Source of the DNA: Acidilobaceae archaeon
Lineage (GTDB): Archaea; Thermoproteota; Thermoprotei_A; Sulfolobales; Acidilobaceae
DNA length: 64,000 nt
Reading direction: 5' to 3'
NCBI GenBank assembly: GCA_027037535.1
Contig: JALVZQ010000008.1
Location: 235,962-299,961 of the forward strand
Positions 1 to 64,000 of the stretch are shown one piece after another. Below the pieces are notes generated by a model, which searched no databases, was not told the origin of the DNA, and worked only from the letters and a program-made list of their open reading frames with translations. Every line of letters starts with the position of its first letter. Position 1 is the first letter of the stretch. The position numbers and the translations under genes were made by a program.

Positions 1-2
1 AG

Positions 3-716
3 ACAAGCGCGCACGAGAACGAGTCTGATATATTTATAACTGGAGAAAAAATCTTTACCAGTAACGCTCCCTATGCCGACTACTTCGTCGTACTAGCCCT
101 CGGCTCCGGCGGACCCACACTCTACATGGTTCCCAGAAGTGAAAACATAACATATAGCCTCCTAGAAGTATCCGGGCTTAGAGGCACGGGAGCGTCAATA
201 GTGAGATATCGTAATGCACGAGGCAAACGAATAGGTGTCCCAGGCAAAGGTCTAAAAGAGTCCCTATCAGGCATAAACCTGGGTCGTCTAGGATATGCAG
301 CGATCGCGCTCGGTATCGCGGACTCGGCTCTTTCAATCATTGTAAAAACAGGGGCCTCTAAGACAATATTCGGGAAACAACTAATAGATTACCAAGGAAT
401 TAAATGGAGGATTGCAAGCATATACTCTAGAATCACTCTCCTAGAAACACTAGTCTCAGATCTAGCCGAGAAAGGTAAAGACAATTGGATTATCGACCCC
501 ACAAAGGCCTCCATAGCAAAGAATGAGGGCGCCAGACTAGCCCAAGACGCTGCCTGGGCAGCATCCCAGATCCTAGGAGGAAGAGGACTGGAGTTATGGA
601 GTGTAACCGAGCGGATGCAGAGAGATGCACGAGCCTTGGATATAGGTGAAGGAGCTAGAGAGGTCCTACTCGACTTCATAGCCTCAAAAGCCGTCAAAGC
701 CCATTCCTCCCTATAA
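3..716 (+). CDS. acyl-CoA dehydrogenase, C-terminal part (5' end outside window)
   Basis: FAD-dependent acyl-CoA dehydrogenase, oxidising an acyl-CoA to the enoyl-CoA. The frame is open from the left edge, and its first residues contain the GEKIFTSNAPYADY stretch typical of the middle beta domain of this family. The rest is the C-terminal helical domain, with the IFGKQLIDYQGIKW segment, a Gln-Ile-Leu-Gly-Gly-Arg-Gly motif that contacts FAD, and a conserved Arg-Asp near the end. The N-terminal domain lies outside the window. An acyl-CoA synthetase follows 3 kb downstream on the other strand, so a small fatty-acid or branched-acid oxidation capacity is likely. The substrate cannot be told. Confidence 0.85.
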   Translation, partial: TSAHENESDIFITGEKIFTSNAPYADYFVVLALGSGGPTLYMVPRSENITYSLLEVSGLRGTGASIVRYRNARGKRIGVPGKGLKESLSGINLGRLGYAAIALGIADSALSIIVKTGASKTIFGKQLIDYQGIKWRIASIYSRITLLETLVSDLAEKGKDNWIIDPTKASIAKNEGARLAQDAAWAASQILGGRGLELWSVTERMQRDARALDIGEGAREVLLDFIASKAVKAHSSL

Positions 717-777
717 ACCCTCAAATACTAGGATTAAATAACTCGATCAACCTCTTGAATATCTCGAGCTGATAAAA

Positions 778-1812
778 ATGGCCTCAAACAAAGCAATTAT
801 CGCACTAGTCATAGTACTATTAGTAGCTGCGGCCGGTTACTATGGATACAACCTGTATAGAGGAAACGAGGGCGGAGAACAGCAGGCCCCGAGCGTTCAA
901 ACCGAAACTGCCGTTCTACCCCTTGGGCCAGGAAGCCGTATTACAATAAACTCGACTATGTACTTTGAAGAAGGAAACCTATCTTCAAACCTTACAATCA
1001 TAATTAACCAGGAGGAAGAATGGCCTCTTCTCAACGTGTCCATTGTGGGGAACCAGACGCAGAACTCTCTCATGTCGTACGCGAACTTAATGGTACCAGC
1101 CGACGAACTTGGCCAAGAAACTATAAGTCTCCCTCTAGCAATTCCCATTATAGGAGAAGGACTCTGTATAAACCTAGACTTGATCTCTTCGAATGAGACA
1201 AGCTACGTTTATTCGGCCAATATAACTATCGGGCCATATAACATCTCCATAGAACACGTATATGACTCAAACGGGATACTTTACCTTGCAAAATACAGGT
1301 TATACTCATATCTACCCGAGCAAAACAAAACCCTCGACGTTCTACAGGTTTTAAAGACGGTTGACGTAGAACCGAGCAATACCTCGTATAAAGTAGAATA
1401 TAATTCTACGTGGCTCTGCAGTCCCCCTATCTCGAGTGATCTAATATTCACATGGGACGCCATAATCCATCTGTCCCGGAATAAGGCAGAGATAGTCACG
1501 TTAGATACCTTGAGGGATGCAATGGATCAAGGAGCCTACGTTGCGTTCCTATTAAAATCATGCCCTCACTGCCAGCGTACGTGGCCACATCTACTAGAAG
1601 CAATAAACCAGACAGGCACAGACGTGTACGCCATAGTAATAGGTAACCTAATGGACCCAGACTATCAAGGATTCCTAAAATCCACAATGCAACTAAATGG
1701 AATAACAGGGTACCCTACAATAGCTTACTTTAAGAATGGTTTTGCAACTGATAAACTATCAGGAGAAGTAGGAACAGAAGAAATAGTAGCATTCCTTACA
1801 AAGCCTAGGTAG
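778..1812 (+). CDS. membrane-anchored thioredoxin-fold protein with CPHC site
   Basis: A 344-residue exported protein. Residues 6-24 form one hydrophobic N-terminal segment (anchor or signal), followed by a low-complexity linker with GGEQQ. A middle region of about 200 residues is rich in Asn-X-Ser/Thr sequons, as expected of an extracytoplasmic archaeal protein. The C-terminal 90 residues look like a thioredoxin fold, with Cys262-Pro-His-Cys265 followed by a cis-proline-type segment (GITGYPTIAYFKNG). CPHC is the dithiol of DsbA-like oxidases, so a role in making or reshuffling disulfides outside the cell is inferred. The middle domain is not recognised. It has its own promoter-like AT stretch (about 732-742) and no obvious operon partner. 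Confidence 0.75.
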   Translation: MASNKAIIALVIVLLVAAAGYYGYNLYRGNEGGEQQAPSVQTETAVLPLGPGSRITINSTMYFEEGNLSSNLTIIINQEEEWPLLNVSIVGNQTQNSLMSYANLMVPADELGQETISLPLAIPIIGEGLCINLDLISSNETSYVYSANITIGPYNISIEHVYDSNGILYLAKYRLYSYLPEQNKTLDVLQVLKTVDVEPSNTSYKVEYNSTWLCSPPISSDLIFTWDAIIHLSRNKAEIVTLDTLRDAMDQGAYVAFLLKSCPHCQRTWPHLLEAINQTGTDVYAIVIGNLMDPDYQGFLKSTMQLNGITGYPTIAYFKNGFATDKLSGEVGTEEIVAFLTKPR

Positions 1813-1833
1813 ACATGTGCCCTTTTCCCTAGC

Positions 1834-2820
1834 CTAGTACAGGATCTTGCCTGCTCTGCGGGCCCTGGCCCCACTAATCCTTCTATCAGCTCCATACTCA
1901 TCGACGCCGTAAGCCATAGTATCTAGGCCTGCTCTAGGCACGCCATAGAACACTGTGAAGTAGTCTCTCTTCAAGTCTTCTGTCACGAGATGAAGGTACC
2001 TCTGGGTTATCCTTATATTAGAGTGTCCAAGAAGCCTCTGTAGTGTAACTAGACTCATACCTCTTCGTAGAGCTTCTGTTGCAAATGTATGTCTTAACAC
2101 GTGTGGTCTAACTTTTGATGAATCCACGCCTGCCAGCTCAGCCAGCTTCTTAAGACGTTTATAGACAGCTTGATACGATAGTGGTATGAGAAAGTCTCTG
2201 GGCCTTAGGCGCATCATATCGATATATGTCTCCAGAATAGTCCTTGTACGGGGCCCGAAAAAGACTATCCTCTCCTTACCATACTTTCCCTTTATCCGTA
2301 TAGATGCGTCTCTGAAATCAACATCTGCTACCCGAACACTTAGTAACTCGCCGATTCTCATACCTGTTTCTGCTAAAAGGACTACTATTAAGAGATCGAG
2401 TATATCCCTCGAGGCACCAATTAACCTCTCTAACTCGTCTTCCCTTAGAACTGTGTCTAGCGAGCCCTCATCCCTCCTCGGCACAGGTAGATCCGCTGAG
2501 ACCCCTATCCATGAAAGAAACCTTCTAACAAATAACGAGTAATAATGTATGGTGTTCTCCTTCTTTCCACCTCTTGGCCTTCTAGGCCCTTCTTCTCGAA
2601 GCCTAGACAGCCATAATAGATAATCCTCAACACCAATATCTGAGACTCTCCTGTCTTCTCCTATCCTAGCTAGAAAATCGTTTAGCGCTGCCCTATAGAC
2701 TTTCACAGTTTTACTACTGGCTCCCGCCACTAATAGCTCTCTTAGAAACCTCTCCACGGCGTCTCTTAACGTGTATTTCTCAATATTTCTTGGAGGAGGC
2801 GGGAGCCTTATCCTTACCAC
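1834..2820 (-). CDS. xerA: XerA/XerC-type tyrosine recombinase
   Basis: Site-specific tyrosine recombinase, probably the archaeal chromosome-dimer resolvase that acts at dif. The N-terminal SAM-like DNA-binding domain covers about residues 17-105. The catalytic domain has Arg155 (ETGMRIGELL), a Lys in the beta hairpin (around 177-179), His240-x-x-Arg243, His266 and the nucleophile Tyr275. All catalytic residues are present. The C-terminal tail after Tyr275 is about 50 residues, longer than I expect for XerA, and its end is rich in Arg and Ala. The start is GTG, with GGAGGGTG upstream. It stands alone next to a divergent methyltransferase, with no integrated element around it, so a housekeeping role is more likely than an integrase. 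Confidence 0.9.
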   Translation of the reverse strand: MVRIRLPPPPRNIEKYTLRDAVERFLRELLVAGASSKTVKVYRAALNDFLARIGEDRRVSDIGVEDYLLWLSRLREEGPRRPRGGKKENTIHYYSLFVRRFLSWIGVSADLPVPRRDEGSLDTVLREDELERLIGASRDILDLLIVVLLAETGMRIGELLSVRVADVDFRDASIRIKGKYGKERIVFFGPRTRTILETYIDMMRLRPRDFLIPLSYQAVYKRLKKLAELAGVDSSKVRPHVLRHTFATEALRRGMSLVTLQRLLGHSNIRITQRYLHLVTEDLKRDYFTVFYGVPRAGLDTMAYGVDEYGADRRISGARARRAGKILY

Positions 2821-2937
2821 TACTCATACACCCTCCACTATAATTCTTTAGTTTATTATATCCCGTCGCTTAATGGTGAAGAGCGAGTGATACTGGGGAA
2901 ACACCGTCGTTTGGCCCCAATAGGGAAGTGAGCAGAG

Positions 2938-3651
2938 GTGAATAGTAGAGAGGAACTATGGAGCGAGGTTGTCGCGTCAATTGAGGATTTAGCGGTGCAT
3001 GGATGCTATGAGAAAGTAAACAAATACATGAGCCTCAATACTGTCAATAAGCTGCGTGTAAAAACAATACGGCTCCTCGGAGACAGCCAGCGTGTCCTCG
3101 ACGCAGGTTGTGGACCCGGTACCTCCTCCGTATTGATTGCCAAGATGAAGCCCCATGCAATGCTCTATCTCTTGGATCCTTCTCTTAAAATGTTGAATAT
3201 AGCTGTTAAGACGTTGACTCAGACAGTGAATAGTATAGATGTACGCCCGCTTGTAGGCAGGTTCGAAAGAATCCCTCTAAGAGATAACGAGGTAGACGGT
3301 ATAACTGCGATGTTCAGCTTTAGAGACGCGCTTGACTTTGAGGAGGCGGTTGCCGAGTTTGCCCGGGTTCTAGGAGAAAACGGTAAACTGGCTATTCTCG
3401 ATATCTATAGGCCTAGAAGACTCGGAAGAATAATAGTCGGGCTCTATTTTAGGATAATTGTTCCAATAGCGGTGATGCTGAGCAGGTGCGCTGCTAGGAT
3501 CACTAAGTACACTGACTTCCTTGAAACAATTAATGTTATGCTTACAAAGGAGGAATTAGAGGACTTGCTATCTAAGTACTTTGAAAAAATTGTTACTTAC
3601 AATATAGCTCCTGGACTTGCTATCTTCTATGCTGAATCGCCTAAGCCTTAA
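2938..3651 (+). CDS. class I SAM-dependent methyltransferase
   Basis: A Rossmann-fold methyltransferase of 237 residues. Motif I is VLDAGCGPGTSS at about residues 53-64, and an acidic residue ends strand 2 (YLLDPSLKML). The post-motif strand carries DGITAMFSFRDALDF, resembling the UbiE/quinone-type methyltransferases in which the protein asks for the lowest barrier loop after Asp. The second half has a hydrophobic stretch (IIVGLYFRIIVPIAVML) that may bind a lipid-like substrate or a membrane. A menaquinone-type substrate is therefore possible but not shown. The start codon is GTG. The 3' end overlaps the convergent acyl-CoA synthetase by 11 bases. Confidence 0.78.
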   Translation: MNSREELWSEVVASIEDLAVHGCYEKVNKYMSLNTVNKLRVKTIRLLGDSQRVLDAGCGPGTSSVLIAKMKPHAMLYLLDPSLKMLNIAVKTLTQTVNSIDVRPLVGRFERIPLRDNEVDGITAMFSFRDALDFEEAVAEFARVLGENGKLAILDIYRPRRLGRIIVGLYFRIIVPIAVMLSRCAARITKYTDFLETINVMLTKEELEDLLSKYFEKIVTYNIAPGLAIFYAESPKP

Positions 3652-5608
3652 GATGTTCTTTGAGTTTCTCTATAGCTGTTCTGACTTCTTCGACTGATTC
3701 AGGATTATCCATTACTTCTGTCTTGAACCTGGTTTCTCCCCTGAATAGTGCTTTTATTATTCTCCGCATTATTTTTCCACTTCTCGTCCTTGGAAGATCT
3801 CTGACAGGAATTATCGAGTAGGGTGTGAAGGGCTTGCCAAGGCTATTGGCTACCCTCCGTTTTAGTTCTTCCTCGAGTCCCGGCGAGAATTCTTTCCTTG
3901 GAATGACGAAGCATGAGACGACCTCTCCCTTCACGGGGTGGGGGATACCTATGCAGGCCGACTCTACTATTTCTGGATGATCGTTTAGTATTGCTTCGAT
4001 CTCTGCCGGACCTATCCTTTTCCCTGCGACCTTGATAACGTCGTCTGCACGTCCCAGAATAAACCAGTAACCGTCCTCGTCAATATACGCGAGGTCCCCA
4101 TGATACCATACTCCCGGGAACCTAGACCAATAAGTCCTAATATACCTCTCGGGGTCTTTCCATAGCCCCCGCGTCATGCTCGGAGAAGGCTTCTTTACGA
4201 CAAGGTAGCCTGGCGATCCTCGTACTGGCTCTCCTGTATCGTCGAAAACGTCTGCATCCATGCCTAGTCCAGGCCCCCATAACGTACTCGGCTTAAGGTC
4301 TACGACGGGGCTTGGCAAGAGTATGCATCCGAATATCTCAGTTCCCCCGCTTAGGTTAATCATTGGCGCCTTGTCTCCGCCTACCTTTTCTACAACCCAG
4401 ATCCATGTATCCGGATCTATAGGTTCCCCAGTGTTGCCCAGTATCCTTATCGACTCGACGTCGTTATTCTCAGAGGGCTCAGGCGTCAACGTCTTCAATA
4501 ACCGTGCAACGGTAGCAGCAAAGCCAAACTGTGTGACCTTGTATTTTTCTATTAGCTCCCACATCCTTGTCTTCGAAGGATAATCTATAGCGCCTTCTAC
4601 TACTAGGTGTTTAGAGCCGAGGAATTGCGCACCCATAACCTGCCATGGACCCATCATCCACCCTAGATCCGTTATCCACCAGAGCCTGTCATTGCCATTG
4701 TCCCATACCGGCTTCGTGTCGAGATTATAGAAGTGTTCTTTCGCCGGCTGGATCACGGAGCCGATGTGGCTTATGACTGCTCCTTTAGGAGAACCCGTCG
4801 TTCCACTTGTGAAGAGTAGGAGGGCAGGATGCTCCGGGTCTAGCTCCTCTGGTTCCCGAGAAGCTCTTTTTCCTCGTATCGTATCGTCATATGTTATTAT
4901 CCTGTCATCTTCGGGCAGATCAGTTGTCTTTCCTCTACGCGCCACGATAATGTATTCGGATATGCGTCCCGAGATCTCATCGGCCTTTAGTGCTCTATCA
5001 AGTAGCGTTATCTTTTTGCCCCGTCTAAAATAATAGTCGCCTGTAAAAAGAATCCTTGCATTCGATGACTTAATACGCTCTGCGACTGCTCCAGGCGCGA
5101 AGCCGGAGAATATAGGGCTCGCGATAGCCCCTATCCTCATTGCAGAAAGCATTGCTATGATGGATTCAGGGCCCATAGGGGCATAGATTGCTATAACATC
5201 GCCTGGTTTAATCCCAACCTCATCCAGGAAATTCGAGAATCTCTGAACCTCGTCGAGAAGTTCATTATAAGTATATGTTCTCTCGGCTCCATCCTCACCT
5301 ACCCATGTAAAAGCCTCCCTATTACCGTAACCCATAGTAACTATCCTGTCGAGGACATTATATGACGCGTTAAACAATGCTCCTCGATACCATTTGGCCC
5401 ATTCTGGCCCTTGCGAAAGATCTACTGTCTCTCTCGGAGGCCTAAACCACTCTATTCCCAGAAAGTCCGGCAACGATCCCCAGAACCATCGATGATCTCT
5501 TGTAGTTTTTCTAACGAGATCGTGATAGTTCGAATAACCAAGCTTCTCCATTAACGCAGATACGTTCGCGTTTTGAACTACTTCTCTCGGAGGTCTCCAT
5601 ATTTTCAA
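3641..5608 (-). CDS. AMP-forming acyl-CoA synthetase (acetyl-CoA synthetase family)
   Basis: Adenylate-forming enzyme that activates a carboxylic acid with ATP and then transfers it to CoA. Length (655) and order of motifs match the acetyl/propionyl-CoA synthetase group: a P-loop-like TSGTTGSPKG (267-276), WWITDLGWMMGPW (about 310-322), GGTE (421-424), the hinge YHGD (502-505), the GRADDVIKVAGKRIGPAE core, and the catalytic Lys612 in RSGKIMRR. The start is a TTG (MKIWRPP). The Trp-rich site resembles acetyl-CoA synthetase, but similar enzymes use propionate, butyrate or hydroxypropionate. An acyl-CoA dehydrogenase lies nearby. It converges on, and overlaps, the methyltransferase by 11 bases. 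Confidence 0.9.
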   Translation of the reverse strand: MKIWRPPREVVQNANVSALMEKLGYSNYHDLVRKTTRDHRWFWGSLPDFLGIEWFRPPRETVDLSQGPEWAKWYRGALFNASYNVLDRIVTMGYGNREAFTWVGEDGAERTYTYNELLDEVQRFSNFLDEVGIKPGDVIAIYAPMGPESIIAMLSAMRIGAIASPIFSGFAPGAVAERIKSSNARILFTGDYYFRRGKKITLLDRALKADEISGRISEYIIVARRGKTTDLPEDDRIITYDDTIRGKRASREPEELDPEHPALLLFTSGTTGSPKGAVISHIGSVIQPAKEHFYNLDTKPVWDNGNDRLWWITDLGWMMGPWQVMGAQFLGSKHLVVEGAIDYPSKTRMWELIEKYKVTQFGFAATVARLLKTLTPEPSENNDVESIRILGNTGEPIDPDTWIWVVEKVGGDKAPMINLSGGTEIFGCILLPSPVVDLKPSTLWGPGLGMDADVFDDTGEPVRGSPGYLVVKKPSPSMTRGLWKDPERYIRTYWSRFPGVWYHGDLAYIDEDGYWFILGRADDVIKVAGKRIGPAEIEAILNDHPEIVESACIGIPHPVKGEVVSCFVIPRKEFSPGLEEELKRRVANSLGKPFTPYSIIPVRDLPRTRSGKIMRRIIKALFRGETRFKTEVMDNPESVEEVRTAIEKLKEHLKA

Positions 5609-5778
5609 GCCGTAGAACCCCCAGGATACTTATATCAAGGACGATTATAGTGTAATAATACTCGACAAATAATAGTTTTTATAATAGGGTTACACAGATC
5701 CCACTGTCCAATAGCCTAATTCTAAGAGATTAACTATGGAGAAACCTTATCACTATAGAAACCGACTCCTTCAACATA

Positions 5779-5853
5779 GGCCATGATGAGTGGTGACGGC
5801 AGCGAGGAATCTCCTGCCGTGTTCCGATGTGCTGATGTCACCCTCGCTGAGCC
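5779..5853 (+). ncRNA. C/D box small RNA (rRNA methylation guide), candidate
   Basis: In the 312-base gap before the ThrRS gene, a GC-rich stretch begins with GGC, then a perfect box C (ATGATGA, 5783-5789), and ends with box D CTGA (5847-5850) closed by GCC. Internal boxes are CCGA (D') and TGATGT (C', 5833-5838). The stretch next to box D reads TGTCACCCTCG. Its complement, GAGGGUGACA, resembles a segment I recall from domain I of archaeal 23S rRNA. Internal inverted repeats (GGTGAC/GTCACC, GGCAG/CTGCC) are unusual for a guide RNA, so a leader structure for ThrRS is an alternative. An AT-rich promoter-like element lies about 30 bases upstream. The rest of the gap is AT-rich, and I see nothing else in it. 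Confidence 0.6.
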
Positions 5854-5920
5854 CTCATATAGCGGCTAAGTTTATTTTACGAGGCTACTAATTCACTCTC
5901 TGGAACGTGAGGGAGCCCCC

Positions 5921-7321
5921 GTGGAGAAAAACCATATCGACTTTGCCTACGAGCAAGACCTAGTGGTTAGACCAGATTCAAGAGTACCTATACTTGACAG
6001 AGAGTTCGGCCATTATACAGGAGCCGGCGTCCCTCTTTTCAGCATAGGCGGTGGATACTATAGGTACACACTGATAGACATCCTTGCTAGGTTCCATGCC
6101 AGAAGAGGATACCATATAGTGGAAACACCCATAATAGCCAGCAGCAGCCTCTACAAGTTATCGGGCCACCTCGACTTCTACCGACAAAACATGTATCTCT
6201 TCAAAATAGAAGACCACGACTTCGCAATAAAACCGATGAACTGCCCCTACCATATACTACTATTCATGCACGAGCTCGCAAGACACCGTAACAAGGTAAG
6301 GCTCCCATTCAAGATATTCGAAGCAGGAAGAGTACACCGCTACGAGCCAAGCGGCAGTCTCTATGGCCTTTTACGAGTACGAGGATTTACACAAGACGAC
6401 GCCCACATAATAACACCCGAAGAAAACGCGGTAGAGTCAGTCTACAACGTTTTCGAAGAAATGAGGGAGCTAATGGAAAAACTCTTCCATCTCAACGTCT
6501 CAGGCGAAACAGTCTACCTACGACTAAGCCTCTCAGACAGAGAACTAATAGGAAAAGACTTCATGGGCACCCACGAGGAATGGAGCAAAGCCGAAAGCAT
6601 CCTAGAGCAAGCAGCCAAGATAATAAGCGAAAAATACAATATAACATACTATAAGGAAGAAGGAGAAGCCGCATTCTACGGGCCTAAAATAGACATTGTA
6701 ATGAAGATCCGTGAAGGAGAAACCGAAAAAGAATGGCAGCTAGGAACCATACAGTTCGACTTTAATCTTCCCAGGAGATTCCGCCTATACGATCTCGTCA
6801 AGGAAGTCTACGGTTATGATACAGTGTTCATTATTCATAGAGCCCTCATGGGGTCTCTCGAGAGGTTCCTAGGTGTATACCTGGACTACTACAAGGGTAG
6901 ACTACCATTCACACTAGCACCTGTGCAGTTCGCGATATTAGCGATAAGAAAAGGCACAGATATTGACTCAGAAATAGAATCCTTAGCATACCGGATAAAA
7001 CAAGAACTTATAGATAAAGGATTCAGGGCAGGTGTTGTACTGGCATCAAAGACTGGGCTCTCAAAGGATGTAAGACGATTAGAATCGACAGTGAAACCCT
7101 CCGTACTCGTCTATCTCGGCGAAAAAGAGATTCAGACCAAGACACTCATGGCTAGACCATACCTACACTCAGAACGAAAGAGAAGCAGCATAAAGATCCC
7201 GTTGGATCCAGAGTATCCTGCAAAACACGTAATAGAGCTAGGAAACAAGCTGGAGTCGGCTGTAAGGGAACTAGTAGGTTATGCTCCGAGAATACCGGGA
7301 GACATGGAATATATGTTATAA
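5921..7321 (+). CDS. thrS: threonyl-tRNA synthetase, catalytic form without editing domain
   Basis: Charges tRNA-Thr. The 466-residue protein starts directly with the class II catalytic core: Cys108 of KPMNCPYH and His162 (QDDAHI) are zinc ligands, motif 2 is FEAGRVHRYEPSGS (133-146), motif 3 contains HRALMGSLERF, and a C-terminal anticodon-binding domain follows (about 345-450). No N-terminal editing domain (N2 or the archaeal DTD-like type) is present. Crenarchaea are known to split this enzyme into a catalytic and an editing protein, and the editing partner is not in this window. The start is GTG with GAGGG upstream. It is probably transcribed alone. Confidence 0.95.
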   Translation: MEKNHIDFAYEQDLVVRPDSRVPILDREFGHYTGAGVPLFSIGGGYYRYTLIDILARFHARRGYHIVETPIIASSSLYKLSGHLDFYRQNMYLFKIEDHDFAIKPMNCPYHILLFMHELARHRNKVRLPFKIFEAGRVHRYEPSGSLYGLLRVRGFTQDDAHIITPEENAVESVYNVFEEMRELMEKLFHLNVSGETVYLRLSLSDRELIGKDFMGTHEEWSKAESILEQAAKIISEKYNITYYKEEGEAAFYGPKIDIVMKIREGETEKEWQLGTIQFDFNLPRRFRLYDLVKEVYGYDTVFIIHRALMGSLERFLGVYLDYYKGRLPFTLAPVQFAILAIRKGTDIDSEIESLAYRIKQELIDKGFRAGVVLASKTGLSKDVRRLESTVKPSVLVYLGEKEIQTKTLMARPYLHSERKRSSIKIPLDPEYPAKHVIELGNKLESAVRELVGYAPRIPGDMEYML

Positions 7322-7356
7322 TCCCTGGAGGCCATCGGAAGAGGCCCTCCCACATC

Positions 7357-7827
7357 CTATTTAGACAGCTTCTCTATTCTTTTACTAGTGATAGACCACA
7401 GAGAATCTCCAGAACACTCTTCTAATATCTCGACATCGCCTCCACAGATTTCGATAATACTCAAAGAGGCCTTCCTTACCTGCTCTGGCGGGCCTACTAT
7501 TATTACCTTTTCAACGCGGTCGATTTCCTGTACTACGTCTGCTACTTGACGTAGCCCAAGGAGATTAGCAATAAATCTTAGATTACGGTTTTTTATCCGG
7601 TCATTTAGTAGCTCGTCCTCTATTGTATACGTGTATGCTAGTGCTATAGAACATATTGTTAAATTCTGTAACAGACGAGATGGTATGCCTGCAATGACTA
7701 GATCGCCTATAGAAACACATTTCTTAACGAATTCCTCGGGATCATAGCTACTCTTTAACGAGAGTACCTCGACTCCTATTTCTATTCCCATTAAATCGAG
7801 TCTTTTCAAGGCCTCTTGCACCGGCAT
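7357..7827 (-). CDS. Cgi121-like KEOPS subunit, probable
   Basis: A 156-residue protein whose best resemblance is Cgi121, the KEOPS subunit that presents tRNA for t6A synthesis. The region NRNLRFIANLLGLRQVADV, followed by a VEKVIIVGPP strand, corresponds to the family pattern of a helix carrying a (S/T)GxRQI-like segment and a following strand. The first half predicts an alpha/beta layout with a long hydrophobic helix (ICSIALAYTYTIEDELL). The match is by general pattern rather than by an invariant motif, so the function is tentative. It lies 23 bases downstream of the MoaD-phosphoribosyltransferase gene on the same strand, and the two may be cotranscribed. Confidence 0.5.
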   Translation of the reverse strand: MPVQEALKRLDLMGIEIGVEVLSLKSSYDPEEFVKKCVSIGDLVIAGIPSRLLQNLTICSIALAYTYTIEDELLNDRIKNRNLRFIANLLGLRQVADVVQEIDRVEKVIIVGPPEQVRKASLSIIEICGGDVEILEECSGDSLWSITSKRIEKLSK

Positions 7828-7850
7828 TCCCTAAAATATTTCGTGTTATG

Positions 7851-8594
7851 TTATTCTTCCTCTATCAATCTTCGATATTCGTTTCTCTCCCACGGGAACA
7901 CTATCCAGTTTTCTGTTACCTCGGCATAATAGTCTGGCACTAGGTTAGTCCATGGCTTAATATAGAGGGTGACTGTTTTCACTTCTTTGGGCATATGGAA
8001 TCCCACTGCCTCCATAGCTAACTGTAGGGTAAGTCCTGTATCACTTATATCGTCTACTAGCAACACTTTCTTCTCTGTTATATCTAGGACAAGTGGTTGT
8101 CTTAGATATGGCCTCTCTCCTCGTAACCCTATCGTCTTGTATAGTTTGATTTCCATTACTCCTATATCATCCACTCCGAGCTCGTCTGCTAACAGGCGAG
8201 CCGGTACAAGTCCTCCTCGCAGGATTCCTACAATCACGTCTGGTTGATAACCACTATTCCTTATCTTTTCGGCTATTTTCCTCGTGTAGAGATCTATTTT
8301 TTCCCATGATATTTGTTCTATTTCTATTCTCTCAGATTTCCCGCCATGATTTACTGGGAGGATTACTATTTCCTTGGGTACATAGTTTTTATCTACTAAT
8401 CGTATGTCTTTACCGTCTACGAAGATTATGTATCCGGGTTTTCCCTCCACGTTTTCGACATCTATAATATCTCTTAGCCCCGGATATCTTTCGGCTAGTT
8501 CTCTAAACAACTTCTCTAGACTCATATCTTCTAACTCAAGGACGTCTTTTCCTACAATTTCTTGTAGACTCGCTAGTAGCTTTACTTTTGGCAT
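7851..8594 (-). CDS. MoaD/ThiS-like ubiquitin-fold domain fused to a purine-type phosphoribosyltransferase
   Basis: Two domains in one 247-residue chain. Residues 1-85 form a beta-grasp protein of the MoaD/ThiS/SAMP type and end in ILPVNHGG, i.e. the Gly84-Gly85 pair that normally is the free C-terminus. Residues about 98-240 form a type I phosphoribosyltransferase: the PRPP motif is VLLVDDISDTG (177-187), and VGILRGGLVPARLL supplies the pyrophosphate loop. This half resembles archaeal Gpt/hypoxanthine-guanine phosphoribosyltransferases. ATG is preceded by GGAGGGG. The Gly-Gly lies at the junction, so either the fusion is cut to release a modifier, or the domain is structural. Domain identity is certain from motifs. 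The consequence of the fusion is inference. Confidence 0.85.
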   Translation of the reverse strand: MPKVKLLASLQEIVGKDVLELEDMSLEKLFRELAERYPGLRDIIDVENVEGKPGYIIFVDGKDIRLVDKNYVPKEIVILPVNHGGKSERIEIEQISWEKIDLYTRKIAEKIRNSGYQPDVIVGILRGGLVPARLLADELGVDDIGVMEIKLYKTIGLRGERPYLRQPLVLDITEKKVLLVDDISDTGLTLQLAMEAVGFHMPKEVKTVTLYIKPWTNLVPDYYAEVTENWIVFPWERNEYRRLIEEE

Positions 8595-8684
8595 TATACC
8601 CCTCCAGGAGGCCTAGTCGTCTGCCTCTCACGGAGTATATTAGGAGTTCCATGTGTAATAACATGAATATTATAATTAATAAAA

Positions 8685-8897
8685 TTACCTGGATGCCTTC
8701 TTTGCCCGTTTTGCCTCTGCATTAATCAAATGCGTTATATATCCTGCTATCTGGTTGCGGATTTTCTTGCTTCTTAATTCTAGTAGTGCCGATACTACCC
8801 TCTTGTTATGCTCGAAGTCTCCCTTAAAGAGATCAGGGTATTTTTCGAGTAGTTTTCTGGCTGTTCTTTTTACCAGGGTTGTCCTTACTTTGCCCAT
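8685..8897 (-). CDS. rps17e: 30S ribosomal protein S17e
   Basis: Small-subunit ribosomal protein found in archaea and eukaryotes. The 70-residue product begins MGKVRTTLVKRTARKLLEKY and contains the family segment DFEHNKRVV...LRSKKIRNQIAGYITHL. I chose the ATG at 8897 over the GTG one codon upstream because GGTGAGGT precedes it at a normal distance. It is short, basic and complete. It is transcribed away from the thermosome gene. The 140-base divergent spacer holds the promoters of both. Confidence 0.93.
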   Translation of the reverse strand: MGKVRTTLVKRTARKLLEKYPDLFKGDFEHNKRVVSALLELRSKKIRNQIAGYITHLINAEAKRAKKASR

Positions 8898-8971
8898 CAC
8901 TACCTCACCCTGTGGGTTGTGAACATGTTGCAGGTTTAAAACTTACAGGTTGGTAGCTGATTATTATTCGC

Positions 8972-8986
8972 CGAAACTTTTATATA
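8972..8986 (+). promoter_or_regulatory. archaeal BRE/TATA promoter of the thermosome gene
   Basis: A purine-rich BRE-like CGAAAC followed by TTTATATA lies about 60 bases before the thermosome ATG, giving an expected start of transcription near 9008-9012 and a short leader. A strong ribosome binding site (AAGGTGAC, about 9028-9035) follows. The arrangement fits a highly expressed gene. Confidence 0.6.
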
Positions 8987-9040
8987 GAAGTAATCTTACC
9001 TTAGAGATTGGAGAACGATAAAAGGATAAGGTGACAAGAC

Positions 9041-10657
9041 ATGGCGGCACTACCCTTAGAATCAATGGGAGTACCAGTTATAATACTCAAAGAAGGTACC
9101 TCCCGCTCCTACGGAAAAGAAGCAGTTCGCTCGAACATAATGGCTGTAAGAGCCATCGCAGAAATCCTCAAGACCACTTATGGTCCCAAAGGAATGGACA
9201 AGATGCTAGTAGACAGCCTAGGAGACATCACAATAACAAACGATGGAGCAACAATCCTCGACAAACTAGACCTACAACATCCAGCAGGAAAAATGCTCGT
9301 ACAAATCGCTAAGGGACAAGATGAGGAGGCAGGAGACGGAACAAAGACATCTGTAATATTCGCAGGAGAACTACTCAAAGAAGGAGAAAAACTACTCAAC
9401 AACAACATACATCCCACGATAATAGTCGAGGGATACAAGAAAGCACTAGAAAAGGCACTAGAGATCCTATATGAGATAGGAAAACCAATCAGCATAGACG
9501 ATTATGAGACCTTAAAGAAGATAGCACTAACAAGCCTAAACAGTAAAGCAGTAGGCGAAGCAGCAGACTACTTCGCAGACATCGCAGTAGAAGCAATAAA
9601 GACCATAGTAGAGAAGAGAGGAGACAAATACTACGTAGACCTGAACAACGTACAGATAATCAAGAAGCATGGTGGAAGCCTAAGAGACACAAAGCTAATC
9701 AAGGGAATAGTCATCGACAAGGAAGTAGTACATCCAGACATGCCTAGAAGAGTAGAAAACGCAAAGATCGCGGTCCTAGACACACCACTAGAAATAGAAA
9801 AACCCGAAATAGACCTAGAAGTAAGCATTACAAGCCCAGACCTAGTAAAACGACTACTAGAGAAACAAGAGAAGATACTAGCAGAGAAAGTAGAAAAAAT
9901 TGCAAGTGTTGGTGCTAATGTTGTTGTGACTCAGAAGGGTATTGATGAGGTTGCGCAGCATTTCCTTGCTAAGAGGGGTATTCTTGCTGTTAGGAGGGTT
10001 AAGAGGAGTGATATTGAGAAGATTGCTAAGGCCACCGGAGCAAAAATAATAACGAACCTAGACGACCTAACCGAGGAAGACCTGGGCTATGCTGAGCTTG
10101 TTGAGGAGAGAAAAGTCGGAGAAGACAAAATGATATTCATCGAGGGAGCAAAGAACCCCAAGAGCGTAACAATACTCATAAGAGGAGGCTTCGAGAGACT
10201 CGTAGAAGAAGCCGACAGAGCACTCCATGACGCTCTAAGCGCAGTAGCAGACGCCGTAATCGACGGCAAGATCGTAGCAGGCGGAGGAGCCACCGAGGCA
10301 GAACTAGCAAAGAGGCTAAGAGAATATGCTAAGACTGTACCAGGCAAGGAACAGCTAGCCATCGAGGCATGGATAAGGGCCCTTGAAGCATTACCACAGA
10401 CTCTAGCATTCAACGCAGGACTAGACCCCGTAGAGATACTAATGAAGCTAAGAAGCGCCCACGAAGAAGGCAAGCTCTGGGCAGGCATAAACGTCGAAGA
10501 CGGAGAAATAGTCGACATGACGGAGCTAGGAGTAATAGAGCCAGTAAGAATAAAAGCAAACGCGTTCAAAGCAGGAACCGAAGTAGCTACAATGATACTA
10601 AGAATAGACGACATAATAGCCGCAAGGAGAAGTGAAGACAAAGAAGAAAAGAAGTAA
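9041..10657 (+). CDS. ths: thermosome (group II chaperonin) subunit
   Basis: ATP-driven double-ring chaperonin subunit of the cytosol, 538 residues, full length. The equatorial ATP site shows [11 protein letters not shown] and the GDGTKTS P-loop, and the second half contains [13 protein letters not shown]. The apical and intermediate segments are present and the tail is the usual charged EDKEEKK. Codon choice is extreme: most codons end in A or C. Two internal tracts (9905-10030, residues 289-330, and about 10082-10111) instead use mostly codons ending in T or G, although the protein sequence remains typical. This looks like a conversion tract from a paralogous subunit gene. A second subunit gene elsewhere is expected but not seen here. 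Confidence 0.97.
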
Positions 10658-10776
10658 CCCGCATCTCTCCCCGCTTAATTTTTCCAAAAATCCATAATCC
10701 TATAAGTTTCGAATTATTCAGATATTAGTATATTCTCGCCACATACATGATTCCAGTATAAGGGTGCTGAAACGTC

Positions 10777-11385
10777 TTGATAATAATCCTTACAGGAACC
10801 CCGGGAACAGGAAAAACTGTTTTAGGCAACTTGTTATCGAAAGAAATAGATTGCTCTCTGACAAGTACATCTACGCTGCTGAAAGAGCACGGCCTCACAC
10901 GGACAGATCCTACAGGACGCTTCACTGAAATCGTAGACGACGAAATATCCTCTGCCGTGGAAACTCTCGTAAGAGAATCCCAAGAAGACAAATGTATTGT
11001 TCTAGAGACAATATATCCCTCACTATGGCTATCCTATAAGGATCTAGACTATGAAATCCCATTAATCATATTATTACGAGCACATCCAGTTGAGCTCTAC
11101 AATAGACTAAAGACCAGGAACTGGCCAGAGCAAAAAATTATCGAAAACGCTCTCTCTGAAGCATTCAACATAATAGCTGAAGAGCTACTCGACGTCTCGC
11201 ACGATGTTCTTGAAATTGATACGTCACGGAAAACTGCTATACAATCCCTTGAATTACTATACGATAAATTAGAGGAGTGGAGAACAGGTATCTCAATAGA
11301 TTGGATAAGCGATCCAGACGTACAGAATCTAGTCGCCAGATGGAGTATCCGCATGGATCTCGACAAGTATAGGCTGGGGCTGTGA
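10777..11385 (+). CDS. adenylate kinase of the AK6/Fap7 type
   Basis: P-loop NMP kinase related to AK6/Fap7, which in archaea and eukaryotes assists small-subunit ribosome maturation together with the uS11 protein. The Walker A motif is GTPGTGKT at residues 6-13. The lid-side segment LRAHPVELYNRLKTRNWPEQKIIENALSE matches the characteristic R-x-W-P-x-x-K-x-x-E-N pattern of this subfamily. It has 202 residues, close to family length, and a TTG start. The final 57 bases overlap the convergent HerA-type ATPase gene, so the last 19 residues of both proteins share DNA. Confidence 0.85.
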   Translation: MIIILTGTPGTGKTVLGNLLSKEIDCSLTSTSTLLKEHGLTRTDPTGRFTEIVDDEISSAVETLVRESQEDKCIVLETIYPSLWLSYKDLDYEIPLIILLRAHPVELYNRLKTRNWPEQKIIENALSEAFNIIAEELLDVSHDVLEIDTSRKTAIQSLELLYDKLEEWRTGISIDWISDPDVQNLVARWSIRMDLDKYRLGL

Positions 11386-12957
11386 TATACTCTGCAATAC
11401 AACCGTACCGGTAGGTAGCTTGTCAAGCCTAGAAAACCAGTCTGCATCCATGCCCATCGTCTCTAGGATAAGTTTTTTGTCCTTATTCGATTTCAGTGAA
11501 TGAACTATCTTTGTATTAGTATTAAGTAGGAGCCTCGAATCCATTACCGAAGGACTCTGCGTAGCATATATTATGTGTACTCCATACTTCCTCGCCTCTG
11601 AAAGTATAACCGCTAGTATATCGGAGGCCATAGAGATGTTCTGCACTTCATCCATGAAGACAAACATTAAAGGAATGTTTTCTCCCTGAGAACTATATCT
11701 TCTATATGCCTCCGTGAAAATAATCGATAACATCATTATAACGTACAACCTCCTCACGTGGAGACTCATTATGTTCGATAAATCGAGGACAATCCCTGAT
11801 GCACTGTCTTTAGCTAAATCCCCTGGACAATCCCTGAAGATCCTCCTACCCTCATTTAAGACAAGCATGCCTAGTTTTCGCTGAAGCGCTCTCTTTACCT
11901 CTCTATCCCATCGAGAATCTTCAGGTAGCTCTAACACCATGCCATATAATTCGCTCAGGCTCCTAGCATTAGGCATCACCCGAGAAAGAAGATATGCTTG
12001 GGGCTCTGTGAGATCGAGTGCACGAGTCAATACCTCGAAGGCATAATCTCTACGGTCTTCACCGTTACATGAGAGTATGTCAGCAGGCAATTCTCCCGTT
12101 GACACATCAATGACTTTAAACCCTCTAGAAGCTAGTATTTTGTGTTCCCCCGTCCAATCGAAAACTAAAATCCCCGCATTGTACTGGTTAAGTAGCCGTG
12201 ATGCTAGAACTCTTAGTGTAGTTGATTTACCTGATCCTGTTGACCCAAATATCCCGATATGGCCCTCAAAATCCCTGTAGTACAGGTAAACAGGTTCGAG
12301 TCGAGGAGTGTCTAATCGGTACCCAATGAATACGCGATCCTTATCATGTCCGATCTTGTTAGACCTACTAGGTATTATCCCGGCTGGGTTAGGCGATTTT
12401 ACTGGACGTATACTTACTCCTTCTAGAAACGAGGCTATTGCACTCTCTATTATCTCGGACTCGATATCCTGGTCTTCCCCATTTATTATAAGATAAGTAG
12501 TTTTCGACCCGGATACAAACTCGTGTAGAATTGCATACCTATTGGAGGGCCTACTAGTGCTTCTCGATAAAAGAAATTCCTCTATTTTGGACCCTACTAT
12601 TGGATCACTATATATTATCTGAAAGACCTTGGGGTTTTCACCCAACTCCTCAGCTGTACGTCTATCTCCAGGACCGGGTTTTAATGGAAGCCTTATTTTC
12701 GCTGTTATATCGGCTGTGTTTACTCTGTTCAGTGAAATCACCGCTGCTAGAAAGGCTAGTCCTATTATAAACAAGACTATGGCGCCTGGTGCCCTGAAGG
12801 CATAAGCTATAAGCGCTATTGCGATTATAGCCGGTATCAGCCTTAGTATAATAGGTGCTCTCTCTAACCAGTCCAAGGTCTTTCTCCGGTAATGATATTT
12901 CCATGATTGTATACGTGGGAGAGACTGATTGATGGACGTATTGTCGTGCAGTGGCAA
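11329..12957 (-). CDS. membrane-anchored HerA/VirB4-type ATPase
   Basis: A 542-residue FtsK/HerA-superfamily ATPase. Two membrane segments (about 35-53 and 57-75) precede a soluble region of 150 residues and the ATPase domain, with Walker A GSTGSGKST (238-246), Walker B MFVFMDEVQN (around 430) and the sensor segment IIYATQSPS. HIGIFGSTGSGKS and the ATQ sensor are typical of archaeal HerA/TrwB relatives. Membrane-anchored members include CedB of the crenarchaeal DNA-import system, so DNA transport is a reasonable hypothesis, but no CedA-like multi-pass protein is nearby. The start is uncertain within the first 30 residues. It overlaps the convergent AK6 gene by 57 bases. Confidence 0.8.
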   Translation of the reverse strand: MPLHDNTSINQSLPRIQSWKYHYRRKTLDWLERAPIILRLIPAIIAIALIAYAFRAPGAIVLFIIGLAFLAAVISLNRVNTADITAKIRLPLKPGPGDRRTAEELGENPKVFQIIYSDPIVGSKIEEFLLSRSTSRPSNRYAILHEFVSGSKTTYLIINGEDQDIESEIIESAIASFLEGVSIRPVKSPNPAGIIPSRSNKIGHDKDRVFIGYRLDTPRLEPVYLYYRDFEGHIGIFGSTGSGKSTTLRVLASRLLNQYNAGILVFDWTGEHKILASRGFKVIDVSTGELPADILSCNGEDRRDYAFEVLTRALDLTEPQAYLLSRVMPNARSLSELYGMVLELPEDSRWDREVKRALQRKLGMLVLNEGRRIFRDCPGDLAKDSASGIVLDLSNIMSLHVRRLYVIMMLSIIFTEAYRRYSSQGENIPLMFVFMDEVQNISMASDILAVILSEARKYGVHIIYATQSPSVMDSRLLLNTNTKIVHSLKSNKDKKLILETMGMDADWFSRLDKLPTGTVVLQSISQPQPILVEIHADTPSGD

Positions 12958-13079
12958 TTATGTGTTCTCTATAACTCATATGCTATCAAATGTGCCCAGC
13001 TACGTCTTGATTAATGCCGGCTGTTTATAGCGAATAATCTTGTTGTCCTGAGCTGGATTAAAGGGCCTCTTGCGGTTGT

Positions 13080-13436
13080 CTAGACCCGGGTAATGCATAA
13101 GTAGTATTTCTTGCCTGGCTCAAGCTCCTCTAAGCGAGGCTCGAACCTAAAGATAACGCCCCATACACTGAACACTGTATAGTTAGGAGCCTCTTTATGC
13201 TCCCGTTTGAGGTCCCTGACTATATATCCATGCCCGCAAAATACATAGTTCCCTAGGTTTTGCGGTTTCGAATCCCTAATCTCGAATAAGAGTTTATCGC
13301 CTTCCTTAACAGAGAATAGTTCCTCGAGGACATCGAATTTTACTCTGTAGCCCTTGGCCTTGCCCTCTGCAACCCACTGGCCTTTTATCTCGCCTTGCTT
13401 TACACCCGTCACCGTTACCGTCATTTTCTTCTTCAT
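13080..13436 (-). CDS. rpo8: DNA-directed RNA polymerase subunit Rpo8 (RpoG)
   Basis: A 118-residue homologue of eukaryotic Rpb8, the polymerase subunit found in crenarchaea and korarchaea. The diagnostic NYVFCGHGYIVRDLK segment (about residues 64-78) matches the FCGHGYIV core of Sulfolobus Rpo8, and the rest predicts an OB-like beta barrel ending in YYLCI. It is divergent from the SmAP3 gene, with a 58-base spacer. The overall length agrees with the family. Confidence 0.85.
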   Translation of the reverse strand: MKKKMTVTVTGVKQGEIKGQWVAEGKAKGYRVKFDVLEELFSVKEGDKLLFEIRDSKPQNLGNYVFCGHGYIVRDLKREHKEAPNYTVFSVWGVIFRFEPRLEELEPGKKYYLCITRV

Positions 13437-13494
13437 GGCTCCGACCCCTAATCTAAATTAACCAGTATGGCTACGGTGGTACAAGGGGATAAAA

Positions 13495-13941
13495 ATGGTC
13501 TTTGCCAGTGACGCGGCAAGAAGGTTCACAGTCAAGCTAAACACCTTGCTCGACAAGGTGATCATCGTAAAACTAGTCAACGGGAGGACATACAAGGGTA
13601 AACTCGCGGGATTTGATCAGTCTACATTAAGTATAGCGCTTGAGGCGGCCGTCGACAACGAGAACAATAACTGGCCCATCGCTATAATATATGGGAGCAC
13701 GATCTCCGAAATACTTGTTGAGGAAGGATCGATTTTCAGCGCTAAAGAATTCTCAGAATTTCTAATAAAGCACGGTGGAATACCTCCCCACCAGATAAGG
13801 GTATACGAGGATATCAACGTCGTCGAGATAGCTAGAAGCGTCAAGGTCTCGAAGGACGGAGTCGAGGGCGCCGGACCACTTGCCCACAGAGTAAACACGC
13901 TCTTCAGAGAATACATGCGGCGTAAAGGAGTCCGGGTCTAA
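13495..13941 (+). CDS. Sm-like protein SmAP3
   Basis: RNA-binding Lsm protein with an extra C-terminal domain. Residues 10-75 form the Sm fold (Sm1: VIIVKLVNGRTYKGKLAGFDQ; Sm2: AIIYGSTISEI). Residues about 78-148 form a separate alpha/beta domain, as in crenarchaeal SmAP3 of Pyrobaculum, whose function remains unclear. ATG follows AGGGGATAAAA. The archaeosine transglycosylase gene starts 46 bases downstream on the same strand, so cotranscription is likely and would join two RNA-related functions. Confidence 0.87.
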   Translation: MVFASDAARRFTVKLNTLLDKVIIVKLVNGRTYKGKLAGFDQSTLSIALEAAVDNENNNWPIAIIYGSTISEILVEEGSIFSAKEFSEFLIKHGGIPPHQIRVYEDINVVEIARSVKVSKDGVEGAGPLAHRVNTLFREYMRRKGVRV

Positions 13942-13987
13942 TCCCTAAACCACAAATCTCTCTTTGTCCAGTGATGGGTTTACTGAA

Positions 13988-15496
13988 ATGTTCGAAATCA
14001 AAGACGCAGACCTAGCAGGAAGAATAGGCAAACTATATACGAAAACTAGCGTGATCGAGACCCCTGCATTTTTCCCCGTGGTTGACGTCGAAAGACAAGA
14101 AATACCTCTCAAGGAAATCAGAGAGCTAGGCTTCAACCAAGTAATAACAAACGCATACATTCTATACAAACGCTATAAAGAAAAAGTCCTAGAACAAGGT
14201 GTCCACAGCCTTCTAGGCTTCAACGGCGTGATAATGACTGACTCAGGAGCATATCAGATCCTTCAATACGGCTCCGTAGACATAACAAACAAAGAAATCA
14301 TAGAGTTTGAAGGAAAAATCGGCGTAGATATAGGCGTGATCCTCGATATCCCTACAGGCGACGTCGACCGTCTCGCCGCTGAAAGAAGCGTCTCGGTTAC
14401 TCTGAGAAGAGTCGAGGAGGCGCGGAGAATAATTATTGATTATCCTGAAACTCTCTGGGTTCTACCCGTCCAGGGAGGAAAATATCTTGACCTAGTCGAG
14501 TATAGTGCCGAGAAAGCATCGGGGCTCGAGGAATTCTCGATATATGGTATAGGTAGCCCGACGGTCTTCTTAGAGAAGTACGATTACCGGACAGTCCTGG
14601 AAATAGTGGTCTCCGCCAAGAAACATCTCAAACCAGGTAAACCGGTTCACCTCTTCGGCGCCGGCCATCCACTAATAATACCCTACGCTGTGGCTCTAGG
14701 AGTAGATCTCTTCGACAGTGCATCCTATATATTATACGCGAGGGATGATCGAGTATTTACTGACTTCGGTGTAGAGCGCCTAGACAGAATAACATATCTC
14801 CCCTGCAGATGTGGCGACTGCTCCGACTACAACGCTGAGAAAATAAAGAATCTTCCTAAGAAGGAGAAAATAAGGATCCTAGCGAGACATAATCTTTGTA
14901 TGATAAAGTATTATCTCGACCTTACAAAACAGGCAATAAAAGAGGGGAGACTCTGGGAGCTCCTAGAATCACTAAGCAGACACCATGTACGACTATATGA
15001 GGCATTCCGGGCCATTTACGAGATGAAGGACTACTACTCGAAATATTCTCCACGTGTAAAAGGAGTAGTTCGCGGGATAAGGGCCTACGACTATTATAGC
15101 ATGGGAAACCCGAGACTCTTATCTTATCATGAAAAAATACAAAACTATACTCCTCGCCTGGGAAGAGACGTGAAAAGGATTATACTAGCGCCCCTCCCGC
15201 TGGACCCCGATCATTGCCCAGAGCCCGAGGACCTGGAGAAAGGAGAGGAATATGTTCTATACTATGATCCCTTCCTAATAGTCGTACCACAAGAGCTATG
15301 TGGTGTTTATCCAACTATACACGTTCATAGACCAGATATTGATATAGATAGAGGGCATGCTGAAACCATAGCCAAGAAAATCCTAATGTTCCTAAACAAT
15401 ATGCCGGGGATAGACAGGTATAGCGTAATGATTCTTCAATCAAGTAATTATAGATCGCTCTCTGAGGAGCTTGAACGGTTCCTAAGACAATTATAG
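13988..15496 (+). CDS. tgtA: archaeosine tRNA-guanine transglycosylase, without PUA domain
   Basis: Replaces guanine 15 of tRNA with preQ0, the first step of archaeosine formation. I place the start at ATG 13988 (MFEIKDADLAGRIGK, the usual N-terminus), with GTGAT 13 bases upstream. A TTG at 13964 would add eight residues. The TIM-barrel part has TDSGAYQ with the general Asp, DIPTGD, and GIGSPTVFLEKY, and the zinc site CRCGDC is at about residue 275. The 502-residue protein stops after the C1-type domain and lacks the C2-PUA end of euryarchaeal enzymes. A separate C2-PUA protein is encoded 0.8 kb downstream on the other strand. Confidence 0.93.
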   Translation: MFEIKDADLAGRIGKLYTKTSVIETPAFFPVVDVERQEIPLKEIRELGFNQVITNAYILYKRYKEKVLEQGVHSLLGFNGVIMTDSGAYQILQYGSVDITNKEIIEFEGKIGVDIGVILDIPTGDVDRLAAERSVSVTLRRVEEARRIIIDYPETLWVLPVQGGKYLDLVEYSAEKASGLEEFSIYGIGSPTVFLEKYDYRTVLEIVVSAKKHLKPGKPVHLFGAGHPLIIPYAVALGVDLFDSASYILYARDDRVFTDFGVERLDRITYLPCRCGDCSDYNAEKIKNLPKKEKIRILARHNLCMIKYYLDLTKQAIKEGRLWELLESLSRHHVRLYEAFRAIYEMKDYYSKYSPRVKGVVRGIRAYDYYSMGNPRLLSYHEKIQNYTPRLGRDVKRIILAPLPLDPDHCPEPEDLEKGEEYVLYYDPFLIVVPQELCGVYPTIHVHRPDIDIDRGHAETIAKKILMFLNNMPGIDRYSVMILQSSNYRSLSEELERFLRQL

Positions 15497-15518
15497 GAGA
15501 GGATCCTTTCGGCCCTCT

Positions 15519-16283
15519 CTACATATAGATTCCCTTGTGGCGGTCGCTTTCGTCCTCTCCCTCGTTCTTACCCGATAACATGGGACCGAGCATCTCCATG
15601 AGGCGTTCCCGCTCAACTTTCCATTTTTCCGCGTATTCTTCCAGTAGAGACGTATCTACCTCTACGTTGAGGATTTCTCCTGCTACTACACGTACACCCT
15701 TTAACGCCGCATTATAGTCTATTTCCTCGACTGTCGAGTACGGGAGCACTATGATTGAGGGAACCTTGTAGTGGACTGTATAGATATATAGTAGGGCTAG
15801 GGGGCCCATTACTCCTAGTCCTGTCTCCATTTCGGGAGCCTTGAGCCTAGGACCCCGATAGTATTTATTCGGCTTATGTCTATACCCGTATTCTTCCTCT
15901 CCATGCATGAATGTCTTATTCAAGCCTCCTACAAGAACCATGAACTTTGAATTAATTTCCCGTGCAAACCTGACTAGGGCCTCTACATATTCGTCCGCGA
16001 TCTCCTTCTCGGGCAGCGCCCTATTCACGACGATTACTGTTTTGGGATCCTCCCTATAATAGACGTCAAAAGGCATCCCTACTCCATCTTCTTCCACTAC
16101 AATGAATGGCGGATTCGGCCTCGTCAATACGTATCCTATCTTTTTTGCCTCGAGGCCGAGGGCCAAGTGTTTTGAGACGAGATAACCTACCATTCCGAAT
16201 CCTCGGAATCCTGTCACAATAATAGCTTCGCTAAGCTCTTCGACTGGTACATCGAGGTTTATATCGACAAACGTTTTATCCAA
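15519..16283 (-). CDS. PAC2-family (proteasome assembly chaperone-like) protein
   Basis: A member of the PAC2 family (archaeal relatives of eukaryotic proteasome assembly chaperones), 254 residues. Characteristic parts are the N-terminal SEAIIVTGFRGFGMVGYL, with its glycine-rich loop after strand 1, and a later GLGVMGPLALLYIYT segment. The C-terminal 40 residues are charged and probably helical. It is third in a minus-strand group PAN - C2-PUA - PAC2 with short spacers, a context that supports a proteasome-related task. A direct chaperone activity in archaea is inference from the family. Confidence 0.85.
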   Translation of the reverse strand: MDKTFVDINLDVPVEELSEAIIVTGFRGFGMVGYLVSKHLALGLEAKKIGYVLTRPNPPFIVVEEDGVGMPFDVYYREDPKTVIVVNRALPEKEIADEYVEALVRFAREINSKFMVLVGGLNKTFMHGEEEYGYRHKPNKYYRGPRLKAPEMETGLGVMGPLALLYIYTVHYKVPSIIVLPYSTVEEIDYNAALKGVRVVAGEILNVEVDTSLLEEYAEKWKVERERLMEMLGPMLSGKNEGEDESDRHKGIYM

Positions 16284-16289
16284 CTCGTC

Positions 16290-16757
16290 TCACCTCTTAT
16301 GCCTGATCCTTACAATTTCTCCTCTATCCAAGCCATCTATCATATGCGGCGAAATCTTAACTCTTCCTACACCTATTAAATTATCGTCTCGGTCCACGAT
16401 TACACACTCGTCTCCTGGCCTGAGATCCTCGTCATAAGAGACAATATCTCTAGCCAAGACGCTCCCTCTCAACTCCCTATCCCCTCTTACAATTATCCTT
16501 AGTCTCGGCGGACTAGTACCCGAGACTATGAGTTTAGCAGCTCCTAGGCCTAGGCTATACAAGTTATCGTTAGGCCTTAGTGTTAGTATCCTCTCGCCAG
16601 ACTTATAGACGTTTCTTATTTTTCCCCTAGAAGTAACGTCTACTTCTATTTCATCAGGGTTTCCTAGGAGGAGGCTCGAGACATCGTCTCCGAACTGGTA
16701 TGAGAGTATTGCTCTCAACTTGATTAATTCTCCTGGCAGGGGTTTTCTACGCTTCAC
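16290..16757 (-). CDS. C2-PUA domain protein, likely detached RNA-binding part of archaeosine TGT
   Basis: A 155-residue protein. Residues about 10-75 (LRAILSYQFGDDVSSLL ... LYSLGLGAAKLI) match the C2 domain and residues about 80-152 the PUA domain (LRPGDECVIVDRDDNLIGVGRVKIS) found at the C-terminus of euryarchaeal TGT and ArcS. In those enzymes the PUA domain grips the tRNA acceptor end. Since the tgtA product encoded nearby lacks these domains, I infer a two-subunit enzyme. It is placed between the PAN and PAC2 genes, 6 bases upstream of the latter, so transcription follows the proteasome genes. Confidence 0.82.
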   Translation of the reverse strand: MKRRKPLPGELIKLRAILSYQFGDDVSSLLLGNPDEIEVDVTSRGKIRNVYKSGERILTLRPNDNLYSLGLGAAKLIVSGTSPPRLRIIVRGDRELRGSVLARDIVSYDEDLRPGDECVIVDRDDNLIGVGRVKISPHMIDGLDRGEIVRIRHKR

Positions 16758-16820
16758 TCCTTAGACTCCCTATGTGATAGGGTGGAGGCCCTGGAGAGTT
16801 AATAAAAATGAGTAGACATG

Positions 16821-18029
16821 CTAGAAGATGATATGGGCCCCCGCCCCCCTATCCTTGTTCTTAGAGGACCTAGTCCTATTCCTGACCTTCTCAACAGCGT
16901 CTAGTAAGTCTCTCATAGTTATCCTCTTTCTGCCCTGTCTTATAGCATAGAAGCCAGCCTCCGTTACTACAGCTTTGAGATCAGCACCGCTGAAGCCCTC
17001 CGTTAACTCGGCGAGCTTACCTATGTCGACGTCTTTTGAGTGCTTGGTCTTTCTGAGATGTATCTTGAGTATCGCCACTCTCGCCTTATAGTCGGGTAAC
17101 GGTATCTCAATTATCCTGTCGAATCTTCCGGGCCTTAGTAGTGCTGGGTCAAGCAGATCTAGTCTGTTTGTAGCAGCTATAACTTTGACATTGGATAACG
17201 GCTCGAATCCGTCCATTTCGGCGAGAAGCTGGAGAAGGGTTCTTTGAACTTCTCTGTCACCGCTTGTCCCCAACTCTGATCTCCTTGCACCGATTCCATC
17301 GATCTCGTCTATGAATATAACGGCGGGAGCGTGTTCCCTAGCATACCTGAAGACTTCTCTCACTATCCTTGCCCCTTCCCCTATGAACTTGTTTACGAGC
17401 TCGCTTGCAACTATCCTTATGAATACGGCGTTTGATTCTCGGGCAACAGCCTTCGCGAGCAGCGTCTTTCCTGTTCCTGGAGGTCCGTGAAGTAATACGC
17501 CCTTCGGGGGCTCTATGCCGACCTCGCTGAACACCTCTGGCTTCTTGAGGGGGAGCACTACGACCTCGTAGAGTTCTCGTATTTGTTCATCTAGGCCTCC
17601 GATATCCTTGAATGTGACGTCCGGGCGCTCGACTACCTCCATTGCCTTTACCGTGGGATCGACTCTGTTCGGTAATACTTCTACTATAGTGGAGCCCCGA
17701 TTATTGAGGGCCACGACCATGCCAGGTCTTAGATCCTTAGGATTAATGTTCTGAGATATCTTCACGACTAGGTTCGGGCCAGTAGTGCTCTTAACTATGG
17801 CCCTCTCGTTGTCTAGGACCTCGAGCACTGTAGCCTCTATGAATGGAGGGCTCATAAGCTTGTATATCTCTCTGCGAGTATCCTCAAGTTTTCGCTCTAG
17901 ATCCATTTTCTGCTTTAGTAATGCCCGTATCCTTTCTTGTAGAATCCTTATATGGTCTTCTGGGTCAATGTACGGTGTTTCGCTTGATCGTCGTCGGCTG
18001 GCACTGCTCACTGACACGCTAAGCGTCAC
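16821..18029 (-). CDS. pan: proteasome-activating nucleotidase PAN
   Basis: Hexameric AAA ATPase that unfolds proteins for the 20S proteasome. The 402-residue product has an N-terminal coiled coil (about 25-60), an OB domain (60-130), Walker A GPPGTGKT (about 177-184), Walker B IFIDEID, the pore loop around [14 protein letters not shown], sensor 1 (ATNRLD) and arginine fingers (LLRPGRFDR). The C-terminus reads GAHIIF. The penultimate residue of the usual HbYX tail (a Tyr) is replaced by Ile, so gate opening may use a variant tail. The codons just before are G/C homopolymers, where a sequencing indel could change this end. Confidence 0.94.
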
Positions 18030-18179
18030 CGTAAAACTTATTTTTCCATGAGAGCTTAAAAGGAGGAAGGTTCTTTCTCTCCTCGATAATATCTAAGTAT
18101 TTATCATGTATAACCACCGTAATCTTGTTCTAATCAATATAAAGCCTGCTGAGCCGCGAATATAAAGGAGAGAGGATGC

Positions 18180-18689
18180 ATGGCCTTGGCACGAGGCAAG
18201 GAACAATTATACTGTGAAGTATGTGGATCACCCATACCCGGGCGGCCTTATAGGGCTCTTGTAGACGGAGTAGAGATGATACTCTGCCCCAGCTGCTATC
18301 TGAAACTAACAAGGAGTGGGAGAGCTATCCTAGTAAAACAGAGGCCAGCGAAGACAACCCAGGCCCCTAGAAGGACTAGGCCTGTCAAGAAGGTCTCCCT
18401 CGAACTATACGATATAGTGGAAGACTACTATGAAAGGATACGGGAGGCACGAGAAAGCAAGGGATGGAGCCTCAGCGTACTAGCACAGAAACTCAGGATA
18501 AGCGAATCCATGCTGAGAAAAATAGAGTCAGGGAAAATGAAGCCCTCAATAGACCTCGCTAAGAGAATCGAGAAGATCCTAAAAATACGGATACTCGAGC
18601 CCACAGAGCTAGAAGAAGAGTTCGAGGCTCCCCCACCCGGTACCCTGACTCTAGGAGACGTCGTCGTAGTCAGGAGGGATGAAGACTAA
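18180..18689 (+). CDS. mbf1: multiprotein bridging factor MBF1
   Basis: Conserved archaeal/eukaryotic HTH protein, in archaea linked to translation and the ribosome. Residues 9-38 form a zinc ribbon (CEVCGSPI ... CPSCYLKL). A basic linker follows, and residues about 82-138 are the Cro-type helix-turn-helix (WSLSVLAQKLRISESMLRKIESGKM). First gene of an eight-gene operon in which neighbours overlap or touch. The upstream 150-base spacer is shared with the divergent PAN gene. It overlaps HflX by 11 bases. Confidence 0.93.
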   Translation: MALARGKEQLYCEVCGSPIPGRPYRALVDGVEMILCPSCYLKLTRSGRAILVKQRPAKTTQAPRRTRPVKKVSLELYDIVEDYYERIREARESKGWSLSVLAQKLRISESMLRKIESGKMKPSIDLAKRIEKILKIRILEPTELEEEFEAPPPGTLTLGDVVVVRRDED

Positions 18690-19818
18690 CGTGGAAGAAG
18701 CCATTCTTGTAATCCCGAGAGAAAAAATAGACCAGCTCGACGAGGCATTAGCCCTCGCAGAAACAGCTGGCTACAAGATAATACGCGTGTATAAGACCAG
18801 GTACCGTAACCGGCTGGGTAAAGGCCTCATATACATGATCTCCGACGAGTTACCTGAATCAGTCACAACAATCATCTTTTACGGTAGTCCTTCCCCATCC
18901 TCGATCTTCCAGCTGATGAAGAAATCCAGAAAGCGTGTTATTGACAGAGTACAGCTCATCCTAGAGATATTCGCTAAGCACGCGGGAAGCCGAGAAGCCC
19001 AGTTGCAAATAGAGGCTGCCAGGATAAAACACGAGATACCGATAGTGAGGGAGTGGATCCGGAGAAGCAAGATGGGAGAGCTTCCCGGCTTTCTTGGCCC
19101 GGGACGATACGCTATCGACGCATATTATAGGCATCTTACAAGCAAGCTGGCTAGAATACGGAGAGAACTCGAGAAACAGCGTAGAATACGGAGTGTAAGG
19201 AGGGGGTCGCGGGAAAAGAAGGGATTTGTGCACGTATCTATTGTAGGATACGCTAGTGCTGGGAAGACAAGCTTATTCAACGTGTTGACGGGAGAGTCGA
19301 AGCCTGTTGGGAGGGAATATTTCACGACGCTTCATACAAAGCATAAAAGAGTAAACTACAATGGGGTAGACTATATCTTTGTCGACACTGTAGGTTTTAT
19401 AAGAGACATTCCACCGGAAATAATAGAATCCTTCTACAGCACCCTAGAAGAAATAGTCTACTCCGATGCAATAGTATTCGTAATAGACTCCTCCGATCCT
19501 CTCCAGATAATACACGAAAAAATCAGGTCCGGCTTCGATATCCTAGCAAGAATAGGGGCCTCCGGTAGACCCGTAATAATTGCACTTAACAAAATAGACG
19601 TTGCAGAAGCAGAAATAGTAGTAAAAGTGAAAAACAGTCTCCCCCAGTATATTCCCCCCACGGTCCCGGAGTATAGAGTCGTAGAGATATCTGCTAAGAA
19701 GAGAAAAGGAATAGACCAATTATTCCTAGCGCTCACCGATATCCTCCCGGTGCCAGGAAGAGATGAAAGGACCAAGAATCATAGTGCTAAGGCTAGGGCA
19801 CAGGCCCCTGAGAGATAA
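18679..19818 (+). CDS. hflX: HflX-family ribosome-binding GTPase
   Basis: GTPase that binds the large ribosomal subunit. The N-terminal HflX domain with its long helical hairpin spans about 1-180. The G domain shows G1 GYASAGKT (190-197), G3 DTVGF (236-240) and G4 NKID (304-307). The product is 379 residues, typical for archaea. ATG 18679 is only two bases from AGGAGG, so the in-frame GTG at 18691 may be the true start. The 3' end overlaps the Trm56 gene by 56 bases, an unusually long same-strand overlap. Confidence 0.93.
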
Positions 19819-20308
19819 ACGAATAACAACACACGTGGGTCTAACGGCGAGGGCCTTTGGAGCCCACGGCATGGTTCTCGCCGGAGAATGCGATGAACAC
19901 GTGGTTAACTCGCTCCATAAAGTGACACGGTGCTGGGGAGGGCCATTCAAAATAGAATGTGGAATAAATCCTAAACGCTTCGTAAAAGAATGGAAGGAAA
20001 ACGGAGGAGAAGTAATTCACTTGACCATGTATGGGCTCCCAGTAGACGACGTGATAGGGGAAATCTCTGCAAGTCCCCGGGATAAACTAATCATAGTGGG
20101 CGCCGAGAAGGTAGAAGGATTCTTCTACGAAATAGCAGACTATAATGTAGCCATCGGGAACCAGCCCCATAGCGAGGTAGCGGCCCTAGCCGTATTCTTA
20201 GATAGACTATATAGGGGCCGCGAACTATACAAGTCATATATTGGAGCCCGCAAGAAAATAATTCCCCAACCACGCGGGAAGAAGGTGATCGAAGATGAAA
20301 AATGCTGA
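19763..20308 (+). CDS. trm56: tRNA (cytidine-56-2'-O)-methyltransferase Trm56
   Basis: SPOUT-fold enzyme that methylates the ribose of C56 in the T loop of archaeal tRNAs. The 181-residue protein has the family start [27 protein letters not shown] and the knot region [42 protein letters not shown]. This standard form is complete. Part of the operon; it overlaps hflX by 56 and tfe by 14 bases. Confidence 0.94.
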
Positions 20309-20879
20309 GAACGGAGATCAAAATAGCGAGAACAGGCTTAGATCACTACTGCTATTCGTTGATCTTCTAGCCAGGAAGAACAGGTTAGACCCGGAGAAGG
20401 CCCTTACAATCTTCAAAGCACTCCTAGCCAGTAGCGAAGACTCGGGGCTAAGCGATGAAGACATCTCCTTGAAGATGGGTTATAAGCAGAGCGATGTGAG
20501 AAGGATTCTCAGGACCTTTTACATGTATAAACTCGCCCGTTATAGAAGAGGCAAACACCCCGAGACAGGGGCTACAAGATTCTACTGGTATATAGACGTC
20601 AACCTCCTCAACAGCGTCCTCCTCTGGAGGAAGAAAGCCGTCCTAGAAAAGCTAAAGTACCGTCTCCAATACGAGGAAGAAAACTACTTCTACCGTTGCC
20701 CCCGGGACAAGACGAGATACACGTTCGAAGAGGCGTATAGCTACGAGTTCATCTGCCCAAAGTGTGGAAGCGTCCTCGAAGAAGAGGATAACACCGAGAT
20801 AAAAAAGATACTCTCAGAATACATCAAGCGCCTCGAGGAGGAGATAATAGAAGATGAGAGAAAAATACAGAGTAGCTGA
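20295..20879 (+). CDS. tfe: transcription initiation factor TFE (alpha subunit)
   Basis: Archaeal TFIIE-alpha homologue, assisting promoter opening. Residues 10-90 form the winged helix ([29 protein letters not shown]) and residues about 128-160 the zinc ribbon, with charged C-terminal helices. The first knuckle reads [10 protein letters not shown], so the second cysteine of the usual C-x-x-C pair is Asp. The second knuckle FICPKCG is intact, leaving three cysteines. The start ATG is well supported by GGTGATC seven bases upstream. Overlaps trm56 by 14 and the C5-methyltransferase by 26 bases. Confidence 0.95.
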
Positions 20880-21843
20880 CTTCTTTAGCGGTGGAGGAGG
20901 ATACGCGCGGGGATTCGCCGAGACCGGATACTATGATATCATTGTTGGGGTCGATAATTTTCCTCCAGCCGGTAAAACCTATAAGGCAAATTTTCCCGAG
21001 GCATTCTTCATAGCCGATGACGTCAAGGAGATAACAGGGAGAACGATAAAAGATTACACGGGGTACGGCCGAGGAGATTTCGACGTAGTAATCGCTAGCC
21101 CTCCCTGCGAGCCCTTCACGGGGGCAAACCCTAAGAGACAAAAGGATCCTCTAGACAGGCTCTATACTGATCCGGCCGGGCAATTATTCTTGCACGCCAT
21201 ACGCCTAATAGGAGACCTACAACCCAAAGTATTCGTTATCGAGAATGTTCCTGGCATCATGGAAAGGCCTATCCAGAAAGCTATACGAAGAGAGCTCCAA
21301 CGGGTAGGTTACCCAGATATCTACTTCAACGTACTCCACGCAGAAGAATATGGGACCCCGAGCAAGAGGACGCGAGTATTCGTCTCCAACTATAGGATCA
21401 AGCCATCGAAAAAACCTAGAAAAACAGTGATAGACGCGTTATCCAACCTACCCTCTCCCGGATCCCCATACCCGCCGAACCACGATTCTCCCGGAAACAT
21501 ACCCTCACGCCACCGGAGAAGAGTCCACAGGCTTCGCTGGGGCGACTCCCTAATCACATATCAGGGCGCAAAAAGAAGACTCCCCAACTATATCAGACTA
21601 GACCCCAGGAGACCGGCCCCAACCGTGATGGGTACATCGAGATTTATCCATCCATACGAGGACAGGCTTCTAACAGTAAGAGAACAAGCACGCCTAATGG
21701 GATTCCCCGACTACCACGTGTTTCTCGGAGGCAGAGACGCACAATACGATATCGTGGGAGAAGCAGTCCCTCCCCCTCTCGCGCAAGCAATAGCAGAATT
21801 CATTAAGACGAGCATATTAGAATACTATGATGGTGAACGGTGA
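20854..21843 (+). CDS. cytosine-C5 methyltransferase without restriction partner
   Basis: 329-residue C5-cytosine methyltransferase of the DNA type. Motif I is [13 protein letters not shown] (9-21), motif IV SPPCEPF with the catalytic Cys85, motif VI ENVPG (130-134), motif VIII RTRVF (172-176), and motifs IX/X at the end (PTVMGTSRFIHP; DIVGEAVPPPLAQAI). The target-recognition region is short (about 190-250, rich in Arg/Pro). There is no endonuclease gene beside it. Its start lies inside the tfe gene (26-base overlap) with GAGGAGGA in front, so it belongs to the information-processing operon. Whether the substrate is DNA or RNA is not decidable here. Confidence 0.9.
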   Translation: MREKYRVADFFSGGGGYARGFAETGYYDIIVGVDNFPPAGKTYKANFPEAFFIADDVKEITGRTIKDYTGYGRGDFDVVIASPPCEPFTGANPKRQKDPLDRLYTDPAGQLFLHAIRLIGDLQPKVFVIENVPGIMERPIQKAIRRELQRVGYPDIYFNVLHAEEYGTPSKRTRVFVSNYRIKPSKKPRKTVIDALSNLPSPGSPYPPNHDSPGNIPSRHRRRVHRLRWGDSLITYQGAKRRLPNYIRLDPRRPAPTVMGTSRFIHPYEDRLLTVREQARLMGFPDYHVFLGGRDAQYDIVGEAVPPPLAQAIAEFIKTSILEYYDGER

Positions 21844-22304
21844 AAATGGAGATAATACCGGTACTCCACAATGTGAGCAGCGTCCAGAGACTCGTAGATT
21901 CTGTAAAGACAGCCTATTCTCTAGGGGCCAAGGCCTTTGTGGTTACTAAAGCCTACGGTGGGGCAGCACAGTCAGGCGTCGCCGAGGCAATGCGTATCTC
22001 CCTCAAGCTTAACAGGCAATTCATCGTATTGCCGGATCTAGACGATGCCGTAGAACTATTACGCCCTGACCGGATACTGTTACTCACCTATGATTACTCC
22101 AAGAACACATTAGATCTAGAAAACATGGAAGAAATGAACGGAAGAACCCTAGTAGTAGTCTCGGGCTCTGACCCAGAGTTCTCTTCTTCGGAGCTGAAGC
22201 TAGGAGAACCAATATACTTCAAGGACTCCCCTGGAAAAATAGGTCCAATAGGGGAGCTCGCGTTAATCCTCTACACATTGGCGAGAACCGGTGTCTCCAG
22301 ATGA
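21840..22304 (+). CDS. SPOUT-like protein (COG4080-type), function unknown
   Basis: A 154-residue alpha/beta protein. The pattern AFVVTKAYGGAAQSGVAEAMRISLKLNRQFIVLPDLDDAVELL and the C-terminal SPGKIGPIGELALILYTLAR are compatible with a trefoil-knot (SPOUT) RNA methylase. I think it belongs to the archaeal family once called RecB-like and later moved to SPOUT. That assignment is from memory of the family and from the glycine-rich C-terminal segment. The start is GTG (or ATG two codons later), overlapping the previous stop by four bases, and translation is probably coupled. Confidence 0.55.
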   Translation: MKMEIIPVLHNVSSVQRLVDSVKTAYSLGAKAFVVTKAYGGAAQSGVAEAMRISLKLNRQFIVLPDLDDAVELLRPDRILLLTYDYSKNTLDLENMEEMNGRTLVVVSGSDPEFSSSELKLGEPIYFKDSPGKIGPIGELALILYTLARTGVSR

Positions 22305-23455
22305 GGCAATATACCGTTAAGAACCTCCTCCAACTAATAAAACACTATGCAAGCGTAGCAGTAGACCTCTCACTCTATACCCTGGCTAGCGGGGACAAGA
22401 CAGTAGCGGTAGAGACCCTCAAAATAGAGAGAAAAGTCGACGAATACGTAAAAGAACTAATAGCAAAGATCTCCTTAGCGGTCAGGAGCCCAGAACAAAC
22501 CCATCTAGCTGTAAGCGTTGCAGAGGTCGGACGAGCACTTGACAAGATAACAGATGCCGCCGGGGACCTAGCAGGACTCGTACTTCGAGGATATCCCATA
22601 CACGAATACATAAGCTCTGTGGTTAACTGTTGCGACGAGATAATACTTCTCTTACATGTTAACAAGCCCGTTAAAGAATTCTCGCCCATCGTAGACCTAC
22701 TAATAGTCAAAAGAGGAGAATCATACCTCGTAGCACCAGAGTTAACGAGCGTGGAAGAAGGAGACATCCTAGTGGCCAGAGGCCCCCACGAGGAGATAGC
22801 AGATCTAGCAAAAGAAGTAGGAGACACCCACTCTCTAAAAACCCTGGGTCTAGGAAGCCTGAGCGCAGCACTCGCCGGAGACGACCTTGCACTCAGGATA
22901 CTCAGAATAAAGAACCTGGCCCGGCAAATGCTCGACCTCGCATTCCACTCCCTCATCTATGGAGACCCAAGAATCGCGGGATTAATACGGGAAATGGAGG
23001 ACTCCGTGGATACACTATTCCACGAGATACTCGAATACTCCTACGTAGCCTCAAACCCTGGCTACGCAAAGGAGTTTGTCTCAATAGCGATATTCGCCTC
23101 CGCGATGGAGACTATTGCAGACGCCGCCGTTCAGATGAGCGAGATCGTGCGCAGAGAAGGATACCTCCCATTTATAGGTAAAGCATTAGAGGAGGCCGAG
23201 GAGGCCTACTTGAAGATTAGGGCGACAGACAAGGTATCGGGTAAGCGACTCCTCGACCTCTCGTTGCCGGACCGAGGAGTCATAGTTATAGCATTAGAGA
23301 AGAAGGGTTCATGGATAATACCTGTATCCCCAGACTATACTATCGAGGAGGGAGACGTTCTACTAGTCAAGTACTTCAAGCCTGAGGGAGAAGAAAGCGA
23401 GGAGAAGATAGAGAAAATACTGGAAGACCTGGGATTCGAGATATTGGAGGACTAG
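22301..23455 (+). CDS. duplicated PhoU / TrkA-C domain protein
   Basis: A 384-residue protein built as a tandem repeat. Residues about 1-110 are a PhoU-like helical bundle and about 125-180 a TrkA-C (RCK_C) domain (YLVAPELTSVEEGDILVARGP). Residues about 190-300 are a second PhoU-like bundle (AGLIREMEDSVDTLFHEIL, IADAAVQMSEI) and about 310-380 a second TrkA-C domain (WIIPVSPDYTIEEGDVLLVKYF). Such proteins are regulators of ion channels or transporters. No membrane channel is encoded beside it. Overlaps the previous gene by ATGA. Confidence 0.85.
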   Translation: MRQYTVKNLLQLIKHYASVAVDLSLYTLASGDKTVAVETLKIERKVDEYVKELIAKISLAVRSPEQTHLAVSVAEVGRALDKITDAAGDLAGLVLRGYPIHEYISSVVNCCDEIILLLHVNKPVKEFSPIVDLLIVKRGESYLVAPELTSVEEGDILVARGPHEEIADLAKEVGDTHSLKTLGLGSLSAALAGDDLALRILRIKNLARQMLDLAFHSLIYGDPRIAGLIREMEDSVDTLFHEILEYSYVASNPGYAKEFVSIAIFASAMETIADAAVQMSEIVRREGYLPFIGKALEEAEEAYLKIRATDKVSGKRLLDLSLPDRGVIVIALEKKGSWIIPVSPDYTIEEGDVLLVKYFKPEGEESEEKIEKILEDLGFEILED

Positions 23456-23459
23456 ATCT

Positions 23460-24704
23460 ATGCCACGTATCCCGCCAGAGCTCTGTGCACGGTGCAAAGG
23501 ATACAAGAAGCTATGCGGGCTACCCCGATGCCCAATCCTAGAAATGTTCCAGTCCCAGGCAAGAACCGTGCTAAGAATACGTGGACCCGAGGTCGAGGGA
23601 TCAACCCCGCCCGGACTCCTTGTAGGAGAACATGGATACCCAAGCCTCAACGTCTACTTCTATATACCGCCAAGCATATCCGGAGAACAAGCACGCGTAT
23701 ACGATGACCCGCATGGATGGAGCAGGGCAAGATACTCTCTTGCAAGAATACTGAGGCTGAGATCGAGCCTCCTCGGAGCCCGCGTAAGAGTGAAGGCAAA
23801 CGACCCCTACTCCCTATACTCCAGCGAGTTCGGCATCACAGCCCTCTCAGAGAAACCCGTGTCGACCGAGGCCCTCCTCGAGAAGATACCTGTCCCCAGG
23901 CTCAGGTTCACTGGGATAACAAAGCCCATAGGTCCCTCGGCCCCCGCGAAGAAGATACTGGTTCAGGAGAACCCAGTTATGAACCGGAGGCTTGAACGCC
24001 TTGTATGGGACGATGCATATGCTTCAGACGCTGTATGGGAGGCTTATCTCTCCGGCGTAGACGTATACACTATACAGAGGGCGTTCTCGCTAGGCTTCCT
24101 AGGCCGATACAGGAACCGGCGAGTGGTGCCTACCAGATGGACTATAACTGCTGTAGACGAGATAATCAGCCGGCATCTTCAGCGGGCTCTACGCGGCAAG
24201 CCCTCCGTAGACCAGGTAGAAGTGTATTTCCACGAGTACCTAGGCAACAGGTTCATAGTAGTGCTCCTCCCCGGGGAAGGAAGCCTAGAATGGATAGAGG
24301 CCTGGCACCCGAGAACCGTGTGGACGAAGACCTCGCCCAAGCCAATCATATACTATCTCTACGAGGATCCTCTAGGTAGAAAAACAATAGAGGACGGAGG
24401 CTACAGCGCCTCAAAACTAGCCGTCCTAGAAGCCCTCTACAAGCGCGGAAAGAAGGCAGACACAGTCATAATAAGAGAAATCCTCCCCTCATACTATGCC
24501 CCAGTAGGAAACTGGCACATCCGCGAGACCACACGTAAAGCCCTAGAAAAACCCCCACTCGCCCGGGCATCGACTACACTGGAGGTCAAAAACGTCATTG
24601 ATAAGCTACTAGTATTGGAAAACAAACACGAGATATACGCTAAGTCGCGCCTCCTAGGATTCAAGAAGAGAATGAGAAGGCTCACCGAGTTCTTTGACCT
24701 ATAA
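23460..24704 (+). CDS. nreA: DNA repair protein NreA
   Basis: Archaeal DNA-repair protein that works with PCNA. The 414-residue sequence has the N-terminal zinc module (Cys9, Cys12, Cys19, Cys24), the conserved central region (PSLNVYFYIPPSISGEQARVYDDP; FTGITKPIGPSAPAKK) and a second conserved domain around 255-360. The last residues, MRRLTEFFDL, form a PIP-like box (x-x-x-L-x-x-F-F), with Met in place of the usual Gln. Last gene of the eight-gene operon, four bases after the previous stop. After it follow 323 bases without a gene. Confidence 0.92.
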   Translation: MPRIPPELCARCKGYKKLCGLPRCPILEMFQSQARTVLRIRGPEVEGSTPPGLLVGEHGYPSLNVYFYIPPSISGEQARVYDDPHGWSRARYSLARILRLRSSLLGARVRVKANDPYSLYSSEFGITALSEKPVSTEALLEKIPVPRLRFTGITKPIGPSAPAKKILVQENPVMNRRLERLVWDDAYASDAVWEAYLSGVDVYTIQRAFSLGFLGRYRNRRVVPTRWTITAVDEIISRHLQRALRGKPSVDQVEVYFHEYLGNRFIVVLLPGEGSLEWIEAWHPRTVWTKTSPKPIIYYLYEDPLGRKTIEDGGYSASKLAVLEALYKRGKKADTVIIREILPSYYAPVGNWHIRETTRKALEKPPLARASTTLEVKNVIDKLLVLENKHEIYAKSRLLGFKKRMRRLTEFFDL

Positions 24705-24907
24705 AGACAATATTATGTTAGAGTCCTCCGCAACTATTATCAGGATCATATACTTCTCTCATAATCAATATTCCTTAATATAATATAGAACGATCCCTCG
24801 CAGATAACAATAGAACGACTAGCACTTGAGCCTGTAACAGTATATAGGATAAAGAATTCTAAAACTGGTTGACAACTCCGGTATCTCTCGATGGCGTTAT
24901 CCTTCTC

Positions 24908-24929
24908 ATGTTAACCCCCCGGTTAACAT
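24908..24929. promoter_or_regulatory. palindrome copy 1, ATGTTAAC-N6-GTTAACAT, upstream of the WhiP-like gene
   Basis: A perfect dyad with arms ATGTTAAC/GTTAACAT and a six-base CCCCCG centre. A TATA-like TGTATAAAA follows immediately (about 24936-24944), so bound protein would overlap the promoter of the gene at 25028. The remainder of the 24705-25027 spacer is AT-rich, with no other feature that I recognise. Confidence 0.7.
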
Positions 24930-25027
24930 TTTCCCTGTATAAAACTACCCGGATAACAACACGATAATACCAAGATTCTCCACGTATCACCTAAACACCC
25001 CCACAATATTATCATCGGGTATAGGGA

Positions 25028-25768
25028 ATGGTAGACGACATTATCAACCACATACGAGAACAATTGAAAAGACAACGAGGCCACACAAGAGGAGGGCCCA
25101 GGAGCAAACTAGTAGACGCGATAATGGTACTCCTACTAAGCAAACCCATGAGGAGCGCCGAGATAGCAGGGATACTAGGATTAGACAGTAGATACGTGGC
25201 CAGCTACCTATCATACTGGAAAACACGAGGATACGTCGAGTACAACAGTGGATTCTGGTTCCTGACCGAGAAAGGAGAAGAATACGCTCAGGAGGTCGCG
25301 GAGAGAGCCTCCGACGAGAAATTTGACAGATTAGCTCTACTAGCACAACGTATCCTTGCAAGCGAATCAATTAACTCGACAAGAAAACACAAAAGAAAAA
25401 CCATCAGTGCAGTGGAGGAAAAAGATTCCTTGTCATTTATTGCGGCTTTAAAACGTAAACCAGAAAATAAACTACAAGAAAGGGCCCAAACAGCGGCTTG
25501 CGTCATAGACTTGCTCAAGAACGAGCTCGACGACGACGAGCTCGAACTATTCACGGCACTACTATCCCACTATACGAAGTGGGGTAACACCTACATGTAT
25601 CTGGACCAGATAGCGGATCTCCTGAAGGCAGACTACAAATGGCTCCTCAGGACGGCTCGGAGCCTTCAGACAAAGAACCTAATATACATCTATACGGATC
25701 CAAAGCTAGGTATGAGGATAGGATTATCCAAACAGGCCAAAGAGCTCTTAGAAGAATGCAGTATCTAG
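25028..25768 (+). CDS. WhiP-like double winged-helix protein, candidate replication initiator
   Basis: A 246-residue protein with two winged-helix domains. The first (about 27-92) contains SAEIAGILGLDSRYVASYLSYWKTRGYV, and the wing FWFLTEKGEEYA. The second (about 165-240) contains YLDQIADLLKADYKWLLRTARSLQTKNLI. A charged linker joins them. This layout and the first domain resemble WhiP, the crenarchaeal Cdt1-related initiator encoded beside one chromosomal origin in Sulfolobus. The family name is from memory of such proteins, so a plain transcription regulator remains possible. AT-rich spacers and palindromes on both sides support a DNA-binding role at this locus. Confidence 0.6.
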   Translation: MVDDIINHIREQLKRQRGHTRGGPRSKLVDAIMVLLLSKPMRSAEIAGILGLDSRYVASYLSYWKTRGYVEYNSGFWFLTEKGEEYAQEVAERASDEKFDRLALLAQRILASESINSTRKHKRKTISAVEEKDSLSFIAALKRKPENKLQERAQTAACVIDLLKNELDDDELELFTALLSHYTKWGNTYMYLDQIADLLKADYKWLLRTARSLQTKNLIYIYTDPKLGMRIGLSKQAKELLEECSI

Positions 25769-26046
25769 AATCCTCTATAAAACTTAGAGATCTGTGGTTC
25801 TATGGCTCTACAAGTTCTACTATAATTATTACTACTACTATTGATCCGTATTATTGAGTTTCCGAGCATCATTATTCTATCTTTTTGATAGCTCTTAGTA
25901 TTACTGTTTGCATAATGATAAGGATAATACCATTTTCTAATATCTGGAAAACAGCAAGAAAACATGTCTTGCCAGGTTGTAGTAATTATTGGTAAAGGAT
26001 GTTAACCGGGGAGTTAACACCATATGATGCAGGGAAACTGGAAACG
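25769..26046. other. AT-rich spacer, candidate origin region
   Basis: 278 bases without a gene between two genes that converge on it. The stretch is strongly AT-rich, with runs such as ATAATTATTACTACTACTATT, which could unwind easily. It ends with palindrome copy 2. I see no RNA gene and no insertion sequence in it. Together with the WhiP-like gene and the three palindromes it is a replication-origin candidate, by inference only. Confidence 0.35.
26000..26019. promoter_or_regulatory. palindrome copy 2, TGTTAAC-N6-GTTAACA
   Basis: Same arms and same six-base spacing as copies 1 and 3, but the centre is CGGGGA. It lies between the WhiP-like gene and the DUF4443-type regulator, in the 3' flank of both, so it is not placed as a promoter operator. 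Confidence 0.65.
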
Positions 26047-26655
26047 CTAGCCACATCCTCGGAGAATCAAATTCATCGCGGAGTCTATTAGGGGGATCTG
26101 GCATTCTGGGGGAGCATAGATGTTAACCCCCCGGTTAACACTAGTATTCTTCAACAACTCCACAATATCCTCAGGAACACCCGGATAACGGATCTCCCCG
26201 TCAACATATCCTCCGATAACAGATCGGGTACACCCGGCAGCGACCAAGTAGTCCCTTAACAGGTATACTTGGGTGAGATTCCTAGGAGGCTCGACACACG
26301 CAACTACGAGTCGGAGACTCCTCGTATCAAATATGGGTGCCTCAACCTCTTCCAGGCTTATAGTGTCTTCTATCGCGGAGAGTATATTCTCTCCCTTCTC
26401 CGTGAGGATGTGCCCTCTCCCGCTCCTCTCTACTAGTCCTGTCTTCTCGAGTTCCGAGAGGAGAGTCTTGATAGAAGCCTCTCCCAGGCCCAGTAACCGG
26501 GTGAGCCTAGGTCTTCCTAGGGGTCCCTGTGCCCTGAGGAGTTTGAGGAGTATGACTACGTGGCCCGGCCTATAGGATTTGAGTCCTCCTCTCCTGGGAG
26601 AGCTAATCTTCTCTATCAGCGATGCGGCCTCGCAGGCCTCTGCGGGGCATGACAT
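26047..26655 (-). CDS. winged-helix regulator with DUF4443-type C-terminal domain
   Basis: A 202-residue protein. Residues about 28-95 form a winged helix (GRPRLTRLLGLGEASIKTLLSELEKTGLVERSGRGHILTEKGE). Residues about 100-200 form a small-molecule-type domain (LRLVVACVEPP ... IPLIDSAMNLIL), a pattern I associate with the archaeal DUF4443 family. The ligand is unknown. Palindrome copy 3 lies inside its coding sequence (26121-26140). The 5' end overlaps the upstream small gene by 53 bases in another frame, so the two are transcribed together. Confidence 0.7.
   Translation of the reverse strand: MSCPAEACEAASLIEKISSPRRGGLKSYRPGHVVILLKLLRAQGPLGRPRLTRLLGLGEASIKTLLSELEKTGLVERSGRGHILTEKGENILSAIEDTISLEEVEAPIFDTRSLRLVVACVEPPRNLTQVYLLRDYLVAAGCTRSVIGGYVDGEIRYPGVPEDIVELLKNTSVNRGVNIYAPPECQIPLIDSAMNLILRGCG
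26121..26140. promoter_or_regulatory. palindrome copy 3 inside the regulator gene
   Basis: Identical in 20 of 20 bases to the core of copy 1 (TGTTAAC, CCCCCG, GTTAACA) although it is protein-coding here, in the last quarter of the regulator gene. Preservation in both coding and non-coding contexts within 1.2 kb argues for a functional site rather than chance. Confidence 0.65.
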
Positions 26656-26896
26656 CCCATGCGCCCTCCTCGGGGAATATATCGTTATCTATCATGAATA
26701 CTGCTAGATCCTGGGGCGTGATCTCTTTTTCTCTCAATATTATTTTCTTTATTTGTTCCCAGTCCTTCTTAGCCCTTATGCCGAAGTCCTCCCAGAGCCA
26801 TTCCACGGCCTCGTCAAGATCTATGCTATTGGCAGAGATTTGGCCGAGTAATGCTTCTTTTATAGCCCTGTTCTCCCTGTTCCTCTGCCTATGCAT
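26603..26896 (-). CDS. small conserved-type protein, unknown
   Basis: A 97-residue acidic protein, starting MHRQRNRENRAIKEALLGQI, mostly helical by composition, with a Trp-rich middle (VEWLWEDFGIRAKKDWEQ). I do not recognise a family with confidence. The 3' 53 bases overlap the DUF4443-type regulator, and codon use is like its neighbours, so it is probably real and cotranscribed with the regulator. Confidence 0.6.
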   Translation of the reverse strand: MHRQRNRENRAIKEALLGQISANSIDLDEAVEWLWEDFGIRAKKDWEQIKKIILREKEITPQDLAVFMIDNDIFPEEGAWDVMPRRGLRGRIADRED

Positions 26897-26979
26897 TTCT
26901 CTAATACACCGTGGAGGGTATAGTTGTATTCAAGGTAAAATAACCCGTCTACTATGCCATAGTAAACGGTGAAATATTC

Positions 26980-27924
26980 GTGGCCCTGTATAACTTGAAG
27001 GGGAGAAGCCTCTCCTGCTTGACCGAGTATTCTCCCGACGAGATAAGAGCCATTATAGAGACAGGCCTGGACTTTAAGAGGAGATATTATGCAGGCGAGA
27101 AAGTAATCCCTGTACTCGAAGGTAGATCTATCGCGATGATATTCGAGAAACCCAGCACACGTACACGAGTAAGCTTCGAGGTGGCAGCTACCCAGCTGGC
27201 CGCTCGTGCTCTTTATCTTAACTGGCGGGATCTCCAGCTAGGGCGGGGCGAGACCATCGCGGATACTGCGAGGGTCTTGTCTAGATACGTGGACGGTATA
27301 GTTGCACGTGTAAAGGAGCACTCTAAGATAGAAGAGCTCGCCAGATACGCGGATGTCCCAGTGATTAATGCCTTGAGCGACCTCAGCCATCCATGCCAAG
27401 CCCTCGGAGACTATATGACTATCTTCGAGAAGCTCGGCAGGTTGAAGGGAGTAACATTAGTATTCGTAGGTGACGGAAGCGACAACGTATTGCACAGCCT
27501 ACTCGTTGCTGGAGCCAAGCTGGGAGTCAACATAAGGATCGCCTCGCCTCCCCAGTTAAGGCCGGACGAGAAGATACTTGCTAGTGCTAGGCAGGCGGCG
27601 GCCGAGTCGGGTGCATCAATAGAGTTCTACGAGGATCCCTACGAGGCGGTCAAGGGAGCAGACGTGGTATATACTGATGTATGGGTGAGCATGGGCCAGG
27701 AAGAGCAGAGAGAGGCCAAGATAAGGCTCCTAAGATCGTATCAGGTGAACGAGAGGCTCATGGAGCATGCTGGGAGCAAGGCTGTATTCATGCATTGTCT
27801 ACCCGCCCATAGGGGAGAAGAGGTCACAGACGAGGTTATGGACGGGGAGAGGAGCCTGGTATGGGATCAGGCAGAAAACAGGCTTCACATCCAGAAAGCG
27901 ATACTGGCCTTGCTGCTACGCTAG
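26980..27924 (+). CDS. argF: ornithine carbamoyltransferase
   Basis: Joins carbamoyl phosphate and ornithine to give citrulline, or runs backward in arginine breakdown. The 314-residue protein has the carbamoyl-phosphate site STRTR (59-63), [17 protein letters not shown], the ornithine loop SMGQEEQ and [15 protein letters not shown]. The start is GTG with GGTGA upstream. A carbamate kinase gene lies 6 kb away on the other strand. Together they would give the citrulline-to-ATP half of the arginine deiminase route, although synthesis is equally possible. It overlaps the convergent Sua5 gene by 9 bases. Confidence 0.94.
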
Positions 27925-28548
27925 GCCTAATGTTTCCTCTAATTCTTCCCTAGTAATGTATCCTTCTCTATACACGATTGGTTTCTCTCCAGTAGTATCT
28001 ACCACCGTGCTAGGAGCACGTCTATAGGTAGGGCCCGAGTCGATATAGAGATCTACAAGCTCTCCTAGCTGTGAGACAGACTCATAGACTGTTACAGGCG
28101 ACTCCCTGCCCGACTTATTGGCGCTGGTACCAACTATTACTCCTCCGAGCTCCCTGGCGAGGATCCTTGTGAGCGGGCAGTCGGGGAGTCTTACACCGAT
28201 CTTGTTCCATCGAGATAGATGGCCTGGCAGAGAGTCCTTAGCCCTTGCTACGAGCGTCAATGGCCCGGGCCAGTACTCGAGGGCTAAGCGCCAGAAGAGG
28301 GGGGAGGGCTCTATAGTCTTGAGTGCGTGATGGGATTCCCCTAGCAGTAGGGGAAGTGGCTTGTCGCGTGGCCTCTCCTTTATTGTGTAAACCTGGTCGA
28401 GCGCAGAAATGTTGAAGGGGTCGGCGAGTAAGCCGTATAATGTGTCTGTAGCTGCTACTACTACGCCCCCGTTCCTGAGGACTCTTACTGCTTCTTCTAT
28501 AACTTTCCTGTCGGGGCAGTGGCAGTCTGCTTCGAGTATTCTTACCAT
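27916..28548 (-). CDS. L-threonylcarbamoyladenylate synthase (TsaC/Sua5)
   Basis: YrdC-fold enzyme that makes threonylcarbamoyl-AMP from threonine, bicarbonate and ATP, the donor for tRNA t6A. At 210 residues it is the short form. The family features are the N-terminal [17 protein letters not shown], the basic [13 protein letters not shown] site, [19 protein letters not shown] and [12 protein letters not shown] possible KEOPS subunit (Cgi121-like) of the same pathway is encoded at 7.4-7.8 kb. A C-terminal Sua5 domain is absent. Confidence 0.93.
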
Positions 28549-28642
28549 ATGGGTGTTCCCTCCGAGCCGTATATTGTTATACTATTGGGCTAAGACAATA
28601 TAAGTTCGTCCAGACACTGGAAGGAATAACGGGTTAAAGAGA

Positions 28643-29764
28643 ATGGCAAGGACGACGGTGGATATAGAGAAACTACAGGTGACGAAGCGGCAGCTGAAGA
28701 GTATACTGAAGGAACTCAAACAGTGGAGTGCGCCTGCCACAGTGCTACTGAGCCTCTATATACCGCCTGGTAGGCCCATAAGCGATGTTATGAATCTTCT
28801 CAGACAAGAGTACTCTATAACAGACAACATAAAGTTGAAGAGAACCCGGCAGGCGGTTAAAAGAGCGCTTGCCGCGGCTATGGATAGGCTCCAGATGATA
28901 CCGAAGGTCCCGCCTAATGGACTAGTATTATTCTGTGGAGAGAACATGGATACAGGCGACTTCATATGCTATGTATTCAGCCCACCGGAGAAGGTCCCAG
29001 TATTCTATTATAGGACGGATAAGAGGTTTATCACGGACTTCCTAGACGAGATGGTTGAGGCCGAGGACGTAATAGGCATATTGATCGTGGAGAGGGATCA
29101 GGGAACCATAGGCGTATTGAAGGGTACTAGGCTAGAGGTTCTCGAAGAGATAAGCGATTATATACCGGGCAAGCACAAGATGGGTGGGCAGAGCCAGAGG
29201 AGATTCGATCGAATAATAGAACAGATGGTTGACAACTTCTTCAAGAGGTTTGCAGAGCACGCAGGGAGACAGCTCCTACCATATCTTGAGAAAGGCAAGC
29301 TGAAAGGAATAATCGTTGCCGGCCCGGGGCTTGCAAAGAGTGACTTTGTAAAAGGCAAGTACCTCGACTATAGGCTCCAACAACTCGTCTCGAGGGATCT
29401 CGTTGATGTAGCATACCAGGGAGATCAGGGCTTGAAAGAAGTCGTGATGAAAGCCTCTAGCATAGTTCAGGTGCAAAAATATAGGGACGCTATAAATGCA
29501 CTCGAGGAATTCAAGAAGCATCTCGCAAAAGATACTGGAATGGTCGTCTATGGAGAAAAAGAAGTCGAGGAAGCAGTAAACATGGGGATGGTTAAGACAA
29601 TACTAGTCCACGAGGATAGAGAGGACGTCGACGTGTGGAAGGAGAAAGGTAAGCTAAGCGGCGCCGATGTAATAGTAGTTCCTAGCAGTCTGCCGGAGGC
29701 AGAATGGTTCAAGAACACGTTCGGGGGACTCGCCGGGATCCTGAGATATAAGATTAGAAGATAG
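28643..29764 (+). CDS. prf1: peptide chain release factor aRF1
   Basis: Decodes all stop codons and releases the protein. The N domain has NIKL (62-65) in the place of eukaryotic NIKS, the M domain has GKHKMGGQSQRR with the catalytic Gly181-Gly182-Gln183, and the C domain follows. The 373-residue length is the archaeal one. It stands alone, with AT-rich sequence and TATA-like TATAAG in front. The NadM gene ends just after its stop on the other strand. Confidence 0.95.
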   Translation: MARTTVDIEKLQVTKRQLKSILKELKQWSAPATVLLSLYIPPGRPISDVMNLLRQEYSITDNIKLKRTRQAVKRALAAAMDRLQMIPKVPPNGLVLFCGENMDTGDFICYVFSPPEKVPVFYYRTDKRFITDFLDEMVEAEDVIGILIVERDQGTIGVLKGTRLEVLEEISDYIPGKHKMGGQSQRRFDRIIEQMVDNFFKRFAEHAGRQLLPYLEKGKLKGIIVAGPGLAKSDFVKGKYLDYRLQQLVSRDLVDVAYQGDQGLKEVVMKASSIVQVQKYRDAINALEEFKKHLAKDTGMVVYGEKEVEEAVNMGMVKTILVHEDREDVDVWKEKGKLSGADVIVVPSSLPEAEWFKNTFGGLAGILRYKIRR

Positions 29765-30310
29765 CTAGTCGGAGGCGAGTGATTTTCTAAGCCTCTCTAT
29801 GGCCCCGATCTCTAAAAGGAACTCTGCTGTTGACGGAGTAACGGTCTCTATCCATCTCGGATCTCCCTTTGCCATGAGCATCCTTATGCGTTCTCCCCTC
29901 CATTCGTCCCTGTTAAATATGGGGGGCTGGACTACTCCTATTCCCGCATCCTCGAAGATCTTTGATATTACCGGGTTCCTTGTCATTATAACGTCTACCC
30001 GGGGCACGTATGATAACACGTAGTAGACGCTCCCTATGCTTGTTTCAAGAGTCCTGATGGTTGCCGTGATGAATCTCTCGAGGGGAAGGCCCTCGTCTCT
30101 CAGCGAGAGCCTTATCATCTCTATACGTTCTCCTGCAGTGAAAGGGTTCCTAGGAGTATAGTTTTCTGAAGCCATACCGACTAAGAAGACTATTTCGTCG
30201 TATCCCTGGTCTAGCGCCCATTTCACTATTGCGAGATGTCCTTTATGGAATGGCTGGAATCGTCCGAAGATTAGAGCTCTTCTCGGTCCACGCTTCACTA
30301 TTCCTGTCAC
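29765..30310 (-). CDS. nadM: nicotinamide-nucleotide adenylyltransferase (archaeal NadM)
   Basis: Transfers AMP to NMN, giving NAD. The HIGH-type motif is FGRFQPFHKGH (residues 16-26), followed by MASENYTPRNPFTAGERIEMI and the C-terminal MAKGDPRWIETVTPSTAEFL. Length 181. It is convergent with the aRF1 gene and touches its stop codon. NAD synthetase of the same pathway is in the cofactor operon at 57.7 kb. Confidence 0.93.
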   Translation of the reverse strand: MTGIVKRGPRRALIFGRFQPFHKGHLAIVKWALDQGYDEIVFLVGMASENYTPRNPFTAGERIEMIRLSLRDEGLPLERFITATIRTLETSIGSVYYVLSYVPRVDVIMTRNPVISKIFEDAGIGVVQPPIFNRDEWRGERIRMLMAKGDPRWIETVTPSTAEFLLEIGAIERLRKSLASD

Positions 30311-30496
30311 CTATGGTCTCTAATTATTACTGTTCTAGAATCCAAGCAGGTTCTTCGGAGGTGCTTGGTTCTTCCGGGCTCTTTGATTGTTCGGGGCAAC
30401 TATATAATGTTAAGGGTTCATGTCTCGGCGATTAAATATAATCTTGTTAAACCTTATAGGCTCTATTTAACCAGTATCAAGGGTGGTGGATAGGTC

Positions 30497-30835
30497 ATGG
30501 AAAACGAGCACGAGTTAACAGAGAGAGAGCATATAACTAAGAACCTTAAGGTAGTATACGAGGATCCCGAGATAGTTGTTTATACGGCCCCTACGGAGGA
30601 TGAACTCAAAGAAATACTGCTTGATCTCCTGCACAAGAATGAGAAGATGAATATTAGACAGCTACACAGCTACTTGTCAGGGCTTGCAAGCGAGGATAAG
30701 ATTAGGTATGCTCTGGGGCGCTTAATAAAGGAGAATCTCGTAGCGGTTGATAGAGAAGGATACTATTATCTAGCAGGACTTTACGGTCCAGAAGAAGAGA
30801 TTTATGAGGAGCCCGAAGACTATCCCTTGATATAA
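30497..30835 (+). CDS. small winged-helix-like acidic protein, unknown
   Basis: 112 residues, very acidic at both ends. The middle (about 38-92: ELKEILLDLLHKNEKMNIRQLHSYLSGLASEDKIRYALGRLIKENLV, then a wing DREGYYYLA) looks like a winged helix. ATG is preceded by GGGTGGTGGAT. The divergent 186-base region upstream is AT-rich, with nothing else seen. The partner is unknown; acidity suggests protein rather than DNA contact. Confidence 0.7.
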   Translation: MENEHELTEREHITKNLKVVYEDPEIVVYTAPTEDELKEILLDLLHKNEKMNIRQLHSYLSGLASEDKIRYALGRLIKENLVAVDREGYYYLAGLYGPEEEIYEEPEDYPLI

Positions 30836-30913
30836 GGGAACTCTCTTTCTTTATCCTATCTTGCCATTGGCTAGGCACCGAGAAAAACATGTAGGTCACA
30901 CTTATTACTGCAA

Positions 30914-31210
30914 TTATATAAAGTAGGCCTGGTTCACAACGTCTTGGAAATCATTAGGCAATACCTTCTTCCTTGACTTGTAGTAGTCGTAGACTTTTTC
31001 CAGGAACTTTGTGAAGACGGGGCATCCATCGAATTTACCGTCTCTATCACACCTACCTGTTCGTCCCTCTACGGTTACCATAAGTAGACACTGGCCTGTT
31101 TTCTTATCGTAGTACGGACATAGTTTATGGTATCTCTTGGCGCTCTTTATCATTTTTTCGATCCATTTCTTCTTGAACGCGTCCTGTCCTTCTGGGGCTT
31201 GACCCGCCAT
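30914..31210 (-). CDS. small four-cysteine protein, unknown
   Basis: 98 residues with Cys at CPYYDKKTGQC, GRCDRDG and GCPVF, all within 35 residues, probably a metal or Fe-S site. The remainder is basic and helical. GGAGGTG precedes the ATG. The family looks archaeal, but I cannot name it. Transcribed alone. Confidence 0.7.
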   Translation of the reverse strand: MAGQAPEGQDAFKKKWIEKMIKSAKRYHKLCPYYDKKTGQCLLMVTVEGRTGRCDRDGKFDGCPVFTKFLEKVYDYYKSRKKVLPNDFQDVVNQAYFI

Positions 31211-31342
31211 TTTAATTCACCTCCGTTTTAGGAATATGGCTTATGCGCCGCGCTAGAGACTAAGCCTCTCCTAAATGATTTAGAGAGTGTCTAGTAACCT
31301 TAAAAATTTAGTAATTAAACATTATGATGAAGCAATAATCTT

Positions 31343-31918
31343 CTAAAAGAGGAATAATATGATGCTTAGAAGCATATCGATTCCCCATCTCTTTCTATCT
31401 AGTTTGATGATTTTGCTACCGTCCAGTGGGGGTATAGGTATAAGGTTGAAGAGAGCCATCCACGCATTAACACTCATGATTCCAAGAAAGAAGGGGTTTC
31501 CAGATATATGATATATTAGGAATGATAGTAATCCTATAGCTATGTTTGATTCGGGGCCGGCTGCTACAGAGTTTAACATGGCTTTCTCTACATTAGGAGT
31601 ATAACTGTATACTAGAGTTTTAACATATCCCGGAGCTAGTATAACTATGCCCGGAAGGAAGCCCGTTAGAAAAGTTATGAATAGACCCGGAGTATATGCG
31701 ATGAATTCGGTCTTGAAGCCGTATTTTGCTCCGACGAACCTGTGCGCTGCCTCGTGTATTATGAAGCCTGTTAGGACCCCTATGAATATACTGCTAGTAT
31801 AGAATTGAGGGTTTACTATATTATTTATTTTTCCGAGTGAAACAGTTATAGCAGCTATTCCTAGGATCCATGAGACGGGTTCTCTTATTTCTTTGCCGGT
31901 GAACATTATGATTAGCAC
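31343..31918 (-). CDS. M50-family (site-2 protease-like) membrane metallopeptidase
   Basis: 191-residue polytopic membrane protein with the zinc site HEAAH (about 55-59) in a membrane segment and the second motif NLIPIPPLDGSK (about 158-169) that supplies the third ligand. At least five hydrophobic segments. Members cut membrane-bound proteins. The substrate is unknown. It lacks PDZ and CBS domains. The 158-base stretch upstream is very AT-rich. Confidence 0.88.
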   Translation of the reverse strand: MLIIMFTGKEIREPVSWILGIAAITVSLGKINNIVNPQFYTSSIFIGVLTGFIIHEAAHRFVGAKYGFKTEFIAYTPGLFITFLTGFLPGIVILAPGYVKTLVYSYTPNVEKAMLNSVAAGPESNIAIGLLSFLIYHISGNPFFLGIMSVNAWMALFNLIPIPPLDGSKIIKLDRKRWGIDMLLSIILFLF

Positions 31919-32076
31919 CCTTGAAGAGAGTTAGAGATCTGGTGTATAACTTTTTATACCAAAAATATTTTATTAATAAAAATATTTTTTAAAATTAACA
32001 TTTCAATATAGACCTGGAAACGTGATTATCCCCTTATATCTGTAGAGGTCGAAAAACTCATCAGAAGGGAGGGGGC

Positions 32077-32433
32077 ATGCTGACCGATCCACTAGGCGAC
32101 GCATTACTGTGCGATCTTAGAAGAACTATAGAGAAGCTGGAGAAGCTACGTGATAAAGCCAGCGAGATCAACAATTACTACCTGTTGGAGGCGGTTGATA
32201 GTTGGAGACCTGTCATGTATAATATCTACAATAGAATGAATACGCTTGTAGAGGATCTCCACAAGAATCCATATGCGGCTGAGTTCTCGGCTTGTGGACT
32301 TATGAATGAAATAGATTTGGCGATACAGAAGCATCATTCGAGTAGATATTCGTATCTCTCTGGATATCTGGCGAGATTACTTCTTAGGATACGAGAATAT
32401 GCCAGACAGTTATGCGAGGAAAATTCTGTCTAG
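32077..32433 (+). CDS. small helical protein, unknown
   Basis: 118 residues, with helical heptads (LRRTIEKLEKLRDKASEI) and three cysteines. No membrane segment and no motif that I recognise. ATG is preceded by GGGAGGGGG, an excellent ribosome binding site, which supports translation. Alone between AT-rich spacers of about 160 and 180 bases that show nothing else. Confidence 0.65.
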   Translation: MLTDPLGDALLCDLRRTIEKLEKLRDKASEINNYYLLEAVDSWRPVMYNIYNRMNTLVEDLHKNPYAAEFSACGLMNEIDLAIQKHHSSRYSYLSGYLARLLLRIREYARQLCEENSV

Positions 32434-32615
32434 ATAATATAATTATGGAATTAGCGCTGAAGACTAGTCCGTAACAGGTGAATATTCTTCTTAGCGTAGT
32501 TATATTCTCGGGTTTGCTATTAATAATTGTTTAATTATACTATTGAGATAGGAATTAACCATATCTTTATGTACTCCTAGAGACATTCTATTATAATATA
32601 ATGGGGTGATAGAAA

Positions 32616-33068
32616 GTGACTACAGAGAACACCTTCGAGGTAGACTTCACTAAGGTTCCCATAAAACCTATGGGCGCCAAAGAAGTAAGAGAACTAGAAA
32701 TAGCACTTATCATAGGAACACTATTCCGACAGGATGTACTAAAGGAGGTACTAGATCCAAAAGAATTCACGACATGGGTAGATAGCCTTGCAGTAGCAGC
32801 CGGAGCCCTTGCTAGAGACAAGGCAGGATATCCCATATCAAAGATCGCCGAGGAACTAGGCAGGACAGAAGCTACGATTAGAAATCATCTCCAGGGCAAG
32901 ACAAAAGCCGGAAAACTAGTGCTCGAGACCTATGACATGCTGAAGAGAGGAAAGCTACAGCTGGCAATACCGGTAGCAGGATGCGATACAAAGGAGCTGG
33001 AAGAACTACGCGCCAAGCTATCAAAGGTAAAGGAGACTCTAGAGAAATTATTAGAAGAGCTTAAGTAG
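32616..33068 (+). CDS. helix-turn-helix regulator-like protein
   Basis: 150 residues. The central helix-turn-helix is GYPISKIAEELGRTEATIRNHLQGKTKAGKLV (about 70-101), and the C-terminal LRAKLSKVKETLEKLLEEL is a coiled coil, suggesting a dimer or larger assembly. GTG start with a near-perfect GGGGTGAT seven bases upstream. The first gene after a divergent AT-rich spacer. A DNA target cannot be read from the sequence. I believe relatives occur in many crenarchaea. Confidence 0.72.
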   Translation: MTTENTFEVDFTKVPIKPMGAKEVRELEIALIIGTLFRQDVLKEVLDPKEFTTWVDSLAVAAGALARDKAGYPISKIAEELGRTEATIRNHLQGKTKAGKLVLETYDMLKRGKLQLAIPVAGCDTKELEELRAKLSKVKETLEKLLEELK

Positions 33069-33133
33069 CTCTGAGGCTCCCTCCCTATATTTTTACTCTA
33101 CTCTTATTATTGTCCGGGTGGTGAGAAAATACA

Positions 33134-33361
33134 TTGAAGAAGCCAATGTATACAGCTATACACGCAATATATCATAGGCCATCCTCGGGATGCGAGTTCT
33201 TCGAATACGAGGAGGCAGAAGGATACTACTTGGTAAAATGCAAGGTTCTAGGAAGATATCTTACAAAGGACGCGGCTATAAAATGCGAGAACTACTGGCG
33301 TACTTGTCCATATAGGAAAATAGGCCTTCAGATGATGGAGGTTGAGGAGACTACATCCTGA
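33134..33361 (+). CDS. small four-cysteine protein, unknown
   Basis: 75 residues, four cysteines (GCEFF, VKCKV, IKCEN, TCPYR), plausibly a zinc site. TTG start after GGTGGTGAGAAAA. The 3' end overlaps the convergent 118-residue gene by 11 bases. I do not recognise the family. Confidence 0.65.
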   Translation: MKKPMYTAIHAIYHRPSSGCEFFEYEEAEGYYLVKCKVLGRYLTKDAAIKCENYWRTCPYRKIGLQMMEVEETTS

Positions 33362-33707
33362 GTCTCCTGACTGAGACTCCGAGCTCTTTTGCTTTCTCGC
33401 GTACCTCGCCCGTTAGCTTGGGACCGCCTCCATAGAGGACGAGTAGTGGTTTGCCTTCTAACTCTTTTGCAGCGGATGCGAGGTTATCTAATACTTCTAG
33501 GGGAACATTGCTTGATTTCTCGTATACTTTCACTACTAGTTTCTCTCCCTTCTTAGACGCGATAAAGTTATACTTGGCTCCTGGATCAACGTCGATATTC
33601 TCGCTTATCTTGTAGCCTGCAGTTCTATAGCTGGCAGCTACTTTTCCAACGGATCCGTACTTAGATGCAAGTTTCTTTGCTTCAAATGCCTCTCGTGCTG
33701 TGACCAT
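33351..33707 (-). CDS. restriction-endonuclease-fold-like protein lacking catalytic residues
   Basis: 118 residues. N-terminal helix pair, then KYNFIASKKGEKLVVKVYEKSS, a helix, and the strand-turn PLLVLYGGGPKLTGEVREKAKELGVSVRRL. The strand-strand-helix-strand order is that of Mrr/Holliday-nuclease-like folds, but the usual Asp and Glu-x-Lys positions are absent (KLVVKVY), so I suggest a non-catalytic relative. This is inference from pattern only. Alone on its strand. Confidence 0.55.
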   Translation of the reverse strand: MVTAREAFEAKKLASKYGSVGKVAASYRTAGYKISENIDVDPGAKYNFIASKKGEKLVVKVYEKSSNVPLEVLDNLASAAKELEGKPLLVLYGGGPKLTGEVREKAKELGVSVRRLRM

Positions 33708-33782
33708 TTCTATCTACACCCTCTTGAGACTGGTGTCTGCAGCTATTTTATAAAGGTTATAAAATAACGATGAGACGACAGT

Positions 33783-34706
33783 TCAGGGATATATTATCGT
33801 ACCGCTCTCTAGCCTGTATACTCGTGAAGCCTCCTCTAGGGCTCCTATAACAGCAGTATTTCCTGTATGCTCTACGTACTCGATTATTGCTTTTACCTTA
33901 GGACCCATGCTTCCCGGCGGGAAGAGTCCCTTCTCATAAAGTTCTTTGAGCTCGTCTTTGCTTATTTCTCTCAGCCATCTCTGCGTGGGTTTGCCATAGT
34001 CAATAGCTATGCCGGGAACGTCTGTTAGGATAACGAATCTATCGGCGTCGATTAGTCTGGCTAAGAGACTCGAGGCGAGATCTTTGTCTATAACGGCCTC
34101 CACAGGTGTTAGATCCTTGTCGACTGGGATTCCTCCGCCTCCCACGGCAACCGTTATAACGCCGTTCAACGCTAGGCTCCTAATAACGTTCTTCTCAACG
34201 ATATCGATGGGCCGAGGACTAGGTACGACTCTTCTCCATCCTCCTCGGGGATCAGGACGCATTATCCATCCTTTTTCTCTTGATAATCTCTCGGCTTCTT
34301 CGCGGCTATAGTATGATCCTACGAATTTTGTCGGGTTTGTGAATGCCGGATCGTTCTTATCTACCACGACCCTGGTAACTATACTAACTACGTCTCTTCT
34401 AACTCGGAGCTTGGCTAGGTATTTGGAAAGAGAATGTTGTAGTAGGTATCCTATCCATCCTTGTGTCATTGCGACCGCGATATCAAGAGACTGCCTTGGC
34501 TTCGAGGCGGGGAGGGATTCGAATGCTTCGAGCAGATATCCGACTTGCGGACCATTTCCATGTGTAATCACTAGGCTAATTCCTTCTCTAGCTATTTCAG
34601 CTAGCTGTTCAGCGGCTAAGGAGACGTTTCGCCATTGCTCTTCTGGGTGTCCGGAGTCTTTCTTTCTTAGGAGAGCGTTTCCTCCTAAGGCAATTACTAC
34701 GAGCAT
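33783..34706 (-). CDS. arcC: carbamate kinase
   Basis: Amino-acid-kinase-fold enzyme that interconverts carbamoyl phosphate plus ADP and carbamate plus ATP. The N-terminal VIALGGNALL, then VITHGNGPQVGYLL, the central VGGGGIPVD and FVILTDVPGIAIDYG, and PPGSMGPKVKAIIEYV are all in place in 307 residues. In hyperthermophiles this type can also supply carbamoyl phosphate for biosynthesis. Ornithine carbamoyltransferase lies 6 kb upstream. It is followed on the same strand 87 bases away by the COG2403-like gene. Confidence 0.93.
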   Translation of the reverse strand: MLVVIALGGNALLRKKDSGHPEEQWRNVSLAAEQLAEIAREGISLVITHGNGPQVGYLLEAFESLPASKPRQSLDIAVAMTQGWIGYLLQHSLSKYLAKLRVRRDVVSIVTRVVVDKNDPAFTNPTKFVGSYYSREEAERLSREKGWIMRPDPRGGWRRVVPSPRPIDIVEKNVIRSLALNGVITVAVGGGGIPVDKDLTPVEAVIDKDLASSLLARLIDADRFVILTDVPGIAIDYGKPTQRWLREISKDELKELYEKGLFPPGSMGPKVKAIIEYVEHTGNTAVIGALEEASRVYRLESGTIIYP

Positions 34707-34793
34707 CGCGTCTTACCCGCCAAACAGTTCCAGACGAAACAATATGATTGTATTCTAGGTGTTCTAGGTATCTATGTGAAAGGTGAAAGAGTG

Positions 34794-36146
34794 TTAGAAG
34801 TGAAGCTTGTTCTTTACACGGTCTAGGAATGTGTTTATCATGTCGGCTATCGTGGGCCCTTCGATTATCTTTATATCATACTTTACTTGGACTATTGGCT
34901 TGTTTACTTTTACTAGGCGCTCCAATTTTATCGGTGTACCTGCTACTATTACATCTGCTGGGACAGCGTTGAGCGTTTCTTCTAGATCTTTTATCTGTTG
35001 GGGACTATAACCTGTGCTGGGTACAACGTTCTTCATATGGGGGTATTCCTGGAACATTTTTGCGATTATACCCTTAGCGTAGGGTCGAGGATCTACTATT
35101 TCGGCACCATACTTTTGTGCAGCAACGTATCCTGCCCCGTAGGGTGCGCCTCCATGTGTTACCGTCGGAGAGTCTTCTACTACAACTACTTTCTTTCCTT
35201 CTAGTAGCTCGGGTTTGTCTACTACTACTTCGCTTACAGCTAGGCTGATCTCGGCTCTTGGATTAACTCGCTTAACGTTCTTCTTTATTGTTTCTACCGC
35301 GTCTTTCTCTGCTTGGTCGATCTTGTTGATTATGACTACGTCGGCGAGCCTCGTGTTCACCTCGCCGGGGAAGCTTCCGACTTCGTGGCCAGGCCTCATA
35401 GCGTCTGCTACTACTATCATATAGTCGGGAACATAGAAAGGCCAGTCGTTGTTTCCGCCGTCCCAGAGTATGATGTCGGCTTCGGATTCGGCTTGTCTAA
35501 GTATCTCTCCATAGTCTATACCGGCGTATACTATTAAGCCCATATCTAGGTAGTGCTCGTATTCTTCTCGTTCTTCGATAGTAACATTATATTTGTCTAG
35601 GTCCTCGTATGTCTCGAATCTCTGCACTGCCATTTTTACTAGGTCTCCATACGCCATTGGGTGGCGGACTGGGACCACTTTCAATCCTCTCCCAGTTAGC
35701 TCTTTTACTACAGCTCTTGATACGCTACTCTTCCCTGCTCCAGTTCTAACGGCAGTTACTGCTATCACAGGTTTAGCACTTTCTAGCATCGTGTCTCTTG
35801 GTCCTAGGATCTTGAAGGTGGCTCCTGAGGAGAGCGCTGCGCTGAGCTTATTTCCGAGATCAGTATAGAGAAGGTCGCTGTATGCTAGGACTATCTCGTC
35901 TACTCCTTCCCTAGAAGCTACTGTGACGAGGTCTTCTTCAGGGATTATTGGTATTCCAGAGGGATATAGTTTGCCTGCTAGCTCAGGCGGATAACGACGT
36001 CCCTCTATGCCAGGGATCTGAGTAGCGGTGAACGCGACTACACGGTAGTCGGGGTTGTCCCTGTAGAAAACGTTAAAGTTGTGGAAGTCTCGTCCTCCAG
36101 CTCCCATAATGATAACTTTCTTTGGCCGTGCCATAGAGAACACCAT
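34794..36146 (-). CDS. cyclic 2,3-diphosphoglycerate synthase-like P-loop protein
   Basis: 450 residues. Rossmann-like N-terminus (KKVIIMGAGGRDFHNFN), P-loop TAVRTGAGKSS (about 131-141), D-x-x-G-like DGGNNDWPFY and NKID (about 277-280). This is the COG2403 family, often labelled cyclic 2,3-diphosphoglycerate synthase, the maker of a thermoprotectant. Its function outside methanogens is less sure. ATG at 36146 or at 36134 (MARPKK). It lies directly upstream of carbamate kinase on the same strand. Confidence 0.85.
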   Translation of the reverse strand: MVFSMARPKKVIIMGAGGRDFHNFNVFYRDNPDYRVVAFTATQIPGIEGRRYPPELAGKLYPSGIPIIPEEDLVTVASREGVDEIVLAYSDLLYTDLGNKLSAALSSGATFKILGPRDTMLESAKPVIAVTAVRTGAGKSSVSRAVVKELTGRGLKVVPVRHPMAYGDLVKMAVQRFETYEDLDKYNVTIEEREEYEHYLDMGLIVYAGIDYGEILRQAESEADIILWDGGNNDWPFYVPDYMIVVADAMRPGHEVGSFPGEVNTRLADVVIINKIDQAEKDAVETIKKNVKRVNPRAEISLAVSEVVVDKPELLEGKKVVVVEDSPTVTHGGAPYGAGYVAAQKYGAEIVDPRPYAKGIIAKMFQEYPHMKNVVPSTGYSPQQIKDLEETLNAVPADVIVAGTPIKLERLVKVNKPIVQVKYDIKIIEGPTIADMINTFLDRVKNKLHF

Positions 36147-36347
36147 GTTTCTTCGCTGCCGTTACGAGAATAAATAATAGAATATCATGTTCAGTTATGT
36201 GATCAAAGTGGGCGTAGGAGGTTTAAGGAATTCTATATTTTGTGATTCCTAGAAACTATAAAAATGAAGAAATAAAACAATAAGATCCTTATATGGTTCG
36301 AGACTAGTAATACTACATACACGGACGAGTATTGGAGGGGCTAGCGC

Positions 36348-38810
36348 TTGACGAAAAAGGGCAACAAGAAGAAAGGTCCTATATCCGGAGAATACGGTAA
36401 CTTTACGGGTAAGGTCGTGGAATTCATTACGCGGTTTTCTGCTCCTATAACGATCCTATTATTATTAATTATACTGGCTTTGGGTGTTTACATAAGAATA
36501 ATTCCAGCATTAAAATATGGTATAGAGCTGGATGCAAACGATCCTTGGATAGTGTATTGGGAAGCGAAATACTTCGTCGAGAATGGTCTCACATCTCTGG
36601 AAGGATTATCGAACGTAAAAGACTTCTGGTGGCCTGTAGGAAGAGATTTCCTCCACACAGAATATGTCGGCATGGCATGGCTAGCGGCAGCATCATATCC
36701 TATAGGGGAGGCTTTCGGTCTAACGCTCAAGGAATGGGTAGCGCTCTTCCCCGTATTTGCAGGAGCTGCCACAATTATACTCTTGTTCATTACAGTGTAT
36801 GAGGTAACAAGATCAAAGCTAGGAGCACTTGGCGCCGCTGCGTTCTTCGCATTAATGCCGGGAGCAATTGTTAGAACAACCGTCGGATTCGTAGAGAAAA
36901 TAGGTTTCTCTATACCATTCATAACAGCTCATTACCTGATGCTTTACAAGGCAGTGAAAGCATCCATGGAGGGAGACTTTAGAAGAACTACTATATATGG
37001 AGTGATTGCAGGCATACTTGGAGGATCCATTGGATGGCTATGGGGAGGATATCATTATGTAGTTGTTTCATATACGTTAATAATACTTTTAGATCCACTA
37101 ATATTTGGCAAGCCATCATTTACGAGATTTAAGTCGTACTTAATATCAGCTGTAACCTTCATGCTAGTGCTTGATTCAGCTCCTAGGATAGGGTATTCAT
37201 ATTTTATAACTAATGTAGGTGCAGGTGTAACAGGATCTCTTCTGCTATACTACCTAGAACTCCTTGCATCAAAGTCAAAGAAAATAACAATGTATCTAGA
37301 GAACGGTATTGATAGAAGAATACATGCATGGATAATAGTAGTAGTAATAGCTGTAGGATTCTTTGCACTATACAGCGGCCTTATAAGTCTAAATAATCCC
37401 AGAATTCTCCAATCGATAGGTATTCGAAACATAAGTCCGCTGCAGGAGAGCGTACAGGAGAACCAGCCAGCATCAATACAAGTTATTCTCAGACAATATG
37501 GAGTCCCACTCTTATTGGGAATCGCTGGATTCGCATCGTTTTTATCTTCACGTATTGTGCTAAAAACCAAGCCAACGATAAGCGACCAATTCAAGTTATT
37601 CTTTTATATATTTATGATAATTGCTATGTTTCTAAACATGCAGCTTTCATACTACACTCAGATATCGACGTTTTATGCAATATTGGCTGCTGGTATTGGT
37701 ATAGCGGACTTAACTTCGGGAAGTATAAGTCTGCAATCTGCACAAAAGTCTAAGTCAAAGAAAAAGATTAAGAAGGGCCAAGTCTCCGATCCTCTAAGAC
37801 TTCTTATATCAATATTCATTATAATTATAATATTATTTAGTGGTATATATTTTGGAAAAACAGCATACACACAGAACAGTTACCGAGCACCACAGATACT
37901 CACCTCAGGTTTAGGAGCATTAACAGTGAATACACCAGGCGGTACCGAGACAGTTGTTCCTCTAAATAACGCATGGCTAAACGCGCTCGACTGGATAAAG
38001 AACAATACTAGCGAAGACGCCTTAATAGTAAGCTGGTGGGACTACGGCTTCTGGATAACCGTTAATACTGGACGTAGAACCGTGGCCGATGGAGCGACTT
38101 GGAACGAGACACAGATAAGATATCTAGCAGAGCTTCTAACGGGAGAAGAAGGAACAGCCTCATATATTCTAAGCGACATATTCAAGGCAGAGCCAGGGAA
38201 CACGTATATAGTGTTCTACGAGGTGTTCAACGGTATCTACGATATGGCGAACAATGTGACAATACTTTACCCAATGCTAGGATCAGCTAGACAACCACAA
38301 AACCCCGGAGAATACGGTATAATAGTCCACGGAGTAGCAGACTTTGGAAAGTCAGTACAAATGCTAAAGATATCATATAGAATACCGCCATTCAGCCCGA
38401 CAGCACCGTTCTTTACGACCTACTCGAGCGAATATGTAGACAGTTATGGATACAGGTATCTTCACTTCCCCGGCTTCATAGGGGAACCGAAACAAAACGT
38501 TACAACTGTACTTAACACCCTGCTCTACAAACTAGCACTTAACGGAATACTACAACTAAAGAATTACGCGATATTCGACTCATCGCAGTGCGCTTCACTA
38601 ATAGAGAATAGTACACTAACCTTACCATACGTTGTGGCTAGCCTTTCAGGAGGAGGGCAGCTTAGCCAGCAACCAGTAATTCCGCCGCCCACAAAATACT
38701 TCAAGCCGGCTGCAATATCAGTAGCTTGCCCGATCGTTAATCAGAACCCAACAACACAGTCCGTATCGTTCACAGCAGTAATAGTATACATATATCAATG
38801 GACAGGGTAG
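36348..38810 (+). CDS. aglB: oligosaccharyltransferase AglB (STT3 family)
   Basis: Moves lipid-linked glycans to Asn-X-Ser/Thr on exported proteins. 820 residues: about a dozen membrane segments in the first 520, the luminal acidic motif ELDANDPW near residue 62, and the soluble C-terminal domain with Trp563-Trp564-Asp565-Tyr566-Gly567. TTG start. A Lys/Ser-rich loop (SKSKKKIKKG) interrupts the membrane part around 465-475. The protein encoded at 778-1812, rich in sequons, is a likely substrate. Monocistronic, with long AT-rich flanks. C-terminal sequence ends in a hydrophobic beta domain. Confidence 0.95.
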   Translation: MTKKGNKKKGPISGEYGNFTGKVVEFITRFSAPITILLLLIILALGVYIRIIPALKYGIELDANDPWIVYWEAKYFVENGLTSLEGLSNVKDFWWPVGRDFLHTEYVGMAWLAAASYPIGEAFGLTLKEWVALFPVFAGAATIILLFITVYEVTRSKLGALGAAAFFALMPGAIVRTTVGFVEKIGFSIPFITAHYLMLYKAVKASMEGDFRRTTIYGVIAGILGGSIGWLWGGYHYVVVSYTLIILLDPLIFGKPSFTRFKSYLISAVTFMLVLDSAPRIGYSYFITNVGAGVTGSLLLYYLELLASKSKKITMYLENGIDRRIHAWIIVVVIAVGFFALYSGLISLNNPRILQSIGIRNISPLQESVQENQPASIQVILRQYGVPLLLGIAGFASFLSSRIVLKTKPTISDQFKLFFYIFMIIAMFLNMQLSYYTQISTFYAILAAGIGIADLTSGSISLQSAQKSKSKKKIKKGQVSDPLRLLISIFIIIIILFSGIYFGKTAYTQNSYRAPQILTSGLGALTVNTPGGTETVVPLNNAWLNALDWIKNNTSEDALIVSWWDYGFWITVNTGRRTVADGATWNETQIRYLAELLTGEEGTASYILSDIFKAEPGNTYIVFYEVFNGIYDMANNVTILYPMLGSARQPQNPGEYGIIVHGVADFGKSVQMLKISYRIPPFSPTAPFFTTYSSEYVDSYGYRYLHFPGFIGEPKQNVTTVLNTLLYKLALNGILQLKNYAIFDSSQCASLIENSTLTLPYVVASLSGGGQLSQQPVIPPPTKYFKPAAISVACPIVNQNPTTQSVSFTAVIVYIYQWTG

Positions 38811-38918
38811 CTCTATAAAACTATAAACCAATAGTATTGTTTGCTCTCTAAACCTCTCTTCGCATAGGTCTCCGCCATTTCTGGGGTTTATCCTAATTAA
38901 GCCGTAAAGTATAACTAT

Positions 38919-39419
38919 ATGCAAACAGTGTATCCCCGGGGGAAACGGATAGAATTGCCTGTTATAAGGAAACATAGAGACTTACGAAAAGCAACTGTAG
39001 ACGCCTTAACTCTGTCAAAGATAGCACTCCATGAAGTAAAAAAGGCAAGAGCAAAGCTCAAAGCATTAGGCCAGACAAGCCTAGACGAGTATCTCACCGC
39101 TTTAGAGCTAGTACTTGAGCGTGTAGTTCTAAGACTAACAACGATAACCGCTACAGGGATCGCTACTAGAGAGCTAATAGCCCCTGTACTTGTATTGGTA
39201 AAAAACGCAACAGAATACTTTACGGCGCTTCCACCTGGCATCACTTCTAGTCTCTATGAGCTAGAAGCTGCACTCACTGTTATGTTTGAGCAGGCTCCGG
39301 GAGATGAGACGTTGGAATCCGTATTCGTGGATGCCAGATATAAGGCTGAGACTGAAAAGATACTTGAGGAAGCGCGAGAAGAGGCTAGGAGAAAACTAGG
39401 CGAGCAGCTCTCATCCTAA
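38919..39419 (+). CDS. ESCRT-III-like (CdvB paralogue) protein, probable
   Basis: 166 residues, almost entirely helical. A basic N-terminus with KIALHEVKKARAKLK is followed by the LELVLERVVLRLTTITATGIATRELIAPVLVLVKNA region, which has the spacing of the core helices of crenarchaeal CdvB/ESCRT-III proteins, and ends with a charged helix. It has no wing or MIM-type extension, like the short CdvB1-3 paralogues that act in cell division and vesicle release. CdvA and CdvC are not nearby. The family call is by pattern, so moderate certainty. Confidence 0.6.
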   Translation: MQTVYPRGKRIELPVIRKHRDLRKATVDALTLSKIALHEVKKARAKLKALGQTSLDEYLTALELVLERVVLRLTTITATGIATRELIAPVLVLVKNATEYFTALPPGITSSLYELEAALTVMFEQAPGDETLESVFVDARYKAETEKILEEAREEARRKLGEQLSS

Positions 39420-39500
39420 TGAGCTACCAGCAAGATAAGGCGAGCAGTCCTTCATGAATTTTAACTAAAAATATCCTGGTATTGGAATAATAGAGTGAAG

Positions 39501-39562
39501 GGGTCGATGAGGACTCCTAGCCAGTCAGATCGTGGTGAAGAGTGGACCACAAACCGAGACCC
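39501..39562 (+). ncRNA. C/D box small RNA, candidate
   Basis: In the 270 bases before SerRS. The terminal stem GGGTC (39501-39505) / GACCC (39558-39562) encloses box C TCGATGA (one change from consensus) and box D CCGA (39554-39557). Internal boxes are CAGA (39526-39529) and GTGGTGA (39532-39538). Both guides are 15 bases. A TATA-like TAAAAATATC is about 30 bases upstream. Neither guide matches the part of 16S rRNA seen here, so the target is unknown (23S, rest of 16S or tRNA). Confidence 0.5.
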
Positions 39563-39691
39563 TATCAATGTATAGTTTCTAGGGGAGCCTGTAATATGAT
39601 CCTCAGGCTCTTTGCTTTTTATCCGGCATACTATTAATCCCGATCACTCGTCGTGTATTATTATGGGAGTAGGGAAGAAAGGTGGAATACA

Positions 39692-41092
39692 TTGGCTTGG
39701 TCAATATTAGAATTAATTAGAAACAACTTAGAGGAATACAGGCGTCACTTGACTAGAAGAGGTATAGATCCCTCTCTCGCCGATAGATTCTATGAAGTTG
39801 ACCGCGAATGGCGAAAGCTCCTTACTCAAGTAAACAATATACGGCACGAGCATAACGTGGTGAGCAAGTCAATTGGAAGAGCAAAATCTAGAGAAGAGCG
39901 AGAAAAACTCATAACAAAAGCTAGAGAGTTGTTGACTACTCTAAAAAATCTAGAAAAGAAACTAGCAGAAGTCGAGGCGTTGAGAAAAGAACTATTGTAC
40001 CAGTTACCTAACATTGTGGAAGACGATGTTCCTGAAGGCGGAGAAGAGGCTTCTCTTCCAATAGAGTTCTGGGGAACGCCGAAAGTCTGGAAAGAACACA
40101 TAGAACACTTCAAGGAGCAAACCGAAAAGTACGGGTTCAAAGTAGATTATGAGGTTATTGATTGGAAGCCAGTGGGACACGCTGACATGTTGGAGTACGT
40201 ATTAAAACTCGGCAATACAGTAAAGGCAGGGGAAGTAGCTGGGTCCAGGTTCTATTATGTATTCGACGATATAGTATGGCTAGACATGGCCCTCATAATG
40301 TATGCTATAGATTACCTAACCAGCAAAGGATACACGATAGTAACGCCGCCATACATGCTACGCCATAAGATAATATCTGCTGTAATAGACTTAGAAACCT
40401 TCAAGGACGCGATTTATAAAGTAGAAGGAGAGGATCTATACCTGATATCAACATCAGAACACCCATTAGCGGCATTATATTATAAAGAAGAAATCTACGA
40501 CGACGAGCTCCCGTTAAAGCTCGCCGGTATAAGTCCATGCTTCAGAAAAGAAGCCGGTGCAGGTAATCGAGATCTCAAGGGCATATTCAGAGTACACCAG
40601 TTCCACAAAGTAGAGCAGTTTATTTATAGCCTGCCAGAAGAGAGCAGAAAACTTCATAAGGAGCTGATAAATAATGCAAAGGAACTGTTCCAGGGCCTTG
40701 GACTCCCATATAGGATCGTTAATATAGCGGCGGGCGACCTTGGAGCCTGCGCTGTCAAGAAATACGACCTAGAGGTATGGATGCCTGCTCAGGGAAGATA
40801 CAGGGAGATGGTTAGTGCAAGCAATTGTACCGATTGGCAGTCCTACAGGCTCGGTATACGTTTAATACGGCGCAGAGGAATGGAGAGAGGCTATGTACAT
40901 ACACTCAACAGTACAGCTATCGCGTCAACACGTGCCATTACAGCTATCCTAGAGAATTATCAGAGAGAAGACGGCGTTGTAGAGATTCCCAAGGTTCTTA
41001 GAAAGTACTTAGAGCCTTTCAAGAACGCTCCCAAGGACTATATTTATCCTAGGGAAAAACCACCTATCGGTCCCTGGAAAAAAGCTTCCTAA
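39692..41092 (+). CDS. serS: seryl-tRNA synthetase
   Basis: Charges tRNA-Ser. I set the start at TTG 39692 (product begins at [17 protein letters not shown]), because AAGGTGG lies six bases upstream and the family begins here. An in-frame GTG at 39653 would add 13 residues. N-terminal coiled-coil arm (about 30-105 of the longer form), class II core with motif 2 [26 protein letters not shown] and motif 3 near the end ([20 protein letters not shown]). It is the common bacterial-type SerRS rather than the methanogen type. Overlaps a convergent small gene by 29 bases. Confidence 0.95.
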
Positions 41093-41399
41093 ATACTCCT
41101 AGAATAGCAGGGGTCTTTTCCTCTTCACTCCCCATCCTGCTCATGGCTATTGCACGGGCAGTATTCTCGCTCATAAACGCGTATTTCCTCGCTTTGAGAT
41201 ATAGTATCTCTAGCTCTTCTCTCGTAGCATAATCTATAGGCTTTCCTTCTTCACCGTTCTTTTCCCACTCTTTCACAAGCCTCTTCATAATCGTGTCTAC
41301 ATCGGGATCACTATAATACGCGGCTAGAACCCAGTTATTCTTGTGTTCATCGATTAACTGAAGTATTTTTTCTCTAAGTTCGTCTCTTACCTGATCCAA
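41064..41399 (-). CDS. small helical protein, unknown
   Basis: 111 residues, charged and helical, starting [21 protein letters not shown]. No motif recognised. Its 3' 29 bases overlap the SerRS gene from the opposite strand. Codon use is like neighbouring genes, and it is probably real. Confidence 0.6.
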
Positions 41400-41484
41400 C
41401 TAACACACCATATAGGAAAGCTGTTTACCTGGGGATTATAATTTAGGCCTTATACTCTCTAATATACCGGTTTTAATCGAGGTA

Positions 41485-41895
41485 TTAGGTTTGGGGTTGT
41501 CTCGCTGAGAACTGTTGCTTCCATTGCTCAACAACATCATATCCAAATATAGCCTTTAGCATCTCTCTTCCTTCCTCGGTGACGAGGTCAGGGCTCCAGG
41601 GAGGATCAAATGTTATATCTACGATTACGTCCTGTGCCTCTGGTACGGCGTCTCTGATAGCCTCTTCTACATACGCGGCGAGAACACCTGCTACCGGGCA
41701 TCCTACTGCTGTAAGGGTTATTACCACGTGTATTATCGGCTTATCTTTCTCTCCTTCTACATTGATCTCGTAGACTAGGCCTAGATCATAGATATTTACT
41801 GGGATTTCTGGATCATATACTTCTTTAAGAGCTTTTATTATCCTTTCGATTATTTCTTTAGGTCCTCTTATTACTGGGAATTTTGGTTTTTCCAT
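41485..41895 (-). CDS. MIP18/SufT-like (DUF59) iron-sulfur assembly protein
   Basis: About 136 residues. The DUF59 domain is complete: KALKEVYDPEIPVNIYDLGLVYEI, the conserved Cys in TAVGCPVAGVLAAYVEEAI, and the FDPPWSPDLVTEEGREML end. Such proteins help to load Fe-S clusters. I prefer the ATG at 41895 because it has GGTGAGATTAGGTG in front; the GTG two codons upstream is possible. It stands alone. Confidence 0.9.
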   Translation of the reverse strand: MEKPKFPVIRGPKEIIERIIKALKEVYDPEIPVNIYDLGLVYEINVEGEKDKPIIHVVITLTAVGCPVAGVLAAYVEEAIRDAVPEAQDVIVDITFDPPWSPDLVTEEGREMLKAIFGYDVVEQWKQQFSARQPQT

Positions 41896-41942
41896 GGACA
41901 CCTAATCTCACCAGAGAATAGTGTGTAGATAAACAGGTTATT

Positions 41943-42152
41943 TTATTCCCTTGTATATGTATTTTCTTCCTCTTTGCTCTCAGCTATGTGCATAACTATC
42001 AGTAGTGATATGAAGGGTGATAAGAGAAGAATTACTCCTGAGACCATGAGGAGGGGCTTCACATGATATAGGCTAGCTATTATGAAGATAAGCGATGATA
42101 AACCTGCAATCAGTAATGTGAGTTTAATCTTGAGACCTACAATGTCTTTCAC
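41943..42152 (-). CDS. small two-span membrane protein, unknown
   Basis: 69 residues, two hydrophobic segments (about 10-28 and 33-54) and an acidic tail. Its start overlaps the end of the CinA-like gene by 29 bases, so translation may be coupled. No family recognised. Confidence 0.6.
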   Translation of the reverse strand: MKDIVGLKIKLTLLIAGLSSLIFIIASLYHVKPLLMVSGVILLLSPFISLLIVMHIAESKEEENTYTRE

Positions 42153-42969
42153 GTATCTCTCCTCCTAGTTCCGATACATAGTTTTCTAGCTCGGAAAGTA
42201 TCTTTGTTGCTAGTTCTTTAGCTTCTTGGAGGGTTCTGCTAGAAGCTAATACACGGATGTCTAGGATTGGAGATGAGAGTTCATGGCCCTTAGGGTGACT
42301 TTTTAAATAGACGGTTGGATATTTTTTGGCTAACTTCTTTAGGTATGGTGCAAGCCCTGATTCAGGCACCTTGCGGGCGACTATACCACATTCTATTATG
42401 GCTCTTTTAGGTACACGTTTCTCCAGGATAGGTTTAACCTCTTCTAAGAATATTGTTTTCATTTCTGAGGGAACTCCTGGTAGAGAGATTATCAAGACAT
42501 TGTTTATTTCAAGTAGGGAGCCTGGCGCTGCGCCCACTGTATTTCTGAGCGGCTTGGCTCCTCGCGGTAAATAGGCCATTTTTATTCTGTCTTCTGTGAG
42601 TTCGAGCCCTCTTGAGGAATAGAAGTTCTTTACCATTGATACCGCATCGGGATTAAGTTCCAGGGGGAGGCCAAAGGCTTTAGCTACCCCTGATAAGGTC
42701 ATATCGTCGTAGGTGGGACCTAGTCCTCCTGTAGTTATTATGATTCCTGCTCGTGTGTATCCTCGGCCTACTTCCTCTGCTATATCGTCTTCATTGTCTG
42801 GCACGGTTATTATTCTCTCGACCTTGTAGCCTAGGAGTGTTAACTGTTCTGCTAGCCATGAAGCGTTTGTGTTAACTATTCTACCTATGAGTAGCTCGTT
42901 GCCTACGCTTATGATCCACGCTGTGTGTTGTTTTTCTTCTATGGTTTCCTCCAAGGGTTTCCACCTCAT
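42124..42969 (-). CDS. CinA-like molybdopterin-binding-fold protein
   Basis: 281 residues. N-terminal MoCF/MoaB-type domain: ISVGNELLIGRIVNTNASWLAEQLTLLGY, then IITTGGLGPTYDDMTLSGVAKAFG and SLPGVPSEMKTIF. This is the COG1058 group, to which nucleotide pyrophosphatase activity has been ascribed. The C-terminal half lacks the NMN deamidase domain of bacterial CinA. It is the first gene of a pair with the small membrane protein. Confidence 0.88.
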   Translation of the reverse strand: MRWKPLEETIEEKQHTAWIISVGNELLIGRIVNTNASWLAEQLTLLGYKVERIITVPDNEDDIAEEVGRGYTRAGIIITTGGLGPTYDDMTLSGVAKAFGLPLELNPDAVSMVKNFYSSRGLELTEDRIKMAYLPRGAKPLRNTVGAAPGSLLEINNVLIISLPGVPSEMKTIFLEEVKPILEKRVPKRAIIECGIVARKVPESGLAPYLKKLAKKYPTVYLKSHPKGHELSSPILDIRVLASSRTLQEAKELATKILSELENYVSELGGEIRERHCRSQD

Positions 42970-43042
42970 TAAATGAATTCTGCGTGTTCTCGATAATACG
43001 CTTATTTAGGAAAAGTGTTAATTTATGTGGTTTTGTATAGTC

Positions 43043-43084
43043 CCCGCTCTCATCCTATAGAGGGCCTGCGGCCCTGTCCGCGGG
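43043..43084. ncRNA. GC-rich nested hairpin, possible structured RNA
   Basis: Within a 200-base AT-rich gap, about 55 bases are nearly all G and C. AGGGCC (43061-43066) pairs with GGCCCT (43070-43075) over a three-base loop, and CCCGC (43043-43047) pairs with GCGGG (43080-43084). On the minus strand the internal loop has GGA opposite GGATGAGA, which could make a kink-turn. No ACA or box D is placed properly, and it is not a tRNA. Strand and class are open. Confidence 0.35.
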
Positions 43085-43169
43085 TCGGCGCGCGATTTAA
43101 TTATTTGGTGCCTCGGATCTAATAGGTGTTTCTTATCTTGGGTAAAAGCCGGTATAGATGAGGAGGGAA

Positions 43170-44456
43170 TTATCTTACTAGATCTAATATTGTTGTAACC
43201 TCGCCCTCCAACGCATAGTGGATAGTCATGTAGTTCTTCTTGAACTCTATTACTTTTCTTCTTACATCTTCTACAGGCTTCTTATGGATTAGTAGTTCGG
43301 CCATTAATCTCGCGATTTCTTTCATTTCCTCTTCATTCATACCCCATCTAGTTACTTCTTGTACGCCGAGTCTTAGCCCACTTGGATCCTTTACTGCTTC
43401 TGGGGGATCCCATGGTAGGAGATTTTTGTTTACAATAATGTTGGCGTCTTCGAGCAACTTAGCGGTTTTTGCTCCTCCGCCTAGTTCTCTGACGTCGACT
43501 AGGACCTGATGGCTCTGCGTGTATCCTAGGTGTTCTCCTATAACCTTGAATCCTTCGCTAGCCAGTGCCTCCGCTAGTGTTTTTGCATTCTTTATTATTT
43601 GCTCGGCGTATTCTTCTCCATATTGTATCATTTCTAGTGCTGTGATTGCAAGAGCTGGTATTCTGTGGAGGTGATGGTTGCTGAGGAACCATGGGAATAT
43701 TGTTTTTGAGACTTTCTTATAGAGGTCTTTTTCGGCAAATGCTATTAGGCCTCCCTGTGGTCCTGGGAATGTCTTATGTGTTGATGCTGTCATTGCATCA
43801 GCTCCGTGTTGTAGGGGATTTCTCCATTTTCCAGCAAATATTAGTCCGAATACATGAGCAGAGTCATATACTAGTTTGCCTCCTACACTATGTATTGCAT
43901 CTGCTATTTCTTTAACCGGGTGAGGGAAGAGGTATACGCTTCCTCCGAGAACCGCGAACTTTGGCTCGACCTCCTCTATTAACTTTACGGCCCCCTCGAT
44001 ATCTACATTCATGTTTTCTGGATCGTATGGCATTTCAATGTGTTTTATACCGAGCGCTCCAAGCGTGCCGAATTTCGTATGGCTTACATGTGCTCCTGCC
44101 TGTACGGGGGCTATTACTGCTTTATCACCAGGCCCTGCCAGTACTCGGAACACCGCTGCATTGCTTATTGTTCCGCTTATTGGTCTAAGCTCCACGTACT
44201 CGGTTCCTAGGACTCCTCCGATTAGTTGTGCTGTATACACCTCTAGTTCATCTATTATTTTTGTCCCTTGATAGTATCTTTTGAAGGGTTTTCCTTCTGC
44301 GTATCTGAACATGAAGTCGCTTAGGTAAGCTCTTAGCGCGAGAGGGCTCATGACGTTCTCGCTTGCTATTAAGTTGATTGTTTCTTGGAGTCTCCATTTG
44401 TTTTCAGTGTTTACAAGGTCAAGGACTTTAATTAGAGGATTTTTGGCTTCATTCAT
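43170..44456 (-). CDS. glyA: serine hydroxymethyltransferase
   Basis: PLP enzyme for serine-glycine conversion; archaeal forms use a modified pterin. 428 residues, full length. The PLP lysine lies in [15 protein letters not shown] (Lys at about 229). Also present are [30 protein letters not shown] and [11 protein letters not shown]. It is divergent from the aldo/keto reductase. Confidence 0.95.
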
Positions 44457-44499
44457 AGACTTGCACCTATAATATTTGGCTTTGTTATACGGTTAATTA

Positions 44500-45351
44500 A
44501 TGGTTAGTAGTAGGGTGATCGGGTTGCCGCTATTCCCTATATGCTATGAGGATAAGAAAGAGATCGGTAAAACGGGGGAGAGGGTCTCAGCGATAGGTCT
44601 TGGAACGTGGAACATACGTGATAGGAGTCGGGCTATAGAAGCCTTGGTGTACGCTGTTGAGAACGGAATAGATAATATTGATACGGCTGAGATGTATGGA
44701 GATGGTCTTGCCGAGGAGATAGTAGGTGAAGTAGTTAGGCGTGTGGGGCGAGACAGGGTTTTTGTAACAACTAAACTATTGCCTCATAGATTTAGGAGTA
44801 GGGATTTGGCTGAGAAAGCTATAAGAGCTAGTTTATCTAGGCTAGGCCTCTCACAGGTTGATCTAGTATTGATCCATTGGCCGGATAGTCTTGTGGATAT
44901 TAAGTCTCAAATAGAGGCACTAGAGTATCTAGCGGAGAAGGGATATACGAGATATATAGGTGTTAGTAATTTCGAGGTTTCACAACTAGAGGAAGCACTA
45001 GTATCTACGAGGAAGCACGAGATAGTTGTCGACCAGGTACGCTATAGTGTTGTTTATCGCCAGCCAGAAAAAAGGCTTATACCCTACGCTGTTGACCATG
45101 GAATAACGATCCAGGCTTATACCCCTATAGAGAGGGGCTCTGTATCAAGACTAGAGTTACTTACAAGAATAGGGGAAAAGTATGGGAAGACACCGGTACA
45201 AGTGGCTTTAAATTATGTCATATCGAGGCCAAGGGTCATCGCTATTCCTAAGACAGAGAAGAAACATCGCGTCGAGGAATTCTTAGGAGCTATGGGTTGG
45301 AGGCTTTCACCTGAGGATCTAGAGTTATTAGAGAGGACCCGGGTCCTATGA
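44500..45351 (+). CDS. aldo/keto reductase
   Basis: NAD(P)H-dependent TIM-barrel reductase, 283 residues. DTAEMYGDGLAEEIVGE has the catalytic Asp and Tyr, TTKLLPHRF the Lys and VDLVLIHWPD the His. The C-terminal AIPKTEKKHRVEEFLGA is the cofactor site. TATAATATTT at about 44469 fits a leaderless ATG at 44500, while GGTGATC favours the TTG at 44524, so the start is uncertain by eight codons. Substrate unknown. Confidence 0.9.
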   Translation: MVSSRVIGLPLFPICYEDKKEIGKTGERVSAIGLGTWNIRDRSRAIEALVYAVENGIDNIDTAEMYGDGLAEEIVGEVVRRVGRDRVFVTTKLLPHRFRSRDLAEKAIRASLSRLGLSQVDLVLIHWPDSLVDIKSQIEALEYLAEKGYTRYIGVSNFEVSQLEEALVSTRKHEIVVDQVRYSVVYRQPEKRLIPYAVDHGITIQAYTPIERGSVSRLELLTRIGEKYGKTPVQVALNYVISRPRVIAIPKTEKKHRVEEFLGAMGWRLSPEDLELLERTRVL

Positions 45352-45448
45352 TTTCATTTTTAAATGTTACCTATTAAATACCGGGTTTTTCCCTATATAA
45401 GTGGTTCTGGATGAGAAGAATACTTTCGGGGCTTGAGGTGTTATATCC

Positions 45449-45874
45449 GTGCAGGAGTCTCCTCCGAGAAGAATCAACGACTACGAGTATCCATCGATAA
45501 AAATCGAGATAACAATGTTTACAAGCATAGAGGTAATAGAGGCGGTTAGAAAAGCACTTGAAGCTCTAGAAGACGAGTATGGGCTTTATCTAGGTTTTGA
45601 ACTTGTAAATGTGAACCTTGCGAATCCCGGAATATGCTTCGGTGAAGTAGAAGCTGTAATAGACGTCTTTGGAAGCAAGCTAGTAATAACAAGAGAGATC
45701 GTGGACGACGATATAAAGCTTAGCGAGCTAAAGGATAAGATAATACTCGAAGCTCTTAGGAACATAGGAAAATTATACGATCTGGACGAAATAAACACGA
45801 TACCTTCAGATATGAGAGAGCCCCCGAGCCTTACAACTGCAATATTTGACGACGACTTAATAACCATACTATAA
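45449..45874 (+). CDS. conserved-type acidic protein, unknown
   Basis: 141 residues, alpha/beta, acidic. IKIEITMFTSIEVIEAVRKALEALEDEYGLYLGFELVNVNLANPG begins like a thioredoxin-type strand-helix unit, but no Cys pair follows. GTG start with GAGGTG eight bases upstream and a TATATAAG promoter element at about 45391. Function unknown. Confidence 0.65.
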   Translation: MQESPPRRINDYEYPSIKIEITMFTSIEVIEAVRKALEALEDEYGLYLGFELVNVNLANPGICFGEVEAVIDVFGSKLVITREIVDDDIKLSELKDKIILEALRNIGKLYDLDEINTIPSDMREPPSLTTAIFDDDLITIL

Positions 45875-45908
45875 TTAAATAAGATGCTAGAGGCTCTCCT
45901 TAGGAGCC

Positions 45909-46154
45909 CTATTTCCTAAACTTTGGTATCCTATGTCGATATCTTATTGTATCTAGTGCATGGCTAACTATGTGATGGAAGAGATCCTTCTCCGAGAAGA
46001 AAATTGATTCTCCGCACACTGGGCAGACATAGAAGCCCTTCTTTGCACGTGTAACCTCTAGTATAGAGCCACAACATTCGACGACAATCTTCTCTCCTTG
46101 AAACTCAGAGTCCAATAACCAGCACCCGGGGAACATACACGGCCAATTTAACAA
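45909..46154 (-). CDS. small zinc-finger protein
   Basis: 81 residues. A treble set of metal sites: CxxxxC at the N-terminus, VECCGS, and a C2H2-like finger CPVCGESIFFSEKDLFHHIVSH near the end. Possibly nucleic-acid binding. The start is uncertain (ATG 46154 or a later codon). Unknown partner. Confidence 0.65.
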   Translation of the reverse strand: MLNWPCMFPGCWLLDSEFQGEKIVVECCGSILEVTRAKKGFYVCPVCGESIFFSEKDLFHHIVSHALDTIRYRHRIPKFRK

Positions 46155-46232
46155 GAGTAATCTGCAGGAACCTTATTAATCCTTACATGAAATCTAGCAT
46201 ATGGTAGACTAAGACAGGCTCCGGGGATTAAA

Positions 46233-47408
46233 GTGGAAAAAGAAAACAATAAGATGAAATGCCACCGCGATTACCGGATCAGCAGCATAGCAACGATCGA
46301 TGAGCTCTGCATAATTCGCGTAGAGATTAGCGGGTTAGAAATAAAGGGAGCAATTATAAAGACAGAGAAAATAACACCAGAAACAATCGGAGCCCTCCAA
46401 TACCTTAGAGTAGCTAAAGATCTTGATTTCCTAATAGTAGAACCTAGGGCTCAACCGAGCAAAGACTTGGCAGAGGCCCTTAAAGCATATGGTATTCGTA
46501 TTATAGGTAAAGAAGCCATAATAAAGGAAACCCTTCCCGAGGAAGTTTACACGGTACGACCACGCATTAGCATTGATGAGGCAAGAAAGATTTTCGAGAC
46601 AAGGATTAAGTCCTCGCTAAAAGGCGTCCTTGAGAGCATGCTTTACCATAGAAAGATAGAATTTCTGGGACACGTTTTAGCATATTATCCAATGAGATGT
46701 TACCAACTCCTCCTACATAGCCAATTAGAAGAAGCAAGCGAAATAGCAGCTGAAGAAGCAGAACTCTGCTTTGAACTCGCCACAGGATCCCTAGTTAAGC
46801 TCGAGGATGATAATCTTATTGTTGACACACGTATAGGACAGCTCGGCGAGCTAGAAGACGAAGTAATTTCTCTCATTACCTTGATAGGCGAGCGCGGTGA
46901 AATCTCACTAGACGAGATATCTGAGATCGTGGGATCCTCGGAGAAAGCCGAGATAATCGTTCAAATACTCTTAGACTACGGTATAATAGAGCGCGTTGGG
47001 CTAGAAAGATTCCAGCTAAAACCTCTAGAAGAGAAGATAAGCCACAAAGTCTTCACATATCTAAAAGAGAAAGGATATTTATCAAAAGGTAGACCTTCAA
47101 AGTGCTCGCTTGTGCTTGAGCCGGGAATAGACGTATCTAAGCTTGACAGACTTGTTAAAGCGTTTGGAAGAGTGACAAGGATAGCCTCCATATTTATACC
47201 AGTCTATATCGGAGTTTTCAAGAAAAAGCGTAATGAGCATTCGAGAGAGATAGTAGCAGTGATAGACGGGATATGGGGAGAAAGACTCGAAGATCTAGAA
47301 GAGCTCATTGCAAGTAGTAGGATGCTCTACAAGATCTACGAGATAATGAACGAGCTGATGAAAAAACAGGAAATTAAAACAGAAGAATGCTTAGAACAAA
47401 CAGACTAA
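46233..47408 (+). CDS. large unrecognised protein with central winged helix
   Basis: 391 residues, not recognised. The N-terminal 110 residues are alpha/beta (LRVAKDLDFLIVEPRAQPSKDLAEALKAYGIRIIGKEAI), with a layout like a degraded nuclease fold. A helical region of about 110-200 follows, then a winged helix at about 215-265 (ISLDEISEIVGSSEKAEIIVQILLDYGII), and a C-terminal region with a Lys-rich tail. Codon use is normal. It may act on DNA or in regulation. No neighbour helps. Confidence 0.65.
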   Translation: MEKENNKMKCHRDYRISSIATIDELCIIRVEISGLEIKGAIIKTEKITPETIGALQYLRVAKDLDFLIVEPRAQPSKDLAEALKAYGIRIIGKEAIIKETLPEEVYTVRPRISIDEARKIFETRIKSSLKGVLESMLYHRKIEFLGHVLAYYPMRCYQLLLHSQLEEASEIAAEEAELCFELATGSLVKLEDDNLIVDTRIGQLGELEDEVISLITLIGERGEISLDEISEIVGSSEKAEIIVQILLDYGIIERVGLERFQLKPLEEKISHKVFTYLKEKGYLSKGRPSKCSLVLEPGIDVSKLDRLVKAFGRVTRIASIFIPVYIGVFKKKRNEHSREIVAVIDGIWGERLEDLEELIASSRMLYKIYEIMNELMKKQEIKTEECLEQTD

Positions 47409-47470
47409 ATATCTTTCTAGGCTTCCAGCAAATTTTAGCCCTTAAATTCATAACCGAATATCATAGTCTC

Positions 47471-47545
47471 GGGCGATGATAGACCCCTAGCCTGTTGAGG
47501 GCTCTATAAGCCCGATGAGGATTATGTCGAGCCGGTCTTGAGCCC
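47471..47545 (+). ncRNA. C/D box small RNA, weak candidate
   Basis: Stem GGGC (47471-47474) / GCCC (47542-47545) encloses box C GCGATGA, D' TTGA (47495-47498), C' CCGATGA (47512-47518) and D TTGA (47538-47541). All boxes carry the same single change, U to C in box C and C to U in box D; both still allow the kink-turn pairs. Guides are 15 and 19 bases. No match in the visible 16S rRNA. Confidence 0.35.
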
Positions 47546-47592
47546 CTCATTCCAAATCTCAAGGATTCTACAAAATGCTCATTGGTTGAGGA

Positions 47593-47669
47593 TGTGCCCC
47601 GCCTCACCGTTCCGCGATCATCTTCATTCCCGGGCTTCCGGGTCTCCGCGGACGTGAGACCGGCGGGGC
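47593..47669 (-). ncRNA. H/ACA guide RNA hairpin
   Basis: Read on the minus strand: lower stem GCCCCGCC / GGCGGGGC (8 perfect pairs), pocket strands GGTCTCACG and ACGGTGA, upper stem TCCGCG / CGCGGA, a kink-turn-like internal loop (GAGA opposite AATGAAGATGAT), and a capped stem CCCGG / CCGGG. ACA (47595-47593) follows the lower stem directly. The pocket is 15 bases above ACA, the spacing required of archaeal H/ACA RNAs. The pocket strands can pair with ACCG-UC-GUGAGAC, a sequence of the conserved peptidyl-transferase region of 23S rRNA, predicting a pseudouridine at its U (about U2593, E. coli numbering). Confidence 0.7.
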
Positions 47670-47753
47670 CATTTGATTATTAAGTCCCCGGGGAAAGTGT
47701 TTATTTTTGCCTCCAGTAAACGAAGGCTACATGGGATACAGCAGGTGTAGTAG

Positions 47754-48380
47754 ATGGGAGAGAACTCGAACTATGCAGACCTAGCACTGAACGCTATGCA
47801 GGAAATCGCCAAGTTTATCAGTGATGCGTCTAAGGCAATCGACCCTGGCCAGGTCGAGAGGTTCCTAGATGTTCTAGTAGAGGCCTACGCGAGTCCAAAA
47901 AGAAAAGTCCTCGTAATGGGAGCAGGAAGAAGTGGTCTTGTGGGAAGAGCCTTCGCGATGAGACTATTACATATGGGATTCAACTCATATGTCTTAGGCG
48001 AAACAATAGTTCCAAGCGTCAATAAAGGCGATGTTGTAATTGCTATTTCTGGATCGGGTAGGACAAAGATAATTGTTACTGCAGCTGAAACGGCTAAGCA
48101 GGTCGGCGCTACGGTCGTAGCGATAACGACCTATCCAGATAGTCCCCTTGGGCAGCTTGCCGATATAGTGGTAAGAGTTCCGGGTAGGACCAAGAGTACA
48201 AAGATGGACGACTACTTTGCAAGACAGATACTGGGTATACACGAACCATTTGCTCCGCTTGGAACCCTATTCGAGGACACGGCACTTGTATTCCTTGACG
48301 GCATAATATATAGTCTAATGGTTAAGCTAGGAGTTTCAGAAGACCAGATGAGGATGAGGCATGCCAACGTTGAACTTTAA
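47754..48380 (+). CDS. hxlB: 6-phospho-3-hexuloisomerase
   Basis: SIS-domain isomerase converting 3-hexulose-6-phosphate and fructose-6-phosphate. In archaea it works in reverse of the RuMP pathway to make pentose phosphates. 208 residues: [20 protein letters not shown], the SIS strand [12 protein letters not shown], and [23 protein letters not shown]. The partner synthase is not in the window. Its 3' end overlaps the start of the radical SAM gene by 20 bases. Confidence 0.92.
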
Positions 48381-49291
48381 GGGTAGCCACCGCCTACTCA
48401 AACCCTTTCGATCCTTGGAATAGTCCTCTCTGTACATGTCCCTTCAAACTAAGTCTCAATCCATACACCGGATGCAGTTTTAAATGTCTATATTGCTACG
48501 CTACGGCATATATAGGGCTCCGCGACAGTTCCCCAAAGAAGAACTTTGTAAAAAGACTAAAACGCGATCTCACAAAGTATAGTCCCGAAATACCAATAAA
48601 TATTGGTACTAGTAGCGACCCCTACCCTCCGGAAGAAGCATATTATCTGCTCACAAGATCCGCGTTAGAGATTCTTATACCGCTAGGAAGAAGAATTCTC
48701 ATAACAACAAAAGGCACATTATATGCGGTCAGAGACCTAGAACTCATAAAAAAGGGGAATGCAGCGGTTACGCCGACAATTACCACTATACATTCCAGTA
48801 TTTCATATCTCTTAGAGCCGGGTGCCCCGTCTCCGGAGAAGAGGATAGAGGCGGCGAAAAACGCGGTAAATAATGAAGTACCTGTGGGCGTAAGAATAGA
48901 TCCAATTATACCGTATGTGAACGATGACCCATACGATATAGAGGAGCTCGTAGGACAGCTAGCAGATATCGGTATTAGGTTTATTGTAACGTCAACTTAT
49001 AAAGCTAGACCAGACAACTTTGCCAGGCTACTCGGTTCTCTAGGATCAAATATCGCGAAAAGGCTCCGGAAACTTTATAGTAGTGGTGAGTATGTGCAAG
49101 GTTATAGATATCTCCCTAAAAAGCTTAGAATAAACTTGCTCCGCCCAGTTATCGAGTCCGCAAAATACTATGGCCTCGAATATGCAGTATGCAGAGAGGG
49201 CCTCTACGGAAAGGAATGGTTCAATGCTGGTTCCTGCGACGGTACTCATCTAATACCTAGAAGAATCCAGCCCCGGGGTCTATTTCAATGA
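48361..49291 (+). CDS. SplB-like radical SAM protein, frameshifted near its N-terminus
   Basis: About 309 residues if a shift is allowed. The iron-sulfur motif Cys-SFK-Cys-LY-Cys (codons at 48473, 48485 and 48494) lies in [16 protein letters not shown], the signature of spore-photoproduct-lyase-like (COG1533) proteins. This frame has no ATG, GTG or TTG between the in-frame TGA at 48371 and the motif. A start ATG at 48361 is in the neighbouring frame and reads [16 protein letters not shown]. Removing one T from the TTT at 48406-48408 joins both parts to [16 protein letters not shown], the family sequence. It is therefore a one-base insertion: sequencing error, mutation, or programmed +1 shift. 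Overlaps the next gene by ATGA. Confidence 0.8.
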
Positions 49292-50208
49292 TGTGCCTTG
49301 ATTCCTGCATAATAGAGGCTTCGGTCAACGGAGAGATATCATACTACTATGTTAGAGGATATGAGCATCCAATCACAGGATACATTGTGGAACCCTACAT
49401 GAGGGATAGATGTAGAAAAATCCGTGGGAGAGTCTCATTATGTGAGAATCCCATATGTAGATACATTCCATACTTTGGTAGGCGAATACCTATATTGGAG
49501 AAAAAGTTAATAGTATCAACAGTGAATCCTTCTTCATCTTATTCTCAAAATAAGAATCGCCTTCCCAGAAGTATAAGAGAGTTACTTGACATTTTGGAAT
49601 CATATGGGCTCGGTCTAACCGGCTCGTGGGCTCTCGGCTGTGAGAGAAAGGAAAGCGACGTAGATCTAGTAGTTATTAATTATGACGAAGAATTATTCAA
49701 AATGCTGGAATCATATAAGAGGAAAGGAAAAATACGCCAGTGTAGATTCCGGGAAATTATTTCTAGGAGGAGAAAAAACGACATCTCAACTAATAATAAT
49801 AAAATTAATAATAGCCTCCTAGACTCATGCTTTAACACAATTCCATACACGTTAAGAGTCTTGAGAAGTTCTTCGATAACAACAATCATAGAATGGAGAC
49901 AACGATACATAGATTACGGAGAAATAATGCTACAAGCAATAATTAAAGACCCAGGGATAGAGGCATATCTTATCCCGGCCAGATATATCCTAGCTAATGC
50001 TAGAATAATAGAATCTTCCGAGGATCTACCAGATAACTGGCATACAGAGCCTATTATCCTAGAAACCTGGAGGACACGGTATGCTGAGCTCACCCAGGGT
50101 CGTTATCTGATTAGGGGTAGACTCCACTACGACATATGGAGGTCTCAGTGGATAATTACGCCTGACTGGGAGGGTGGAATATGGTGTATGCATATCGAGA
50201 AGATCTAA
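49288..50208 (+). CDS. nucleotidyltransferase-like protein, first of a tandem pair
   Basis: 306 residues. Residues 1-90: a beta-rich N-terminal domain (ISYYYVRGYEHPITGY ... GRRIPILEKK). Residues about 100-180: a polymerase-beta-type nucleotidyltransferase fold with Gly-Ser (GSWALG, 112-117) and Asp-Val-Asp (124-126). Then a loop of many Asn/Lys, and a C-terminal beta domain (GRYLIRGRLHYDIWRSQWI). Third acidic residue not clear. ATGA overlap with the radical SAM gene, and 28-base overlap with the paralogue downstream. AT-rich insertion (STNNNKINN) may be a recent addition. Confidence 0.75.
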   Translation: MMCLDSCIIEASVNGEISYYYVRGYEHPITGYIVEPYMRDRCRKIRGRVSLCENPICRYIPYFGRRIPILEKKLIVSTVNPSSSYSQNKNRLPRSIRELLDILESYGLGLTGSWALGCERKESDVDLVVINYDEELFKMLESYKRKGKIRQCRFREIISRRRKNDISTNNNKINNSLLDSCFNTIPYTLRVLRSSSITTIIEWRQRYIDYGEIMLQAIIKDPGIEAYLIPARYILANARIIESSEDLPDNWHTEPIILETWRTRYAELTQGRYLIRGRLHYDIWRSQWIITPDWEGGIWCMHIEKI

Positions 50209-51149
50209 GATGTAGCTATGGCGAAGTGGTAATGACCAGATCCCTTATACTTGGTCAGACTCTCGGATTACCAGCGCCTAACGGTTATTGTGTATTTATG
50301 CCTAAGTACAAGGTGTGTAATTCTACAAGTCCGTGGCGTCTGAGAAGTGTTAGTCTCTGCAGAGTAATCAGGGGGTATGGCCCCGTAGGAATAGTAAGAG
50401 CCGTCAGGAGATCAAATATAAAGATGGAAACCGTTGACTTGTATGGAGGGCAAATACCTATAATACGAGTTGAAGAGATATTCTTCAAAATTACTCCTAA
50501 AGAAGCGATAAAGAGAATAATCAGCGGTGAGATACAGGACTCTGAGAGAAACATACAGGGTATTTTGAAGAAAATACTGGATGATTCTGGACTCTCGATA
50601 GAAGATGTTGGTGTAACTGGTTCATATGCCGGTGGATATTTTCATAAGGATTCTGACCTTGATATCGTCGTTTACGGATCCGAGAACGTCAAAGTGATGT
50701 ACGAAGTGTTCGTCGAGAAATACGGTTTTAAGAATAATCCTGAAGCAGTTATTCAGAGAAAACTTCTCGGAGGAGTTATTGTAAAGCCGATGATATCCCT
50801 TTCTTGGAGAAGAGGGGAAGCCTGGTCAAACAACGATAGAGTCCATGCGACATGGATAGGATACGATGTTGAAAACATAATTCGTCTAGCTAAGATAATA
50901 GAAGGAAGACCCCCCGTAAAAAGAGTGTCTGTTAACTCTATTGTTGAGCCTGGTCAAATAACAGCCCTTACATATCCTCCCTGGATAACAACTAGAGATT
51001 GTAGAATTATCGTCTCGTACGAGTACAATGTCGGAGAAATATTCTATAGAGGAGGCAGAATTACGGTTTCTGGACTAGCATCCGAAAAAGGAGAAGTAGT
51101 GTATCTAGGACTGACAGAATGTCCTGGAGAGATCTCGGTTCACGATTAA
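50181..51149 (+). CDS. nucleotidyltransferase-like protein, second of a tandem pair
   Basis: 322 residues, same three-part layout as the protein before it: N-terminal beta domain (YGGQIPIIRVEEIFFKITPKE), nucleotidyltransferase centre GVTGSYAGGYFHKDSDLDIVV (Gly-Ser 147-148; Asp159 and Asp161), and the C-terminal beta domain RIIVSYEYNVGEIFYRGGRITVSGL. Here the catalytic centre looks more complete. Together with the radical SAM gene it makes a three-gene cassette. Known only as a predicted nucleotidyltransferase. Substrate (DNA, RNA or small molecule) unknown. Confidence 0.78.
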   Translation: MVYAYREDLRCSYGEVVMTRSLILGQTLGLPAPNGYCVFMPKYKVCNSTSPWRLRSVSLCRVIRGYGPVGIVRAVRRSNIKMETVDLYGGQIPIIRVEEIFFKITPKEAIKRIISGEIQDSERNIQGILKKILDDSGLSIEDVGVTGSYAGGYFHKDSDLDIVVYGSENVKVMYEVFVEKYGFKNNPEAVIQRKLLGGVIVKPMISLSWRRGEAWSNNDRVHATWIGYDVENIIRLAKIIEGRPPVKRVSVNSIVEPGQITALTYPPWITTRDCRIIVSYEYNVGEIFYRGGRITVSGLASEKGEVVYLGLTECPGEISVHD

Positions 51150-51160
51150 GATCTCCGATA

Positions 51161-51520
51161 TTAGTTTTTCTTAGGTGTGGGCTGTGTAGCTGACAGGAGA
51201 TCTATGGTTTTCTCTAAAAATTGTTTTTTCTCTATGGGGTCTTCTGTAGCTATGGCCTTAACCAAATAGGATAGTATCTTGTAAAGTCTGGCGATTTCAT
51301 ATGAGTTTTGCGTGACCCTCGACGAGAGATTGTTAACATTAGCGTTTATTGAGTCTATTAGTAGTTCAAGAACTAGCAGTAGCTCGTCTAAATCGCCAGC
51401 GTGGTGGTGATGGTGATGGTGGTCATGCGCGTGGCTTTCTTCTACTTCTTGAACTATTTGATGTATATCTTCTGCTTTCTTTGGAAGAGTCATTCTCTTG
51501 CGTTTTTTTCGTTCGCTCAT
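51161..51520 (-). CDS. histidine-rich protein, unknown
   Basis: 119 residues. A basic N-terminus (KKRKRMTLPKK), then HAHDHHHHHHHAGD at about 30-43, and two helices (LLLVLELLIDSINANVNNLSS and a second) which could dimerise. The His cluster would bind nickel, zinc or cobalt. No membrane segment. GTGCAGGAAG precedes ATG. Could be a metal store or buffer. The family is not known to me. Confidence 0.7.
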   Translation of the reverse strand: MSERKKRKRMTLPKKAEDIHQIVQEVEESHAHDHHHHHHHAGDLDELLLVLELLIDSINANVNNLSSRVTQNSYEIARLYKILSYLVKAIATEDPIEKKQFLEKTIDLLSATQPTPKKN

Positions 51521-51715
51521 TCTTCCTGCACCTAATTGTACCGTATTTAGTGGAGTGGTTTTTTACGAGAGTTAAAAGCTCTATGTATTTGGTGATATAA
51601 ATTATATAATTTAAATAAACAGTATCAGTTGATCTGGCCAGGATTCAAGACTGATAGTCAATACTATTATAGATGGTACAAATTACTTTATTATAAGGTG
51701 GATATGGTGGTTGAA

Positions 51716-51976
51716 ATGAAGGATAAGTTATTGAACCCGAAACTGATAGAGCTAGAAGGAATGGCCATGGTTGGTCAGGTAAAAAAGATATCTATGGAGC
51801 CATGCGAAGACTCCAGATTTCCAAAAGAGTGGAAACGTCTACGTGCCATACTAGAGGAGGGTACTATTTATGAAACTGGATGTATGGATCCTGAATCCGC
51901 AAAGAGGAACTATATGGTTCTTACCTTGTATATTAGAAATTGGTCGAAAGATATACTGAGAGAGGAGAAGGAATAA
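51716..51976 (+). CDS. small protein, unknown
   Basis: 86 residues from ATG 51716 (MKDKLLNPKL), chosen because GGTGG ends six bases before it; the open frame continues upstream to 51629 and an ATG at 51704 is the alternative. Contains two Cys (EPCEDS, TGCMD), basic C-terminal helix. No family recognised. Confidence 0.6.
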   Translation: MKDKLLNPKLIELEGMAMVGQVKKISMEPCEDSRFPKEWKRLRAILEEGTIYETGCMDPESAKRNYMVLTLYIRNWSKDILREEKE

Positions 51977-52001
51977 TTATTACAATTTATTAAAAAGGTT
52001 T

Positions 52002-52060
52002 TGGTCGATGATGTATGGTATTACCGCTGACCTTGTGATGAGTAGGGCTGCCTGAGACCA
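52002..52060 (+). ncRNA. C/D box small RNA guiding 2'-O-methylation in the 16S rRNA 530 loop
   Basis: Textbook layout in 59 bases: stem TGGTC (52002-52006) / GACCA (52056-52060), box C CGATGA (52006-52011), D' CTGA (52027-52030), C' GTGATGA (52035-52041), D CTGA (52052-52055). The D' guide TGGTATTACCG is perfectly complementary, over 11 bases, to CGGTAATACCA in the 16S rRNA of this window (63979-63989). The fifth-base rule predicts methylation of the A at 63983 (A532 in E. coli numbering). The D guide (GTAGGGCTGC) has no target in the visible 16S. AT-rich promoter-like sequence is directly upstream. Confidence 0.85.
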
Positions 52061-52101
52061 TGGAATAATTTTATAATTGTTATTAATAAAAATTATTAGA
52101 G

Positions 52102-52533
52102 CTACATCTTGACAAGGATCCGTGACGGAATCCCATTCTCATATATTACTTCAAGTGCTAGATCTATGTCGCCCAGTCTCACTAGTGGATCCATGTCTTT
52201 TCTTACTCTTTCCAGAGCTATTATTCTATTTTGGAGGCTTCTCACAACATCGACGAGTATGTCGAACTCCTGCTTAGGAGTAGGGTTGATTATAGCCTTA
52301 GCCTGGCCGAGAGGTATCTCGGTACCTCCAAGCTTTCCTCCGCCTGCAGTAGAGAGTAGATTTTCTAGTTTAACGAGTACTTCTGCTTTTGCCTTGGCAC
52401 TCTCAAGTCTCCTGAGCAGCTCTCCTAGCTCACCCTTTAGTCTAGTTATCTCTGCGTCGAGCTCCTTAATTAGGTCTCCGACACTCGAATACCTCTTTAT
52501 GTCGAGAAGTTTGGTTTGTCCTGTCGCCGCCAT
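52102..52533 (-). CDS. coiled-coil protein, unknown
   Basis: 143 residues from ATG 52533 (MAATGQTKLL), chosen because GGGAGGG lies upstream; the frame is open to 52584. Residues 20-60 form a strong coiled coil (DLIKELDAEITRLKGELGELLRRLESAKAKAEVL), followed by a Gly-rich turn (TAGGGKLGG), a second helix pair and a short strand. Shape resembles prefoldin or structural subunits, but no family is recognised. Confidence 0.65.
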   Translation of the reverse strand: MAATGQTKLLDIKRYSSVGDLIKELDAEITRLKGELGELLRRLESAKAKAEVLVKLENLLSTAGGGKLGGTEIPLGQAKAIINPTPKQEFDILVDVVRSLQNRIIALERVRKDMDPLVRLGDIDLALEVIYENGIPSRILVKM

Positions 52534-52671
52534 TCTTTGAACCCTCCCAATATCCTTTCTAATCATTATTTTATGGTGTGTCATTCGTTATTTTAGTTTT
52601 AATGATATAAATCAAGAACGGGGGTTACATAGGAGAATAAAGTGTCTAACTGATAAAGGGGTGTTAGGCTA

Positions 52672-53025
52672 ATGCGAGGCAAGATAATTGATCCAAGAGA
52701 GATAGCAGAGAGGTTTGCCAGATCTTTATCGTCTAGTCTTCATGCTTTCATATTTGATTCGTCTTTGATCGATTCAAGCATAGTGTCTAGAATAGTGGCG
52801 GTTTCTGGAACGGACCAGTATCTGAGGAGGTTTGTTAAGGATAACGTGGTTGTCTACGTGTTAGATATTTTTAAGCTAGAAAAAAGATGCAGAATGGAGA
52901 CATGCAGGAATGTTCCTAGGGAACGCTATAGGATTTGCTTGTCTGAGTGCTTGAAGAAACAAACCGATGATATGGCTAGAGTTGTTGCTCAGAGTATAAT
53001 GGAGGCTATTGATCTTTTAGGATGA
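52672..53025 (+). CDS. small protein upstream of ZPR1, unknown
   Basis: 117 residues, alpha/beta, with three Cys in RCRMETCRNVPRERYRICLSECL (four in all), perhaps a metal site. ATG 52672. Overlaps the ZPR1 gene by ATGA, so coupled translation and shared task are likely. Family unknown. Confidence 0.65.
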   Translation: MRGKIIDPREIAERFARSLSSSLHAFIFDSSLIDSSIVSRIVAVSGTDQYLRRFVKDNVVVYVLDIFKLEKRCRMETCRNVPRERYRICLSECLKKQTDDMARVVAQSIMEAIDLLG

Positions 53026-53630
53026 GGGAAAGCATATTGGACGAGGATAAAATTGGAGAAGTAGAGTTGAGGGAGCCCGTTCTTCTATACAAGGATGTGC
53101 TTATATGTCCTTTGTGTGGGGAAAAATCCCTCGAAGTATCGTCATATTTGTATACTGTTGATTATTTTGGCAGGATATTGATAACTAGAGGTATATGCAC
53201 TAATTGTGGCTATAAGTTTAGAGATGTAAAGTTAGCTGAGCCAACGCGTCCTAAGAAGATTATCGTTTATGTCAGGGGAGAAAAACAGCTGAGATACTTG
53301 CTTGTTAAATCAGCATATGCTTATCTAGCAATATTAGAAAAAGGCTATGAGATGGTACCGGGTCCGGCAAGCACGGGTTTTATAACTACGGTTGAGGGAG
53401 TTCTTCTCAGGTTCCAGGAGGCTTTGTCGATTGCATGTAAGGACTCAGTTAATGAACGGTGCCGTGAGGAAGAGGAGTGGCTTAAGAGAGCTATTGATGG
53501 GTTAGAGAGATTTACGCTTGTTATATGTGATTATGAGGGTGCTTCTAAGGTTGTAGGGGATGATGTAGAGGAAGAACCGCTAGATGATTATTGTATTGGA
53601 AAGAAGCCTGAGTGGTTAGAGTTCCCGTAG
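53022..53630 (+). CDS. ZPR1-type zinc-finger protein
   Basis: 202 residues. The ZPR1 zinc finger CPLCGEKSLEV ... CTNCGYKFRDV (about 28-70) is followed by the beta A-domain (PKKIIVYVRGEKQLRYLLVKSAYAYLAILEKG; GPASTGFITTVEGVLLRF). Eukaryotic ZPR1 has two copies and assists eEF1A folding, and archaeal single-copy forms are less known. Pair with the preceding small gene. Confidence 0.9.
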   Translation: MRESILDEDKIGEVELREPVLLYKDVLICPLCGEKSLEVSSYLYTVDYFGRILITRGICTNCGYKFRDVKLAEPTRPKKIIVYVRGEKQLRYLLVKSAYAYLAILEKGYEMVPGPASTGFITTVEGVLLRFQEALSIACKDSVNERCREEEEWLKRAIDGLERFTLVICDYEGASKVVGDDVEEEPLDDYCIGKKPEWLEFP

Positions 53631-53651
53631 ATGTGTTTATTTTAATGAGCA

Positions 53652-54173
53652 TTACTCTACTTTAATTTCTGTCTCTTCTTTTGTTTCCTTCTTTTCCTTT
53701 TTCTTTAGCTTGATATCTAGTACTCCGTTCTTATATTTCGCGACTGCAGACTTGGGATCGACTTTTACCGGTAGCTCGATTTTCTTATAGTATTTCTTAC
53801 CGTTTTCGGCGCGGATCTCTACATAGTCTTCTGTTGCTTTAACCTTTATCTTCTCTTTTGGTATGCCAGGTAGCTCTGCTATTACCCATACTTCGTCGTC
53901 TGCATCTATTACATCTACTAGAGGCTCTATCTCTTCTGAGACTATGGTCTTACCAAGCTTTGTTCTTCTAATGTTTCCAAATTCTTCGACTCGTGGAACA
54001 CCGTCTGGACCAATAGTTATCCTTACTCCATAATAGTATGGTCCGCGTATGTTGGTACTTCCTTCGCGTAGAAGTCTCTCAAATTCTTCTTCAAAGCTCC
54101 TCATGGTGTCCTCGATATCTCTGATTATTTCGTCGAATATGTCGAATATGCTTCTTCGCTTTCTCCATTCCAT
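53652..54173 (-). CDS. hsp20: small heat shock protein Hsp20
   Basis: Alpha-crystallin-type chaperone, 174 codons. Start ATG 54173 (MEWRKRRSIF), strongly favoured because GGAGGTGAT lies five bases upstream; the open frame reaches 54224. The N-terminal helix (IFDEIIRDIEDTMRSFEEEFERLL), then the alpha-crystallin domain EPLVDVIDADDEVWVIAELPGI ... YKNGVLDIKLKKK. C-terminal tail is charged, without the I-x-I motif except EIKVE. Confidence 0.93.
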   Translation of the reverse strand: MEWRKRRSIFDIFDEIIRDIEDTMRSFEEEFERLLREGSTNIRGPYYYGVRITIGPDGVPRVEEFGNIRRTKLGKTIVSEEIEPLVDVIDADDEVWVIAELPGIPKEKIKVKATEDYVEIRAENGKKYYKKIELPVKVDPKSAVAKYKNGVLDIKLKKKEKKETKEETEIKVE

Positions 54174-54335
54174 TTCAATCACCTCCATTTTAGAAGAATA
54201 TAGTATTCTGGTGTACTTATTCATTTGGAGGAAAAACAGTTATCATACACATTTTTATCGAAGACCAATATTTATCTACGCTTAATACTGCATTTGAAAA
54301 GTGGTCTTACTAGTAGTCTAGATAGGGTGGAGATA

Positions 54336-55712
54336 GTGTCGGAGAATCGTTTGAAATACGACGTAGTAGTAGTAGGTCTGGGGCCCGCTGGTTCATCGCT
54401 TGTTTACTTCTTAAGAAATACTGGGTTGAGGGTTGCCGGCATCGATCTCGTAGACTGGAATGGTATTTGGGGGAAACCCTGTGGTGATGCGATAGGAGAA
54501 CATCATTTCGATGAGACAGGTCTTCCAAAGCCATCAGGTCCCTCGCTAAAGAATCGTGTTGAAGGAATCGACATTTATAGTCCATCGGAGGAAATACGGC
54601 TACGTGTAAAGGGTCTAGGCTACATAATTGACAGGAACGAGTATGGAAAAATGCTTCTTAAGGAGGCAGAAAAAGCTGGAGTAGACTTGTATCTGAAAAC
54701 ACAGGTCAAGGCACCGATACTTGAAGACGGGAAACTAGTTGGTGTAAAAGCGAAGAATTCGAATGGAGAGTTGATCTTTGAAGCAAAGATAGTAGTAGAT
54801 GCAACGGGCACCGGTGCCGTTCTGAGGAGGCGTCTTCCTAAAACCTGGCCGGTGAACGAGCCTTTGAAGCCGACAGATGCGAACATAGCATATAGGAAAA
54901 TACTAGATCTAGAAGATACCATTGAGGACTATCAATACATTAGGATCTATGTCAATCAGAGGATTGCTCCTGGAGGATACTGGTGGTTCTTCCCAGAGGG
55001 GCCTAGTAGCGTTAACGTGGGTCTAGGAGTGCAGGGAGGAAGAGGATATCCGAGCCCCAAGGAGATCTATGAAAAAGAACTGGCACATCGTCCAGAGCTG
55101 AGAAATATTAAACGAGTAAAGGCAGATGCAGGAGCAATGGTACCAACAAGAAGACCGGCAAATACGCTTGTATGGGATAACTTTCTAGGCATAGGAGACA
55201 ACGGATATACGGTGAACCCCGTTCACGGTGGAGGAATGGGATATGCTATGAGCGCTGCCTTCTATGCGTCGAAGGCTATAGTCGAGGCATTCGAAAAAGG
55301 CGACTTCTCTAGATACGGTCCACTATGGAAGACAAATCTAGACTATATGAAAGGTATAGGAGCAAAGCAAGCGGCACTAGACATATTCAGGATATACCTG
55401 CAGTCGCTGACCGACGAAGAAATAGAGTGGGCTCTTAAGAACGGAGTAGTAAAGGCGGACGACGCATATACAATAAGCGCCGATGGAGAGCTAAAAGCAA
55501 ACCTAGGCGTGGTCGACAAGGCACGGATCCTCATAAGCATGCTCAAACGCCCAGTGATGCTGCTTCAGCTAAGAACGGTAGGAAACTATATGAAGGATAT
55601 AAAGAACCTCTACAAGGAGTATCCAGAGAACCCCGATGACCTTAACAAATGGGTAGGCAAAGTAGAAGACCTCTACTCTAGATTCAAATCAGAGCTAGGG
55701 ATAGAATGGTAG
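54336..55712 (+). CDS. geranylgeranyl reductase family flavoprotein
   Basis: FAD-dependent reductase saturating isoprenoid chains of archaeal membrane lipids. The start is set at GTG 54336 (MSENRLKYDV), since GGGTGGAG precedes it; GTG 54327 and the open frame to 54225 are alternatives. FAD site DVVVVGLGPAGSSL, then GIWGKPCGDAIGEHH (the conserved P-x-x-Y/W-x-W-G region equivalent), DATGTG, and GDNGYTVNPVHGGGMGYAM. 458 residues, usual length. The exact substrate among lipid or quinone isoprenoids is open. Confidence 0.9.
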   Translation: MSENRLKYDVVVVGLGPAGSSLVYFLRNTGLRVAGIDLVDWNGIWGKPCGDAIGEHHFDETGLPKPSGPSLKNRVEGIDIYSPSEEIRLRVKGLGYIIDRNEYGKMLLKEAEKAGVDLYLKTQVKAPILEDGKLVGVKAKNSNGELIFEAKIVVDATGTGAVLRRRLPKTWPVNEPLKPTDANIAYRKILDLEDTIEDYQYIRIYVNQRIAPGGYWWFFPEGPSSVNVGLGVQGGRGYPSPKEIYEKELAHRPELRNIKRVKADAGAMVPTRRPANTLVWDNFLGIGDNGYTVNPVHGGGMGYAMSAAFYASKAIVEAFEKGDFSRYGPLWKTNLDYMKGIGAKQAALDIFRIYLQSLTDEEIEWALKNGVVKADDAYTISADGELKANLGVVDKARILISMLKRPVMLLQLRTVGNYMKDIKNLYKEYPENPDDLNKWVGKVEDLYSRFKSELGIEW

Positions 55713-55754
55713 TATAAGTTTTTAAAACTAGATACTAGAGAGTATTTCCCTAAT

Positions 55755-56330
55755 CTATAATTTAAGAACCATAACATACGCGTCTTCTCCATCTCTGTAA
55801 TACTCTCTCACTATTCTTGCTTTCTTAAAGCCGAATTTCTCGTATAGCCTTATAGCTCCTATGTTTGAGACACGGACTTCTAAGTAAATAGACGCGACCT
55901 TGTATACGTTTCTCATAGCGTCAATAGTATGTTGGAGAAGAGCGCTGCCGATACCTCTACCCCTATATTCTTCCAGTACAGCTATGGAGATTAGATGTCC
56001 TACTCGTGTAGGAGCAGAGAGTATATGCTTCATTTTGTCTATTATTCCTACTGATCCTTCTTCTAGCTCGTTATATACACCGAGCAGAACAGGGTCCACG
56101 GTATATTCTACACGTGACATGGAGTAACCGACAATTGTGTTATCGATTTCTGCCACAAAAAAGCTCTCTCTCCACTCATTTAGAATAGATAGGAAGAATC
56201 CATACCAATAGTTTTCCGGGAGCGATCTCATGTTCACTAACATTACTGACGGTAAGTCTTCTACTTTCGCCTTCCGTATAATGAATCCCGTCTTATTGTC
56301 TCGTGCTTTGAGGGGTTCTGATATCACCAT
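55755..56330 (-). CDS. archaeal N-terminal acetyltransferase (Ard1/RimI type)
   Basis: GNAT enzyme, 191 residues. The substrate strand-loop MRSLPENYWYGF is typical of the NatA/Ard1 group, the acetyl-CoA site is RGRGIGSALLQ (about 122-132), and EVRVSNIGAIRLYEKFGFKKARIVREYYRDGEDAYVM follows. A disordered N-terminal 12 residues. Acetylates N-termini of nascent proteins by family inference. Alone on its strand. Confidence 0.9.
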   Translation of the reverse strand: MVISEPLKARDNKTGFIIRKAKVEDLPSVMLVNMRSLPENYWYGFFLSILNEWRESFFVAEIDNTIVGYSMSRVEYTVDPVLLGVYNELEEGSVGIIDKMKHILSAPTRVGHLISIAVLEEYRGRGIGSALLQHTIDAMRNVYKVASIYLEVRVSNIGAIRLYEKFGFKKARIVREYYRDGEDAYVMVLKL

Positions 56331-56487
56331 TACCTATACCACCACGGTGCAAACAGAGTGTTTTGGGCCATGAGTCTTCTGCCTATGATTCTTCAAGTAT
56401 TTCATTTGGTTTAATGGAGCGAATATAGATTACCCCGTTATTCTACTATTCAGATAGTGGTGCTAGTTATAGGGTAGAGCGTGATAA

Positions 56488-57756
56488 TTGTTGATGAAGA
56501 AATCGCTATGGGGTAGGGAGATATGGCATCCTACTAGTGATATACATGGCAGCGTCAATAAGTATCTAGCAGGGAAATGTATAGTGGTGGGGCTTACTGG
56601 AAGCGTAGCAGTTTACAAATCGATAGATATGGCGAGATGGCTTATTCGGCGTGGAGCAAACGTAATATTTGCAGCCACGCGCCCTGTGCTGGACTTTGTG
56701 GGAGAAAAACTATTGTACTGGGCTTCTGGAGTGGCCCCGATAATAGATATGGGAGGAGAAGTAGAGCATATTTCGCTCATGCGTGGATGTGATGGTATGA
56801 TTGTTGCTCCTGCAACTCTTTCAACGCTTTCAAAGATGGCTTATGGCGTCCTAGATAATCCTGTTAGTCTAATGGCAGTGTCCTTCGCGGGGCATGGGAA
56901 ACCGGTAGTAGTCGTGCCCGCGATGCACTACAACATGATGAATAGTAGAGCGTTCAGAAGAGTTATAGACCTATTAGTTCAGGACGGAATAAAGATTATT
57001 CCTCCAATAATAGAAGAAGACGTAGCAAAATATCCTGATCCCGCGCTTGTAGGTAGAGCTGCCGCGGCTTATTTATCCCGGGGCGAGGATCTGCGTGGAA
57101 AAACGGTTCTAGTAACAGCGGGTGCTACTAGGGAGTGGTTGGATTCTGTTAGGTTTATATCGAATCCCAGCAGTGGGAGAATGGGAGTAGAGGTAGCGGT
57201 TGAAGCGTGGGCTAGAGGAGCTAGGGTTGTGCTTGTTCATGGCGCTATGAAGGTCGAAGCCCCGCATTTTGTAGATCAAGTATGGGTTAACACGACTAGA
57301 GATATGAGGGAAGCTGTTGGGCGGATAATTGAGAATAATAAGATTGATATTATGGTTGCGACGGCTGCTCCAGCCGATTATACGCCGGAAAAATCAGTTT
57401 CTGGAAAGATAAAGAGTGGGAAGATTCTCCAGCTAAAGCTTGTGCCTACACCCAAGGTTGTTGAAGCAGTTTCTGGAAAAGTAGGATCTCTTGTAGTGTT
57501 CGCTGCAGAAACCGTTGAGTCAGTCGAGGATCTTGTTGATGCAGCCAGGGAGAAGATGGATAAGTATGGTGCAGATGTGGTTGTGGCGAATAATGTGGCG
57601 GCGCTTGGCGCAGGTTTCGGCTCTGATTTCCTAGATGTTTTATTATTATGGAGAAGGAAGGAATATATTATAAAGGAGGCGCTTGGGAAGATAAATAAAG
57701 AGATACTTGCTAGGAGAATACTAGATACGGTTCTTAACGTTATAAGCGGAGGGTGA
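56488..57756 (+). CDS. coaBC: bifunctional CoaBC (phosphopantothenate-cysteine ligase / decarboxylase)
   Basis: Two steps of CoA synthesis. The flavoprotein CoaC half spans about 30-195: LTGSVAVYKSIDMARWL, active-site His in GEVEHISLMRGCDG, and PAMHYNMMNSRAF. The CoaB half spans about 200-420: VTAGATREWLDSVRFISNPSSGRMG, AAPADYTPE. The start may be TTG 56488 or ATG 56494. First gene of the cofactor operon; the next gene starts inside its stop. Confidence 0.95.
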   Translation: MLMKKSLWGREIWHPTSDIHGSVNKYLAGKCIVVGLTGSVAVYKSIDMARWLIRRGANVIFAATRPVLDFVGEKLLYWASGVAPIIDMGGEVEHISLMRGCDGMIVAPATLSTLSKMAYGVLDNPVSLMAVSFAGHGKPVVVVPAMHYNMMNSRAFRRVIDLLVQDGIKIIPPIIEEDVAKYPDPALVGRAAAAYLSRGEDLRGKTVLVTAGATREWLDSVRFISNPSSGRMGVEVAVEAWARGARVVLVHGAMKVEAPHFVDQVWVNTTRDMREAVGRIIENNKIDIMVATAAPADYTPEKSVSGKIKSGKILQLKLVPTPKVVEAVSGKVGSLVVFAAETVESVEDLVDAAREKMDKYGADVVVANNVAALGAGFGSDFLDVLLLWRRKEYIIKEALGKINKEILARRILDTVLNVISGG

Positions 57757-58592
57757 TGAGGTTGGTGGAGAAGATAACGATTAACGATGTCGTCTCGATA
57801 GATTACGGGAAGGCGGCTGAGAAAATAGCGGAATTCATAGCCGATCGAGTAGAGAGTGCTGGGGCTAAAGGAGTGGTGCTAGGAGTTAGTGGAGGAGTAG
57901 ACTCTGCGACGGTGCTCTTCTTATCCGTAAAGGCTCTGGGCAAAGACAGGGTAACAGCACTTATAATGCCAGATGCTCTTGTAACACCAAGTAAGGACGT
58001 CGAAGACGCTAAGAATCTTACAGAGTTAGTAGGTGTAAAAACACATATTGTTAATATCTCTCCCATAGTCGACGTCTACAAGTCGAGCCTACCAATATAT
58101 GAGGACGAGGAGAAAGACAAGGTCCCCCTCGGAAACCTTAGGGCTAGGATTAGGATGACTATATTATATTATTATGCCAATAAGAACAACCTTCTCGTTG
58201 CAGGTACCGGTGATAGAAGCGAGATCCTAATAGGTTACTTTACAAAGTATGGCGATGGAGCCGTGGACATGTTGCCGATCGGTATACTCTATAAGAGCCA
58301 GGTGAGGAGACTTGCCGAGTATCTGGGTGTACCTCGTGACATAGCCTTCAAGCCGAGTAGTCCTAGGCTCTGGCCAGGCCAGACAGCTGAGGGAGAGCTC
58401 GGTATATCATATGATGAAATAGACGTCATACTCTATTCATTGTTCGACAAGAACATACCATTAGAAAAAATACCTGATTATACGGGTATATCGCTAGAAA
58501 AAGTGAGGAAAGTCTACGAGCTATACGTTAAGTCCGAGCACAAGAGAAGGATGCCGCCGACGCCTCCTCTAGATATAGTTGCTAGGAGCTAA
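57753..58592 (+). CDS. nadE: NH3-dependent NAD+ synthetase
   Basis: Amidates deamido-NAD. 279 residues; PP-loop GVSGGVDSATVLFL (about 44-57), AGTGDRSEILIGYFTKYGDGAVDMLPIG, FKPSSPRLWPGQTAEGELG. No glutaminase domain. Starts ATGATG overlapping the coaBC stop. Placed between CoA-pathway genes, so expression of NAD and CoA synthesis is coupled. NadM is at 29.8 kb. Confidence 0.95.
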   Translation: MMRLVEKITINDVVSIDYGKAAEKIAEFIADRVESAGAKGVVLGVSGGVDSATVLFLSVKALGKDRVTALIMPDALVTPSKDVEDAKNLTELVGVKTHIVNISPIVDVYKSSLPIYEDEEKDKVPLGNLRARIRMTILYYYANKNNLLVAGTGDRSEILIGYFTKYGDGAVDMLPIGILYKSQVRRLAEYLGVPRDIAFKPSSPRLWPGQTAEGELGISYDEIDVILYSLFDKNIPLEKIPDYTGISLEKVRKVYELYVKSEHKRRMPPTPPLDIVARS

Positions 58593-58660
58593 GTATCTGC
58601 TAACATATCCGGTAAGAGAATGCCGCGTCTATTCAAGTCTAGTCTATAAAGGTGCCTGCC

Positions 58661-59557
58661 GTGGCGTGGTGTGCGTCTTCACCTCACCACATAACTTCAA
58701 TTTTTGTCCCGGTGTATACAAGCTCCTATCTGTTGACGGGATCATTGGGTGTGGGGATAGCTGTCGAACCACGTTTTGAGACGTGTGTTCCGGGAGACAA
58801 GCCCCTAATTACGTCTACTATGAGGAGAACTGCTTTAATCCTTGGAGTAGAGGAGCATCCATCTATTATTAGAGCACCGTTTCCGCCGGCTAAAGGATAC
58901 GCTGTAAGTGCTGTCTCGGCTGTAACTTATGCTCTTGCGACAGCTCCAATGAATGGGCTAAGTTATATGGACGCGCTTTGGGCGGCGCATCGTGCAGAGA
59001 TAGAGGAAAGGACAGGACTGGGCGATGTATTATCGGTATCCTGTGGTATTGGAGTCGTTATAAGATACCAGCCTGGGGCCCCTGGAATAGGTAGGACAGA
59101 CTGTATTCCGTTTCCATCGGGTATCGAGATACTAGTTGTTGAGCTTGGAGAATCCATGCATACCAGGGACTTATTGAGACAACGGTATATAGGGTATGGA
59201 AGAGATCTTGCTCTTAACTCGGTAATGAGAATCCGCGATGATAAGACGGTCGAGTCGTTTATAGAGGAATCCCAGCGATTCACGGAGCAGATGAAGCTTC
59301 TAGCTACGACCGGGATAGATAAAGAGTTTCTTTCTAGGCTACCTGGGCTAATCGGATATTATGTCAAGAAAAAGTTGCTTGTGCTTTTTATCGAGGCAGA
59401 CCAGTTTCTGGATGTGAGAGATATATTGTTGGCCGAGAGATATCATGTAAGGAGATTGATGCCGAGCGAGCATGGTCCAAGGGTGTGGTGGAGTGACGGA
59501 TATCCCCAAGTCTCATCCGAGATATCACTCGCTGATGACAAGGGAAAAGATTGTTGA
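58661..59557 (+). CDS. pantoate kinase (GHMP family)
   Basis: Archaeal step of CoA synthesis: pantoate to 4-phosphopantoate. GHMP-fold sequence: SPHHITSIFVPVYTSSYLLTGSLGVGI at the start and SAVSAVTYALATA as the second motif. I prefer GTG 58661 with AAGGTG six bases upstream over 58652. About 298 residues. The end overlaps the start of phosphopantothenate synthetase, its direct pathway partner. Confidence 0.9.
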   Translation: MAWCASSPHHITSIFVPVYTSSYLLTGSLGVGIAVEPRFETCVPGDKPLITSTMRRTALILGVEEHPSIIRAPFPPAKGYAVSAVSAVTYALATAPMNGLSYMDALWAAHRAEIEERTGLGDVLSVSCGIGVVIRYQPGAPGIGRTDCIPFPSGIEILVVELGESMHTRDLLRQRYIGYGRDLALNSVMRIRDDKTVESFIEESQRFTEQMKLLATTGIDKEFLSRLPGLIGYYVKKKLLVLFIEADQFLDVRDILLAERYHVRRLMPSEHGPRVWWSDGYPQVSSEISLADDKGKDC

Positions 59558-60257
59558 AGGGTATAGGAAGGGAATAGTTGTACTCCATGGGTTGATAGCG
59601 CATGGACGTGGCGAAGCATTCGATTATCTGTTGGGAGAAAAAACTCATGGGTTCGCCGATTATGCTGAAAAGATTGTTGCATCTTATCTTGTGGTATCCA
59701 ATAGGCCTATTATTAGTGTGAATGGAAACTATGCGGCGCTAGCCCCCGATGAGATCGCTGAGCTCTCAAGAGTTTCCGGCGCCTATGTAGAGGTGAACTT
59801 GTTTCATAGGACGGAGGAGAGGATTGCGAGAATTTATGAGTTCCTTAGAGAGCATGGTGTAGAACGTATTCTTCCTCCTAGTTGTGAGAAAACGTATGTT
59901 CCAGGGCTTGAGAGTAAGAGGGGAATTGTCTGTAGGGAAGGTATTGCATTAGCTGACTTCGTTCTTTTAGCGATAGAGGATGGCGATCGGACAGAGGCAC
60001 TTGTTGGATGGGGTAAAAAGGTGGCTGCAATTGATCTTAATCCCTTCAGTAGGACTGCTCAGAAGGCCACAGTCACGGTTGTTGATGATGCGATACGTGC
60101 GACAAGGAACATTATTAGATATGTCGAGGGGTTGCGTGGAAACAGGGAGGAGGCGATGAGACTTATCGCCGGTTATGATAATAAGCTTGTATTGAAGCAG
60201 GCGTTTAAAGCTCTTCTCGATAGACTAGAGTTTGCTGTTAGTCGAGGAGTCTTGTAG
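59493..60257 (+). CDS. 4-phosphopantoate-beta-alanine ligase (phosphopantothenate synthetase)
   Basis: Archaeal ligase making 4-phosphopantothenate, following pantoate kinase. Features: PKSHPRYHSLMTREKIVEG at the start, GLIAHGRGEAFDYLLGE, NGNYAALAP, and IDLNPFSRTAQKATVTVVDD. Start chosen as GTG 59493 (VTDIPKSHPRYHS), with GGTGGAGT upstream; the frame opens at 59472. 254 residues. It overlaps the kinase gene by about 65 bases and the convergent gene by 20. Confidence 0.93.
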   Translation: MTDIPKSHPRYHSLMTREKIVEGYRKGIVVLHGLIAHGRGEAFDYLLGEKTHGFADYAEKIVASYLVVSNRPIISVNGNYAALAPDEIAELSRVSGAYVEVNLFHRTEERIARIYEFLREHGVERILPPSCEKTYVPGLESKRGIVCREGIALADFVLLAIEDGDRTEALVGWGKKVAAIDLNPFSRTAQKATVTVVDDAIRATRNIIRYVEGLRGNREEAMRLIAGYDNKLVLKQAFKALLDRLEFAVSRGVL

Positions 60258-60891
60258 TTATATTATTTCTTTTGAGACGGATTGCTCCGGAAGGTTTTCT
60301 TCCAGCTACAAGTGATTCTGCAGCGGAGATTATTGCTTCTGCCATTGCTATCTCTCTTGAGAGTTCGGAGGAGTATTCTGCCGAGGCCTGCTCTAGGAAG
60401 GATACTATGTGGGGGAGGTCTTCGAAGACTATCTGTCTGAGGAGCTTCTTTTCATATGATGATAGTCGTTTTCTTCGTGACAGGTTTTGTAGTGTCTCTA
60501 GTATTCTTTCGGGGTCGAGGCTCAGGAACTGTATCCTGAGCATTCGGGCCCTGTAGTCCTCCTCGTATCCGTCTGGTTCGTCTTCTTTTCCTTCATACTC
60601 CTTTATTGTACGCTCTATTTCTTTTGGGTCGATTATACGCCACCAGTGCTGTGTTGATGAGCGATAGGTTGTTTCTATTAGGCCGTATTCTTTTTCGAGC
60701 TTTCTTAGGAGTGGCGAGGGATTGTAGGAGAGTCCGTATTTTTCTATAGCCTCTTTTACGTGTCTGTAGGAGAAGTCTCCAAGCTCGGTTCCTGTCCAGG
60801 CGTGTGCTCGAGCCTCTAGTATTGCTTTTAGTACTAGGTAGCCTCTTTCTCCGTAGCGTGCTATGAATGCCTTTGCTGGGCTTAGCTTCAT
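60238..60891 (-). CDS. winged-helix-like protein, unknown
   Basis: 217 residues. N-terminal wHTH (about 12-90: RGYLVLKAILEARAHAWTGTEL ... SPLLRKLEKEYGLIETTY ... QHWWRI), an acidic linker and a helical second half of about 100 residues. Possible DNA- or RNA-binding. Unknown family; overlaps the phosphopantothenate synthetase gene by 20 bases tail to tail. Confidence 0.65.
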   Translation of the reverse strand: MKLSPAKAFIARYGERGYLVLKAILEARAHAWTGTELGDFSYRHVKEAIEKYGLSYNPSPLLRKLEKEYGLIETTYRSSTQHWWRIIDPKEIERTIKEYEGKEDEPDGYEEDYRARMLRIQFLSLDPERILETLQNLSRRKRLSSYEKKLLRQIVFEDLPHIVSFLEQASAEYSSELSREIAMAEAIISAAESLVAGRKPSGAIRLKRNNITTRLLD

Positions 60892-61066
60892 TGTTTTACA
60901 CCGTTATTGTATGGAGTTAAGTTGGCTTGGATGGCTCGAGCATTGTTCGGTACAGTCGTACATTATTCTTGTTTGTTTTTCTGGGATTCTTAATATTATG
61001 CCTGGTTTCTATTAGCTGATCTGGTTCTATAAGACAAGAAACGGCAAAAGTCTGTGTTATCTGCTG

Positions 61067-61128
61067 GGGGCTCCGCTGGTTGATCTATCCTCATTGTCTT
61101 CGGAGACCGCTATCTTCGCCATCGCCCC
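61067..61128 (-). ncRNA. C/D box small RNA with two guides to the 5' domain of 16S rRNA
   Basis: Minus-strand 62 bases, stem GGGGC / GCCCC, box C GCGATGG, D' CCGA, C' CAATGA and D CGGA (boxes depart from consensus). The D' guide holds GATAGCGGTC, complementary over 10 bases to GACCGCTATC of the 16S rRNA at 63516-63525. The D guide holds GATCAACC, complementary over 8 bases to GGTTGATC at 63497-63504. Two guides to sites about 20 bases apart are a pattern of archaeal C/D RNAs. Predicted methyl sites are C63519 and U63499. The rest of the 286-base gap is AT-rich with nothing else seen. Confidence 0.7.
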
Positions 61129-61177
61129 GGGGATATTATTAGGATTGTTCGGGGTTTTGAAAAGGGTTGTTGTAGTG

Positions 61178-61912
61178 TTATTGTGTTGATGTCTGGGGAT
61201 TATTTGTCGAGGTGGTTCTCTTTGTGAGCCATTTTCTCAGGGGTCTAAGCGTGAATACGTAGAAGAGTTCTTCGAGGAAGACGTATGTTCCCCATAGTAT
61301 TCCCTTCTCTTTGTAGGTTAGATAGATTCTTTTCCAGTCTATTGAGAATATTATTGCAGTTACTAAGATTGTTCCTACAGCTATGCCTACTAGTGCTAGG
61401 GGGCCGTTTGCTGTCTCGGAGCCAAAGTATTTTTCCAGGAGCTCCCAGTAGGTCATGCCTAGGAATAATACTAGAGCGGTTAGGAGTATTTTTCCTAGTA
61501 TAACTGCTGTTGCGAACCATATTGGGTTAAATCCGGAGATTCCCAGAGGGATGTATAGTACGTCGTCTGGTAGGGGAAGGGACGCGAACAAGAGTACTAG
61601 GAGGAATACTCCTCTCTTAGACTCGTTGATGATCCATGTGTATTCGTCTCTTTTTCTTCTAATGGTCTCAGATTTTCCTGCTAATACGTTGCTCGTGTAG
61701 AAGACGACTACTTTTCCTAGGCCTGCTCCTACTCCGGCGCTTATGACTACTATGAGTTGTTTTATTGGGTCGTGGACTAGGGCCCCGTATGCCCCGACGA
61801 ATGTTAGATATAGTGCGGGAAACCCTGGTATGAGGTTCGTTGTAAATGCCATTAGGAAGAGTCCGGGAGGACCATATTTCTCTAGGCCCGTTAGTAGGCT
61901 CATGAGATCCAT
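61178..61912 (-). CDS. VTT/DedA-family membrane protein
   Basis: 244 residues, four to six hydrophobic segments. GPPGLFLMAFTTNLIPGFPALYLTFVGAYGAL and ISAGVGAGLGKVVVFYTSNVLAGK carry the re-entrant loop pattern of the DedA/VTT (SNARE-associated) group, and FASLPLPDDVLYIPLG the second. Members act as lipid scramblases or transporters. C-terminal tail basic. Alone. Confidence 0.85.
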   Translation of the reverse strand: MDLMSLLTGLEKYGPPGLFLMAFTTNLIPGFPALYLTFVGAYGALVHDPIKQLIVVISAGVGAGLGKVVVFYTSNVLAGKSETIRRKRDEYTWIINESKRGVFLLVLLFASLPLPDDVLYIPLGISGFNPIWFATAVILGKILLTALVLFLGMTYWELLEKYFGSETANGPLALVGIAVGTILVTAIIFSIDWKRIYLTYKEKGILWGTYVFLEELFYVFTLRPLRKWLTKRTTSTNNPQTSTQ

Positions 61913-62232
61913 TTTGTAGCACCGTAAGCTATTTGGGGATGAGTAGTCCTGGCTTTAGGGAAAGGCATTCATAGTTTTCCTCATCCTATTGTTCTCAATT
62001 ATCCTGTAAAGCGAGTGGATATTAAGCTGTTCCCTCACACTTGTTGCAGAGAGCACTCGGCTTCTAGGCTGTTAAGGATCTAATACGTTACAGGATATAG
62101 GGGTTCCTCTCGCTCCAGACCTTCGTCATTGCAAGAGTGCTCGGAACGTCCCTGCCTAGACATCCCCCAGAGTTATCTATAACGGTCTCCAGCAGGTATA
62201 ATCTTTATTTGGGGAGCTTTTTGACGAGTTGG

Positions 62233-62856
62233 ATGATATTCGACGCGCTGGCAGAGCGGTATGATAAATGGTATGAAGAGCATAGAATAACAGCTGAGAA
62301 CGAGCTGCGTCTACTCACGAGTATGCTGGGCACGGATCCTGGAAAGTGCCTGGAAATAGGTGTTGGAACTGGGTGGTTCGCCAGCAGGCTTAGATGTAGA
62401 TATGGAATCGACCCAGCATATAAGATGTTAGAGCATGCTAGTAGGAGAGGCATAGATGTCGTCTTGGGAAGAGGTGAGCGTTTACCGTTTCGTAGCTCGG
62501 TATTCGATACTGTCTTATTGATAGTAACCCTGTGCTTTGTCGATGATCCACTATTAATACTGGAAGAAGCTGTAAGGGTCCTGAGAAAAGAAGGACGGCT
62601 CATAACATGCATTGTACCTAGAGACTCGGTATGGGGCAAATACTATACAAGAAAGAGTCGAGAAGGACACGTGTTTTACTCTAAGGCGAAATTCTACACT
62701 GTCCAGGAAACAGTATCACTTATACGTCACACCGGGCTAACACCGAGATTAATACATGGTACACTAACCTATAGTCCATTCGACAATCCTGTCCCCGAGG
62801 AGCCACGCAAATATAGGGGCGGGGAAGGATTCGTATGTATAATGGCGGGACAATGA
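62233..62856 (+). CDS. class I SAM-dependent methyltransferase
   Basis: 207 residues from ATG 62233 (MIFDALAERYDKWYEEH), the usual start of UbiE/Methyltransf_11 proteins; the open frame begins at 62137. CLEIGVGTGWFASRL is motif I, VVLGRGERLPFRSSVFDTVLLIVTLCFVDDP motifs II-IV. TATAATCTTTATTTG at about 62197-62211 fits a leaderless transcript at the chosen ATG. Substrate unknown. Last protein gene before the rRNA operon. Confidence 0.85.
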   Translation: MIFDALAERYDKWYEEHRITAENELRLLTSMLGTDPGKCLEIGVGTGWFASRLRCRYGIDPAYKMLEHASRRGIDVVLGRGERLPFRSSVFDTVLLIVTLCFVDDPLLILEEAVRVLRKEGRLITCIVPRDSVWGKYYTRKSREGHVFYSKAKFYTVQETVSLIRHTGLTPRLIHGTLTYSPFDNPVPEEPRKYRGGEGFVCIMAGQ

Positions 62857-62945
62857 CGAGGCTCGAAAGGGCGGATACCCTCGTCCACACGAGGACGGCT
62901 CTCCTAGGTGAAGACCCCGCGCAGGGCCGAGCCCGCCGCATCCAC
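62857..62945. other. GC-rich stretch with several inverted repeats
   Basis: Perfect hairpin CCTCGT-CCAC-ACGAGG, an outer GGCGG / CCGCC stem, and two copies of GGCTC that compete for one GAGCC. It looks like a structured RNA or rRNA-upstream element. It lacks T-loop, C/D and ACA signatures, so no class can be given. Confidence 0.3.
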
Positions 62946-62987
62946 CGAACCAATACTTTATCCCCTCTAAACCAAACCTACTATTAA

Positions 62988-63087
62988 TGGCCCGCGGCTT
63001 CCCGGCGGCGGCGCGGGGAGGACGCGGGGCAAAGCCCCGAGGAAGAGTATCCATGGATGACTCCTACAGCCTCCAGCCGCGGGCACA
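62988..63087 (+). ncRNA. structured RNA with 10-bp terminal stem and ACA end, candidate H/ACA-like
   Basis: GCCCGCGGCT (62990-62999) pairs perfectly with AGCCGCGGGC (63075-63084), followed at once by ACA (63085-63087). Inside are hairpins CGGGGC-AAA-GCCCCG and GAGTATC-CATG-GATGACTC. An AT-rich TACTTTATCC lies about 30 bases upstream of the stem. At 95 bases the hairpin is long for an archaeal H/ACA unit and no clear guide pocket emerges, so the class is uncertain. Confidence 0.35.
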
Positions 63088-63171
63088 TCCCTTATTCTCA
63101 AAGAGCGGAGAACACCTCCAAAGACCCCTACAATCCTGGTTCCACGGCCCTGTCCCGCACCTCGGAACGGG

Positions 63172-63178
63172 TATAAAT
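63172..63178 (+). promoter_or_regulatory. TATA-like element upstream of the rRNA leader
   Basis: GGGTATAAATC would start transcription near 63200. A second AT-rich candidate (ATTATATT, 63243-63250) would start near 63273. The first lies just before a 9-bp inverted repeat (AGGGGTTCT / AGAACCCCT, about 63188-63224). Which is the rRNA promoter cannot be decided by eye. Confidence 0.4.
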
Positions 63179-63275
63179 CATGTAGCCAGGGGTTCTCCTC
63201 GTGTTACGGTAATACTAGAACCCCTCATACCGACCCAAAAACATTATATTCCCTCCCCGACATACAGACTACTCT

Positions 63276-63312
63276 CGGCGCGCCGGGGTGAAACACAAAA
63301 CACGGCGCGCCG
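63276..63312. repeat. two copies of palindrome CGGCGCGCCG in the rRNA leader
   Basis: Exact 10-base copies at 63276-63285 and 63303-63312. Since each is palindromic they can also pair with one another, forming a hairpin with a loop of 17 bases rich in A. Probably part of the pre-rRNA leader fold. Confidence 0.6.
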
Positions 63313-63335
63313 GAACAATTACGCTGAGAAATGGG

Positions 63336-63378
63336 GGCCTGAACACCCCCGGGAATCTATCCCGGGGAAGTTCAGGCC
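63336..63378 (+). other. pre-16S leader hairpin
   Basis: GGCCTGAAC (63336-63344) / GTTCAGGCC (63370-63378), nine perfect pairs, a symmetric 3x3 internal loop, then CCCGGG / CCCGGG with a seven-base loop. A further hairpin GCCCGCC / GGCGGGC lies at 63400-63423. These are consistent with processing or folding signals of the pre-rRNA leader; the classic processing stem needs the sequence after 16S, which is outside the window. Confidence 0.5.
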
Positions 63379-63490
63379 TGACATGGGGCTCCGAGACAAG
63401 CCCGCCTGCTAGCCCGGGCGGGCCTGGGCCCACGAATAGGCGGCCCACGGCTGCGCCCAGCCCTCAGGCTGCGGAGGCAGCCGCGGCCGT

Positions 63491-64000
<510 letters not shown>

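Follow-up and report, generated by a model that had tools for sequence, protein, structure and literature searches.

Organization of the locus

The window considered here, a stretch of 64,000 nucleotides from the genome of an Acidilobaceae archaeon, harbours an open reading frame (ORF) in which a ubiquitin-like (Ubl) domain of the Urm1 type runs through a short linker into a phosphoribosyltransferase (Table 1). The fusion gene lies next to the gene for ribosomal protein S17e, and a divergent thermosome gene and a HerA-like ATPase gene are found nearby.

Table 1. Features of the fusion gene and its neighbours in the 64,000-nucleotide window
Feature	Position	Strand	Evidence
Probable divergent Cgi121 (KEOPS subunit), next gene downstream	7357..7827	-	Profile and structure comparison
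Urm1-type Ubl–linker–phosphoribosyltransferase fusion gene, 247 aa	7851..8594	-	ORF, Pfam/NCBIfam, alignment
Phosphoribosyltransferase domain of the Gpt type, residues 97-247 plus stop	7851..8306	-	
Presumed PRPP-binding motif VLLVDDISDTG, residues 177-187	8034..8066	-	Sequence; alignment
Linker of variable sequence and length, residues 86-96	8307..8339	-	Alignment
Urm1-type beta-grasp (Ubl) domain, residues 1-85	8340..8594	-	Urm1_like match 3-85; profile vs 4wwm E 5.9e-10
Invariant His83-Gly84-Gly85, predicted cleavage after Gly85	8340..8348	-	98/98 and 69/69; pLDDT <50 at 84-87
Ribosomal protein S17e, directly upstream of the fusion	8685..8900	-	PF00833 E 7.5e-19
Thermosome subunit, divergent	9041..10657	+	PF00118 E 2.7e-192
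HerA-like ATPase, same conserved locus	11329..12957	-	PF01935 E 5e-21

An earlier note on this DNA had described a Ubl that ends in an internal Gly-Gly and continues into a complete PRPP-dependent enzyme, and both halves of this description stand. The pentapeptide VNHGG (residues 81–85) closes the match to the NCBIfam profile Urm1_like, which covers the profile in full (positions 1–79 of 79, E 2.4e-11). The enzyme half matches PF00156 (Pribosyltran) of Pfam above the cut-off at residues 104–236 (E 1.6e-24) and contains the sequence VLLVDDISDTG, which we take to be the PRPP-binding motif; within it D181, D182, S184, D185 and G187 are invariant or nearly so in the alignment of fusions. Its nearest solved relatives are the purine phosphoribosyltransferase of Pyrococcus horikoshii (1vdm; 45% identity, rmsd 1.8) and Gpt-2 of Sulfolobus solfataricus (4zfn, 4z1o; 36% identity, rmsd 1.3), both of which, unlike the window protein, are free enzymes with no Ubl. 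The Pfam match, the motif and the fold of these solved members identify the half as a phosphoribosyltransferase of the Gpt type, whose activity is predicted. Three members among the homologues listed carry the JGI label ‘hypoxanthine phosphoribosyltransferase/molybdopterin converting factor small subunit’; the domain pair is thus already annotated in one database.

The predicted structure consists of two confident domains. Residues 84–87, comprising the Gly-Gly and what follows it, have pLDDT values below 50, as does the loop formed by residues 154–159. The fold of the enzyme half starts at the same point as that of the free S. solfataricus enzyme, with residue 91 of the model superposed on chain residue 3, so that a cut after Gly85 would give a near-native N-terminus.

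Identity of the ubiquitin-like domain

The attribution of the beta-grasp half to MoaD, put forward in the earlier note, is not borne out: the ORF scores 30.8 bits with moaD_arch (TIGR01687; cut-off 49.5) and 20.1 bits with ThiS (PF02597; cut-off 22.5). When a profile built from 11 fused Ubls was compared with the PDB, the top match was 4wwm, the Urm1 of S. solfataricus, and the alignment runs through the HGG at chain residue 83. As the lists returned by structure searches were filled by the enzyme half, the Ubl fold was compared by way of this sequence profile alone. By this profile comparison, the fused Ubl is closest to archaeal Urm1 and not to MoaD. The ORF scores 43.7 bits with Urm1_like (NF053661), below the curated cut-off of 70, and the window protein has no match to PF09138 (Urm1) at E up to 1; hence the domain is here called ‘Urm1-type’ and is not filed as a member of Urm1. 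A search of the ORF with Pfam for a MoaE domain also gave no match at E up to 1. Elsewhere the source genome encodes a separate Ubl-containing ORF of 243 residues, the Aeropyrum-like counterpart of which is MoaE by Pfam.

The Urm1 of Sulfolobales (Saci0669; SiRe_1713; PDB 4wwm; arCOG00540) shares with the window domain the beta-grasp and the tail P-[VI]-N-H-G-G. In PMC2948915 (section 3.2, Table 1) the Sulfolobales gene is described from a locus with S17e, a HerA-like ATPase and a divergent thermosome gene, and these three neighbours of archaeal Urm1 are all present at the window locus. The two differ in that the Sulfolobales Urm1 is a free protein stopping at the Gly-Gly, whereas the window Ubl continues into an enzyme and scores below the Urm1_like cut-off. 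If family f4 of our genome set is taken as Sulfolobaceae, Urm1 ends at HGG-stop in 28 of 28 genomes (28 of the 31 f4 genomes being covered) and S17e adjoins it in 27. Across the named loci S17e lies immediately upstream in 33 of 34; a thermosome gene is present in 29 and divergent in 23.

The downstream gene has no Pfam match. In a profile comparison it aligns with the Cgi121-like part of other Ubl fusions, described below (82%, E 1.1e-5), and its predicted structure (mean pLDDT 88.6) retrieves Cgi121/KEOPS/PRPK entries as 19 of the top 20 PDB matches, the best with E 1.4e-4 and the remaining entry being a Pyrococcus furiosus protein that carries no name. The gene is probably a divergent Cgi121, a subunit of KEOPS, and sequence comparison shows a relative of it at 18 of the 34 loci. 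Cgi121 was stated in 2010 to be absent from Sulfolobales and Desulfurococcales (PMC2948915); set against this statement, the Cgi121-like fold suggests that divergent copies may have been missed. At a locus of family f14 (L281), S17e and the enzyme are accompanied by a protein that matches CGI-121 (E 3.7e-12). The fusion is part of a larger S17e–Urm1–phosphoribosyltransferase–Cgi121-like locus.

Conservation of the His-Gly-Gly motif

Among the 120 homologues listed out of 568 matches, 98 are full-length fusions, and HGG is invariant in all 98 when these are aligned. Only eight of the 85 Ubl columns in this alignment are invariant, and HGG accounts for three of them. Behind it come 6–16 poorly conserved residues and then an invariant tryptophan. 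The motif is likewise present in each of 69 fused ORFs taken from DNA (42 distinct sequences). A codon count, which covers 69 of 72 domain rows, shows both histidine and all four glycine codons in use at the motif; each of the other three rows is an additional match within an ORF that had been counted or that has HGG as well. What stays constant is thus the protein rather than its DNA, which indicates selection at the protein level. The earlier note had advised a search for the same domain order with the Gly-Gly kept, and had named a fusion retained without its Gly-Gly as the pattern that would speak against a processed precursor: no such case occurs among the 98 proteins and 69 ORFs. A chance read-through was also considered and is ruled out by the 98 relatives with the same fusion. 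The fusion is real, old and family-wide.

Distribution and unfused relatives

A search of 197 genomes of the class included 41 of the window's own family (f1), which, judged from named relatives, is Acidilobaceae including Aeropyrum; named Aeropyrum and Acidilobus proteins bear the fusion in the homologue listing. A full-length match is found in 37 of the 41 genomes. In two others (G097 and G131) the genes are split, one genome (G182) has the pieces on two contigs, and in the last (G170) the enzyme alone was seen. In this split pair (L115 in G097 and L116 in G131) a single added base after HGG separates the genes; the Ubl then has the tail HGGVFGG or HGGMLGG, the last two residues of which are once more Gly-Gly, and a TTG can serve as the new start of the enzyme frame. 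Programmed frameshifting may operate in these two genomes instead of a true split.

Outside the family, seven others (f3, f5, f9, f11, f12, f13 and f16) include 21 genomes with the two genes unfused; a Ubl gene there directly precedes the enzyme gene and terminates exactly at HGG-stop in 21 of 21. In two of them (G019 and G033) the Ubl gene overlaps the start of the enzyme as ATGA, and a named locus with an unfused pair (L096) has HGG-stop too.

In the enzyme tree, fused and split members fall on one branch (support 98/97) together with the long-branched G020. Acidilobaceae as a single clade, with the split pair inside, is not rejected by the AU test (p 0.417). Given one branch with the split pair inside, the simplest history is a single loss of the stop codon, followed later by a single split. 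Together with the Sulfolobaceae Urm1 beside S17e, the unfused HGG-stop relatives make the fusion look like urm1 minus its stop codon. On these sequence comparisons, the urm1 stop codon would have been lost in the ancestor of Acidilobaceae.

The arrangement varies further among the other families. In a genome of f15 (G020, L195/L094) the enzyme comes first and is followed by a Ubl with 23 residues after HGG. Nine loci of f3, which includes Pyrodictium (L272–L280), have the enzyme with no Ubl found there, S17e being present in eight, a pattern that loss of Urm1 from the f3 cluster would produce. Two Ubl-less f3 loci show by eye a Cgi121-like ORF after the enzyme; that of a Pyrodictium-like genome (L277) has no Pfam match. 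Free Ubls with other tails also occur, namely NHPG in L201 (G164) and LHRG in L220 (G027). Twelve free Urm1-type proteins carry 1–14 residues after HGG (L217, L218, L222, L225, L226, L228, L230, L231, L233, L249, L253 and L254), and all 12 genomes encode a JAMM protein above the cut-off.

A second fusion partner

Ten genomes belonging to f8 and f10 (L166–L173, L251 and L252) have a different fusion. Here the Ubl, with HGG in 10 of 10 and S17e adjacent, precedes a Cgi121-like domain of 158–185 residues. Four of the f8 proteins were scanned with Pfam: PF09138 (Urm1) is above the cut-off in all four and CGI-121 in two, the other two giving no CGI-121 match at all; the remaining fusions are named Cgi121-like from their likeness. 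A Ubl–Cgi121 fusion, with S17e adjacent in some cases, has been published for Thaumarchaea in the work of Makarova and Koonin (2010, PMC2948915). There too the Ubl is fused to a neighbouring KEOPS gene, but the partner and the lineage differ from those of the window fusion. The f8 and f10 fusions stand outside Thaumarchaea.

A special connection between purine salvage and a sulfur carrier, as envisaged by the earlier note, is not supported by these comparisons: the enzyme is what follows the Ubl in a conserved cluster, and other genomes have a Cgi121-like partner instead. Gene adjacency probably accounts for the link to purine salvage.

The unfused relatives and the second partner also bear on whether the Ubl leaves the enzyme at all. 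It might remain part of the enzyme and regulate it or serve in docking, HGG being kept for folding or for contact with the enzyme. The retention of the full-length fusion in 37 of 41 family genomes would fit such a role, as would the loop ahead of the last strand, which is shorter in fused than in free Ubls and points to change since the fusion. We regard this as unlikely, since HGG is the exact C-terminus of the unfused relatives in 21 of 21 cases, is predicted to be flexible, is followed by a linker of variable length and is kept ahead of the unrelated Cgi121-like partner as well, and since the genes have been separated again in two genomes. The earlier note had left two options side by side, a protease that frees a modifier and a domain that controls the enzyme; the former, with the cut as a prediction, is favoured by the unfused HGG-stop relatives, the secondary split and the second partner.

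E1-like and JAMM genes

The genes that the earlier note suggested looking for, an E1-like gene and a JAMM protease gene, are both present in the source genome. Among 48 Acidilobaceae genomes a ThiF/E1 match is found in 46 (above the cut-off in 43) and a Prok-JAB (JAMM) match in 42 (above the cut-off in 41). The active-site pattern HxH-x7-S-x2-D is present in the JAMM of the source genome (G000 C7:275461-275754) and in an Aeropyrum-like JAMM (G030 C1:456747-457058). A further source-genome locus (L177; G000 C5:188400-191200) contains a JAMM-like ORF of 227 residues and a ThiF-like ORF of 319 residues, the N-terminal part of which is Ubl-like by eye.

A JAMM above the cut-off occurs in 58 of 64 genomes with residues after HGG (fusions, splits and short tails) versus 13 of 68 with exact HGG-stop. 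The comparison covers 132 of the 197 genomes, the other 65 being without an HGG-tailed Ubl found or read (including three of the 31 f4 genomes). Seven Acidilobaceae of the 64 were classed without a reading of the tail, five from a full-length match, G182 from its pieces on two contigs and G170, whose Ubl was not found, by family alone; without G170 the figure is 57 of 63. Five of the six genomes lacking JAMM among the 64 are assemblies at most 87% complete and one is 92% complete. Within f8, JAMM is present in 10 of 10 continued versus 3 of 13 HGG-stop genomes (p 0.0004), and within f7 in 7 of 7 versus 4 of 6 (p 0.19). The HGG-stop genomes of f4 have none (0 of 28), and JAMM is found in five of six HGG-stop genomes of f12. 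A strict tie between JAMM and fusion is rejected, as the 13 exact HGG-stop genomes also have the protease.

The best tail-state tree, with 57 continued rows, requires nine changes, at least two of them forced by supported branches. The phylogeny-controlled comparison yields two supported independent pairs (same way 0.9, other way 0.0 on average). With two pairs only, where at least six informative ones would be needed, significance is out of reach once phylogeny is controlled, and a tie at that level is not established. JAMM could be kept in these genomes for MoaD–MoaE fusions and other Ubls instead.

A probable ubiquitin-style precursor

In eukaryotes, ubiquitin is encoded in fusion genes with ribosomal proteins, in which the modifier, an invariant Gly-Gly and an unrelated housekeeping protein follow one another in a single ORF, with more than one carrier. 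The window gene has the same composition: a Ubl, an invariant Gly-Gly and a complete unrelated protein in one ORF, in a genome that encodes a candidate protease. It differs in that the modifier is an archaeal Urm1, the carriers are a phosphoribosyltransferase or a Cgi121-like protein in different lineages, and cleavage is a prediction. From the anatomy, the conservation of HGG, the neighbourhoods and the precedents for Urm1 and JAMM, we infer that the fusion is likely to be a ubiquitin-style precursor, cut by a JAMM metalloprotease after the invariant HGG, so that Urm1 is set free and the enzyme is left at its native length, with the enzyme as a passenger. For the window protein the two products would have 85 and 162 residues. 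By analogy with the Urm1 of Sulfolobus and Saccharolobus, in which these steps are proven, the E1-like enzyme would then activate the freed glycine for attachment to lysines. The phosphoribosyltransferase, as the next gene of the cluster, is probably neither target nor regulator.

Precedents have been published. In Sulfolobus acidocaldarius an E1-like enzyme activates Urm1, which is attached to lysines by the Gly-Gly that follows H82 (PMC4569737), and the Urm1 of Sulfolobus islandicus has H81-Gly-Gly and 783 mapped sites (PMC12625751). HvJAMM1 cuts SAMP1–MoaE in vivo, where the Gly-Gly is required (PMC4443979), MoaX is cut behind its Gly-Gly (PMC4326299) and DRJAMM cuts MoaD–MoaE (PMC8832034). 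These Ubl–MoaE fusions (MoaX, the Deinococcus radiodurans MoaD–MoaE and the SAMP1–MoaE construct) resemble the window protein in the order Ubl, Gly-Gly and enzyme; they need the cut, which JAMM performs in two of them. In all of them the enzyme is the Ubl's own reaction partner, whereas in the window fusion it is an unrelated purine enzyme. As HvJAMM1 is reported to cut linear fusions in vitro without a requirement for the Gly-Gly (PMC8832034), cleavage by JAMM alone would not account for the invariance of HGG; use by E1 would.

The same literature offers another fate for the uncut protein. An N-terminal Urm1 brings GFP to the 20S proteasome of S. acidocaldarius, with at least the Urm1 part degraded (PMC4569737); the Ubl could accordingly be imagined as an N-terminal degradation tag that delivers the intact fusion to the proteasome and sets the enzyme level by Urm1 recognition. 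This we hold to be very improbable: a degron has no need of an invariant HGG or a linker, it offers no reason why free HGG-stop relatives and Cgi121-like fusions should share the motif, and it would seem wasteful to tag all molecules of a housekeeping enzyme in this way.

Were the Ubl cut free, it might serve mainly as a sulfur carrier, a thiocarboxylate for tRNA thiolation, and less as a protein modifier. Genes matching TIGR00269, presumably of the TtuA/Ncs6 type, are found in 47 of 48 Acidilobaceae. In yeast, Urm1 is reported to serve both purposes (PMC12645042). A separate ThiS/TtuB-like protein ending in SGG adjoins the TIGR00269 gene in four of four genomes inspected, including the source genome, so that tRNA thiolation need not use the fused Ubl; the HGG tail and the locus match the lysine-joined Urm1 of Sulfolobales instead. 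A predominant role in sulfur transfer is in our judgement distinctly unlikely. Two Aeropyrum genomes that appeared to be without a free Ubl in searches with PF02597, NF053661 and TIGR01687 (G030 and G061) both proved to have a free SGG-ending protein beside the TIGR00269 gene.

As for the origin of the precursor, we lean towards repeated loss of the stop codon after the HGG of Urm1 in lineages bearing JAMM. Urm1 would thereby be joined to the next gene and inactive at birth, the JAMM cut would become the obligate first step, and modifier and carrier would be made one to one. The carriers under this reading are the phosphoribosyltransferase in Acidilobaceae, the Cgi121-like protein in f8 and f10 and short tails elsewhere.

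Concluding remarks

A published description of the fusion or of its context was not found in the literature searched, most subscription papers lying outside it; the main texts of PMC2948915 and PMC1779556 contain no term beginning with ‘phosphoribosyl’. Fusions of the kind Ubl–Gly-Gly–protein are known, and what is new is this carrier, the origin from the Urm1 gene cluster and the recurrence with a second carrier. If the cut is real, archaea too would make a protein modifier in the form of a fusion precursor, as is characteristic of eukaryotic ubiquitin, with a housekeeping enzyme as the carrier; the JAMM genes of these archaea would gain a function, and the annotation of a protein family now called purine phosphoribosyltransferase would change. 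Named Aeropyrum and Acidilobus proteins bear the fusion, so that one small system allows a direct test of whether a simple JAMM protease matures a modifier.
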